Below are positions 1 through 38,781 of a DNA stretch of 38,781 nucleotides, in pieces (positions within the stretch are counted from its first letter, which is position 1; each line of letters begins with the position of its first letter). Source of the stretch: Oscillospiraceae bacterium (GTDB taxonomy: Bacteria; Bacillota; Clostridia; Monoglobales; Monoglobaceae); contig SVJR01000013.1 in the NCBI GenBank assembly GCA_015068845.1, positions 1 to 38,781 of the forward strand, given 5' to 3'. The position numbers and the translations under genes are program-made. The notes below the pieces were generated by a model. It made no database searches. It worked only from the letters and a program-made list of their open reading frames with translations, and was not told the origin of the DNA.

Positions 1-1
1 A

Positions 2-661
2 AGAGGTCTTAAAATCAATTTTTTGGGAGACAGTATTACACAGGGGGTGGGAGCGAGTTGTGAACAGACGATATACCACTCAGTTTTGAAAAAGGAAGCC
101 GATTTGGCAGTTGCAAGAAACTATGGAATAGGTGGAACAAGGTTTGCTTTGCAAAAGGGAACACTGACAAGGCCGAAAGATGACTATGTGGATGTCAATT
201 CATTTTGTGAAAGATTTGAACAAATGGATGATGATGCAGATGTTGTAGTTGTTTTTGGCGGAACAAATGATTATGGGCACGGAGATGCAGGAATAGGCAG
301 CTTTTCTGACAGAACACCGGAAACCTTTTACGGAGCTTGTCATTATTTATTTAGTGGACTCATAAAAAAATATATTGGAAAAACCATTGTGATTATGACA
401 CCGCTTCATAGAATTGGTGAAACAAAAATTCCAGAAGGAAAAGAACCCGGTGATTTTGGAACATTGAAAGAATATGTAAATATAATAAGAGAGGTTGCAG
501 AATATTATTCCATTCCTGTTTTGGATTTGTTTGCAACAAGCGGATTGCAACCTGAAATAAAAGAAATTCAGGAAAACTACATTCCTGATGGATTGCATCC
601 AAATGATAATGGAAATGCAGTAATTTCACATAAATTGAAAAAGTTTTTAGAACAACTTTAA
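2..661 (+). CDS. SGNH/GDSL-type esterase or lipase, 5' end outside the window
   Basis: The reading frame is open from base 2, so the N-terminus is cut by the window edge. A TTG at 23 lies inside the first conserved block and is not a likely start. The fragment (219 residues) begins with the block I motif FLGDSITQG carrying the nucleophile Ser. FGGTNDYGHG supplies the Gly/Asn oxyanion residues, and DGLHPNDNG near the C-terminus gives the Asp-x-x-His pair. This is the complete catalytic set of the SGNH hydrolase family (hydrolysis of acyl esters, often on carbohydrates or lipids). The substrate cannot be read from the sequence. No signal peptide is visible, but the true N-terminus is missing. 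Codon choice is AT-richer than in the genes from 1041 onward, which suggests a different history. Confidence 0.85.
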   Translation, partial: RGLKINFLGDSITQGVGASCEQTIYHSVLKKEADLAVARNYGIGGTRFALQKGTLTRPKDDYVDVNSFCERFEQMDDDADVVVVFGGTNDYGHGDAGIGSFSDRTPETFYGACHYLFSGLIKKYIGKTIVIMTPLHRIGETKIPEGKEPGDFGTLKEYVNIIREVAEYYSIPVLDLFATSGLQPEIKEIQENYIPDGLHPNDNGNAVISHKLKKFLEQL

Positions 662-687
662 TAAATGGTTTTTGGTTAAAGGGTAAA

Positions 688-707
688 AAGGTTTGCATCT
701 AAACCTT
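688..707 (+). other. Small hairpin after the GDSL hydrolase
   Basis: A perfect 7-bp inverted repeat (AAGGTTT, loop GCATCT, AAACCTT) lies 27 bases after the hydrolase stop. It is followed by ATATGTCG rather than a T-tract, so it is at best a weak terminator. The loop word GCATCTAAA recurs at 734-742 (GGCATCTAAA). Confidence 0.3.
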
Positions 708-730
708 ATATGTCGCAATTACTAAAAAGA

Positions 731-760
731 TTGGCATCTAAATTATACAGTCTTTATATA
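731..760 (+). promoter_or_regulatory. Candidate promoter with a palindromic operator over the -10
   Basis: TTGGCA (731-736) stands 17-18 bases before TTATAT/TATATA (754-760). A perfect 20-base palindrome, CAGTCTTTATATAAAGACTG (748-767), is centred on the -10. That position is typical of a repressor operator. It would drive the 49-codon gene at 843. The promoter is inferred from spacing and composition only. Confidence 0.4.
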
Positions 761-842
761 AAGACTGCCAAAAGAGTAGAGAAGAGAAAACCTTCGAGTC
801 AAAGCCTTAGATAAAACGGAGTTAAAAAAGGAGGATAATTAT

Positions 843-992
843 ATGGGTAGAGCAATTTTAGCATCGTTTGTCACATTAGTAGTTGGATTATTGACGATGA
901 GTATATTTACAGGAGCTTTTGAAGTTGGCATTGTTGTCGCTATTGCTGTTATGGGAGCTTTTATTATTTATTTTAATGAGAAAAAGAAATAG
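843..992 (+). CDS. 49-residue hydrophobic membrane peptide, function unknown
   Basis: A short gene of 50 codons with a textbook ribosome binding site (AAGGAGG at about 830-836) at normal distance from ATG. The peptide starts MGRAILASFV, is hydrophobic almost throughout, and ends YFNEKKK. It contains two likely transmembrane segments (about residues 4-20 and 25-43) with a short Gly/Glu-containing turn, and the terminal Lys cluster suggests a cytosolic C-terminus. It resembles small YtxH- or toxin-sized membrane peptides in general form, but I do not recognise a family. It is preceded by a palindrome-covered promoter candidate and lies in the AT-rich left strip. Being a real gene is supported by the RBS and the coherent hydrophobic pattern, not by homology. 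Confidence 0.6.
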   Translation: MGRAILASFVTLVVGLLTMSIFTGAFEVGIVVAIAVMGAFIIYFNEKKK

Positions 993-1040
993 AAATTTTT
1001 TGCAAACAAGAAAATTCAAGTATAAAAAAGGATTGAACTT

Positions 1041-2891
1041 ATGAAAAGCTTTGAATCAAAATTTGAAGTGTGCCTTAAAAAGGTTCAAAAACCGGCACGC
1101 TATATAGGCAACGAATTTAACAGCGTACACAAGGAGAATTTTTCTGACCTTGTGTCGTTTGCGTTCTGTTTCCCTGATGTTTACGAGGTGGGGATGTCGC
1201 ATCTCGGCATGAAAATTCTGTACCATATGATGAACGAACGCACAGACACCGTGTGCGAAAGAGTTTTTGCACCCTGGGTGGATATGGAGGAAGAACTGCG
1301 GAAAAATGATATTCCGCTACTTTCTCTTGAAAGCCATATTCCGGTATCTGAATTTGATATCGTGGGCTTTACCCTTCAGTATGAAATGAGCTATTCCAAT
1401 GTGATAAATATGCTTGATTTAGCCGGAATTCCGCTTAAATCCGCAGACCGCGGCGAAGATGATGCCTTTGTATGTGCAGGCGGTCCTTGTGCTTATAACG
1501 GCGAACCCCTTGCCGATGTGGTGGACTTCTTTATCTTAGGCGAGGGCGAGGAGGTAAATAACGAAATCCTCGATGCCTATAAGGAATGGAAAAACGAAAA
1601 CGGTTCAAGGCTCAACTTTCTTGTGAAGATTTCTGCAATTGAGGGCGTCTATGTCCCTGCGTTCTACGATGTGGAATACAACAGCGATTGCACGGTTAAA
1701 TCAATAAAGCCAAACCGCGACGGTGTGCCCGAAATGGTGAAAAAACGCATAATCAAACACCTCGACGATGCGTATGTACTGGATAAAATGATTGTTCCGT
1801 TTATGGATATTGTTCACGACCGTATGACTCTTGAAATCTTCCGTGGCTGTATTCGCGGCTGCCGTTTCTGTCAGGCGGGATATCTTTACCGCCCCGTAAG
1901 GGAGCATTCAACAGAAAAGCTTCTTGATATTGCCCAAAAGCTGATTGACAGCACCGGTTATGAGGAAATGTCCCTCTCGTCACTGAGTACAAGTGACTTT
2001 ACCTGCCTGCACCAGCTTATCGACGGACTTCTGGAAAAAACGATTGATAAAAGGATTAACCTTTCGCTTCCGTCGCTCCGTGTAGATAACTTCTCAATGG
2101 AATTGATGGAAAAGGTGCAGACCGTTAAAAAGAGCGGACTTACTTTCGCTCCTGAGGCAGGTACTCAAAGACTCCGTGATGTTATTAATAAAAATGTTCT
2201 TGAAGAGGATTTGCTCAGAACTTCCCGCATTGCCTTTGAGGGCGGATATAACAGAATTAAGCTTTACTTTATGATTGGTCTCCCGACCGAAATGGAGGAG
2301 GATGTAAAGGGTATTGCTGAGCTTGCACAAAAGGTAATTGATGTGTTCTATTCAATTCCCAAGGAAGTCCGCAAAGGCCGCTCTGTAACCGTTACGGTCA
2401 GTACCTCGTCCTTTGTTCCAAAGCCTTTCACACCTTTCCAGTGGGAGCCGCAGAACAGAATTGAAACCCTGATTGAAAAGCAGAAGCTTCTGAAAGATAG
2501 TATAAAAACAAAAAGCATCTCGTATAACTGGCACCAAAGCCATGTAAGCTTTTTGGAGGCGGTGTTTGCCAAAGGTGACAGACGCCTTGCCGATGTGCTG
2601 ATTGCGGCACAGAAGAAGGGATGTAAGTTCGACGGATGGGACGAGCATTTTGATTACGAAAAATGGCTTGAAGCATTCCGTGATTGCGGTGTTGACCCCG
2701 AATTCTATGCATATCGTAAAATTGACCATAACGAGGTTCTTCCTTGGGACCACATTGATATTGGTGTAAAAAAGGAATATTTAATGAAAGAACACGACCG
2801 TGCGTATGAGGGCGTAACAACCCCGTCCTGTCGTGAAAAATGTATGGGCTGCGGTGCGGCAAGCTTTGGAGGAGGTGTGTGCTTTGAGTAA
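1041..2891 (+). CDS. Radical SAM protein with B12-binding-like N-domain (TIGR03960 family)
   Basis: 616 residues, the usual length for this family. Residues about 1-230 form the cobalamin-binding-like Rossmann region found at the front of many B12-radical SAM proteins, with Gly-rich CAGGPCAYNGEPLADVVDFF. The radical SAM core follows, with the [4Fe-4S] ligand motif FRGCIRGCRFCQAG (Cys270, Cys274, Cys277). The C-terminus carries a Cys-rich tail (CREKCMGCGAASFGGGVC). In Clostridia this gene is regularly followed by a DUF2344 partner (as here, with an 8-base overlap) and then by the rplU region, which suggests a role linked to tRNA or ribosome modification. The exact reaction is not established. 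The start ATG has AAGGA upstream. Confidence 0.88.
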   Translation: MKSFESKFEVCLKKVQKPARYIGNEFNSVHKENFSDLVSFAFCFPDVYEVGMSHLGMKILYHMMNERTDTVCERVFAPWVDMEEELRKNDIPLLSLESHIPVSEFDIVGFTLQYEMSYSNVINMLDLAGIPLKSADRGEDDAFVCAGGPCAYNGEPLADVVDFFILGEGEEVNNEILDAYKEWKNENGSRLNFLVKISAIEGVYVPAFYDVEYNSDCTVKSIKPNRDGVPEMVKKRIIKHLDDAYVLDKMIVPFMDIVHDRMTLEIFRGCIRGCRFCQAGYLYRPVREHSTEKLLDIAQKLIDSTGYEEMSLSSLSTSDFTCLHQLIDGLLEKTIDKRINLSLPSLRVDNFSMELMEKVQTVKKSGLTFAPEAGTQRLRDVINKNVLEEDLLRTSRIAFEGGYNRIKLYFMIGLPTEMEEDVKGIAELAQKVIDVFYSIPKEVRKGRSVTVTVSTSSFVPKPFTPFQWEPQNRIETLIEKQKLLKDSIKTKSISYNWHQSHVSFLEAVFAKGDRRLADVLIAAQKKGCKFDGWDEHFDYEKWLEAFRDCGVDPEFYAYRKIDHNEVLPWDHIDIGVKKEYLMKEHDRAYEGVTTPSCREKCMGCGAASFGGGVCFE

Positions 2892-3549
2892 AATCCGACT
2901 TAAATTCTCAAAAACCGGAATGGGTAAGTATATTTCGCACCTTGACCTTTTGCGGACATTCACCCGTGCAATTCACCGTGCAGGTTTACCTGTAAGATAC
3001 AGTCAGGGCTTCAATCCTCATCAGCTTATTACATTTTCGTTGCCTTTGGCATTGGGGGTAACAAGTGAGACGGAGTTTGTTGATATTGACTTTGAGGATG
3101 GAACAGATAAATGCGAGGTTGTGGAAAAGCTAAACAGCAATCTTCCGCCGGATATAAGAATCCTCAAAGCCTCTGTTCCCGAGTGCAAGGCGAATGACAT
3201 TGTTTCGGCAAGATATACAGTAACTTTGGGTTTGCTTAAAGCGGTTTCAAAAGATAAGTTGCAGGAATTTTTTGATAAGGCAGATATTCCGGCAGTTAAA
3301 AAGACCAAGCGCGGCGAAAAGGAAATAAATCTGCGTGAATACATTAAATCTTATGAACTGAAAAGCTTAAACGAAAAAGAGACAGAATTTGAAGTTATAC
3401 TTTCTGCAGGCGGCGAGTCAAACATAAAGCCCGATATTGTTGTGGCAAAGCTTTGTGAGTTTTTGGGCGACAGTGCAGATGAAAGCGTAGAAATCCACAG
3501 AACGGAGATTTTTTACACAAAGGGTGAAACTGTGGAAACTTTTTGCTGA
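2884..3549 (+). CDS. Radical SAM-associated DUF2344 protein (TIGR03936 family)
   Basis: 221 residues from a TTG start at 2884, which overlaps the stop of the radical SAM gene (TTGAGTAA) and is preceded by GGAGGAGGTG. A longer frame from 2833 would lie wholly inside the upstream gene and is less likely. The N-terminal block IRLKFSKTGMGKYISHLDLL, then RAIHRAGLPVRYSQGFNPH, is diagnostic of DUF2344. In some bacteria this domain is fused to the radical SAM protein. Here it is a separate, translationally coupled gene. The partner role is known only by association. The protein is probably cytosolic, with no signal or membrane segment. Confidence 0.85.
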   Translation: MSKIRLKFSKTGMGKYISHLDLLRTFTRAIHRAGLPVRYSQGFNPHQLITFSLPLALGVTSETEFVDIDFEDGTDKCEVVEKLNSNLPPDIRILKASVPECKANDIVSARYTVTLGLLKAVSKDKLQEFFDKADIPAVKKTKRGEKEINLREYIKSYELKSLNEKETEFEVILSAGGESNIKPDIVVAKLCEFLGDSADESVEIHRTEIFYTKGETVETFC

Positions 3550-3578
3550 TTTTTTGCATAAAAAATATAAAATTTATA

Positions 3579-3607
3579 TTGACAAGCGTATTGATTTGTG
3601 GTATTAT
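3579..3607 (+). promoter_or_regulatory. Strong vegetative promoter of rplU
   Basis: Consensus -35 TTGACA (3579-3584), exact 17-base spacer, -10 TATTAT (3602-3607). It lies in the only gap between the DUF2344 gene and rplU and leaves a leader of about 85 bases. Confidence 0.85.
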
Positions 3608-3610
3608 ATT

Positions 3611-3690
3611 GCAGTAACCGCGCGAGAAGGGTTAAAAAGTCCGGTATATCCGGCACCTCATTTGGCGAGTCTTGGGTAATAGGAGGGATT
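3611..3690 (+). ncRNA. Structured 5' leader of rplU, candidate ribosomal protein L21 leader
   Basis: The stretch between the promoter and the rplU RBS contains two hairpins, TAACC (3615-3619) with GGTTA (3629-3633), and CCGG-TATAT-CCGG (about 3641-3653). A conserved-looking GGCGAGTCTTGGG follows, just before the RBS AGGAGGG. Autogenous L21 leaders are known in Firmicutes in exactly this position. I recognise the layout and the 3' motif but have not aligned it to the Rfam model. Confidence 0.5.
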
Positions 3691-3697
3691 ACGAATT

Positions 3698-4009
3698 ATG
3701 TACGCAATTATCGAAACAGGCGGAAAACAGTACAAGGTTTCAGAAGGCGATGTTGTTTTCGTTGAGAAGCTTGATGTTGAAGCAGGTGCAGCAGTTACAA
3801 TCGACAAGGTATTGGTTGTAGCAAACGGTGACGATATCAAGGTTGGTGCTCCTTACGTTGAGGGCGCAACTGTTGAAGCTTCTGCTGTTAAGAATGGCAA
3901 GGAGAAGAAGATTATCGTTTACAAGTACAAGGCAAAGAAGGGCTACCACAAAAAGCAGGGCCACAGACAGCCTTACACAAAGCTTGAAATCACTAAGATT
4001 AATGGCTAA
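3698..4009 (+). CDS. rplU: 50S ribosomal protein L21
   Basis: 103 residues, the standard length. It begins [18 protein letters not shown] and ends with the basic [20 protein letters not shown], both hallmarks of L21, which binds 23S rRNA in the large subunit. The RBS AGGAGGG sits 10 bases upstream. It is the first gene of the rplU-rpmA unit and is probably controlled by the structured leader. The gene that normally follows in Firmicutes, the L27-processing protease prp, is absent; only 44 bases separate rplU from rpmA. Confidence 0.97.
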
Positions 4010-4053
4010 AATTTACTTTTAATATTCGATTTTTTCTAAGAGAGGTGAATATA

Positions 4054-4314
4054 ATGGCTCATAAGAAAGGTGTCGGCAGTACTAAAAACGGCAGAGACTC
4101 TGAGTCCAAACGCTTAGGCGCCAAGAAGGGTGACGGTCAGCACGTTCTGGCAGGTAACATCCTTGTTAGACAGCGCGGAACAAAGATTTACCCCGGAATC
4201 AATGTGGGCAAGGGTAGCGATGATACTCTGTTTGCTTTGGTAAACGGTCAGGTTAAGTTCGAACGCAAGGGTAAGGATAAGAAGCAGGTTTCTGTTTACG
4301 AAATCGTTCAGTAA
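4054..4314 (+). CDS. rpmA: 50S ribosomal protein L27, without cleavable N-terminal extension
   Basis: 86 residues starting [19 protein letters not shown], at ATG 4054 behind GAGAGGTGA. An in-frame ATG at 4045 would add MNI but lacks a Shine-Dalgarno site. L27 reaches the peptidyl transferase centre with its N-terminal tail. In most Firmicutes the tail is masked by an extension ending in ...LQFFA that the protease Prp removes. Here the protein starts directly with the mature-type tail, as in Gram-negative L27, and no prp gene is adjacent. The body ([17 protein letters not shown], then [16 protein letters not shown]) is typical. Confidence 0.96.
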
Positions 4315-4332
4315 TTAAAGCCGAATAAAAAC

Positions 4333-4362
4333 AGTGCACGCCAAAACAGCGTGCACTTTGTT
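4333..4362 (+). terminator. Intrinsic terminator after rpmA
   Basis: 9-bp stem AGTGCACGC / GCGTGCACT with loop CAAAACA (4333-4357), followed by TTGTTCT. It separates rpmA from obgE, so obgE may depend on read-through or its own weak promoter. Confidence 0.75.
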
Positions 4363-4400
4363 CTATTTAAAAAAGTTCCTTGACGAAAGGAGGAAATTCC

Positions 4401-5672
4401 GTGTTTAAGGATACATCAAAGATATTTATACAGGCGGGTAAGGGCGGCGACGGTGCTGTTACCTTCCACCGTGAAAAATATGTTGCGGCAGGCGGCCCCG
4501 ACGGTGGCGACGGCGGCAACGGCGGCAATGTTGTTGCAGTTGCGGACAAGGATGTCAGCACTCTGCTTGATTTTCGTTACAAGAAAAAATATGTTGCGCA
4601 GGACGGCGGAAATGGCCGTGACGGCAGACGCAGCGGCAAAAACGGCGAGGACCTGTTGATTAAGTTTCCCTGTGGTACAGTTATCCGCGATTCCGAGACG
4701 GGCAAGGTAATCTGTGACCTCAAAAATGACGGTGACAAATTTATCATTGCCAAAGGCGGCAGCGGCGGCTGGGGTAACTCCCACTTTGCAACCGCAACCC
4801 GTCAGACTCCTAAATTTGCAAAATCCGGACTCCCCGGTGATGAGCGTGAAATAACTCTTGAACTCAAGCTGATTGCAGATGTCGGACTTTTGGGATTCCC
4901 TAATGTAGGTAAATCCACATTCCTGTCGGTGGTAAGCGACGCAAGACCCAAAATCGCAAACTACCACTTTACCACTCTCGTTCCCAATCTTGGTGTTGTG
5001 AAGGTTGGCGAGGGTAACTCCTTTGTAATTGCCGATATTCCGGGCATTATCGAAGGTGCGCATGAGGGTGTGGGCCTTGGCCACGACTTTCTGCGTCATG
5101 TGGAAAGAACCCGTGTTCTTTTACACTTTGTAGATGTTTCAGGCTGCGAGGGCAGAGACCCCGTTGAGGATGTTCATATTATCAATAATGAATTGGTGAA
5201 GTATAGCGAAAAGCTTGCCGAAAAGCCCCAGATTATCATTGCAAATAAAATGGATATTCCGTCTTTTGCCGAGAACTATGAAAAGTTCAAAGCGACGATG
5301 GAGGACGAGGGATATACCGTTATGGCAATTTCAGCGGCAGCGCATATGGGAATTCAGGATGTCATCAACTACACATCAAGACTTCTCGCTCAGCTCCCTG
5401 AGGATGAGGATGACGATTACGATTATCTTGACCTCGACGAGGAACGCAAGGACGACAGCATCGAAATTACGGTTGAGGACGGCGTATATATCGTTGAAGG
5501 TATGTATGTTCGTAAAATCGTTGGTTCAACCAATTTTGATGACTACGAATCCCTGCAGTACTTCCAGCGTGCTCTCCGCAAATCCGGCATAATTGATATG
5601 CTTGAAGCAAAGGGCATCAACGAAGGCGATACCGTGCATATGTACGGCGTGGAATTTGATTATATCAGATAA
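4401..5672 (+). CDS. obgE: GTPase Obg/CgtA, ribosome assembly and stress
   Basis: 423 residues from GTG 4401, placed by AAAGGAGG (4386-4393). The in-frame upstream start at 4380 would precede the RBS. Residues 1-158 are the Gly-rich Obg fold (KGGDGAVTFHREKYVAAGGP). The G domain follows with P-loop GFPNVGKS (165-172), G3 DIPGIIEGAHEGVGLG and G4 NKMD. The C-terminal OCT domain spans about 350-423 (GVYIVEGMYVRKIV, LQYFQRALRKSGI). Obg is an essential GTPase that joins 50S assembly to nutrient state and, in Bacillus, to sporulation onset. An acidic linker EDEDDDYDYLDLDEE joins G and OCT domains. The rplU-rpmA-obg order is conserved across bacteria. Confidence 0.96.
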   Translation: MFKDTSKIFIQAGKGGDGAVTFHREKYVAAGGPDGGDGGNGGNVVAVADKDVSTLLDFRYKKKYVAQDGGNGRDGRRSGKNGEDLLIKFPCGTVIRDSETGKVICDLKNDGDKFIIAKGGSGGWGNSHFATATRQTPKFAKSGLPGDEREITLELKLIADVGLLGFPNVGKSTFLSVVSDARPKIANYHFTTLVPNLGVVKVGEGNSFVIADIPGIIEGAHEGVGLGHDFLRHVERTRVLLHFVDVSGCEGRDPVEDVHIINNELVKYSEKLAEKPQIIIANKMDIPSFAENYEKFKATMEDEGYTVMAISAAAHMGIQDVINYTSRLLAQLPEDEDDDYDYLDLDEERKDDSIEITVEDGVYIVEGMYVRKIVGSTNFDDYESLQYFQRALRKSGIIDMLEAKGINEGDTVHMYGVEFDYIR

Positions 5673-5675
5673 ATG

Positions 5676-5715
5676 AAAAGACCCGTCAGAGTACAATGAC
5701 TCTGACGGGTCTTTT
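5676..5715. terminator. Bidirectional terminator between obgE and spoIVA
   Basis: A 17-bp stem (AAAAGACCCGTCAGAGT, loop ACAATG, complementary arm ending GGGTCTTTT). It has A-tract and T-tract flanks, so it can end transcription of obgE on the plus strand and spoIVA on the minus strand, which converge here. Confidence 0.92.
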
Positions 5716-5739
5716 ATATAATTTTTTTGGAGGCGAGAG

Positions 5740-7218
5740 TTAAAGAATGATACAGATGAGTCCGCCGCTGCCCTCGTTGATGATTTTTTGCAGGGTTTCC
5801 TGCATCTTCATCTGTGCGTCATCTGGCATACGGTAAAGCTTGTTGTGTAAGCCCTCGTTAACAAGCTCATGGAGTGACTTGCCGAAGATGTTGGACTCCC
5901 AGATTTTCTTCGGGTCAACCTCAAATTCGTTCAGCAGATAGTGAACAAGCTCTTCGGACTGCTTTTCTGTTCCCACAATGGGCGAAACCTCTGTTTCAAT
6001 ATCTGCCCGTATCATATGGATAGACGGTGCCGAAGCCTTAAGGCGCACGCCAAAACGACTTCCCTGTTTCACGATTTCGGGTTCTTCAAGGGTCAATTCG
6101 TCAATTGACGGTGAAACTATGCCGTAGCCCTTTTGTGAAACCTCCAAAAGAGCGGATGCAACCTTGTCGTATTTCTTCTTGATATCAGCCATTTCACGAA
6201 GAAGATGCATAAGACTTTCCTCGTTGTCAATCTTAAATCCGGTCATTTCGTCAATAATATCATAAAACAGCGATTTTGGTAAGTTTAGTGTCAGCGCAAC
6301 TGTGCCGTTTACCATATTGATGTCCGAAACGGTTACGCAATCCACACATTCATATTCGCCTAACGCCAATGAAAGTGAGTTTGCATCCGAAAGCCGTAAC
6401 GGCTCAATAATTGTCTCGGTAACAAACTTTCTAAGTCCGGATTTAAGCGGATGACCATTTTCAAGTGCATCTGCCCATTCGGGAAGTGAAATAAGAACCT
6501 CGGAAATGGGGAAGGCGAGCAGCAGATTCTTTACAATTGCGTTGATGTCGTCTGTGCAAAGCTCCATACAGTTGATTGAAAGAACCGGTACACCGTATTT
6601 TTCTTCAAGAAACTTTCGATGCTCCTCGGTGCGCTCCGAGGTGGGGTTCAGGGTGTTTAAAATTACAATGAACGGCTTTCCAAGTGCTTTGAGCTCGGAT
6701 ATTACACGTTCTTCAGCCTCGGCATAATCCTCTTTGTCAATATCGGTTATGCTGCCGTCGGTTGTGACCACGATTCCTACGGTAGAGTGCTCACATATTA
6801 CCTTGCGCGTACCTGTTTCTGCCGCTTCGGCAAAGGGGATAGGCGTATCTGACCAAGGCGTCATAACCATTCGGGGATTATCGTTTTCTATGTAGCCAAG
6901 AGCACTGTCCACAATGTAGCCTACGCAGTCGATAAGGCGTACTTTAAGTGAAAGGTTGTCTTCGAGATGGATTTCCACTGCCTCGTTGGGAATAAATTTC
7001 GGCTCGGTGGTCATAATCATTCTGCCTCCGGCACTTTGTGGAAGTTCATCCATTGCCCGTTCACGCTTGTGCTCGTTCTCGATGTTGGGTATAACCATCA
7101 TATTCATAAAGTTCTTTATGAAGGTTGATTTACCTGTTCTTACAGGCCCGACAACGCCCAGGTATAAGTCACCGCCTGTTCGCTCGGCTATGTCGCTGTA
7201 AATGTTGTATTCAAGCAT
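5740..7218 (-). CDS. spoIVA: Stage IV sporulation protein A, spore coat basement ATPase
   Basis: 492 residues, the same length as the Bacillus protein. It starts MLEYNIYSDIAERTGGD, with Walker A GPVRTGKS (residues 24-31) and the Walker B-like LIDCVGYIVDSALGY. The fully conserved MTPWSDTPIPF block and the C-terminal GGLICIIL are present. SpoIVA hydrolyses ATP to polymerise on the mother-cell face of the forespore outer membrane and is the platform for coat and cortex formation. A RBS (GGGAGGAA) precedes ATG at 7218. It is a single gene with its own SigE-like promoter and terminates against obgE. Confidence 0.97.
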   Translation of the reverse strand: MLEYNIYSDIAERTGGDLYLGVVGPVRTGKSTFIKNFMNMMVIPNIENEHKRERAMDELPQSAGGRMIMTTEPKFIPNEAVEIHLEDNLSLKVRLIDCVGYIVDSALGYIENDNPRMVMTPWSDTPIPFAEAAETGTRKVICEHSTVGIVVTTDGSITDIDKEDYAEAEERVISELKALGKPFIVILNTLNPTSERTEEHRKFLEEKYGVPVLSINCMELCTDDINAIVKNLLLAFPISEVLISLPEWADALENGHPLKSGLRKFVTETIIEPLRLSDANSLSLALGEYECVDCVTVSDINMVNGTVALTLNLPKSLFYDIIDEMTGFKIDNEESLMHLLREMADIKKKYDKVASALLEVSQKGYGIVSPSIDELTLEEPEIVKQGSRFGVRLKASAPSIHMIRADIETEVSPIVGTEKQSEELVHYLLNEFEVDPKKIWESNIFGKSLHELVNEGLHNKLYRMPDDAQMKMQETLQKIINEGSGGLICIIL

Positions 7219-7261
7219 TTTTTAGTTCCTCCCTGTTTTGTTCCATGCAAATCTTTTGGTA

Positions 7262-7290
7262 ATTAATATGCAACAAGTCCGTTAATTATG
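7262..7290 (-). promoter_or_regulatory. Candidate SigE-type (mother-cell) promoter of spoIVA
   Basis: Read on the minus strand, ATA (inside CATAATTAAC) is followed after 16 bases by CATATTAAT, which matches the SigE -35 ATA and -10 CATAnnnT pattern. It would give a short leader of about 36 bases to the spoIVA ATG. SigE control of spoIVA is known in Bacillus; here it is inferred. Confidence 0.4.
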
Positions 7291-7363
7291 TTCATTATTT
7301 TCGGACGGGAATTAAGTGTTTGAAAATCGGTCAAAATAACAAATAAACAATCTGTAAACCGCA

Positions 7364-7392
7364 TTGACAAATAAAAATCAATGTGGTAAATT
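7364..7392 (+). promoter_or_regulatory. Promoter of the HAD / lipid kinase / hydF operon
   Basis: TTGACA (7364-7369), 17-base spacer, TAAATT (7387-7392), 37 bases before the HAD gene start. It is divergent from the spoIVA promoter. Confidence 0.7.
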
Positions 7393-7429
7393 TAAACTAT
7401 AGCATAAACGGATTTTTCAGGAGGCAGAT

Positions 7430-8206
7430 ATGGTTAAAACTTCCGACCGGTATGTAGTCTTTCTTGATATTGACGGAACGCTTATGGGCAAAAATCCAAA
7501 AGCTCTCGAACAAAACCTCAGCATAATCCAAAAGGTTCGTTCTCTTGGTCATAAGGTGCTTATCAATACGGGACGGGCGACCTCATATATGCCAAAAGAC
7601 CTCAATTTGGTGAAGGATTTTGACGGCGTTGTTTCGGGCGCCGGGGCGATTGTCAGACTTGACGGCAAGGTTCTTTCCAGAAAGCTGATGAACTTTGATA
7701 TGGTAATAGAGGCGTGCAAGCTGTTTGCGGACTCGCCGATTTTATGCGTCCTTGAGGGTGAAGAAAATATATATTATTTTGCCGAAGACCGACTTGAACG
7801 AGAAGGTTGGATACGACTTGATAAGAGTAACTATGCCAATATAATAACTCCGGATATTCCGGTGGAAAAGTTCACGGTTCTCGGAACAATTTCAAAGGAG
7901 ATTTCGACAGCTTTAAACGAGGAGTGCGTTTTAATTCAAAACCCGGCATACGGTGAAATAATCCGGCGAGACTGCAGTAAAGCAAGCGCGATGAAAATTG
8001 TGGCAGACTACCTTGATATACCGATGTCACACTGCATAGCAATGGGTGACAGTATGAATGATTATGATATGATAGAGGCAGCAGGTGTCGGAGTTGCTAT
8101 GGGAAATGCGATAGACAAAATAAAAGAAATTGCGGATTTTACAACAAGCGATGTAAATGAAGCAGGTGTAGCCGAAGCGCTGATTAAAATATTCGATTTA
8201 AAATAA
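7430..8206 (+). CDS. HAD-superfamily phosphatase, Cof/YidA-like (HAD-IIB)
   Basis: 258 residues. Motif I is FLDIDGTLMG with the nucleophile Asp13 and the acid Asp15. The Cof-type cap follows, and the C-terminal motif GDSMNDYDMIEAAGVGVAMGNA holds the Mg2+-binding acids. Cof-type HAD proteins are cytosolic Mg-dependent phosphatases acting on sugar phosphates, FMN or similar small molecules; the substrate is not predictable from sequence. The RBS AGGAGG lies just before ATG 7430. The gene is 13 bases ahead of the lipid kinase, so the two are cotranscribed. Confidence 0.88.
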   Translation: MVKTSDRYVVFLDIDGTLMGKNPKALEQNLSIIQKVRSLGHKVLINTGRATSYMPKDLNLVKDFDGVVSGAGAIVRLDGKVLSRKLMNFDMVIEACKLFADSPILCVLEGEENIYYFAEDRLEREGWIRLDKSNYANIITPDIPVEKFTVLGTISKEISTALNEECVLIQNPAYGEIIRRDCSKASAMKIVADYLDIPMSHCIAMGDSMNDYDMIEAAGVGVAMGNAIDKIKEIADFTTSDVNEAGVAEALIKIFDLK

Positions 8207-8219
8207 CGGAGGGACGAGA

Positions 8220-9107
8220 ATGAGCGGAAAACTGTTGTTTATACTCAATCCGCGCGCGGGTAAGGGTAAAATAAAAAATAAGCTTATGGAGATAATTGAT
8301 ATCTTCGTTAAAGACGGCTGGACAGTTACTGTTCATACAACACAAACTGTAAAGGATGCGTATGAAACGGTCAATAAAAACGGTTCAAAATATGACCGTA
8401 TTGTTGTGTCCGGCGGTGACGGAACACTCAATGAGGTAATTCGTGGACTTATGACTCTGGGTGAATCAAAAAGACCGGCAATCGGCTACATTCCGGCAGG
8501 CACGGTGAACGATTTTGCGTCCAATCTGCGGATATCAAAAAATATGAAAAAGGCAGCGGAGAATATTGTCTCCGGAACAGAGTTTAAGTGCGATATTGGT
8601 GAATTTAACAATAAAAACTTTGTATACATTGCAGCATTCGGAGCGTTTACCAATGTCTCATACGAAACTCCGCAGCAGAACAAAAATATACTCGGGCAGT
8701 CAGCGTATCTGCTGGAAGGCATAAAACAGCTTTCGTCCCTTAAATCATATAAGCTTAAAGTAAAGTATGACGGCAACGAAATTGAGGATGAATTTATCCT
8801 TGGTATGGTTGCCAACAGCAACCGAATTGCCGGTATGAAAAGCAGAGCACTCAAAGCCCAGCTTAACGACGGCTTGTTTGAGGTAATGCTAATTAAACAG
8901 CCCAAAACTGTTTTTGAAAGTAATGATATAATTTCAAAGCTTGCAATAGGCGACCTTTCGGGAAATTCATTCTATGTTTTCCGGACCGAAAAGATAGAAT
9001 TCATATCAGAGGAAAGTATTCCGTGGACGCTTGACGGCGAGTTTGGCGGTTCGGTGTCTGGTGCAGAAATCAGCGTAAAAAAAGAAGCGGTAACACTCAT
9101 CTTTTGA
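8220..9107 (+). CDS. Diacylglycerol/lipid kinase, YegS/DgkB/BmrU family
   Basis: 295 residues with N-terminal LLFILNPRAGKGK and the catalytic nucleotide loop VVSGGDGTLNEVIRGL (GGDGTLNE about residues 65-72). GYIPAGTVNDFASNL follows, all hallmarks of the diacylglycerol kinase catalytic domain (DAGK_cat). Such enzymes phosphorylate diacylglycerol or related lipids with ATP and recycle diacylglycerol released during lipoteichoic acid synthesis. The C-terminal part (WTLDGEFGGSVSGAEISVKKEAVTLIF) matches the usual second domain. RBS GGAGGGACGAG. It sits between HAD and hydF in the same operon. The true lipid substrate is not shown. Confidence 0.9.
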   Translation: MSGKLLFILNPRAGKGKIKNKLMEIIDIFVKDGWTVTVHTTQTVKDAYETVNKNGSKYDRIVVSGGDGTLNEVIRGLMTLGESKRPAIGYIPAGTVNDFASNLRISKNMKKAAENIVSGTEFKCDIGEFNNKNFVYIAAFGAFTNVSYETPQQNKNILGQSAYLLEGIKQLSSLKSYKLKVKYDGNEIEDEFILGMVANSNRIAGMKSRALKAQLNDGLFEVMLIKQPKTVFESNDIISKLAIGDLSGNSFYVFRTEKIEFISEESIPWTLDGEFGGSVSGAEISVKKEAVTLIF

Positions 9108-9126
9108 TGCGACAAGGAGCAGTATT

Positions 9127-10314
9127 ATGGAAAAAACACCTCTTGCAATGCGAAAAAATATAGCAATATTCGGCAACACCAATGCGGGTAAGTCAAGCCT
9201 TTTTAATGCTCTTCTGGGTCAGGAAATGTCAATTGTTTCCGAGGTCAGCGGAACAACCACCGACCCGGTTATCAAGGCTATGGAGCTTATCCCTTACGGC
9301 CCCGTAACCCTGATTGATACGGCAGGCCTTGGCGACGAAACAGTGCTTGGCGAAAAACGAATGGAAAAAACACGGGATATTTTATCAAGGTGTGACCTTG
9401 TTATTCTTGTGAATGATATAATGAATATCGGGCGTCACTTTGATTTCGGCAAATTACCGGTAATCCGTGTTTATACAAAATGCGATATTGCAGGCTTTGA
9501 TGCGGTAAATGCGGTAAGGGGTAAAGATAAAGACGCAGTTTTTGTTTCTGAATACTCTGAATCGGCACTTGCCCCTCTTAAAGAAAAGATGATATCCGAG
9601 CTGCAAAAGCAGGAGCGTGACGATGAAACTTTACTTGGCAATATCCTGACAGAGGGCAGTATGGTGGTACTGGTTATTCCGATTGATGCGGCGGCTCCAA
9701 AGGGCAGAATAATTATGCCGCAGGTTCAGACAATCCGTGATTGTCTTGACCACGGAATAAAGGCGGTTTGTGTAACACCTGACCGTCTAAAAGAGACGCT
9801 TTCAGAGCTTAAAACGGTTGATTTGGTTGTCACGGACTCTCAGGCATTTGCCGAGGTGAACGAAATCATTCCGCCCGATGCAAGGCTTACATCGTTTTCG
9901 ATGCTTTTAGCAAATCAGAAGGGCAGGATTGAACAGCTGATAGAAGGCACAAGGGTTATAAAAGACCTTAAAGACGGTGATGAAATACTCATGCTTGAGG
10001 CCTGCACACACAGCACGACTCACGACGATATAGGCAAGGTCAAAATACCGGCAATGCTTCAAAAAAAGACAGGCAAAAAACTTAACTTTACGCACCTTTC
10101 GGGTTATGACTTCCCTAAGGATTTGTCAAAGTACAGCCTTGTGATTCAGTGCGGTGGTTGTATGATAAACAAAAAGGCTATACTGAACCGACTTGATGTG
10201 TTTGATGAACAAGGGATACCGGTCACGAACTACGGTGTGGTTCTGGCATATTTATCCGGAATACTCGACCGTGCATCCGAAATTTTTCTTGACAATCAGA
10301 ATGGCATAATATAA
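9127..10314 (+). CDS. hydF: [FeFe]-hydrogenase maturation GTPase HydF
   Basis: 395 residues. The N-terminal GTPase domain has P-loop GNTNAGKSS (16-24), the GTTTDPV switch and DTAGLGDE. The C-terminal [4Fe-4S] site is Cys293-x-His295 (EACTHSTTHDD) plus Cys342-x2-Cys345 (IQCGGC), matching the HydF CxH...CxxC pattern, though the residue before Cys342 is Gln where the family consensus often has His. HydF is the scaffold on which HydE and HydG build the diiron subcluster before delivery to hydrogenase. RBS AAGGAGC. No hydE, hydG or hydrogenase gene lies in the window, so the maturation set is dispersed. It indicates anaerobic fermentative metabolism. Confidence 0.95.
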   Translation: MEKTPLAMRKNIAIFGNTNAGKSSLFNALLGQEMSIVSEVSGTTTDPVIKAMELIPYGPVTLIDTAGLGDETVLGEKRMEKTRDILSRCDLVILVNDIMNIGRHFDFGKLPVIRVYTKCDIAGFDAVNAVRGKDKDAVFVSEYSESALAPLKEKMISELQKQERDDETLLGNILTEGSMVVLVIPIDAAAPKGRIIMPQVQTIRDCLDHGIKAVCVTPDRLKETLSELKTVDLVVTDSQAFAEVNEIIPPDARLTSFSMLLANQKGRIEQLIEGTRVIKDLKDGDEILMLEACTHSTTHDDIGKVKIPAMLQKKTGKKLNFTHLSGYDFPKDLSKYSLVIQCGGCMINKKAILNRLDVFDEQGIPVTNYGVVLAYLSGILDRASEIFLDNQNGII

Positions 10315-10361
10315 AATTAAAATATACAATAATTTAACCTAATATGAAAGGTGGAATAAAA

Positions 10362-11219
10362 ATGGATACTACATTAGTTGTAATGGCTGCAGGTATGGGT
10401 AGTAGATTTGGCGGACTCAAGCAGATGACCCCTGTTGGCCCCGGCGGAGAGTTCCTGATGGATTTTTCAGCATACGATGCAAAACAGGCAGGCTTTAGCA
10501 AAGTCGTTTTTGTTATAAAAAAAGAGATGGAAGAGGACTTCAACCGCATCGTTGGCGAGCGTGTTAAAAAGTACATAGATGTTGACTATGTGTTCCAGAC
10601 AATGGACGAACTTCCCAAAGGCAGAGTTAAGCCCTTTGGTACAGGTCACGCAATTCTTTGCTGCCGCGATAAGGTAAAAACTCCCTTTGCAATAATCAAT
10701 GCGGACGATTACTACGGCAAGCAGGGTTATGTTGAAATCAACAACTTCCTTAAAGCAGCAAACAAAGGCGAATATGCAATGGTTGCATACGACCTTGCAA
10801 TGACAACTACCGAAAACGGAACAGTTACCCGTGGCGTATGTCAGGTGGAAGACGGATTCCTCACAGGTATCCGTGAAACTCAGGGCATTAAAGGTTACGA
10901 GTATTGCGAGGACGGTGAAACAGTTCATCCTCTCCCCAAGGACACAGTTGTTTCAATGAATCTCTGGGGCTTTACTCCCGAATTTTTTGAATATCTTGAC
11001 CGTGAATTTGAGAACTTCAAAAAGACAGCAAATCTCCTTAAGGACGAATTCCTTATCCCCGGCGTTGTTGATATTCTTATCAAGAACGGCGATGCATCGG
11101 TAAAGGTTCTCAGAAGCTCTGACCGTTGGTACGGAATGACATATCGTGAAGACCACGAAACTGTTATGGCGGCTATGAAAGAGCTTTGCGATAAGGGCGG
11201 ATACAACGGTATTTCCTAA
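10362..11219 (+). CDS. Sugar-phosphate nucleotidyltransferase-like protein
   Basis: 285 residues from ATG 10362, chosen because AAAGGTGG precedes it at normal distance; an in-frame ATG at 10344 lies upstream of that site. The N-terminus TTLVVMAAGMGSRFGGLKQ is the NTP-binding signature of the RfbA/GalU/GlmU transferase fold. FGTGHAILCC and the metal-binding NADDYYG follow. These enzymes join an NTP to a sugar-1-phosphate. This short single-domain form, common in Clostridia, has no left-handed helix repeat, and its sugar is not predictable. It follows hydF by 47 bases and ends at a strong terminator. Confidence 0.85.
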   Translation: MDTTLVVMAAGMGSRFGGLKQMTPVGPGGEFLMDFSAYDAKQAGFSKVVFVIKKEMEEDFNRIVGERVKKYIDVDYVFQTMDELPKGRVKPFGTGHAILCCRDKVKTPFAIINADDYYGKQGYVEINNFLKAANKGEYAMVAYDLAMTTTENGTVTRGVCQVEDGFLTGIRETQGIKGYEYCEDGETVHPLPKDTVVSMNLWGFTPEFFEYLDREFENFKKTANLLKDEFLIPGVVDILIKNGDASVKVLRSSDRWYGMTYREDHETVMAAMKELCDKGGYNGIS

Positions 11220-11231
11220 AACATAAAATTT

Positions 11232-11265
11232 AAAACACCGGAGCGAAATCTCCGGTGTTTTTTTG
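11232..11265 (+). terminator. Intrinsic terminator after the nucleotidyltransferase
   Basis: Stem AAAACACCGGAG / CTCCGGTGTTTT (12 bp), loop CGAAAT, followed by a T-tract. It ends the HAD-to-nucleotidyltransferase operon. Confidence 0.93.
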
Positions 11266-11303
11266 TATATATTTAAGGGTTATAAGGAATTATAAAAAAT
11301 ATC

Positions 11304-11332
11304 TTTACATTGTAAAATTTTTCTGCTATACT
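11304..11332 (+). promoter_or_regulatory. Promoter of the topoisomerase pair
   Basis: TTTACA (11304-11309), 17-base spacer, TATACT (11327-11332). It leaves a leader of about 80 bases to the GTG start at 11418. Confidence 0.7.
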
Positions 11333-11417
11333 GTATATTGTGAAAAAATATATGCAAATTTACTACATATTGTTGATGTGATATATTGAGCAGTAAAAGA
11401 CGGAGGTATATACAAAA

Positions 11418-13397
11418 GTGTGTGCAAAAACTTACAACGACGACAGCATTGTATCGCTTAAAGGTGCGGACAGAGTACGAAAGCGTCCGGCGGTTATTTT
11501 TGGCTCGGATGGCATTGAGGGCTGTCAGCACTCGGTATTTGAAATACTTTCAAACTCCATTGACGAGGCGCGTGAAGGCCACGGCAAGCTTATTACCGTG
11601 CGCAGATTTCTGGATAAGTCCATAGAGGTGGAGGATCAGGGCCGCGGTATTCCCGTTGACTACAACCAGCGCGAGGAACGGTTCAACTGGGAGCTTGTCT
11701 TTTGTGAGATGTACGCAGGAGGTAAGTATAAAAACAATTCCGGCGAGAACTATGAGTTCAGTTTGGGCCTGAATGGCCTTGGTACTTGTGCAACTCAGTA
11801 CAGCTCGGAATATATGGATGTTGAAATCCTGCGTGACGGCTTCAAGTTTGAACTGCACTTTGAAAAAGGCGAAAATATAGGCGGACTCCAGAAAACCGAG
11901 TTTAGGCACAGACATACAGGTACAAAAATCCGCTGGAAGCCCGACCTTGAAGTTTTTACCGACATAAATGTTCCTCTTGAATATTACTGCGATGTAATGA
12001 AAAAGCAGGCTGTTGTCAATTCGGGAGTAAAGTTTGTCCTCTACAATGAAACAGACCCCGGCAAGTTTGAAAAGTTCGAGTTTGAATACACAAACGGCAT
12101 AGTTGACTACCTGACCGAACTGTGTGGCGGAAAGGAAAAGACTTTGCCCCACTATATCGAAACCGAACGCCGAGGCCGTGACCGTGAGGATAAGGAAGAA
12201 TACAAGGTTAAAATGAGCTTTGCGTTCTGTATGAATAATGATGTAAATGCGATTGAATATTACCATAACTCCAGCTTCCTTGAACACGGCGGTGCGCCGG
12301 ATAAGGCGGTGCGTAATGCATTTGTTTACGCAATAGACAAGTATCTCAAGGCAAACGGCAAATACACCAAAAACGAGTCAAAAATTCTCTTTGCCGATGT
12401 TCAGGACAGCCTTTGCCTGATAAGCAACTCGTTCTCAACCCTCACAAGCTACGAGAACCAGACGAAAAAAGCGATTACAAACAAGTTTATTCAGGAGGCA
12501 ATGACCGAGTTCCTCCGAGAACAGCTTGATGTATATTTTATTGAAAATAAAATGGACGCCGAAAAACTGGCAGAGCAGGTTCTTGTTAATAAGCGCAGCC
12601 GTGAAACTGCGGAAAAAACACGAACTACAATGAAAAAGAAGCTCGATGTCAAGATGGATGCTGTCAACCGTGTTAAAAAATTCGTAGATTGCCGAAGCAA
12701 AGACAAGTCCAAGCGTGAAATCTACATCGTGGAGGGTGATTCAGCGCTTGGTGCATGTAAGCTCGGCCGTGACAGTGAATTCCAGGCAATCATTCCTCTG
12801 CGTGGTAAAATTCTCAACTGTCTTAAAGCAGACTACGACAGAATTTTCAAAAGCGATGTAATTGTTGACCTGCTTAAGGTCCTTGGTTGCGGTGTCGAGA
12901 TAAACTCAAAAAGCAATAAGGATTTGAATTCCTTTGATATAAACAACTTAAGATGGAACAAGGTTATAATCTGTACCGATGCCGATGTTGATGGCTTCCA
13001 GATTCGCACGCTGGTTCTGACAATGATTTACCGCCTTGCCCCAACCCTTATCGATCAGGGCTATGTTTATATAGCAGAATCCCCTCTCTATGAGATAAAT
13101 TCAAAAAACAAAACTTACTTCGCATTTGACGAGAAGGAGAAGGCAGATATTCTCAAAAAGCTTGAGGGTCAAAAGTACACAATTCAGCGAAGCAAGGGTC
13201 TTGGCGAAAACCAGCCCGAAATGATGTGGGAAACAACAATGAACCCCGAAACCAGAAGACTAATCAAGGTAATGCCCGATGATGTAGAAAAAACCAAGGA
13301 AGTATTTGAACTTCTGCTTGGCGATAACCTCGCAGGCAGAAAAGAACACATCGCCGAAAATGGCTACAAGTATATCGATTTTACGGACCTTATGTAG
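11418..13397 (+). CDS. Type IIA DNA topoisomerase B subunit, ParE/GyrB-like, divergent
   Basis: 659 residues from GTG 11418 behind GGAGG. It has a GHKL ATPase domain with FEILSNSIDEAREG (the catalytic Glu and Mg-binding Asn), VEDQGRGIPV (adenine-binding Asp) and the ATP lid GLNGLGTC, where most GyrB/ParE have G-L-H-G-V-G. The TOPRIM domain has IVEGDSALGACKLGRDSEFQ (usual EGDSAGGSAKQGRD) and DADVDGFQIRTL (usual DADVDGAHIRTL). It works with the A subunit at 13467 to pass one duplex through another using ATP. The metal-binding acids are all kept, so the enzyme should be active. The departures mark it as a second, clostridial-type topoisomerase rather than the main gyrase. Calling it topoisomerase IV is an inference. 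Confidence 0.85.
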   Translation: MCAKTYNDDSIVSLKGADRVRKRPAVIFGSDGIEGCQHSVFEILSNSIDEAREGHGKLITVRRFLDKSIEVEDQGRGIPVDYNQREERFNWELVFCEMYAGGKYKNNSGENYEFSLGLNGLGTCATQYSSEYMDVEILRDGFKFELHFEKGENIGGLQKTEFRHRHTGTKIRWKPDLEVFTDINVPLEYYCDVMKKQAVVNSGVKFVLYNETDPGKFEKFEFEYTNGIVDYLTELCGGKEKTLPHYIETERRGRDREDKEEYKVKMSFAFCMNNDVNAIEYYHNSSFLEHGGAPDKAVRNAFVYAIDKYLKANGKYTKNESKILFADVQDSLCLISNSFSTLTSYENQTKKAITNKFIQEAMTEFLREQLDVYFIENKMDAEKLAEQVLVNKRSRETAEKTRTTMKKKLDVKMDAVNRVKKFVDCRSKDKSKREIYIVEGDSALGACKLGRDSEFQAIIPLRGKILNCLKADYDRIFKSDVIVDLLKVLGCGVEINSKSNKDLNSFDINNLRWNKVIICTDADVDGFQIRTLVLTMIYRLAPTLIDQGYVYIAESPLYEINSKNKTYFAFDEKEKADILKKLEGQKYTIQRSKGLGENQPEMMWETTMNPETRRLIKVMPDDVEKTKEVFELLLGDNLAGRKEHIAENGYKYIDFTDLM

Positions 13398-13466
13398 TCT
13401 TGGATAAATTCACTTATCATCTGAGTTTGTGCATTACTGTTTGTAAGTTTGAAAGGAAAAAGAAAT

Positions 13467-15701
13467 ATGGCAAGAAAAGCAAGTACAAAAAAATCTGCCG
13501 AGGCCAAGCCGATGAAGGAGCCAATCATTGACAATCAGCAGATAACATATACGCTTGAGAGCAACTATATGCCCTATGCAATGAGCGTTATAATTTCCCG
13601 TGCAATCCCCGAGATTGACGGGTTCAAGCCGTCACACAGAAAACTTTTATACACAATGTATAAAATGGGACTGATTAACGGTGCCCGTATCAAATCTGCA
13701 AATGTCGTTGGCCGTACTATGCAGCTGAACCCTCACGGTGATGCGGCAATATACGAAACAATGGTTCGTCTTACCGAGGGTCATCAGGCGCTTTTGCATC
13801 CTCTGGTTGATTCCAAGGGTAACTTCGGCCGCCAGTATTCAAGGGATATGGCGTACGCCGCAGCCCGTTATACCGAGGTCAAGCTGTCTAAGGTCTGCTC
13901 CGAAATTTTTTGCGATATAGACAAAGATACGGTAGACTTTGTTGATAACTATGACGGAAGTCTAAAGGAGCCGACACTTCTGCCGGTAAGCTTCCCCAAT
14001 ATTCTCGTTAACCCCAATCAGGGTATCGCAGTAGGTATGGCGTCCAATATATGCAGCTTTAACCTCAAAGAAATCTGCGATGCTACAATCAAACTGATGA
14101 AGAACCCCGAAAGTGATATTCTTGATGTGCTTAAAGCTCCGGACTTCTCAACCGGCGGTCAGGTGGTTTACGACGAGGAGTCTTTAAAGGAAATTTATTC
14201 AACCGGCCGTGGCTCTGTAAAGCTCCGTGCCAAGTACGAATACGACAAAAAAGCCAACTGTATTGACATAAAGGAAATTCCCTACACAACAACAGTTGAA
14301 GCAATTATCGAAAAGATAATCGAGTTGATTAAAGCCGGCAAGCTGAAAGAGGTTGCTGATATCCGTGACGAAACCGACCTCAGCGGTCTTAAGGTCACCA
14401 TTGACCTCAAAAAGGGCACTGACCCTCACAAACTGATGGCAAAGCTCTTTAAAATGACAACACTCCAGGACAGCTTCGGCTGTAACTTCAATATTCTTGT
14501 TGAAGGTTCGCCTATGGTTCTCGGCGTTACGGATATAATCTGCGAATGGCTCAGATTCCGCAAGAACTGTATCAAACGCGGTATCCGGTTTGATATCGAC
14601 AAAAAAAGTGCACGCCTGCACCTTTTGAAAGGTCTTGAAAAGATACTCCTCGATATCGACAAAGCGGTAAGGATTGTCCGTGAAACCGAGGAAGACGCAA
14701 TGGTTGTCTCCAACTTGATGGAAGGCTTCGGTATCGACGAGGTTCAGGCGGAATTTGTTGCTGAAATCAAGCTGCGTAACCTCAATAAAGAATACATTCT
14801 TAAACAGACAGCTGAAATTAAAAAGCTTGAGGAAGAACTTGCAGAGCTTCGTGACACTCTTGAAAATAACAAGAAAATCGAGAAGATTATCGAAAAACAG
14901 CTGAAGGAAATATCAAAGAAATTCGGCGTTGAACGAAAAACCGAGATTGTCTATGACGAGGTTGTGGATTATAGCGAAGCACAGGAAGAGGTTGAAAGCT
15001 ATCCTGTTAAAATTTTCAGAACAGCAGACGGCTACCTCAAGAAGATTTCACTTCTGTCACTCCGATTCAGCGGCGAACAGAAGGTTAAGGAAAATGACAG
15101 GATAGTTCAGTGCATCGACTCGGACAATACGGCAGAGCTCCTTGTGTTCTCAAGCTCGGGCGAGGTTTACAAAATCAAGGAGCACGAAGTTCCTGACGGC
15201 AAGGCAAGCCTTTTGGGTGAATACCTGCCCAATCTCCTGCAAATGGGCCCCGATGAAAGGGTAACAGGAATGGTGGTGACACGCGACTTTGAAGGTCATA
15301 TCCTGTTCTGTTTTGAAAACGGTAAGGTTGCAAAGGTTGAGCTCAAGGGTTACCAGACAAAGCAGAATCGCAAAAAGCTTACCAATGCATATTCGATTGT
15401 GTCGCCGCTCGTTCAGGCAATTTATATAAGGGAAGACTGCGATGTTTGTCTTATCAGCAATGCGGGTAAAGCCCTTGTGTTCAATACCGAAAAAATAGCG
15501 GCAAAATCCACAAAGAGCACTCAGGGTGTAAGCGTTATGCAGCCTACCAAAAACAGCATAGTTTCAGAGGCGAAGCTTGCTGAGGAAACGGGATTTAAGG
15601 ATATAAAGCACTACCGTCCTAAAAACATTCCAGCAAAAGGTTCTTTTGTCCGTCCCGAGGACGAGGGAACCGAGCAAATGACATTGTTTGAAGAAATATA
15701 A
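13467..15701 (+). CDS. Type IIA DNA topoisomerase A subunit, ParC/GyrA-like, divergent
   Basis: 744 residues from ATG 13467 with GAAAGGAAAAAG upstream; an earlier in-frame start at 13449 precedes this site. The breakage-reunion domain begins NYMPYAMSVIISRAIPEIDG, with FKPSHRKLLYTMYKMG and the active-site Tyr in AAARYTEVKLSKV. A coiled-coil arm with many Lys/Glu (about residues 440-490) follows. The C-terminal beta-pinwheel lacks a clear GyrA-box (QRRGGRG) and has KSTKSTQGVSV in the region, so wrapping activity like gyrase is unlikely and a ParC-type decatenase is favoured. It is coupled with the B subunit 69 bases upstream, with no promoter seen between them. Confidence 0.85.
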   Translation: MARKASTKKSAEAKPMKEPIIDNQQITYTLESNYMPYAMSVIISRAIPEIDGFKPSHRKLLYTMYKMGLINGARIKSANVVGRTMQLNPHGDAAIYETMVRLTEGHQALLHPLVDSKGNFGRQYSRDMAYAAARYTEVKLSKVCSEIFCDIDKDTVDFVDNYDGSLKEPTLLPVSFPNILVNPNQGIAVGMASNICSFNLKEICDATIKLMKNPESDILDVLKAPDFSTGGQVVYDEESLKEIYSTGRGSVKLRAKYEYDKKANCIDIKEIPYTTTVEAIIEKIIELIKAGKLKEVADIRDETDLSGLKVTIDLKKGTDPHKLMAKLFKMTTLQDSFGCNFNILVEGSPMVLGVTDIICEWLRFRKNCIKRGIRFDIDKKSARLHLLKGLEKILLDIDKAVRIVRETEEDAMVVSNLMEGFGIDEVQAEFVAEIKLRNLNKEYILKQTAEIKKLEEELAELRDTLENNKKIEKIIEKQLKEISKKFGVERKTEIVYDEVVDYSEAQEEVESYPVKIFRTADGYLKKISLLSLRFSGEQKVKENDRIVQCIDSDNTAELLVFSSSGEVYKIKEHEVPDGKASLLGEYLPNLLQMGPDERVTGMVVTRDFEGHILFCFENGKVAKVELKGYQTKQNRKKLTNAYSIVSPLVQAIYIREDCDVCLISNAGKALVFNTEKIAAKSTKSTQGVSVMQPTKNSIVSEAKLAEETGFKDIKHYRPKNIPAKGSFVRPEDEGTEQMTLFEEI

Positions 15702-15795
15702 ATTTTGGGGATGCTAAAATAGTCCAGACCGCAAAAAGACGGGAAAAATCAAAGAGTATTTCCTGGGAAGTAGCAATAAAAATTATTACAAATGT

Positions 15796-15832
15796 AGAAA
15801 AATCGCATTGTTATGCGATTTTTCTGCTTTTA
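15796..15832 (+). terminator. Intrinsic terminator after the topoisomerase A gene
   Basis: 13-bp stem AGAAAAATCGCAT / ATGCGATTTTTCT with loop TGTT, then GCTTTTATAGTCTTTTT. It lies about 95 bases after the stop. The repeat element starts some 20 bases later. Confidence 0.85.
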
Positions 15833-15843
15833 TAGTCTTTTTG

Positions 15844-15940
15844 CTACGCACAAACCTCGCCTCTCGACGTACACCAGTACGCCTTCGGATGACCCAAAGT
15901 CAAGACTTTGGGTCGGTTTGTGTGTTCTGAATCAATTTTA
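15844..15940. repeat. Intergenic repeat element, structured, related to the pair at 24278-24465
   Basis: The gap 15702-16046 holds no gene beyond the terminator and this element. Nested inverted repeats are CGTAC/GTACG (15868-15881), a perfect 11-bp hairpin GACCCAAAGTC/GACTTTGGGTC (15891-15914) and the flanking CACAAACC (15849-15856) with GGTTTGTG (15915-15922). It ends TCTGAATCAATTTTA. Order and wording match the copies near 24300 (CCAACC, GTAC-x-GTAC hairpin, GGTCGG, TCTAAATCAATTTT), so it is a diverged member of one family. A further hairpin TTTAAAAAC/GTTTTTAAA follows at 15963-15983. Confidence 0.6.
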
Positions 15941-16046
15941 CCTATCCCCTGATGGAGGAATATTTAAAAACTATGTTTTTAAACAGCCCTCTTTTGCACG
16001 AATAATACAACCTGATTGCTTCATAAAATTCACCAGAGGTGATTTG

Positions 16047-16775
16047 ATGAAGAAAAAATACCTGTTTTTTGTGGTTTCGCGAAAAGGCGGATTTTTGATA
16101 GCGGCTCTGCTTGTTATGGTTGGATTATCATTGCTGCTTACGGGTGTTTACACATATAAAAGTGCGGCTGTTATGGCAACGCCTTTGGAGGGGAAGACAA
16201 TTCTGATTGACCCCGGACACGGCGGGATAGACGCCGGTGCGTCGGAGGGCAGCGCGGTTGAAAAAACAATTAATCTTGAGGTTGCCAAGTTCCTGAAAGG
16301 GTATATTGAAGAAAACGGCGGGGTCGTGTATATGACGAGACTGGAAGATACAAATACTGCAGATCCCAACCGCCCCAAAGGCGTCACGCAAAAAATGTCC
16401 GACCTCAAAACCCGTAAGCAAAACATCACGGATACATCGGCGGACATATTTATAAGCATTCATATGAACAAGTTTGCGCAGTCTCAGTATAAGGGCTGTC
16501 AGGTGTTTTATGACGGAAACTCTGCGGAAAGCAAGCGCCTTGGGGAGACAATTCAAGGCTCGGTGCTTGATGTGTTGAAGGACGGCAATGACCGAAAGGC
16601 GAAGGCAACAGGCGACAAAATATATGTACTCAAAGGCAATACTATTCCGTCGGCATTGGTGGAATGCGGTTTTTTGTCAAACCCGGAGGAAGCAAAACTG
16701 CTTACTACACCGGAATATCAACGCAAGCTTGCCTGGGGAATCTATATCGGTATTATGAGATACCTCAGCTGTTAA
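16047..16775 (+). CDS. cwlD: N-acetylmuramoyl-L-alanine amidase CwlD, spore cortex maturation
   Basis: 242 residues from ATG 16047 ([10 protein letters not shown]) behind CAGAGGTGA; the frame is open upstream through the repeat element, but that part has no coding character. A single N-terminal transmembrane helix or uncleaved signal (about 14-34) precedes an Amidase_3 domain. [13 protein letters not shown] (Zn ligand His58), Glu72, ISIHMNKF (His139) and the catalytic [13 protein letters not shown] (Glu206) are all present. CwlD removes peptide side chains from cortex peptidoglycan so that muramic-delta-lactam can form, which is needed for germination. The ISIHMNKF wording and the length (about 237 in Bacillus) favour CwlD over vegetative amidases. 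Its 3' end overlaps the 3' end of sigE by 11 bases. Confidence 0.88.
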
Positions 16776-17487
16776 TCATCTTGTTTATATCCCGCCTTAA
16801 TCGTGAAATTATTCGTTTTTCAAGGCGTGATATGTAGGATTGGGAAATTCCAAGCATATCGGCAACCTGCTTCTGCGTCTTTTCTTCACCTGAACCGTTT
16901 ATACCAAACCGAAGATTCATTATGCACTGTTCTCGGTCCGAAAGCTTGCTCATTGCAAGTCTGAGCAGTTCCTTGTCAACTTCTTCGTCAATCTTGCGGT
17001 GTGTTACATCGCTGTCTGTACCCAGAATGTCTGAAAGCAAAAGCTCGTTGCCGTCCCAATCAATATTGAGCGGCTCGTCAATGGAAATATTGATACGCGA
17101 CGAGCTGTTTTTTCTAAGACACATAAGGATTTCGTTTTCTATGCACCGCGATGCATAAGTGGCAAGCTTAATGTTTTTGTCGGGTTTAAAAGTGTTTATT
17201 GCCTTGATTAAGCCTATTGTCCCGATTGAAACAAGGTCCTCAATCCCGATTCCGGTATTTTCAAATTTTTTTGCTATGTATACCACAAGTCTCAGGTTGT
17301 GTTCAATTAATGCACTTTTGGCGGACTCAATATCTGTGCCGATGCGAAGCTTTTCAATAAGTTCGTCTTCGGCCTCCTGGGAAAGCGGCGCAGGCAAAGT
17401 TTCTGCAGAGCCTATGTAATGCACCTCTTTGGCAGGCAAAAGCCGGAAAAGTAGTTTTTTCAATGTAATTTTCAAATGCTGTAACAT
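16765..17487 (-). CDS. sigE: RNA polymerase sporulation sigma factor SigE (pro-SigE)
   Basis: 240 residues. A basic amphipathic pro-sequence ([28 protein letters not shown]) is followed by sigma-70 region 2 ([49 protein letters not shown]) and region 4 with the helix-turn-helix [24 protein letters not shown]. SigE is the first mother-cell sigma factor. It is made inactive and cleaved at about residue 27-29 by SpoIIGA, whose gene ends 4 bases upstream of this start. The conserved YIG-(S/G)-E-LP segment around the cleavage site is intact. The sigG gene that often follows sigE is not here; instead cwlD converges from the other side. Confidence 0.97.
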
Positions 17488-17491
17488 AAAA

Positions 17492-18343
17492 TCAAATCCT
17501 TTCGTTCAGAGTATCTGGATTGAAAATTGCATCATATTGCTGATCTGCACACAATTGATACTTTGCAATTGCAACAACGGCATTTACCGCAGTGCCATCT
17601 ATTTCGACAAAGTCCGGGAAAAAGCCTGTCAGAATACCGGAATTTTCCCCTATCGTTGAGTATGGAAGAACACAAAATCTGCCCGGCAGACAAGTGCTTT
17701 GCAAACTTAAAGCTATATCTCCCAAGAGCCTTTTTGCAAAATCACGGCTGATGATGATGGCAGAACGCCCTGTAACAGGCTCGCAAAGACAGCATCCTGT
17801 ATCGGCAAAAGCATTGCCGGATAGTGTTTTGTCATTGAACTCAATTTTTATACTTGCAAGCCGAACGGCAAGCCTTTCATTCTGCTTCCGTATATGCGAA
17901 ATAACAAGGGTAGCAGAAAATGCAGGAATTGCCGAAAGAAATAGTGTAGAAGCACGGAGATTCAAGTAAATTTCGCCGTTTGATACTGCGGCGCCGACCG
18001 TTGTTCCGAAGTCGGTGGCAAAAATCAATGCATATATAACACCTCCAAACACAGCATTTACAGAAAAAAATACTGCCGTGTTTTTAAGATGGACGGTCAA
18101 ACTTCGAACGGGGAAAGCCATTCTTACCGAAAACAAAAGGACAAGGGCTTTGCCCAAAACGGAATATAGAAACCATATATCAGGAAAAAACATTACGGTT
18201 GAGTAGAGAGCAAGAATTGCCGAAGTTGCGCTGAGTCTCAGGATGGATATTGTCCGTTTTAAAAACAGCGAGGTGCAGTAAAGCACGGTTGCGTCCAGTA
18301 AAAAGTTAATGAGAAAAAGCAAATCTATGTAAACTACGGGCAT
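17492..18343 (-). CDS. spoIIGA: Sigma-E processing peptidase SpoIIGA
   Basis: 283 residues, a little shorter than the Bacillus protein (309). The first about 150 residues form five or so transmembrane helices ([20 protein letters not shown], then further hydrophobic stretches). The C-terminal part is the retroviral-type aspartic protease domain, with the catalytic motif FADTGCCL (Asp181-Thr-Gly) and the flap-like [12 protein letters not shown]. SpoIIGA sits in the septum and removes the pro-peptide of SigE when signalled from the forespore by SpoIIR. It precedes sigE directly in one operon. Upstream is a TATAAT with Spo0A-box-like words, as expected for the spoIIG promoter. Confidence 0.93.
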
Positions 18344-18368
18344 AGGCGTTCACGCTCCTTTAAATGAG

Positions 18369-18402
18369 ATTATATACCATCTGCCTCGAAATTTTTGTCG
18401 GT
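18369..18402 (-). promoter_or_regulatory. Candidate spoIIG promoter with Spo0A-box-like sequences
   Basis: On the minus strand a TATAAT (-10, 18374 to 18369) has no proper -35 at 17 bases. Instead, words close to the Spo0A box TGTCGAA occur, TTTTGTCGG on the plus strand (about 18393-18401) and TTCGAGG on the minus strand. This matches the known design of spoIIG, where phosphorylated Spo0A replaces a normally spaced -35. The box matches are only 5 of 7 bases. Confidence 0.35.
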
Positions 18403-18460
18403 TTTGCAAATCAAAAATGTTAAATATTTAGAAAAAATTTCCAATATTCAAAAAATGTCA

Positions 18461-18489
18461 TTGAAATTTAAATCAGAGTGTGGTACAAT
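18461..18489 (+). promoter_or_regulatory. Promoter of pgi
   Basis: TTGAAA (18461-18466), 17-base spacer, TACAAT (18484-18489), 68 bases before the pgi ATG. It is divergent from spoIIGA. Confidence 0.75.
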
Positions 18490-18557
18490 ATAAAAAAGAC
18501 ATTTGACGGATGCTTCGTCAAGGTCTTGAAGCACTTATTCGGAAAGGAATGTTTTAA

Positions 18558-19892
18558 ATGAAAAATATTGTGCTTGATTGCAAAAAAGCTGCAGAATTCT
18601 TTAGCAATGACGAGGTTCTCAGCATTAAGGAACAAGTAAAATCTGCCCACAAGGTATTACACGAAAGAACCGGTGCCGGCAGTGACTTTTTAGGTTGGGT
18701 TGACCTGCCTGGAAACTATGATAAAGAAGAATTTGCAAGAATAAAAAAGGCTGCTGAAAAAATTAGAAACGATTCGGATGTTCTGATTGTTATCGGTATC
18801 GGCGGTTCATACTTAGGAGCAAAGGCGGCAATCGACTTTTTACGAGGCCCGTTTTATAACTTTAATTCAAAGACCCAGATTTTCTTTGCGGGCAATAGTA
18901 TAAGCCCGAATTACCTCGACGGACTTCTCAAGGCTATCGAGGGTAAGGATGTTTCGGTTAATGTAATCTCAAAATCCGGAACAACTACCGAACCTGCAAT
19001 TGCCTTCAGAATTTTTAAGGAATATCTTGAAAAGAAGTATGGCAAGGAAGAAGCAAAGAACAGAATTTATGCAACTACAGACAAAGCAAAGGGCGCGCTT
19101 AAGAACCTTGCCGACAGTGAAGGCTATGAGACCTTTGTTGTTCCGGATGATGTAGGTGGCAGATACTCTGTTCTTACAGCAGTAGGCCTTCTCCCGATTG
19201 CTGTGTGCGGTGCAGACATCGACAAACTGATGGAAGGCGCAAAGGCTGCAATGGAGCTTTACGCAAATGACAATCTTGAGGAAAACGACTGCTATATGTA
19301 TGCAGCGGTAAGAAATATTCTTTACAGAAAAGGTAAGACAGTTGAGATGCTTGTTAACTACGAGCCTGAGCTTCAGTATTTTATCGAATGGTGGAAGCAG
19401 CTCTACGGCGAGAGTGAAGGTAAGGACCAGAAGGGCATATTCCCGTCAGGTGCCAGCTTCTCAACAGACCTCCATTCAATGGGTCAGTACATTCAGGACG
19501 GTCTCCGCAATCTGTTTGAAACAGTAATCTATGTTGAAAACTCCAAAGAGGATATAACAATTGGCGAGGACAAGGATAATGTTGATGGCCTTAACTTTTT
19601 AGCCGGCAGAACTGTGGACTTTGTCAATAAAAAGGCGTTTGAAGGTACACTTCTCGCACATACAGACGGCGGCGTTCCCAATCTTATCCTTAAGATAAAG
19701 GCTCTGGACGAATATACTCTGGGTCAGCTGGTGTACTTCTTTGAAAAAGCCTGTGGTATAAGTGGATATATTCTGGGTGTTAATCCCTTCAATCAGCCCG
19801 GTGTTGAAAGCTACAAAAAGAATATGTTTGCACTTCTCGGTAAACCCGGTTACGAGGCAGACAAGGAAGCTCTTGAAAAAAGATTGAAATAA
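18558..19892 (+). CDS. pgi: Glucose-6-phosphate isomerase
   Basis: 444 residues, the short Gram-positive form. The substrate-binding block [18 protein letters not shown] (about residues 75-92) is followed by [33 protein letters not shown] and the C-terminal [15 protein letters not shown] with the conserved Gln and Lys. The enzyme interconverts glucose-6-phosphate and fructose-6-phosphate in glycolysis and gluconeogenesis in the cytosol. RBS GGAAAGGAA and a strong promoter precede it. No terminator is visible after it; the next gene has its own promoter 14 bases after the stop. Confidence 0.97.
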
Positions 19893-19905
19893 TTCAAAAA
19901 AAGTA

Positions 19906-19934
19906 TTGTGAAATTTGAAAATATATGATAATAT
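19906..19934 (+). promoter_or_regulatory. Promoter of the small P-loop gene
   Basis: TTGTGA (19906-19911), 17-base spacer, TAATAT (19929-19934). It begins 14 bases after the pgi stop and leaves a leader of about 57 bases with a small hairpin (ATGCACC...GATGCAT). Confidence 0.6.
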
Positions 19935-19997
19935 AAAAATACAGAAAATATAAATGCACCAAAGATGCATTTTGATAAAAGAAAGGCGGTATTTACT

Positions 19998-20408
19998 ATG
20001 ATTAAAATTCATATTGGTCTGAAAGGCAGCGGAAAAACAAAGAGGATTATCGATGATGTGAACAATGCCATCACAGTTGAAAAAGGTAATGTTGTTTGCA
20101 TTACAGAGGGCAATCGCCTGATGCACGATATCGACAGAGCTGCAAGAATGGTTAATACCGAGCAGTTTGATATTAAGAACTTTGATATGTTTGAAGGTCT
20201 GCTTTGCGGAATTATTGCTCAGGACTTTGATGTTACACACATCTTTATCGACAGCGTATTCAAGAGTGTACCTTCTGCAACAATGGCAGATATTGATTGC
20301 CTTATCAAGGCTATCGAAAAGCTGGAAGAAAAGTTCGGCGTATCGTTTACTCTTATGGTAAGTGCGGCAGAAAGCGACGCAACTGACCTTGTTAAAAAGT
20401 ACATCTAA
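19998..20408 (+). CDS. Small P-loop ATPase-like protein, function unknown
   Basis: 136 residues from ATG 19998 behind GAAAGGCGG. The N-terminus MIKIHIGLKGSGKTKRI is a Walker A motif (GLKGSGKT, residues 7-14). VTHIFIDSVFKS (about residues 72-83) gives a hydrophobic-Asp Walker B-like strand. The rest is alternating strand and helix with no further recognisable motif, and there are no sensor or arginine-finger regions of AAA+ size. Such short proteins in Clostridia are sometimes labelled PilT-like, but this one lacks the secretion ATPase body. It stands alone between pgi and thrC with its own promoter. Nucleotide binding is likely; the function is not known to me. Confidence 0.7.
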   Translation: MIKIHIGLKGSGKTKRIIDDVNNAITVEKGNVVCITEGNRLMHDIDRAARMVNTEQFDIKNFDMFEGLLCGIIAQDFDVTHIFIDSVFKSVPSATMADIDCLIKAIEKLEEKFGVSFTLMVSAAESDATDLVKKYI

Positions 20409-20430
20409 GGTCTGAAGATTTGATTTTATA

Positions 20431-20490
20431 ATACCAATGCGCTTGGTATGGAAGGGAGCAGCCGGCTAGGAAATCGGCTCTGCTCCTTTC
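20431..20490 (+). terminator. Tandem hairpins and terminator/attenuator before thrC
   Basis: Hairpin 1 is ATACCAA-TGCGC-TTGGTAT (20431-20449). It is followed at once by hairpin 2, AAGGGAGCAG / CTGCTCCTT (20452-20488) with inner CCG/CGG pairs, then TCTGCGTTT. It ends the P-loop gene and may also attenuate thrC, whose start is 35 bases on. Confidence 0.6.
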
Positions 20491-20525
20491 TGCGTTTAAA
20501 TATGATGGAAAGGAAGAAACTTACT

Positions 20526-22028
20526 ATGCAGTATATAAGTACAAGAAACACGGACCTTCGTGTTAAATCTGCAGCAGCAATCAAAAAGGGGCTTTCCGAG
20601 GAAGGTGGACTTTTTGTTCCGGAAACAATACCTGTCCTCACCCTGGATGACTTGAAAAAGCTTACCAAGCTTAGCTATACTGAAAGAGCGGTTTTCGTTC
20701 TTAAAAAATATCTCACAGACTATCTGGTAAAGGAACTTCGCGAATGTGCCGAGAATGCTTATGGCGGCGGCAAATTCGATGGCGAAAGCCCAGCACCACT
20801 TGTAAATCTTGAAGACGGAGTCAATATTCTCGAACTCTGGCACGGTCCCACTTGTGCGTTCAAGGATATGGCCCTTCAGATTTTGCCACATTTCCTTACA
20901 AAGGCAATGAAAAAGACCGGCGAGGACAAAACCGTTGTTATACTGGTTGCAACCTCGGGTGATACCGGTAAAGCTGCACTTGAGGGCTTCCGTGATGTTG
21001 AAGGAACGAAGATTATTGTATTCTATCCCAGTGAAGGCGTAAGTGATATCCAGAAGCTCCAGATGATTACCCAGGAGGGTAAAAATGTCTGTGTTTCAGG
21101 TATCATAGGTAACTTTGACGATGCTCAGTCAGGTGTTAAAACAATCTTTACTGACGAAGAAGCAAATACCGAATTCTTAAAGAACGGTTGCGTTATGTCA
21201 TCGGCAAACTCAATCAACTGGGGCAGACTTGTTCCTCAGATTGTTTACTATGTTTCTGCATACTGCGATATGGTTGCAAGCGGCCAGGTAGAAATGGGCG
21301 ATAAGATTAACATTTGTGTTCCCACCGGCAACTTCGGCAATATCTTGGCCGCATATTACGCAATGAAGATGGGTGTTCCGGTTAAAAAGCTTATCTGTGC
21401 ATCCAACCAAAACAACATTCTCACCGACTTTATAAAGACCGGCGAATATAACAAGAACCGGGACTTCCATACCACGATTTCTCCGTCAATGGATATCCTT
21501 ATTTCAAGCAACCTTGAAAGACTTCTGTTTGACCTTTGTGGAAACGATGCAAAAAAGGTTAACAAATGGATGAAGGACCTTAAGGAAAAGGGCGTGTATA
21601 CAGTCAGCACCGATATCCGTAAAAAGCTTTCAAAGGTGCTTTGGGCAGGTTGTTGTGACGATTACTTCACCAAAGAATGTATCTATAAGACCAATGAGAA
21701 ATTTGGTTATACAATAGACACACACACAGCGGTTGCGGTTGATGTGTACAACCAGTACAAGGCAGAAACAGGCGACGAAACTCCTGCGGTTATTGTTTCC
21801 ACTGCCAGCCCCTTCAAGTTCAACCAAAGTGTGCTTTCGGCACTTGGCAAGGATGCCGAAACTGCAGGAATGGACGACTTTGGGCTTCTCGAGTGCCTTT
21901 CACAGGCATCGGGTATGAAAATTCCCGACTCACTGGGTAACCTCAAGGGTAAGGAAAAACGGTTTACCGGCGTATGCGACAAAACCGAACTGCTTAAAAC
22001 TGTAAGTGAGTTTATAGGCAAAAAATAA
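20526..22028 (+). CDS. thrC: Threonine synthase
   Basis: 500 residues from ATG 20526 (MQYISTRNTD) with GGAAAGGAAG upstream; an in-frame start at 20448 would lie in the terminator hairpin and is rejected. The PLP lysine is in GPTCAFKDMALQ (Lys113), with the phosphate loop VATSGDTGKAALEGF and the family block PTGNFGNILAAYYAMKMG. The enzyme converts O-phosphohomoserine to threonine with PLP in the cytosol. Length and the N-terminal YxSTR motif place it with the long yeast/E. coli-type enzymes. No hom or thrB gene is adjacent, so the pathway genes are dispersed. A hairpin terminator follows. Confidence 0.96.
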   Translation: MQYISTRNTDLRVKSAAAIKKGLSEEGGLFVPETIPVLTLDDLKKLTKLSYTERAVFVLKKYLTDYLVKELRECAENAYGGGKFDGESPAPLVNLEDGVNILELWHGPTCAFKDMALQILPHFLTKAMKKTGEDKTVVILVATSGDTGKAALEGFRDVEGTKIIVFYPSEGVSDIQKLQMITQEGKNVCVSGIIGNFDDAQSGVKTIFTDEEANTEFLKNGCVMSSANSINWGRLVPQIVYYVSAYCDMVASGQVEMGDKINICVPTGNFGNILAAYYAMKMGVPVKKLICASNQNNILTDFIKTGEYNKNRDFHTTISPSMDILISSNLERLLFDLCGNDAKKVNKWMKDLKEKGVYTVSTDIRKKLSKVLWAGCCDDYFTKECIYKTNEKFGYTIDTHTAVAVDVYNQYKAETGDETPAVIVSTASPFKFNQSVLSALGKDAETAGMDDFGLLECLSQASGMKIPDSLGNLKGKEKRFTGVCDKTELLKTVSEFIGKK

Positions 22029-22044
22029 TTATAAAGCACAACAC

Positions 22045-22078
22045 GGCTCACTGTTACTTTTAGCAGTGAGCCAGAATT
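22045..22078 (+). terminator. Intrinsic terminator after thrC
   Basis: 9-bp stem GGCTCACTG / CAGTGAGCC (22045-22072), loop TTACTTTTAG, then AGAATTTTG. The T-tract is short, so read-through into the next gene is possible. Confidence 0.65.
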
Positions 22079-22102
22079 TTGAGCAAAAGGAGGCGATGCT
22101 TT

Positions 22103-22795
22103 GTGGCAATCTATGCACTGGCGGATTTGCATCTGTCATTCGGTACCGATAAGCCAATGGATGTTTTTGGCGATGCATGGGATAACTATACCGAAAGAAT
22201 TTTCGATAACTGGCAAAGCATTGTCAAATCGGATGATTTGGTCATTATCCCCGGGGATATCTCCTGGGCAACATATATCGAGGATGCGTATGAGGATTTT
22301 AACTTTATAAACCGCCTGAATGGGAAAAAAGCTATTTTAAAGGGAAATCACGATTATTGGTGGACTACCCTTTCAAAAATGAATAAGTTTCTTGCGGATA
22401 ACAGCTTTGATACAATTACAATCCTCAATAATACCGCAATAAGCTACGAAAATGCGGCAATATGCGGAACCCGTGGTTGGTGGGTGAGAGAGGATATGAG
22501 TGAGGAGGATATAAGAATTCTCGAACGCGAAAAAATCCGGCTTGTTTTATCCTGCGAAGCTGCGGCAAAACATCATAAAGAACGGATAATTGTGGGTCTC
22601 CATTACCCGCCGGTTGACAGAAACGGTGAACACCGTGAATTCCTTGAAATATTAAAGGAATATAAGGTTGATACCTGTGTTTACGGACACCTTCATTCGC
22701 ATTCCCACAAAACTGCGGTAATCGGTGATGTGGAGGGCGTGGATATGAAACTTGTATCGGGGGATTTTGTTGATTTCACTCCGATTTTGGTATAA
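22103..22795 (+). CDS. Metallophosphoesterase
   Basis: 230 residues from GTG 22103; AAAAGGAGGCG (22084-22094) lies just upstream, and a TTG at 22079 would start before it. The calcineurin-like metal-binding motifs appear in order: ALADLHL (Asp-x-His), IPGDISWA (Gly-Asp), LKGNHDYWW (Gly-Asn-His-Asp), VGLHYPPV and YGHLHSHSH. Together they bind two metal ions for hydrolysis of a phosphoester. The W-rich GNHDYWW and GTRGWWV are typical of a Clostridia/Bacilli subfamily of unknown substrate. The protein is cytosolic with no signal. The gene stands between thrC and tig without evident functional link. Confidence 0.9.
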   Translation: MAIYALADLHLSFGTDKPMDVFGDAWDNYTERIFDNWQSIVKSDDLVIIPGDISWATYIEDAYEDFNFINRLNGKKAILKGNHDYWWTTLSKMNKFLADNSFDTITILNNTAISYENAAICGTRGWWVREDMSEEDIRILEREKIRLVLSCEAAAKHHKERIIVGLHYPPVDRNGEHREFLEILKEYKVDTCVYGHLHSHSHKTAVIGDVEGVDMKLVSGDFVDFTPILV

Positions 22796-22844
22796 AGGCA
22801 TAAAAAAATGTGATTTAATGGCTGAAAAAATATTAAAATGCCTA

Positions 22845-22873
22845 TTGTAAATTGGAATTTATTGTGTTATAAT
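22845..22873 (+). promoter_or_regulatory. Promoter of tig
   Basis: TTGTAA (22845-22850), 17-base spacer, TATAAT (22868-22873), about 60 bases before the ATG. Confidence 0.8.
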
Positions 22874-22933
22874 GTAATGCAAATGATTAGAATAGACAAG
22901 TATGTCTTGAGAAATACAGAGAGGAATGTTCAA

Positions 22934-24208
22934 ATGAGTAAAGTTGAAAAAGCAGAAAAGAATGTTGTAGAGTTTGAGTTTTCAGTAAGCGGAGCAGATT
23001 TTTGTGCTGCAATTGAAAAAGCTTACAAACAGAATGTTGGCAAAATCAATGTTCAGGGATTCAGACGCGGAAAGGCACCCCGCCAGATTATCGAAAGATA
23101 CTATGGAAGCGAAATCTTCTATGAAGATGCAGTTAACATTGTTCTTCCCGATGCATACGATAAAGCAATAGAAGAGCAGAATATCGAAGCTGTTGCACAG
23201 CCCGAGATTGATGTTAAGAGCATTTCAAGAGAAGACGGCGTTGTATTTACTGCAAAGGTTGCAGTTAAGCCCGAATTCGAGCTTGGTCAGTACAAGGGTG
23301 TTGAAACAAAGAAAATCACTCACAGAACAACCGAAAAGGAAATCAACGGCGAAATCGAAAAGATTCGTGAAAGAAACGCAAGAATGGTTACAGTTGAAGA
23401 CAGAGCAGCTCAGCTTGACGATACCGTAACTATCGACTTTGAAGGCTTTACCGATGGTGTTGCATTCCCCGGCGGCAAGGGCGAAAACTTTGACCTCAAG
23501 CTTGGTTCAGGTCAGTTTATTCCCGGTTTTGAGGAGCAGCTGGTTGGTAAAAACACAGGTGACGAAGTTGAAGTTAATGTTACATTCCCCAAGGAATACC
23601 ATGCAGAAGAACTCAAGGGCAAGGCTGCTGTATTCAATGTAAAGATTAACGCAATCAAGGCAAAGGAACTTCCTGAGCTTGATGATGAATTTGCAAAGGA
23701 TGTCAGCGAGTTCGACACATTTGAAGAATTCAAGGCAGACCTGACCAAAAATCTTAAAGAACAGAATAAGGACAGAGCAAAGAAAGAATTGGAAGATAAG
23801 ATTCTTGAAATTGTTTGTGATAATACCGAAATTGATATCCCCGAGGTTATGTTTGAAACAGCGGTTGACAATCAGATTCGTGATTTTGCAATGCAGCTTC
23901 AGTATCAGGGCCTCAACATTGAGCAGTATGCTCAGTACACCGGTCTTACAGTTGACGCAATGAAGGCTCAGATAAGACCCGACGCTGAAAAGAAGGTTAA
24001 GACATCACTGGTTCTCGAAAAGATTGCAAAGGTTGAGGGAATCGAAGCAACCGATAAGGAAGTTGAAGCCGAGCTTGAAAAGATTGCAGAGCAGAGCAAG
24101 ATGTCACTCGATGATGTTAAAAAGTATATGAATGTCAGCGAGCTCAAAGAAAGCAAGACAATCCAGAAGACAGTAGAGTTCCTCGTAAAGAACGCTTCAC
24201 TTAAATAG
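22934..24208 (+). CDS. tig: Trigger factor, ribosome-associated chaperone and prolyl isomerase
   Basis: 424 residues from ATG 22934 behind GAGAGGAATG; the frame is open to 22838 but that part lies over the promoter. The N-terminal ribosome-binding domain has the signature GFRRGKAPR (42-50). The FKBP-type PPIase domain follows (DDTVTIDFEGFTDGVAFPGGKGENFDLKLGS in segments, about 155-245), then the long helical C-terminal domain. Trigger factor docks at L23 beside the exit tunnel and shields nascent chains. The tig-clpP-clpX order is conserved in many bacteria, but here tig is cut off by a terminator and two repeat elements, so clpP and clpX are not simply cotranscribed with it. Confidence 0.97.
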   Translation: MSKVEKAEKNVVEFEFSVSGADFCAAIEKAYKQNVGKINVQGFRRGKAPRQIIERYYGSEIFYEDAVNIVLPDAYDKAIEEQNIEAVAQPEIDVKSISREDGVVFTAKVAVKPEFELGQYKGVETKKITHRTTEKEINGEIEKIRERNARMVTVEDRAAQLDDTVTIDFEGFTDGVAFPGGKGENFDLKLGSGQFIPGFEEQLVGKNTGDEVEVNVTFPKEYHAEELKGKAAVFNVKINAIKAKELPELDDEFAKDVSEFDTFEEFKADLTKNLKEQNKDRAKKELEDKILEIVCDNTEIDIPEVMFETAVDNQIRDFAMQLQYQGLNIEQYAQYTGLTVDAMKAQIRPDAEKKVKTSLVLEKIAKVEGIEATDKEVEAELEKIAEQSKMSLDDVKKYMNVSELKESKTIQKTVEFLVKNASLK

Positions 24209-24228
24209 AAATAAAAAACATAAAGAGC

Positions 24229-24270
24229 CAAGGTTAATCAATGTAAGTCGATTAACCTTGCTTGCATTTT
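24229..24270 (+). terminator. Intrinsic terminator after tig
   Basis: 11-bp stem CAAGGTTAATC / GATTAACCTTG (24229-24260) with a 10-base loop, followed by CTTGCATTTTTA. Confidence 0.85.
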
Positions 24271-24277
24271 TACGGTT

Positions 24278-24465
24278 TGGCGAAAATTGTCTATATCACG
24301 CGCCCAACCTTCCTTGTGTACAGCGAGTACACGGCGGTCGGCCGGTCACGCAATCTAAATCAATTTTCCCACAAACCGCGAAGTAACTGGCGAAAATTGT
24401 CTATATCACGCGCCCAACCTTCCTTGTGTACAGCGAGTACACGGCTACAATCTAAATCAATTTTC
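24278..24465. repeat. Two tandem copies of an intergenic repeat element
   Basis: The 330-base gap between tig and clpP contains no gene. A perfect 58-base direct repeat occurs at 24278-24335 and 24388-24445 (period 110). Each copy is followed by the 18-base word CAATCTAAATCAATTTTC (24351-24368 and 24448-24465), 15 bases later in copy 1 and 2 bases later in copy 2. Each unit begins with GAAAATTG and ends with its complement CAATTTTC, forming 8-bp terminal inverted repeats, and carries the internal hairpin GTGTAC-AGCGA-GTACAC. This is a MITE- or REP-like element with no transposase inside. A diverged relative is at 15844-15940. Confidence 0.85.
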
Positions 24466-24538
24466 ATCCATACTTCAAAATTCGACATTATTTCAGTATC
24501 ACTCTATTGTACACTAGCTTAAAACGGAGGTAAAAAGT

Positions 24539-25126
24539 ATGAATAACAGTTTAGTACCATATGTAATTGAACAAACAAGCAGAGGAGAAAGATCCTATGA
24601 TATTTTTTCGCGCCTTCTCAAAGACAGAATTATTTTCCTGTCTGACGAAGTAAATGATGTAACAGCAAGCCTTGTTGTTGCACAGCTTCTTTTCCTCGAC
24701 AGTGAGGATCCGGATAAGGATATTAACCTTTATATCAATAGCCCTGGTGGTTCAATAACCGCAGGTATGGCAATTTATGACACAATGAAGTATACCAAAG
24801 CTGATGTATCAACCATTTGCGTTGGTATGGCGGCATCAATGGGTGCGTTTTTGCTTTCAGCAGGCGCAAAGGGCAAAAGATTTGCCCTTCCCAACAGCGA
24901 GATTATGATTCACCAGCCCCTTGGCGGTGCTCAGGGTCAGGCAACCGATATCCAGATTCACGCAGAGCGTATAATTAAAATGAAGGATAAGCTCAACAGA
25001 ATGCTTGCTGAACACACAGGTCAGCCGCTTGAGATTATTCAGAAGGATACCGAGCGTGATAACTTTATGTCTGCAGAGGAAGCCCTCAAGTACGGACTTA
25101 TTGATAAAATTGTTGAAAAGAGATAA
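24539..25126 (+). CDS. clpP: ATP-dependent Clp protease proteolytic subunit
   Basis: 195 residues, the standard size. The catalytic triad is Ser100 (GMAASMGAF), His125 (MIHQPLGG) and Asp174 (TERDNFMS). N-terminal [27 protein letters not shown] is typical. ClpP forms a double heptamer that degrades proteins fed by ClpX (next gene, 20 bases on) or ClpC/ClpA. RBS ACGGAGG precedes ATG 24539. No strong promoter is visible. TTCGAC (24481-24486) and TATTGT (24505-24510) with an 18-base spacer are a weak possibility. No CtsR operator was seen. Confidence 0.98.
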
Positions 25127-25146
25127 TTAAAAAGGAGCTTTAGTAA

Positions 25147-26451
25147 ATGCCAAACAACACTGATATAAGGCAGCTTCGCTGTTCATTCTGCGGCAAAACC
25201 GAGGACCAGGTAAAAAAGCTTATCGAAGGCCCCGGTGTATATATCTGCAATGAATGTGTAGATTTGTGCTTTGAAATTTTTGAGGACGAATTTGAGGATA
25301 TAACTCCGGAAACAGCCGACACCAAAATGGACGAACTGCCCAAACCCCGGGAAATAAAGGCGTTTCTTGATGATTATATAGTGGGTCAGGATGCGGCGAA
25401 AAAGGCACTTTCTGTTGCGATTTATAATCATTACAAAAGAATAGGCTACAATCTCGGCAACGACGATATAGAACTACAAAAAAGCAATATTTTGCTTCTT
25501 GGCCCGACAGGTGTGGGTAAAACCTTTATTGCTCAAACCCTTGCAAAGGTAATGAAAGTTCCGTTTGTAATAGCCGATGCAACATCACTTACCGAAGCCG
25601 GCTATGTGGGCGAGGATGTGGAGAATATTCTGCTTAAGCTGATTCAGGCGGCGGATTACAATATCGAGCGTGCCGAAAAAGGTATAATTTATATCGACGA
25701 GATCGACAAGATTTCAAGAAAGTCCGAGAACCCCTCAATTACTCGTGATGTAAGCGGCGAAGGCGTTCAGCAGACCCTGCTGAAAATTCTTGAAGGTACG
25801 GTTGCATCTGTTCCCCCGACCGGCGGCAGAAAGCATCCGCATCAGGAATTTATCCAGATTGACACCACCAATATTTTGTTTATATGCGGCGGTGCATTCG
25901 AGGGTATTGACAAAATTATTGAAAGCCGTGTAAATGCCAAAGCAATGGGCTTTGGTGCGGTTGTGGAAAGCAAAAAGGACAAAAACCGCGGCGATGTGTT
26001 AAAAAACCTTATTCCGGACGATTTGCTCAAATTCGGACTTATTCCTGAATTTATCGGTCGTGTTCCCGTTATAACCACGCTTGACTCTTTGGATAAGGAA
26101 GCACTTAAAATGATTCTTACCCAGCCGAAAAATGCATTGGTTAAACAGTATGCAAAGCTTCTTGAAATGGACGGTGCAGAGCTTGTGTTTGACGATGAAG
26201 CAATTGACGCTATTGCTGAAAAGGCAATTAAACGCAACACCGGCGCGCGAGGTCTCAGAACCATTGTTGAGGAAATTATGCAGGATATAATGTTTGATAT
26301 CCCGTCAGACCCGACAATTAAGATGGTTAAGGTGACTAAGGATTGCGTTGTCAGCAAGGCAGCACCGGAAGTTACCAGAGAAGAAAAGAAACCTATGAAA
26401 AAAACAACTACCCGTACCAAACCGGCAGAGGACGATAAAACCGCCTGCTGA
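25147..26451 (+). CDS. clpX: ATP-dependent protease ATP-binding subunit ClpX
   Basis: 434 residues. The N-terminal zinc-binding domain has Cys12, Cys15, Cys34 and Cys37 (CSFCGK ... CNECVDLC). The AAA+ domain has Walker A GPTGVGKT (119-126), Walker [10 protein letters not shown] (Asp184-Glu185) and the pore loop [21 protein letters not shown] and [20 protein letters not shown] are the sensor 2 region. ClpX unfolds tagged substrates and passes them to ClpP. The C-terminus has a basic/acidic tail ([20 protein letters not shown]) beyond the conserved part. RBS AAAAGGAGC. Cotranscribed with clpP. Confidence 0.98.
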
Positions 26452-26472
26452 TTGCACAGAAAGGGGTAAATT

Positions 26473-27045
26473 ATGAAAAGTTTAAAAGTTATAGTGCTTG
26501 TTTTGACATTGACATTCGTTCTTACCGGATGCAATGGTAAGCCGGCAGAAGTGCCGACTCAGCCGGAAAATCCAACGCCGGAAGCTGAAACAAAGCCAAC
26601 GGTTATTTCTGCACAAACCCTGCCGGTAAGTGTTGCTGGATATGCGGAGATTACCTCGTATGTAGGCGATGTAGATGCAGATGGCACGGATGAAAGAGTG
26701 GTTATTTCCACGGGCGCAGAACGCACAAAAAATGGGGAGTTTCTCTGGAATGACGGTCAGGACTGGGCGGTGTTTGTGGAGGACACAAACGGCGTATATA
26801 TACTGCTTGACAAGTTTGTTCAGGCAGGCAGCGTGTATTTTGATGTTTCGGATTATTATATGAATGACGGTGCACAGCCCAAAATCCTCATTACTGAAAC
26901 AACCGGTGCGGGGCTTGTTCTTAAAACATATACATACTCGGAAACGGAAAATGGGTATGTTGAGGAAACAATCTATGATACAGGAGCGGTAACCGAAGCC
27001 GGAATAAACAGGAGATTTACATCCTTCCCTGAAATAACAGACTAA
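26473..27045 (+). CDS. Predicted lipoprotein of unknown function
   Basis: 190 residues with a lipoprotein signal peptide: basic MKSLKVIVLVLTLTFV, then lipobox LTGC with Cys20 as the lipidated residue. A Pro/Glu/Thr-rich linker (about 21-42) would hold the domain off the membrane. The folded part carries GDVDADGTDERVVIS, an Asp-rich loop like those of EF-hand/FG-GAP repeats, so calcium binding is possible. It is exported and anchored to the outer face of the membrane. It follows clpX by 21 bases and probably shares its transcript. I do not recognise a specific family. Confidence 0.75.
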   Translation: MKSLKVIVLVLTLTFVLTGCNGKPAEVPTQPENPTPEAETKPTVISAQTLPVSVAGYAEITSYVGDVDADGTDERVVISTGAERTKNGEFLWNDGQDWAVFVEDTNGVYILLDKFVQAGSVYFDVSDYYMNDGAQPKILITETTGAGLVLKTYTYSETENGYVEETIYDTGAVTEAGINRRFTSFPEITD

Positions 27046-27050
27046 AATGA

Positions 27051-27080
27051 GACCGTCCTTTTTTTGGACGATCTTTGAGT
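27051..27080 (+). terminator. Weak hairpin after the lipoprotein gene
   Basis: GACCGTCC (27051-27058) pairs with GGACGATC (27066-27073) with one mismatch. The T-run is in the loop rather than after the stem. A poor terminator at best. Confidence 0.3.
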
Positions 27081-27091
27081 GAGGAATACCA

Positions 27092-27616
27092 ATGAACAAG
27101 CTTTTAATTATTATAGATATGCAAAAGGACTTTATTGACGGAGCCTTGGGGACCAAAGAGGCCCAAAGTATTGTTGATAATGTGGTAAATAAAATAGATA
27201 ACTTCGATGGTTCAATTATTGCCACAATGGATACCCACCGCGACGATTATATGGAAACCCGTGAGGGTAGGTTCTTGCCGGTTCCCCATTGTATAAAAAA
27301 CACCGCAGGCTGGGAAATTGACCAAAGCGTAATGTCAGCACTCAAGCGTAAGGGCTTTAAGCTGGTTGAAAAACCAACCTTTGGCTCGGTTGAACTGCCA
27401 AAACTGATAAAGGAAAAATACAATCCCGAAAAACTGAGCGTTGAACTTGTGGGACTTTGTACGGACATTTGCGTTGTGTCAAATGCAATGCTTCTGAAAG
27501 CAGCATTTCCCGAAATGGATATTTCGATAGACTCAAGTTGTTGTGCCGGCGTTACGCCCGAAAAGCACGAGGCAGCTCTCGAAACAATGCGTTCCTGCCA
27601 GATTGAAGTTAAGTGA
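27092..27616 (+). CDS. Isochorismatase-family cysteine hydrolase (nicotinamidase-like)
   Basis: 174 residues. The catalytic triad is Asp9 (IIDMQKDF), Lys94 (VEKPTFGS) and Cys127 (CTDICVVSNAM), with TMDTHRDDY supplying the usual metal/substrate His. Family members hydrolyse amides or vinyl ethers of small molecules; nicotinamide to nicotinate is the commonest role for proteins with the DMQKDF/CTDICV wording. No NAD-pathway neighbour supports this here, so only the family is assigned. The start follows GAGTGAGGAAT. It ends at a strong terminator. Confidence 0.88.
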   Translation: MNKLLIIIDMQKDFIDGALGTKEAQSIVDNVVNKIDNFDGSIIATMDTHRDDYMETREGRFLPVPHCIKNTAGWEIDQSVMSALKRKGFKLVEKPTFGSVELPKLIKEKYNPEKLSVELVGLCTDICVVSNAMLLKAAFPEMDISIDSSCCAGVTPEKHEAALETMRSCQIEVK

Positions 27617-27628
27617 AAAGGACATTTT

Positions 27629-27655
27629 GCCCGACCAATATGGTCGGGCTTTTTG
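27629..27655 (+). terminator. Intrinsic terminator after the cysteine hydrolase
   Basis: Stem GCCCGACCA / TGGTCGGGC with loop ATA (27629-27649), then TTTTTG. Confidence 0.93.
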
Positions 27656-27662
27656 TTTAAAC

Positions 27663-27690
27663 ACCAAATTCACCGTCCGGCATAATATGT
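27663..27690 (+). promoter_or_regulatory. Candidate late mother-cell promoter of dpaAB
   Basis: An AC at 27663-27664, a 16-base gap, and GGCATAATATG (27679-27689) approximate the SigK pattern AC-N16/17-CATAnnnTA with one mismatch. SigK control of dpaAB is known in Bacillus. The match here is weak. Confidence 0.3.
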
Positions 27691-27726
27691 AACATAGCGA
27701 CTTTAAAAGTTTTGGAGGACAAAATT

Positions 27727-28614
27727 ATGGAAGGAAATAAAGGTAGATACCGACTTTTGTTTGTAGGCGGAGATAGCCGTCAGCTCCGTGCTGCAAACCG
27801 TACCGCAGAAAACGGAGTGCAGGTAAATGCTCTCGGCTTTTCTGAACTAACTGCGGGCATTGTAAGTCGTATTGATGATATAAATGACAGAAACTTTGAT
27901 TACACGGCGGTTGTGCTGCCACTTCCGTATACAACAGACGGTGTAAATATAAATTCCCCCGAATTTAAGAAAAAACTGCCGGTGTCTGATGTGTTTCAAA
28001 AACTACCGGTAGATTGCTGTGTGCTTGCCGGAAAATGCGATACAAATTTACGGAAGCTGGCGGAAGGGAAGGGGATTACCCTGATAGATTATTTTGACAG
28101 GGAGGAATTGCAAATTCTGAATGCAATTCCGACAGCAGAGGGGGCAATTCAGATTGCTATGCAGGAAACACCTTTTACCCTGCACTCGTCCGAATGCTTG
28201 ATTATAGGTAACGGAAGAATAGGTAAAATTCTTGCCAAGATGCTTCACGGAATAGGCGCTTCGGTAACGGTTGCTTCCCGAAAACGCAAGGATATGGCGC
28301 AGGTCATTTCGTATGGTTACAAAAGCCTTGAGATAGGCAGAATGTATGACAATATATGTAACTATGATGTTATATTCAATACCGCACCGAGCCTTGTTCT
28401 GGATGCTGATATGCTTTCGAAAACGCGTCGCGATGCGGTTGTGATAGACCTGGCGTCAAAGCCGGGCGGGGTGGATTTTGAAACAGCACGAAAAATGGGG
28501 ATAAAGGTTATCTGGGCACTGTCACTGCCGGGAAAGGTAGCTCCTCATACTGCAGGAGATATAATAGGTAAGACGATTCTCAACATACTGAACGAATTGG
28601 AGGCAAAACAATGA
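27727..28614 (+). CDS. dpaA: Dipicolinate synthase subunit A (SpoVFA)
   Basis: 295 residues from ATG 27727, placed by TTTTGGAGGAC. The N-terminus (LLFVGGDSRQL) and the Rossmann motif CLIIGNGRIGKILAKML (about 158-174) fit the NAD(P)-binding dehydrogenase fold of DpaA, and VIDLASKPGGVDF and SLPGKVAPHTAGDIIGKT are conserved. With DpaB it oxidises dihydrodipicolinate or its precursor to dipicolinic acid in the mother cell during sporulation. Calcium dipicolinate then fills the spore core. Its stop overlaps the dpaB start (ATGA). Many Clostridium species lack dpaAB and use EtfA, so the presence of the pair is informative about lineage. Confidence 0.93.
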   Translation: MEGNKGRYRLLFVGGDSRQLRAANRTAENGVQVNALGFSELTAGIVSRIDDINDRNFDYTAVVLPLPYTTDGVNINSPEFKKKLPVSDVFQKLPVDCCVLAGKCDTNLRKLAEGKGITLIDYFDREELQILNAIPTAEGAIQIAMQETPFTLHSSECLIIGNGRIGKILAKMLHGIGASVTVASRKRKDMAQVISYGYKSLEIGRMYDNICNYDVIFNTAPSLVLDADMLSKTRRDAVVIDLASKPGGVDFETARKMGIKVIWALSLPGKVAPHTAGDIIGKTILNILNELEAKQ

Positions 28615-29198
28615 AACTGAAAAACAAAACAGTTGGTTTTGCAGTAACGGGTTCTTTTTGCACCTTCAGCAAGGTTTTTCCGGAAGTAGAAGAGCTTGTT
28701 AAGGAGGGGGCAAAGGTTATGCCGGTTATGTCGGAAATCAGCTATAATACTGATACAAGATTTGGGAAGGCAAAGGAACACATAGAAAGATTGGAGAGAA
28801 TAACCGGAGAAAAAGTGATAGCAACAATACGCGATGCAGAGCCTATTGGCCCTAAAAAATTACTTGATGTGCTTGTTGTTGCTCCTTGCACGGGGAATAC
28901 TATCGCCAAAATCGCAAACGGAATTGCGGACTCAAGCGTAACACTTGCAGTAAAATCTCATCTTCGTAACAAACGCCCGGTGGTTATAGCGGTTTCGACC
29001 AACGACGGTCTTGCTAATAATGCTAAAAATATAGGCGTTCTTTCAAATATGAAAAATATCTATCTTGTACCAATCGGTCAGGATGACTGTGTTGAAAAGG
29101 AAAGTTCACTTGTTGCGGATATGAAACAGATAATTCCCGCCGCAGAGGCAGCTTTGGATGGAAAACAGCTTCAGCCGGTAATAGTTCTTCATAATTAG
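28611..29198 (+). CDS. dpaB: Dipicolinate synthase subunit B (SpoVFB), flavoprotein
   Basis: 195 residues, the normal length. N-terminal VGFAVTGSFCTFSKVFPEVEELV is the phosphopantothenoylcysteine decarboxylase-like flavoprotein motif. VVAPCTGNTIAKIANGIADS and STNDGLANNAKNIG are characteristic of DpaB. It is the second subunit of mother-cell dipicolinate synthase. It starts within the dpaA stop (4-base overlap), so translation is coupled. A terminator follows directly. Confidence 0.95.
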   Translation: MKLKNKTVGFAVTGSFCTFSKVFPEVEELVKEGAKVMPVMSEISYNTDTRFGKAKEHIERLERITGEKVIATIRDAEPIGPKKLLDVLVVAPCTGNTIAKIANGIADSSVTLAVKSHLRNKRPVVIAVSTNDGLANNAKNIGVLSNMKNIYLVPIGQDDCVEKESSLVADMKQIIPAAEAALDGKQLQPVIVLHN

Positions 29199-29204
29199 AC
29201 TTTG

Positions 29205-29236
29205 GGCGATGTGTCAAAATGCACATCGCCTGTTTT
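29205..29236 (+). terminator. Intrinsic terminator after dpaB
   Basis: 9-bp stem GGCGATGTG / CACATCGCC with loop TCAAAATG (29205-29230), then TGTTTTG. Confidence 0.8.
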
Positions 29237-29268
29237 GTGTAAGAAGTGTTAAATTTAGCATATTGCAC

Positions 29269-29297
29269 TTGATTTTTTAAAAAAACTGATGTATACT
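29269..29297 (+). promoter_or_regulatory. Promoter of mtrB
   Basis: TTGATT (29269-29274), 17-base A/T-rich spacer, TATACT (29292-29297), leaving a leader of about 90 bases to the mtrB ATG. Confidence 0.7.
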
Positions 29298-29393
29298 TAT
29301 ACAGTATGGCTTAAGATATTGCAGTTGACGGTATAAGTGCCGGATTATATAGAAAAAGGCTGTAAAAGATGAGCGGAAAGGTTGTGTAGTGAA

Positions 29394-29630
29394 ATGAGCG
29401 ACAATTATAAGAATGATGCTGCCCTTGGTGAATATGTTACGATCGTTGCTGAAGAGGACGGCGTGAACATAATAGGTCTCAAACGCGGTCAGGACACCAA
29501 GTTTCATCACACAGAGAAACTGGATAAGGGCGAAGTGTTTCTTTGTCAGTTTACAGAAAATACCTCTGCAATTAAAATTCGCGGAAAGGCAAAAGTTCAT
29601 ACCAAAATGGGGGTTATTCAGGCCGGATAA
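29394..29630 (+). CDS. mtrB: trp RNA-binding attenuation protein (TRAP)
   Basis: 78 residues, close to the 75 of Bacillus TRAP. EEDGVNIIGLKRGQDTKFHH, then TEKLDKGEVFLCQFTENTSAIKIRGKAKV, follows the Bacillus protein almost residue for residue. The tryptophan-binding loop (RGQDTKFHHTEKLDKGE) and the RNA-contacting Lys/Glu/Arg positions (EKLDKGE, KIRGKA) are kept. TRAP forms an 11-subunit ring that, with tryptophan bound, wraps (G/U)AG repeats in trp leaders and terminates or blocks their translation. The ATG at 29394 is preferred although its Shine-Dalgarno (GGAAAGG) is 13 bases away. A TTG at 29382 is an alternative. No folE or trp genes adjoin it. Confidence 0.93.
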   Translation: MSDNYKNDAALGEYVTIVAEEDGVNIIGLKRGQDTKFHHTEKLDKGEVFLCQFTENTSAIKIRGKAKVHTKMGVIQAG

Positions 29631-29657
29631 CAGGTCTGATTTTTGGAGGAAGATTAG

Positions 29658-30194
29658 ATGATACCAAACATTTTAACGACGGTAAGGCTGGTTATAATTC
29701 CGTTTTTTGCGTATTTTATGCTTAATTCGGAGAACTTTCTTGTTCCGTTGCTGCTTTTTGTTCTTTCGGGCGTCACGGATATTGTTGACGGCTGGATAGC
29801 AAGGCAGTTTAATATGATTACCGATGTGGGGAGTGTGTATGACCCTCTGGTGGACAAGTTAATGCAGATTACGGCGGTTGTGTGCCTTTCGCTTAACGGA
29901 ACAATACCGGGTTGGGTAATTTGTGTAGTTGCGGTTAAGGAGCTTTCGATGATTGCTGTCGGGGTTGTTCTTTACATAAAAAAGATTGTTGTACATTCAA
30001 ATTGGTATGGCAAGGCGGCAACAGTTTTCTTCTATGCGGTGATGTTTGTTTTTATAATATTCCCCGCGATCGACGAAGCAATTAAGACCGTACTGCTTGC
30101 GGCGTTGGTTGTAGTGATGTTTGCTGCTGCAATAGGTTATCTTGTGAAGATTTCCGGCGCTGAAGGAAAAAGTCTTTACAACAAGAAAGCGTAA
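29658..30194 (+). CDS. pgsA: CDP-diacylglycerol--glycerol-3-phosphate 3-phosphatidyltransferase
   Basis: 178 residues, the usual length. The CDP-alcohol phosphotransferase motif is complete: Asp44-Gly45, Ala48-Arg49, Gly58, Asp62 and Asp66 in DIVDGWIARQFN ... DVGSVYDPLVDK. Several transmembrane helices surround it. N-terminal MIPNILTTVRLVIIPFF is typical of PgsA, which makes phosphatidylglycerophosphate, the precursor of phosphatidylglycerol and cardiolipin, in the membrane. RBS TTTGGAGGAAG. It follows mtrB by 27 bases with no terminator, so TRAP and PgsA are probably on one transcript. Confidence 0.93.
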   Translation: MIPNILTTVRLVIIPFFAYFMLNSENFLVPLLLFVLSGVTDIVDGWIARQFNMITDVGSVYDPLVDKLMQITAVVCLSLNGTIPGWVICVVAVKELSMIAVGVVLYIKKIVVHSNWYGKAATVFFYAVMFVFIIFPAIDEAIKTVLLAALVVVMFAAAIGYLVKISGAEGKSLYNKKA

Positions 30195-30252
30195 ATTTCG
30201 AAATTTAACTAAATAAGTAAAATATTTGTACCATAAAGGCGGGGTCTCGGTG

Positions 30253-30281
30253 TTGACAATGATATTAGCCTTTGGTATACT
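30253..30281 (+). promoter_or_regulatory. Promoter of the Wzz-kinase-phosphatase-SLH operon
   Basis: Consensus TTGACA (30253-30258), 17-base spacer, TATACT (30276-30281), 30 bases before the first ATG. Confidence 0.88.
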
Positions 30282-30311
30282 AAAATAAATAAAACTTTGT
30301 GAGGAATGGTT

Positions 30312-31139
30312 ATGGAACAGTTTGAAGATATAAGCTTAAAACGATTAGCGGAAATACTTTTGAAAAAAATTGGGTTTATCGTTGCTGCAACTCTTATTGC
30401 CGGCGTTCTTGCTTTTGTATACAGCGAGATGATGATAGTTCCAGAGTATGAGTCATCTGTTTCGTTATATGTTAACAACGAAACAGAGTCGAATGTTAAC
30501 AAAACTTTGGGCAGTGATATTCAGGCATCTCAGATGCTGGTTGATACATATATAGTAATTATCAAGAGCGATACGGTATTGAACCAGGTGAGCCAGAAAC
30601 TTGTTGAAAAAGGTATAATAGGATATGATGCAGATGCATTGAGAAACAGCATCACAGCAAGCGCAGTAGACGCAACCGAAATATTCGAGGTCACCGTCAG
30701 AGATACCGACCCGATGAATACTTATACCATAGCAAACACTATTGCAGATGTTGCTCCGCCGATTATTCAGGACTTTGTTGAGGCCAGTTCAGTAAAGGTT
30801 ATTGACTATGCAATTGTGGGCGAAAGAGTATCACCTAATATTCAAAGGAATATGGTGCTTGGCTTGATTTTTGGTTTCCTTCTCAGTTGTTTGTTTGTTG
30901 TTCTGAGGGAAATATTTGATATGAGAATTAAAGATGAAGACGAGCTTGAACTGTGGTTCAAGATTCCGATTCTCGGCGTTATCCCCGATATTACAAATTC
31001 ACAGGTGAAAAGACAAGGTTACTACTCGTACAGACGAGGCGGAAAGCCTTATGAATATCAGCAGAAAGGAGTGAAGAACGATGGCGGAAAATCAAATAAA
31101 AATGAGTTGGTTTCAGAAACTAAGACAAATTCCAAGTAA
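30312..31139 (+). CDS. Wzz/CapA-type tyrosine kinase modulator, polysaccharide chain-length regulator
   Basis: 275 residues from ATG 30312, placed by GTGAGG; ATG 30306 lies too close to that site. TM1 is at about 20-42 (IGFIVAATLIAGVLAFVYS), followed by an extracellular helical region (EYESSVSLYVNNE to SSVKVIDYA). TM2 is at about 183-205 (MVLGLIFGFLLSCLFVVL), followed by a cytosolic tail with KIPILGVIPDI. This two-helix layout is that of the transmembrane adaptor that activates BY-kinases in Gram-positive capsule and polymer export. Its last 59 bases overlap the kinase gene in another frame. The protein has an unusual Lys/Tyr/Gly-rich C-terminal tail (YYSYRRGGKPYEYQQKG). Confidence 0.88.
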   Translation: MEQFEDISLKRLAEILLKKIGFIVAATLIAGVLAFVYSEMMIVPEYESSVSLYVNNETESNVNKTLGSDIQASQMLVDTYIVIIKSDTVLNQVSQKLVEKGIIGYDADALRNSITASAVDATEIFEVTVRDTDPMNTYTIANTIADVAPPIIQDFVEASSVKVIDYAIVGERVSPNIQRNMVLGLIFGFLLSCLFVVLREIFDMRIKDEDELELWFKIPILGVIPDITNSQVKRQGYYSYRRGGKPYEYQQKGVKNDGGKSNKNELVSETKTNSK

Positions 31140-31989
31140 TATTGCAAGAGAAAAACAAAGAAAGTTTCTTGTTCAGGACCACGAGTTTATCCGTGAAAAG
31201 GTTCTTAACTCCAAAAGCCCGTTCCATGTGCGTGAAGCATACAAAGCTCTCAGAACGAATCTTATTTTTTCACTTTCCTCAGAGGGCTGTAAAAAGATAG
31301 CGGTTACCAGTGCCCTTGCATCTGAGGGTAAAAGTACCAACTGTCTCAACCTCGCGATTACTTTTGCGGAGATGGATGCAAAGGTGTTGATTATTGACTG
31401 CGACCTTCGGCGTCCTAACCTTGCAAGACTTCTGGATGTACAGAATGCTCCGGGTCTCAGTAACTATCTTGTAGGTCTTAATACAAGCGAAGAGGTTGTG
31501 CGTAAGTCAATATTTAATAACCTTAGCTACATTACTGCAGGAAATATCCCTCCTAACCCGGTTGAACTTCTCAGCTCTGAGAATATGGCAAGACTGATGG
31601 AAAAACTGGAAAAAGAGTTTGACTATATCTTCCTTGATACTCCTCCAGTAAACCTTGTTATTGATACTGTTGCTGCTTCAAAATATGTTCACGGTGTTGT
31701 TATGATTGCGCTTCAGAACTCAACAGACAAGGAAGCAATCAGATATGCTCTCGGTCAGCTGAACTTTGCAGGAACAAAGGTTCTTGGTTTTGTACTTAAT
31801 GGCGTTGTATATGGCAATAATGGTGCATATAAAAATGTTAACAAGAGAAAGTACTATCGTTATTTCAGCTCAAGCGGCCGCAAAAAAGGTAGTAAAGGCT
31901 ACGGCGGGTACGGCGGTAGCTATGGTGGTTCATACGGAAATTATGGCAGCTATAAAAATTACGGCAATTATAGCAGTTACGGCAAATAA
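31081..31989 (+). CDS. Bacterial tyrosine kinase CpsD/CapB-like, with long Tyr/Gly-rich tail
   Basis: 302 residues; ATG 31081 follows AAAGGAG. Walker A is SALASEGKST (77-86), Walker A' VLIIDCDLRRP (102-112) and Walker B DYIFLDTPP, the three BY-kinase motifs, with the oligomerisation block REAYKALRTN upstream. The C-terminal tail (about 258-302) has 12 Tyr in Gly/Ser/Asn context (GYGGYGGSYGGSYGNYGSYK and on). It is the autophosphorylation cluster but longer and more regular than usual. The kinase cycles between monomer and ring with the Wzz-like partner to control polymer synthesis; PHP phosphatase (32101) reverses it. The gene overlaps the modulator by 59 bases, an unusually long coupling. 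Confidence 0.92.
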   Translation: MAENQIKMSWFQKLRQIPSNIAREKQRKFLVQDHEFIREKVLNSKSPFHVREAYKALRTNLIFSLSSEGCKKIAVTSALASEGKSTNCLNLAITFAEMDAKVLIIDCDLRRPNLARLLDVQNAPGLSNYLVGLNTSEEVVRKSIFNNLSYITAGNIPPNPVELLSSENMARLMEKLEKEFDYIFLDTPPVNLVIDTVAASKYVHGVVMIALQNSTDKEAIRYALGQLNFAGTKVLGFVLNGVVYGNNGAYKNVNKRKYYRYFSSSGRKKGSKGYGGYGGSYGGSYGNYGSYKNYGNYSSYGK

Positions 31990-32025
31990 GCAGTAATTGC
32001 AAAAATGCCCAAAAGAGACGGCAGT

Positions 32026-32051
32026 TGCGGCGATGTAAAAGCATCGCCGCA
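32026..32051 (+). other. Intercistronic hairpin between kinase and phosphatase
   Basis: Perfect 10-bp GC-rich stem TGCGGCGATG / CATCGCCGCA with loop TAAAAG. There is no T-tract after it, so it is not an intrinsic terminator on the plus strand. An mRNA-stabilising or processing role is possible. Confidence 0.5.
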
Positions 32052-32100
32052 GTAAAACAAAATAATTTCCTCATTTTCACTAAAGAAAGTAGGAATATGT

Positions 32101-32814
32101 ATGATAGATATACACACACATATACTTCCCGAACTGGACGATGGAAGCCGGAATGTCGATGAGAGTATAGTTATGCTTGGTATGCTGTCAGATCAGGGAG
32201 TTGATACCGTTGTGGCAACTCCTCATTTTTATATTGACAAGACAAATCCGCGTGATTTTTTACAAAGTCGCAACGAATCCTTCCAAAAACTAAAAAAACA
32301 AATTGAGGGTATGGAACAAAGACCCGGTATTGCTCTGGGAGCAGAGGTGCAATTTTATAACGAACTTTCATCTCTTGACGGAATAGAGCAGTTCTGCTTG
32401 GGCGAATCCAATTATATTCTTGTCGAGATGCCGTTTGCTCCATGGAACGGTTATGTATATCAGACCCTTAATAATTTATCAGCTTCAAGGCGGATAACTC
32501 CTGTTATTGCTCACTTTGAGAGGTATCTTGATTTTATGAACGAAAAGGAGACCGTGCTTAAACTCAAGGAAGCAGGTGCACTCATTCAGATAAATTGCAG
32601 TTTTCTTACAGACAGAAGCGGTAAAAGAAAAGCCCTTAATCTTGTAAAAAAAGGTGAGATAAGCTTTCTTGGTTCGGACTGCCATAACACAACAAGCCGG
32701 CCACCTGATATGAATGAAGGCGCGGAAGTTATTAGGAAAAAACTTGGAGATAACGGCTTTGAACGCATTGAATACAGAGAAAATAAGCTTATGCAGAAAA
32801 TGCTTATATATTAA
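32101..32814 (+). CDS. PHP-type tyrosine-protein phosphatase CpsB/CapC/YwqE
   Basis: 237 residues. MIDIHTHILPELDDGS carries the first metal ligands (His5, His7) and the family DDGS. VVATPHFY, the Glu in LGAEVQFY, VIAHFERY and LGSDCHN supply the remaining metal site of the PHP fold. Members dephosphorylate the Tyr cluster of the cognate BY-kinase with Mn2+ or similar metals. The fixed order modulator-kinase-phosphatase matches the capsule control modules of Streptococcus and Bacillus. The start ATG follows AAGTAGGAATATGT. Confidence 0.93.
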   Translation: MIDIHTHILPELDDGSRNVDESIVMLGMLSDQGVDTVVATPHFYIDKTNPRDFLQSRNESFQKLKKQIEGMEQRPGIALGAEVQFYNELSSLDGIEQFCLGESNYILVEMPFAPWNGYVYQTLNNLSASRRITPVIAHFERYLDFMNEKETVLKLKEAGALIQINCSFLTDRSGKRKALNLVKKGEISFLGSDCHNTTSRPPDMNEGAEVIRKKLGDNGFERIEYRENKLMQKMLIY

Positions 32815-32838
32815 CGGTATAGAAGGAAGCATCGATTA

Positions 32839-33354
32839 ATGATAAAGCTACCATATAAAAAAATACCCAACGAACAACTTTGCACTGTATTGCTGTGGGT
32901 ACTTGCGATTGTATATTTTTATTTTATATCAATACACTCTGCAAAACCGGCCGAAGTCTCCACAAACGAAAGCAAGGAACTTGCGAAAAAAACATTTGCT
33001 GTGGTGCAGAAAACTGTGGAGGCAGTATCAAAAGATAAAGGTGCAGAAGTCTCGTATATTTTGATATTTGTTTTTGTGCGGAAGCTGGCTCATCTTATAA
33101 ACTTTTTTATTTTAAGTTTTTTATACAGTATGACAGCGTACCGAACCGGCAATGATCTCATAAAGGTTTTTACAGCGGCAATGGTATGTGGTCTTTTTGG
33201 GTCGATAATTGACGAAGGACACCAGTTTTTTGTGCCCGGACGAAGTTCTGAAATAAAAGATGTTATAATTGATTTTTTAGGAGTATGTATTGGCTGTATA
33301 ACCTTTTTATCGGTGTTTTTATTGCTCAATAAACGGATGTTACGGAAGGAATAA
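32839..33354 (+). CDS. VanZ-family membrane protein
   Basis: 171 residues with an N-terminal helix (CTVLLWVLAIVYFYFIS), a soluble loop rich in Lys/Glu, then three more helices. The VanZ signature is in GSIIDEGHQFFVPGRSSEIKDVIIDFLG, the conserved D-E-x-x-Q...R...D-x-x-x-N/D-x-x-G pattern. VanZ proteins are membrane proteins of uncertain function, first known from teicoplanin resistance and common near envelope polymer genes. The start follows AGAAGGAAGC. It is 24 bases after the phosphatase and 5 bases before the next gene, in one operon. Confidence 0.88.
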   Translation: MIKLPYKKIPNEQLCTVLLWVLAIVYFYFISIHSAKPAEVSTNESKELAKKTFAVVQKTVEAVSKDKGAEVSYILIFVFVRKLAHLINFFILSFLYSMTAYRTGNDLIKVFTAAMVCGLFGSIIDEGHQFFVPGRSSEIKDVIIDFLGVCIGCITFLSVFLLLNKRMLRKE

Positions 33355-33359
33355 ACAAT

Positions 33360-34052
33360 ATGAAGAAAATAACCAAAGTTTTTCTTGGTATTTTGACGGT
33401 TTTTATCACTTTAATTTTTGCTTTTGGCGTTTGGCAGTGGAATAATATAGTTGCTGTTTACAAAACAGTGACCACAACTCAGGAACAGTTGGAAAATGAA
33501 ATTAATAAAAATAAGCAGGCACTTGAAGAGGAATTGAACCAAAAATACTCAACAATTGTAAGAGATTTTTCAGCTGAAGATGAGAGACAGATAATAAAAG
33601 GAGAAATTACAGTAGAACAGGCGGTCGAAAAACTTAATGATCGTTACAAAAAAAAGAAAAACGAGAAGACCGCAAACGATTATCAAACTCAGGCAAATGC
33701 CAAGAAAATTGATGAACTCATTGGCGATAAAGTAATAGAACTATATAGCCTGAAAGCCTATTACCTTGGTCAGCTTGGTCAGATGGAAGCCACTGTTAAA
33801 AGCGAATATGCAGCAATGCCTGCCGAAAAGAAGAATCTAGTGGGTAAAAAAGAGCTTGTAAGTAAGCATATGGGCGTTGCACTTGGCCTTATGAACCAAT
33901 GCGATGCCAAGGTCGAAGCTCTTATTGCTGAACTTGAAACGGAGCTTAAGAAGATTGGTGGAGATACTTCGATTATCAGAACCATAAAAAATGCATACGA
34001 AAATGAGAAGGCTTTGAAAAAGGCGCAATATCTTAAATTGTTGGATGAATAG
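33360..34052 (+). CDS. Membrane-anchored coiled-coil protein, unknown
   Basis: 230 residues. The N-terminal hydrophobic segment (VFLGILTVFITLIFAFGVW, about 7-25) is a signal anchor or uncleaved signal. A Lys/Glu/Gln-rich region of strong coiled-coil character (about 35-120: TTTQEQLENEINKNKQALEE and on) follows, then a further helical part (YLGQLGQMEATVKSEYAAMP to ELKKIGGD). No family is recognised. The charge and heptad pattern suggest an extracytoplasmic rod or spacer. Sitting between VanZ and the SLH gene, it may link membrane and wall layer; that is an inference from position only. Confidence 0.7.
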   Translation: MKKITKVFLGILTVFITLIFAFGVWQWNNIVAVYKTVTTTQEQLENEINKNKQALEEELNQKYSTIVRDFSAEDERQIIKGEITVEQAVEKLNDRYKKKKNEKTANDYQTQANAKKIDELIGDKVIELYSLKAYYLGQLGQMEATVKSEYAAMPAEKKNLVGKKELVSKHMGVALGLMNQCDAKVEALIAELETELKKIGGDTSIIRTIKNAYENEKALKKAQYLKLLDE

Positions 34053-34073
34053 GTATTTTGAGAGGTGACAACG

Positions 34074-35006
34074 GTGAAGCTTAGAAAAATTTTAAGAAGA
34101 GTTACATCAATGTGTATAATCTTAAGCCTTGTTGCTTCGGTTAGCGTTTTTGCGTTTCCTGATGTGGATGAAAGCTCTAAGATTGGTAAAGCCATTGTCA
34201 AGATGCAGGAAGCAGGATATATTCGCGGTTTTGAGGACGGAACCTTCAGACCGGATGCAACTCTCACCCGTGCTGAGTTTGTAACCATAATAAACAAAAT
34301 GTATGGGTTTAAGGTTGAGACTGAGAATGTATTTGCTGATGTAATACCGGGAGAATGGTATTATAAAGATGTGCTTTGCGGTGTTCAGGCAGGATACATA
34401 AAAGGGCATGACGACAAAACCTTCAGACCAAACGATACAGTAACCCGCGAACAGGTCTGCGTGATGATGAACCGTATCCTCAATGTGGAGCTTATTCCTT
34501 ATGGGAAGAAGATTACCGATACGGTTTCGGATTGGGCAAAGGATAGCGTTGAGAAGCTGGTATCAAATCGATTTTTTACTCTTGAGGAAGGCGGAAAGTT
34601 CCGTGCCCTTCAGCCCATAACCCGTGGCGAAACCTGCGAAGCTTTGGAAAAATGTATTGTGGATGTTCCTATCGAAATTGTACCTGTTGACCTTGAAAAT
34701 ATCGTCAGAGAAGAACTGGAAGAAAGACTTTCTGGCATGATTGAGGTAATGGAATCGACCATTATTCCGGGTTGCACATACGAAGGTACAATAGATGTTG
34801 CAAAGCGTATCACCGAGAGTATGAAAAAGTATCTTGAAGACGAAAATTATGATTATATGGAAGATGCAAAAGCAACCTATCAGGTATATAAAAAACTGGG
34901 CTATGCAAAAGCAGGCGAGTTAAAACAGTTGATTTTTGACAATATAGAGACAGAGAATATATCAATATTGTTTGATTTCTTCTACACGCCAGAGATTGAC
35001 AGCTAA
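34074..35006 (+). CDS. S-layer homology (SLH) domain protein
   Basis: 310 residues from GTG 34074, placed by GAGAGGTGA; GTG 34065 lies inside that site. Signal peptide: basic KLRKILRRVTSM, hydrophobic CIILSLVASVSVFAF. Three SLH repeats follow: FPDVDESSKIG to RAEFVTIINKMY (about 28-77), FADVIPGEWYYKDV to NRIL (about 89-136) and a weaker third (ITDTVSDWAKDSVEK to GETCEALEKCI). The C-terminal about 110 residues are acidic and helical with no known domain. SLH repeats bind pyruvylated wall polymers. Being last in the kinase-phosphatase operon suggests that the polymer controlled here is the anchor for this protein. Confidence 0.85.
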   Translation: MKLRKILRRVTSMCIILSLVASVSVFAFPDVDESSKIGKAIVKMQEAGYIRGFEDGTFRPDATLTRAEFVTIINKMYGFKVETENVFADVIPGEWYYKDVLCGVQAGYIKGHDDKTFRPNDTVTREQVCVMMNRILNVELIPYGKKITDTVSDWAKDSVEKLVSNRFFTLEEGGKFRALQPITRGETCEALEKCIVDVPIEIVPVDLENIVREELEERLSGMIEVMESTIIPGCTYEGTIDVAKRITESMKKYLEDENYDYMEDAKATYQVYKKLGYAKAGELKQLIFDNIETENISILFDFFYTPEIDS

Positions 35007-35019
35007 ATTAAAGTTTGAA

Positions 35020-35089
35020 ATTGCAACAAATATAGAATTTTTACTTGACAAAAGCAGGTATATACTGTATAATATCTTTTGTTGCAATT
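35020..35089. other. 12-bp inverted repeat flanking the tRNA promoter
   Basis: AATTGCAACAAA (35020-35031) and its exact complement TTTGTTGCAATT (35078-35089) lie on both sides of the -35/-10 boxes, with 46 bases between. The second arm covers the predicted transcription start. Operator pair, or a hairpin in transcripts reading through from the SLH gene. Confidence 0.55.
35045..35073 (+). promoter_or_regulatory. Perfect consensus promoter of the tRNA gene
   Basis: TTGACA (35045-35050), 17-base spacer, TATAAT (35068-35073); start expected near 35080, about 17 bases before the mature tRNA. Confidence 0.93.
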
Positions 35090-35096
35090 CAAATAA

Positions 35097-35173
35097 GGAT
35101 CTTTAGCTCAGTTGGTTAGAGCAACCGGCTCATAACCGGTCGGTCCGGGGTTCGAGTCCCTGAAGATCCACCA
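35097..35173 (+). tRNA. tRNA with anticodon CAT (Met elongator or Ile2)
   Basis: 77 bases including an encoded CCA. Acceptor stem GGATCTT/AAGATCC, D arm GCTC/GAGC, anticodon stem ACCGG/CCGGT with loop CTCATAA, T arm CGGGG-TTCGAGT-CCCTG, discriminator A. All stems pair, with one G-T wobble. Anticodon CAT reads AUG (Met) unless lysidine-modified to read AUA (Ile2). The body TTTAGCTCAGTTGGTTAGAG and loop CTCATAA resemble Gram-positive tRNA-Ile2. It is not an initiator: the first base pair is G-C and the anticodon stem lacks three GC pairs next to the loop. Confidence 0.93.
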
Positions 35174-35179
35174 AAATTC

Positions 35180-35218
35180 GCGGTCAAAATAGATGCAATC
35201 TGTTTTGACCGCATTTTT
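35180..35218 (+). terminator. Intrinsic terminator of the tRNA gene
   Basis: A long stem of about 15 bp, GCGGTCAAAATAGAT / ATCTGTTTTGACCGC with one T-G wobble and loop GCA (35180-35212), then ATTTTTA. Confidence 0.93.
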
Positions 35219-35334
35219 ACGCACTTTTCGGGGATTTTTCAAAAATTCGTTTTGAATAAAAGACAGTAGATGCACCCACCGTTTCTACCAGTCTTGAACC
35301 AGAGACAAGGGCTTAAATCCTATAAAAATTCGAC

Positions 35335-35363
35335 TTGACTACATAAAAGATGCAAGTTACAAC
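35335..35363 (+). promoter_or_regulatory. Candidate promoter of the accessory cassette
   Basis: TTGACT (35335-35340), 17-base spacer, TACAAC (35358-35363). It lies in the gap 35219-35475, which otherwise holds no gene and only short stop-rich frames. A terminator-like hairpin follows before the first gene. Confidence 0.45.
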
Positions 35364-35405
35364 ATACAGGATACGAACCCTAACACAATTTAATACAAAT
35401 AAATG

Positions 35406-35445
35406 AAGGCGATAATTTCAGAAATGAAGTTATCGTCTTTTTTTA
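35406..35445 (+). terminator. Terminator-like hairpin in the leader of the accessory cassette
   Basis: Stem AAGGCGATAA / TTATCGTCTT with one G-T wobble (35406-35439) and a T-tract (TTTTTTT). It lies between the candidate promoter and the first accessory gene, so it either ends an incoming transcript or acts as an attenuator. Confidence 0.7.
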
Positions 35446-35475
35446 TATCCAAAATTACAGGAAGGAGGAAATCTA

Positions 35476-36147
35476 ATGAATGTAGAAAGATTTTTGATTC
35501 AGGTGAAGCAAAACCTGCCTGAACATGAAGGTGTGACTACTTGGGTTGAAGATTCTGCATTGAATGTAGGTTATGGTAAGTCAGAGAGTTTCGAAATCAG
35601 ATATCCCGGAGGCATTTGTTATAATGCCGCAACTGAGAAGACCGATGAATTTTATAAATTGGTCGAAGAAGCAGATAAAGCTTTCAAAACAGTTAAGGAA
35701 TATATTGATTTGATGGACAAGGCTCCAGACCTCACAGCGAGAGACTTCAATATGCCATATAAGTTACTTGCAGAATTTAACGGAGTTGTACTTGGCGGAA
35801 TTGAGCATCGATCAAATAACACCTTTGAGTTCACGACTTGGTCATACGCAAACAATTCTTTGTATCACGGTCATTACTTTACCGATTACGAAAAGGCAAA
35901 AGAGGATTTTGCAGTAAGATCAGGATTGCTTCAATCAACCAAGTTGTTTACAGACAAAGAGATGATGCAGATATATCGTTGTACAGAAGATACATTAAAC
36001 AACGGATATGAATTGTCGAGTGAACAGACTGAGGTGTTAGAGCAGGTACAGGAGAAGATTAAGGAATCTGTTCCAAACTTCGATGAGAAGCTTCAGGAAG
36101 AGATAGATCAGGAATGCGAAGAGGACATGGGAATGTCAATGCAATAA
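35476..36147 (+). CDS. Accessory protein, unknown, with C-terminal MGMSM tail
   Basis: 223 residues, RBS GGAAGGAGG. The N-terminal part (about 1-90) is mixed helix and strand (RFLIQVKQNLPEHEGVTTW). The middle has aromatic strands (GGIEHRSNNTFEFTTWSY, GHYFTDYEKAKEDFAVRSGL). The C-terminus is a charged helix ending EEDMGMSMQ. Proteins with this FTTW...YEKAKEDFA character occur in conjugative elements and plasmids of gut Firmicutes and are annotated as hypothetical; I do not recognise a named domain with confidence. No signal or membrane segment, so it is cytosolic. First gene of the cassette downstream of the tRNA. The tail is shared with genes at 36168 and 37065. Confidence 0.7.
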   Translation: MNVERFLIQVKQNLPEHEGVTTWVEDSALNVGYGKSESFEIRYPGGICYNAATEKTDEFYKLVEEADKAFKTVKEYIDLMDKAPDLTARDFNMPYKLLAEFNGVVLGGIEHRSNNTFEFTTWSYANNSLYHGHYFTDYEKAKEDFAVRSGLLQSTKLFTDKEMMQIYRCTEDTLNNGYELSSEQTEVLEQVQEKIKESVPNFDEKLQEEIDQECEEDMGMSMQ

Positions 36148-36167
36148 ATATGAAGGAGGAATAACAC

Positions 36168-36587
36168 ATGCAAGAAGGAACAAGAGTATTAGCAGTTGCG
36201 TTGTCTAATGATGTATTTGATAAATTAGATGACTATGTAAAGGAAATGCAGGTAACTAAGAAACAGTATGTTGCGGACCTTATAGAAAAGGATTTGGAAC
36301 AAAAGCTTCAACAGAAGCAGGAACCTGCAAAACAGATTGAGGTGAGACAGGCTCCTGATGGACAACAGGTTTGGGGCCGAGCAGAAGTCATAAATGCGTT
36401 AGATAAGTTTATGATTGAAAACGGCAGAATTCCTACACAGAAAGAATTCAAGAATGAAAACGGACTTCCGTCATATAATGCCGCAGGAAGAGCATTAGAG
36501 GTTTCCCCGGCAGAATATATGAAGGAGCGTTTCGATGAAGTCATGGCAGAGCAGCAGGAAGAAGCCGGAATGGGAATGAGTATGTAG
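36168..36587 (+). CDS. Putative DNA-binding protein: RHH-like N-terminus plus HNH_repeat-like segment, MGMSM tail
   Basis: 139 residues, RBS GAAGGAGGA. Residues about 5-48 (RVLAVALSNDVFDKLDDYVK, then EMQVTKKQYVADLIEKDLEQ) have the strand-helix-helix pattern of ribbon-helix-helix (CopG/Arc-like) repressors. A Gln/Lys-rich linker follows. Residues about 75-115 (EVINALDKFMIENGRIPTQK, then EFKNENGLPSYNAAGRAL) match the homing-endonuclease-associated repeat (HNH_repeat) pattern of G-R-x-P-t-x-x-E/D-F ... G-L-P-S-Y, a DNA-binding add-on. No nuclease motif is present. The C-terminus is EEAGMGMSM. It may regulate the cassette. Both domain calls are by eye. Confidence 0.65.
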   Translation: MQEGTRVLAVALSNDVFDKLDDYVKEMQVTKKQYVADLIEKDLEQKLQQKQEPAKQIEVRQAPDGQQVWGRAEVINALDKFMIENGRIPTQKEFKNENGLPSYNAAGRALEVSPAEYMKERFDEVMAEQQEEAGMGMSM

Positions 36588-36623
36588 GCGGTATGTTCTA
36601 TTAAGAATGTACCGCCTTTTTTT
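36587..36623 (+). terminator. Intrinsic terminator inside the accessory cassette
   Basis: Stem GGCGGTA / TACCGCC (36587-36616) with an inner TTCT/AGAA pair, followed by TTTTTTTATTTT. It begins at the stop codon of the preceding gene and separates the first two cassette genes from the rest. Confidence 0.9.
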
Positions 36624-36649
36624 ATTTTGAGAATAGGAGTGATTTGTAA

Positions 36650-37084
36650 ATGTTATCAAACGATTGTAAAGAAAAGTGCAGAGACATTGGAATGTTGGTA
36701 GAGAACATCATATGCATGGCAGAATGCTATGATGAACCTTTGGAAAAGTTCAGAAAGAGCATGTTCTATAAACCGGAATTCGAAGACAGAGAAAAAATCA
36801 TCCTTGATATGATTGAGACAAGCAACAGGGTGTCGGAGGAAATAAAACTTCTTTCTGTTGAAGACTTAAGAAAACTTCAGGATGAATTCGGAATCGAGTT
36901 AATAGGTTATACGGATATGCTTGCGACAGCACTAAGGAAAGAGCCGTATTCCAATAACGATGTTAAATATAAGTGCGATGCAATAGTGTCTATCGTGCTT
37001 GATATGGTGCATCGTGAATTAAGAGATGATGCGGTGTATCAGAAATTGGCAGAAGGAGTTGAACATGAAAATGTACAAGTTTAA
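36650..37084 (+). CDS. Accessory helical protein, unknown
   Basis: 144 residues, start ATG 36650 after AATAGGAGTGA. Predicted to be almost all helix, acidic, with three Cys near the N-terminus (DCKEKCRDIGMLVENIICMAEC). No known motif. The C-terminal QKLAEGVEHENVQV overlaps the start of the next gene by 20 bases, so translation is coupled. It lacks the MSM tail found in three of its neighbours. Cytosolic. It could be a partner of the 37065 protein, judged only by coupling. Confidence 0.6.
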   Translation: MLSNDCKEKCRDIGMLVENIICMAECYDEPLEKFRKSMFYKPEFEDREKIILDMIETSNRVSEEIKLLSVEDLRKLQDEFGIELIGYTDMLATALRKEPYSNNDVKYKCDAIVSIVLDMVHRELRDDAVYQKLAEGVEHENVQV

Positions 37085-38093
37085 CTTTTATCATACCAGG
37101 CCTGAAAACTTCTTTCGTAATGACAAGGATGAACAGACGAAAGGATTGGTCGGATATTTAAGAGGTGACTTTGGCAGAGACGGAAAAGAGTTTCATCATA
37201 CATGGTTTAACAACAACGAGAAGTTGAACAACGCAAGCTTCAAGGAAGATTTCGAAAAGATAATGGAAACTCTGCGTGAAAGACTTCTGACGGACAGGGA
37301 TTGGATGAGAAGTGTAGCATACAATCATCCCGAAGCAAAGATTGCAAGCGAGAGTACATCATCATACGGAATGTTTGTTGAAACAGAAAGGTACGAGTAT
37401 GATATACGAACCATTACCGAAGATGGCAACTACGATTTTTATATCTATTGCTACGATAAGAATTTCCAAGAACCTCAATATCTCAACAGCAGACGATTCA
37501 GAGATGAGAATGGAAAGCTCACTGAAAAGGTCGAGGAGATTGCAAAGAAAACTTTTCTTGAAGCTCGTAACTATTACACAAACGGCGATAGATATGAGAA
37601 TAACGGTAAGGTGTACACATTCAGAGTAACAGAAGAAAATATGCTCTTTGAAGGCCGAGACGGTGAGAAGCTTTTCGTAGCTCCTGAACTGATGGGAACA
37701 TACCTGCCGGATGTTGCATCCGAAGGAAGTGCCTTTGTAAAAGTGCCTATGAGTCAAACACTCGCAAATCTTACACTCGGTGATTTAATACAGAGCGTTA
37801 AACTTTCATCTGTTCACTTGGTGCATGATGAGGTGGACATTGAGTTGGCAACTGTTGAAGACCTGTCAAATGATATGTTTACCGAAGCAGGGAAAGAAGC
37901 ATGGGCTGATGTGTTAAATGCTAAAGTTGATGAGATATTTGACGGCACATACGGAGTTCAAATCCAATGCAGTGGTGTAGACCATCAAAGGTTAACCGAA
38001 TTTTCATATGCGCTTGCCGGATATTGTCCCGATAAAGATTATAAGAATTGGTTCAACGAGATAGAAGATGCTGGACCAAATATGAGTATGTAG
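37065..38093 (+). CDS. Accessory protein, unknown, two-part, with C-terminal PNMSM tail
   Basis: 342 residues from ATG 37065 (MKMYKFNFYHTRPENFF), placed by AGAAGGAG; an earlier in-frame start at 37026 lies inside the upstream gene without a RBS. The N-terminal part has GLVGYLRGDFGRDGKEFHHT and WFNNNEKLNN, a wording seen in hypothetical proteins of Firmicutes mobile elements. The middle is an alpha/beta region (about 90-200) and the C-terminal third (about 240-342) contains EDLSNDMFTEAGKEAWADVL. It ends EDAGPNMSM. No catalytic motif is recognised. Cytosolic. Confidence 0.65.
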   Translation: MKMYKFNFYHTRPENFFRNDKDEQTKGLVGYLRGDFGRDGKEFHHTWFNNNEKLNNASFKEDFEKIMETLRERLLTDRDWMRSVAYNHPEAKIASESTSSYGMFVETERYEYDIRTITEDGNYDFYIYCYDKNFQEPQYLNSRRFRDENGKLTEKVEEIAKKTFLEARNYYTNGDRYENNGKVYTFRVTEENMLFEGRDGEKLFVAPELMGTYLPDVASEGSAFVKVPMSQTLANLTLGDLIQSVKLSSVHLVHDEVDIELATVEDLSNDMFTEAGKEAWADVLNAKVDEIFDGTYGVQIQCSGVDHQRLTEFSYALAGYCPDKDYKNWFNEIEDAGPNMSM

Positions 38094-38104
38094 GAGGAAT
38101 ATAC

Positions 38105-38542
38105 ATGATTAGAAATATTGATATTTTACTTGAGATACAGGACAGAATACATAAGTTTCGCATTCTTGATGATGTGATTGCGGTTCACCTTGAAGATAAG
38201 GATACGGAGTTTTCGGATTTAATTGAAAATCCGTATCAGGAAATGTGCGACTTCCTGAATGCGATCAACGACATTGACAAGCTGTTGGATTCTCTCACCG
38301 AGGATTTGAGAGGTTCAATGGTAAATGACGGATTCGATCTCGATGACTATAAGTTCTGGAATGCATGTGTAATTCATAGCCCGTATAACCTTGAAGGATT
38401 GCTTGAAACCTTTGAGGGAGCCATAGAAACTCTCGAATTATATATCCTTGAAACAGTAAGAGGATATAAGATATTAACTCAGCTTGCTTATGATAAAAAC
38501 CCTCGTTTGCCCGGTTTGAATAAGCAAGAGGATAACGGTTGA
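38105..38542 (+). CDS. Accessory helical protein, unknown
   Basis: 145 residues from ATG 38105, fixed by TAGGAGGAATATAC; the frame is open to 38048 but that part overlaps the previous gene. It is acidic and mainly helical (LLEIQDRIHKFRILDDVIAV, ENPYQEMCDFLNAINDIDKL), with the unusual DLDDYKFWNACVIHSPYNLE. No family recognised. It resembles the 36650 product in size and helical make-up. The stop overlaps the next start (TGATG context), so the two are translationally coupled. Confidence 0.6.
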   Translation: MIRNIDILLEIQDRIHKFRILDDVIAVHLEDKDTEFSDLIENPYQEMCDFLNAINDIDKLLDSLTEDLRGSMVNDGFDLDDYKFWNACVIHSPYNLEGLLETFEGAIETLELYILETVRGYKILTQLAYDKNPRLPGLNKQEDNG

Positions 38543-38781
38543 TGGCTACGAAATTTATGGCTGGTACAGAGTTGTTTATGTTTGAATGTTTAATGCAGCA
38601 GACTCCCAATATGAGCAGGGCAAATCAGGAAGAGAAGAGATTCAAGGCTCAGTATATCGGAGTGCTTAAAGATTACATGCGAGAATATGGCTATGGGGAT
38701 ATCCGCAAAAGAGTATTGAATTCATTGGATAAATTCATATTTGATGAATTCATCTTTTGTAATGAGGAACATAGAGATACC
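38542..38781 (+). CDS. Accessory protein, unknown, 3' end outside the window
   Basis: 80 codons from ATG 38542, open at the right edge. It overlaps the last base of the previous stop (TGATGG). It reads MATKFMAGTELFMFECLMQQ, then TPNMSRANQEEKRFKAQYIG, LKDYMREYGYGDIRKRVLNS and so on. The internal TPNMSR near residue 22 echoes the PNMSM and GMSM tails of its neighbours. Helical and basic. No family recognised. RBS is not separate; coupling with the upstream gene is likely. Confidence 0.6.
   Translation, partial: MATKFMAGTELFMFECLMQQTPNMSRANQEEKRFKAQYIGVLKDYMREYGYGDIRKRVLNSLDKFIFDEFIFCNEEHRDT

Follow-up and report, generated by a model that had tools for sequence, protein, structure and literature searches.

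Class-specific C-terminal tails on unrelated accessory proteins of Clostridia conjugative elements, a probable signal for recruitment to the type IV coupling machinery

In one class of integrative conjugative elements of Clostridia, short C-terminal tails of one type were found on many cytosolic proteins that are not otherwise related. The class carries TrbL_5-family (PF19511) type IV transfer machinery, with a MobL relaxase in the annotated element G037:C180. The tails are enriched, are absent from the parts of the transfer machine and switch with the element class. Judged from sequence, they are probably signals specific to the element class, by which the type IV coupling machinery would recruit accessory proteins to be delivered along with the DNA. 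In the putative signal, phi-x-M-x-M/L/I forms the very end of the chain and is preceded by a flexible linker rich in acidic residues and Gln. Its most likely reader would be the element's own transfer machinery, a VirD4-type coupling protein or an adaptor, and the tagged proteins recruited by it would be delivered into the recipient alongside the DNA. Establishment there would be aided by, among others, the antirestriction protein ArdA, the Toprim primase and DUF/LPD 'polyvalent-type' proteins. Elements of the Tn1549/CD1115 type appear to use another label on the same families, a basic linker ending in Arg.

The analysed window was one whole contig (38,781 nucleotides) of a ruminant-gut Clostridia MAG (type of organism judged from named relatives) with an assembly size of 1.30 Mb. 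A mobile element begins in it at 35174, and the element part of the window comprises five complete genes followed by one gene cut by the contig end (38781):

35097 to 35173, + strand: tRNA-Met gene; the element starts directly at its CCA end
35174 to 35475, unstranded: left edge of the element, a terminator-like hairpin directly 3' of the tRNA and then the leader of the accessory operon
35476 to 36147, + strand: P1, accessory protein of 223 aa, no Pfam family
36118 to 36144, + strand: P1 tail, EEDMGMSMQ
36168 to 36587, + strand: P2, accessory protein of 139 aa
36558 to 36584, + strand: P2 tail, EEAGMGMSM
36650 to 37084, + strand: P3, accessory protein of 144 aa, without tail
37065 to 38093, + strand: P4, accessory protein of 342 aa (start taken as 37065; the ORF list gives an upstream ATG at 37026)
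38064 to 38090, + strand: P4 tail, EDAGPNMSM
38105 to 38542, + strand: P5, accessory protein of 145 aa, without tail
38542 to 38781, + strand: P6, cut by the contig end, with an internal TPNMSR

In the relatives, the same left end adjoins tRNA-Met, tRNA-Asn, tRNA-Cys or tRNA-Arg. The left-edge sequence is kept from the tRNA end onward in the loci L036-L038; in L035 and L039 the hairpin after the tRNA is different in sequence and similar in build. The order P1-P2-P3, continued up to a 'YIGRS' protein and DUF3846, is common to the window (to its end), L037, L038, L029, L078 and G037:C180, and an extra ArdA or other gene sits between P1 and P2 in some elements sharing this left-end order. The domain searches named no family for P1, P3, P4 and P5, and gave only weak HNH-associated-repeat and small DNA-binding-like matches for P2. 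The N-terminal domain of P4 is conserved and common to Tn1549-type elements and phages. Shallow alignments gave only poor AlphaFold2 models of P1 and P4 (mean pLDDT 48), which were set aside; the tail was the least confident stretch of the P4 model (pLDDT 23-28).

A VirB4 homologue was absent from the window's assembly and from the closest relatives carrying this element, and of these genomes the class sample names only G000 (the window's own), G016 and G028, none of which has TrbL_5. L037, the only complete close relative of the window element, is an 8-kb piece without transfer genes. With the window copy truncated and matching transfer genes missing both from its genome and from L037, the window element may be a remnant or a passenger.

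The earlier note had reported near-identical ends on the products at 35476, 36168 and 37065, and these were confirmed and exceed chance. Three of the five complete element genes end in MGMSMQ (P1), GMGMSM (P2) and GPNMSM (P4). As 6 of 377 sampled host ORFs (1.6%) pass a generous tail rule, the chance of three tailed genes in five consecutive ones was P ~ 4e-5. In the host part of the window, 1 of the 32 complete ORFs passes the rule, weakly (KLMQKMLIY). The host genome was checked by a pattern search of the assembly and by sampled stretches. The MSM-stop codon pattern ends real genes at only two places in the assembly, both in this element, the other matches lying in another frame or in tiny ORFs. 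A Met-rich C-terminus as a general host trait was rejected by this search together with the host soluble-protein counts presented below.

The tails are retained in the relatives in varied forms. The P1 homologue of G037:C180 ends NNGISMN and that of L039, the most diverged close relative, MEIKMY; P2 homologues end DPGMSMSM, DPGMSMGM and GPDMNI. The P4 homologues keep GPDMSM or GPNMSM although the preceding 20 residues diverge. Similar ends were also observed in genes downstream of the window's part: EEDGGMLMGGM and EETEEPVMEM in L037, INYQETMSMGGM in L029 and VDQGMSMSGM in L078. No tail is borne by P5 or by P3, which ends HENVQV in the window and the close relatives. The TPNMSR of the truncated P6, which the earlier note had listed next to the tails, turned out to be a coincidence: it is internal, lies near the N-terminus and varies to TPNMAR and TPAAVS in homologues, and the complete homologue in L037 ends KGQTIRIK, without the tail.

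Two explanations at the level of DNA were considered. Recombination might have copied one 3' end onto several genes, and P2 and P4 do have 12 bases, ATGAGTATGTAG, in common. However, P1 uses other codons, the Ser codons differ (TCA, AGT), the ungapped similarity is 29-51% upstream and 20-36% downstream, and what recurs from element to element is a pattern with variations (M/L/I alternation) and not one DNA sequence; this origin was rejected as a general explanation, being extremely improbable. It was one of the causes offered in the earlier note, among which the secretion-coupling option is the best fit, as an inferred role. Alternatively, ATG-rich 3' ends could aid translational coupling or termination, the peptide having no role; the tight packing of the genes and the overlap of the P4 stop with a ribosome-binding site (TAGGAGG) would suit such an effect. 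It is disfavoured and scarcely credible, because M, L, I and F replace one another at the alternating positions, the codons and the DNA after them differ, neighbouring genes of one operon have no tail, and the Arg tail of the other class is not accompanied by such a nucleotide feature.

The distribution of the tail over the class was determined with 13 Clostridia element stretches picked by TrbL_5-type genes or synteny and not by tails; 40-kb stretches around TrbL_5 genes of other Clostridia genomes were pooled with G037:C180 and L089. Soluble proteins on the element strand were scored by a strict rule, two or more Met among the final seven residues. By this rule, 52 of 262 soluble element proteins (20%) were tailed, compared to 2 of 246 host soluble proteins (0.8%, p=5e-14), with ORFs called mechanically and crudely and with some stretches including flanking host genes, which dilutes rather than creates the signal. 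The tail thus survived the test proposed in the earlier note, that it be no more common in the element than in the host. Among the membrane/exported proteins of the same elements the share was 2/161 (1%). Proteins of one class are not independent, which is addressed only partly by the count of families, with a majority tail in 32 of 116 soluble families vs 3 of 246 host soluble proteins (p=1.5e-14), and by the held-out contigs described below. Two of 45 membrane families had a majority tail, and one of these, a small membrane protein, passes by accident, its conserved native end being IWxILGM.

About 30 soluble families are tailed, including ArdA, Toprim primase, YodL (8/8), amidoligase, DUF3846, SpoVG and LPD28; others are DUF3849, DUF6329, Toprim/DUF3991 and AbiEii-like families. 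Amidoligase_2 is tailed in six of seven cases by the strict rule, and the seventh ends FFMT. In the aligned ends, positions -8 to -16 form an acidic/Gln-rich linker and hydrophobic residues alternate at -1, -3 and -5, mostly Met at -3 and Met or Leu at -1 (for example GLSMSM, NFTMTM, GMKLKL, SPEMKL and GPQMNL). No tail was found in the machine families: TrbL 0/12, VirB4 0/10, TadA-like ATPase 0/11, T2SSF-like 0/10 and VirD4 0/5. The relaxases of the TrbL_5 class end QIHL, KQTY, HQSY or IKMG, with only a loose likeness to the tail, and soluble accessory proteins without it exist as well (P3, P5, P6, DNA methylases).

A distant related element fills the 49.7-kb contig G037:C180. It encodes MobL (1e-31), TrbL_5 (5e-111), VirD4 and VirB4 homologues (T4SS-DNA_transf 1e-44) and T2SS/Tad-like ATPase and membrane parts. 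About 16 of its proteins have Met-type tails, among them two ArdA-domain proteins and SpoVG-like, LPD28, DUF3846, DUF7659 and DUF6329 proteins. A role in the recipient would be expected of the proteins that bear the tag (ArdA, SpoVG-like, LPD28, DUF3846, Toprim, amidoligase, YodL, DUF3849, AbiEii-like). The proposal of the earlier note, that unrelated proteins of an element bear a common recognition signal, is strongly supported and reaches well past the window's cassette, to the ~30 soluble families in the 13 stretches.

A P4 homologue was located in Tn1549/CD1115-type elements (L083-L087), the soluble accessory proteins of which have a basic tail closed by Arg (ER/AR). Such ends were found in ParA (..SHEAR), ParB (..DRDSR), Toprim (..RSFAR), DUF3846 (..KDMER), PcfB (..NVKER), an SNF2 giant (..KTYER) and the relaxase (..NDKRR). 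In eleven CD1115-type stretches 59 of 149 soluble proteins end in R, compared to 23 of 246 in the host (p=1.8e-12). By family, the R end was observed in 6/7 relaxases, 3/3 ParA, 4/4 ParB and 5/6 Toprim proteins; in the machine proteins VirB4 (0/10) and VirD4 (0/9) it was absent. The relaxase is an established T4SS substrate. In three stretches with other transfer types R-ending proteins numbered 2 of 36. A composition or GC effect was rejected for the Arg tail, as an R end is found on 8% of these elements' membrane proteins.

Homologous proteins carry different tails in the two classes. A HipA-like kinase, named from sequence features alone, has 52.8% identity over 303 aa between TrbL_5 and CD1115-type elements and ends RNPELTM in the former and KHMPER in the latter, its last helix aligning to the end. 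Toprim proteins end NFTMTM, NFIMTM or NFDIKL in the TrbL_5 class vs SFAR, PTR, TER or PER in the CD1115 class, and P4, with GPNMSM in the window, ends KTR, GEAR or LER in CD1115-type elements. Among the homologous soluble pairs, the Met-type tail was paired with R in 35 and with an end without R in 6; in 17 pairs, in most of which a borderline tail had escaped the strict rule, no tail was paired with R, and 92 pairs had neither.

A held-out set was formed by nine IMG/VR contigs found only via the P4 profile. Two of their P4 homologues were Met-type (NMNMGGM, GLEMGGL) and five Arg-type (THER, DLER, GDAR twice, DHER); two short, phage-like ones had neither tail. The genes beside the P4 homologue follow the tail type of their contig. 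One Met-type record has TrbL_5 (E 6.6e-150) and one Arg-type record has CD1115 VirB4 (84% identity); the remaining records, which may be fragments, have neither. Viral-contig scans with P2 and with TrbL resulted in no matches, P2 being without a phage match.

Homologues lacking the tail, to which the earlier note had given weight against a common signal, were found, but in phages or in elements with other transfer systems. Another tagged family has homologues in enterobacterial and Acinetobacter plasmids without either tail. The tail rule is not general, since the plasmids pLS20 (MobL) and CP141730 (Oscillospiraceae, MobP3) show neither tail; a tie of the tail to MobL relaxases in general was rejected by pLS20. 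In the test of signal location, the tail stood at the very end of soluble proteins and was not found on machine parts, and in the test of variation it followed the transfer system and not the protein family (tail swaps, held-out contigs).

The switch between classes bears on two further explanations at the protein level. Short C-terminal hydrophobic tails can act as degrons, and the tails could limit the lifetime of accessory proteins in the donor or the recipient through Clp/Lon-type proteases or adaptors, which would suit proteins needed only briefly. This is quite improbable, since the CD1115 equivalent on the same families is basic and Arg-ended, a difference that one host protease common to both would leave unexplained, and the acidic linkers are unlike known Clp tags. 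Less improbable, though still unlikely, is a docking role without export, in which the tails would bind one shared partner of the element inside the cell (a hub or adaptor), much as the SSB C-terminal tip and PDZ-type ligands do. In its favour, an acidic linker with terminal hydrophobics resembles hub-binding C-termini, the alternating phi-x-phi-x-phi suits strand addition, and a class-specific hub would also account for tail type tracking element class. On the other hand, the Arg-tailed proteins of the CD1115 class match the known or expected T4SS cargo: besides primase, ParA/ParB and anti-defence-type proteins they include the relaxase and PcfB, which is linked to the relaxosome, and no non-transfer hub of such class-specific distribution was seen.

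Recruitment by the coupling protein is the best fit, for it is the tail that differs between classes of transfer system, the body of the protein remaining unchanged. We lean to the wider view that two Gram-positive conjugative element families each use their own C-terminal code marking many proteins for delivery, and that protein families change code when moving between classes. Established signals of other T4SS substrates include C-terminal motifs with many positive or hydrophobic residues (PMC11288057), and Gram-negative conjugation systems translocate primase, ParM, ParA/ParB, SSB and PsiB (PMC8406263). Delivery of polyvalent and related element proteins through the T4SS was proposed by Iyer et al. 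in 2017 (PMC5512222); a term search of the main text of that paper gave no shared C-terminal tail and no occurrence of the word 'methionine'. No account of these tails or of a Gram-positive conjugation substrate signal was found in the openly available literature searched, an earlier mention in subscription journals or preprints being possible. If the proposed delivery is true, the C-termini alone would list the delivered proteins of an element, including the Tn1549-type class of common gut bacteria, and dozens of 'domain of unknown function' families would become candidate establishment or anti-defence cargo. The tails would also provide a ready-made tag for protein-delivery tests and suggest how protein families get re-addressed on moving between elements.

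Among known systems, the signal of Legionella Dot/Icm substrates consists of an E-block and a C-terminal hydrophobic residue. The likeness, an acidic stretch followed by terminal hydrophobics, is an analogy only and homology is not expected; unlike in Legionella, the elements here have a Gln/acidic linker, a Met-dominated alternating end and no Dot/Icm machinery. The acidic C-terminal tip of SSB is likewise a protein-interaction tail with an acidic linker ending in hydrophobics, but there one protein is read by many partners, whereas here many proteins bear the tail. The contents of the elements are the same as those described for polyvalent proteins (LPD, YodL, ArdA/ArdC-type, Toprim primases, SNF2 giants; PMC5512222). 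The signals of VirB/VirD4-type T4SSs (Agrobacterium VirF/VirE2; the 'conjutome' of F, pKM101 and RP4) are also short, C-terminal, positive or hydrophobic and carried by many unrelated proteins, and their known cargo includes relaxases, primase, ParA/ParB/ParM and SSB (PMC11288057, PMC8406263). In contrast to those cases, the present elements are Gram-positive, a compact recognisable end occurs on ~30 soluble families at once, and two alternative codes are tied to the element class.

The CCA end of a tRNA gene directly abutted the element, and four tRNA types (Met, Asn, Cys and Arg) were found across the copies (window 35097-35215; L035, L036, L037, L038 and L039, the stretches from relatives with the same left end). 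The start of the element, near the tRNA ends, was a terminator-like hairpin in the window (35097-35215) and in L035-L039, present in two sequence versions which were unrelated to each other and alike in build. The contig ends of different MAGs fell in one common stretch of the element (L035, L036, L038, L039, and the window at 38781), which suggests that the element copies in the populations are multiple or variable.

The only copy having both flanks was that of L037:
L037 9699-18500 (JAGBEY010000003.1), element copy of about 8 kb, tRNA-Cys on one side and host upp on the other
This copy (9699-18500) contained no integrase or transfer genes, and its DUF3846 gene had lost the tail. After the element copy came a gene encoding a Schlafen-AlbA protein, as well as TGCATCTATTATGAACGTGAAAGCC, which was present twice.

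In G037:C180, a contig filled by a distantly related conjugative element, a surface-type protein was encoded between an ArdA-type region on one side and methylase and accessory genes on the other:
L031 4557-9986 (G037:C180), SLH/Big_1 surface-type protein, 1809 aa, within the conjugative element

A gamma-glutamylcyclotransferase-like family was found in TrbL_5 elements:
G232a 11968-12471, gamma-glutamylcyclotransferase-like protein
G290 25732-26226, gamma-glutamylcyclotransferase-like protein
These proteins and their homologues shared a C-terminal acidic linker followed by F/W-x-x-KWW, unlike the Met tail (acidic/Gln linker and phi-x-M-x-M/L); the motif may represent the tail in an aromatic form.

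The L037 copy also encoded a protein with homologues elsewhere:
L037 13755-14444, '(S)FANLYIGRS' family protein
Among the versions examined, the Met tail was carried only by those of the Clostridia elements. The family ranged from this element to large phages of several hosts and enterobacterial plasmids, having no known function in any of these settings.
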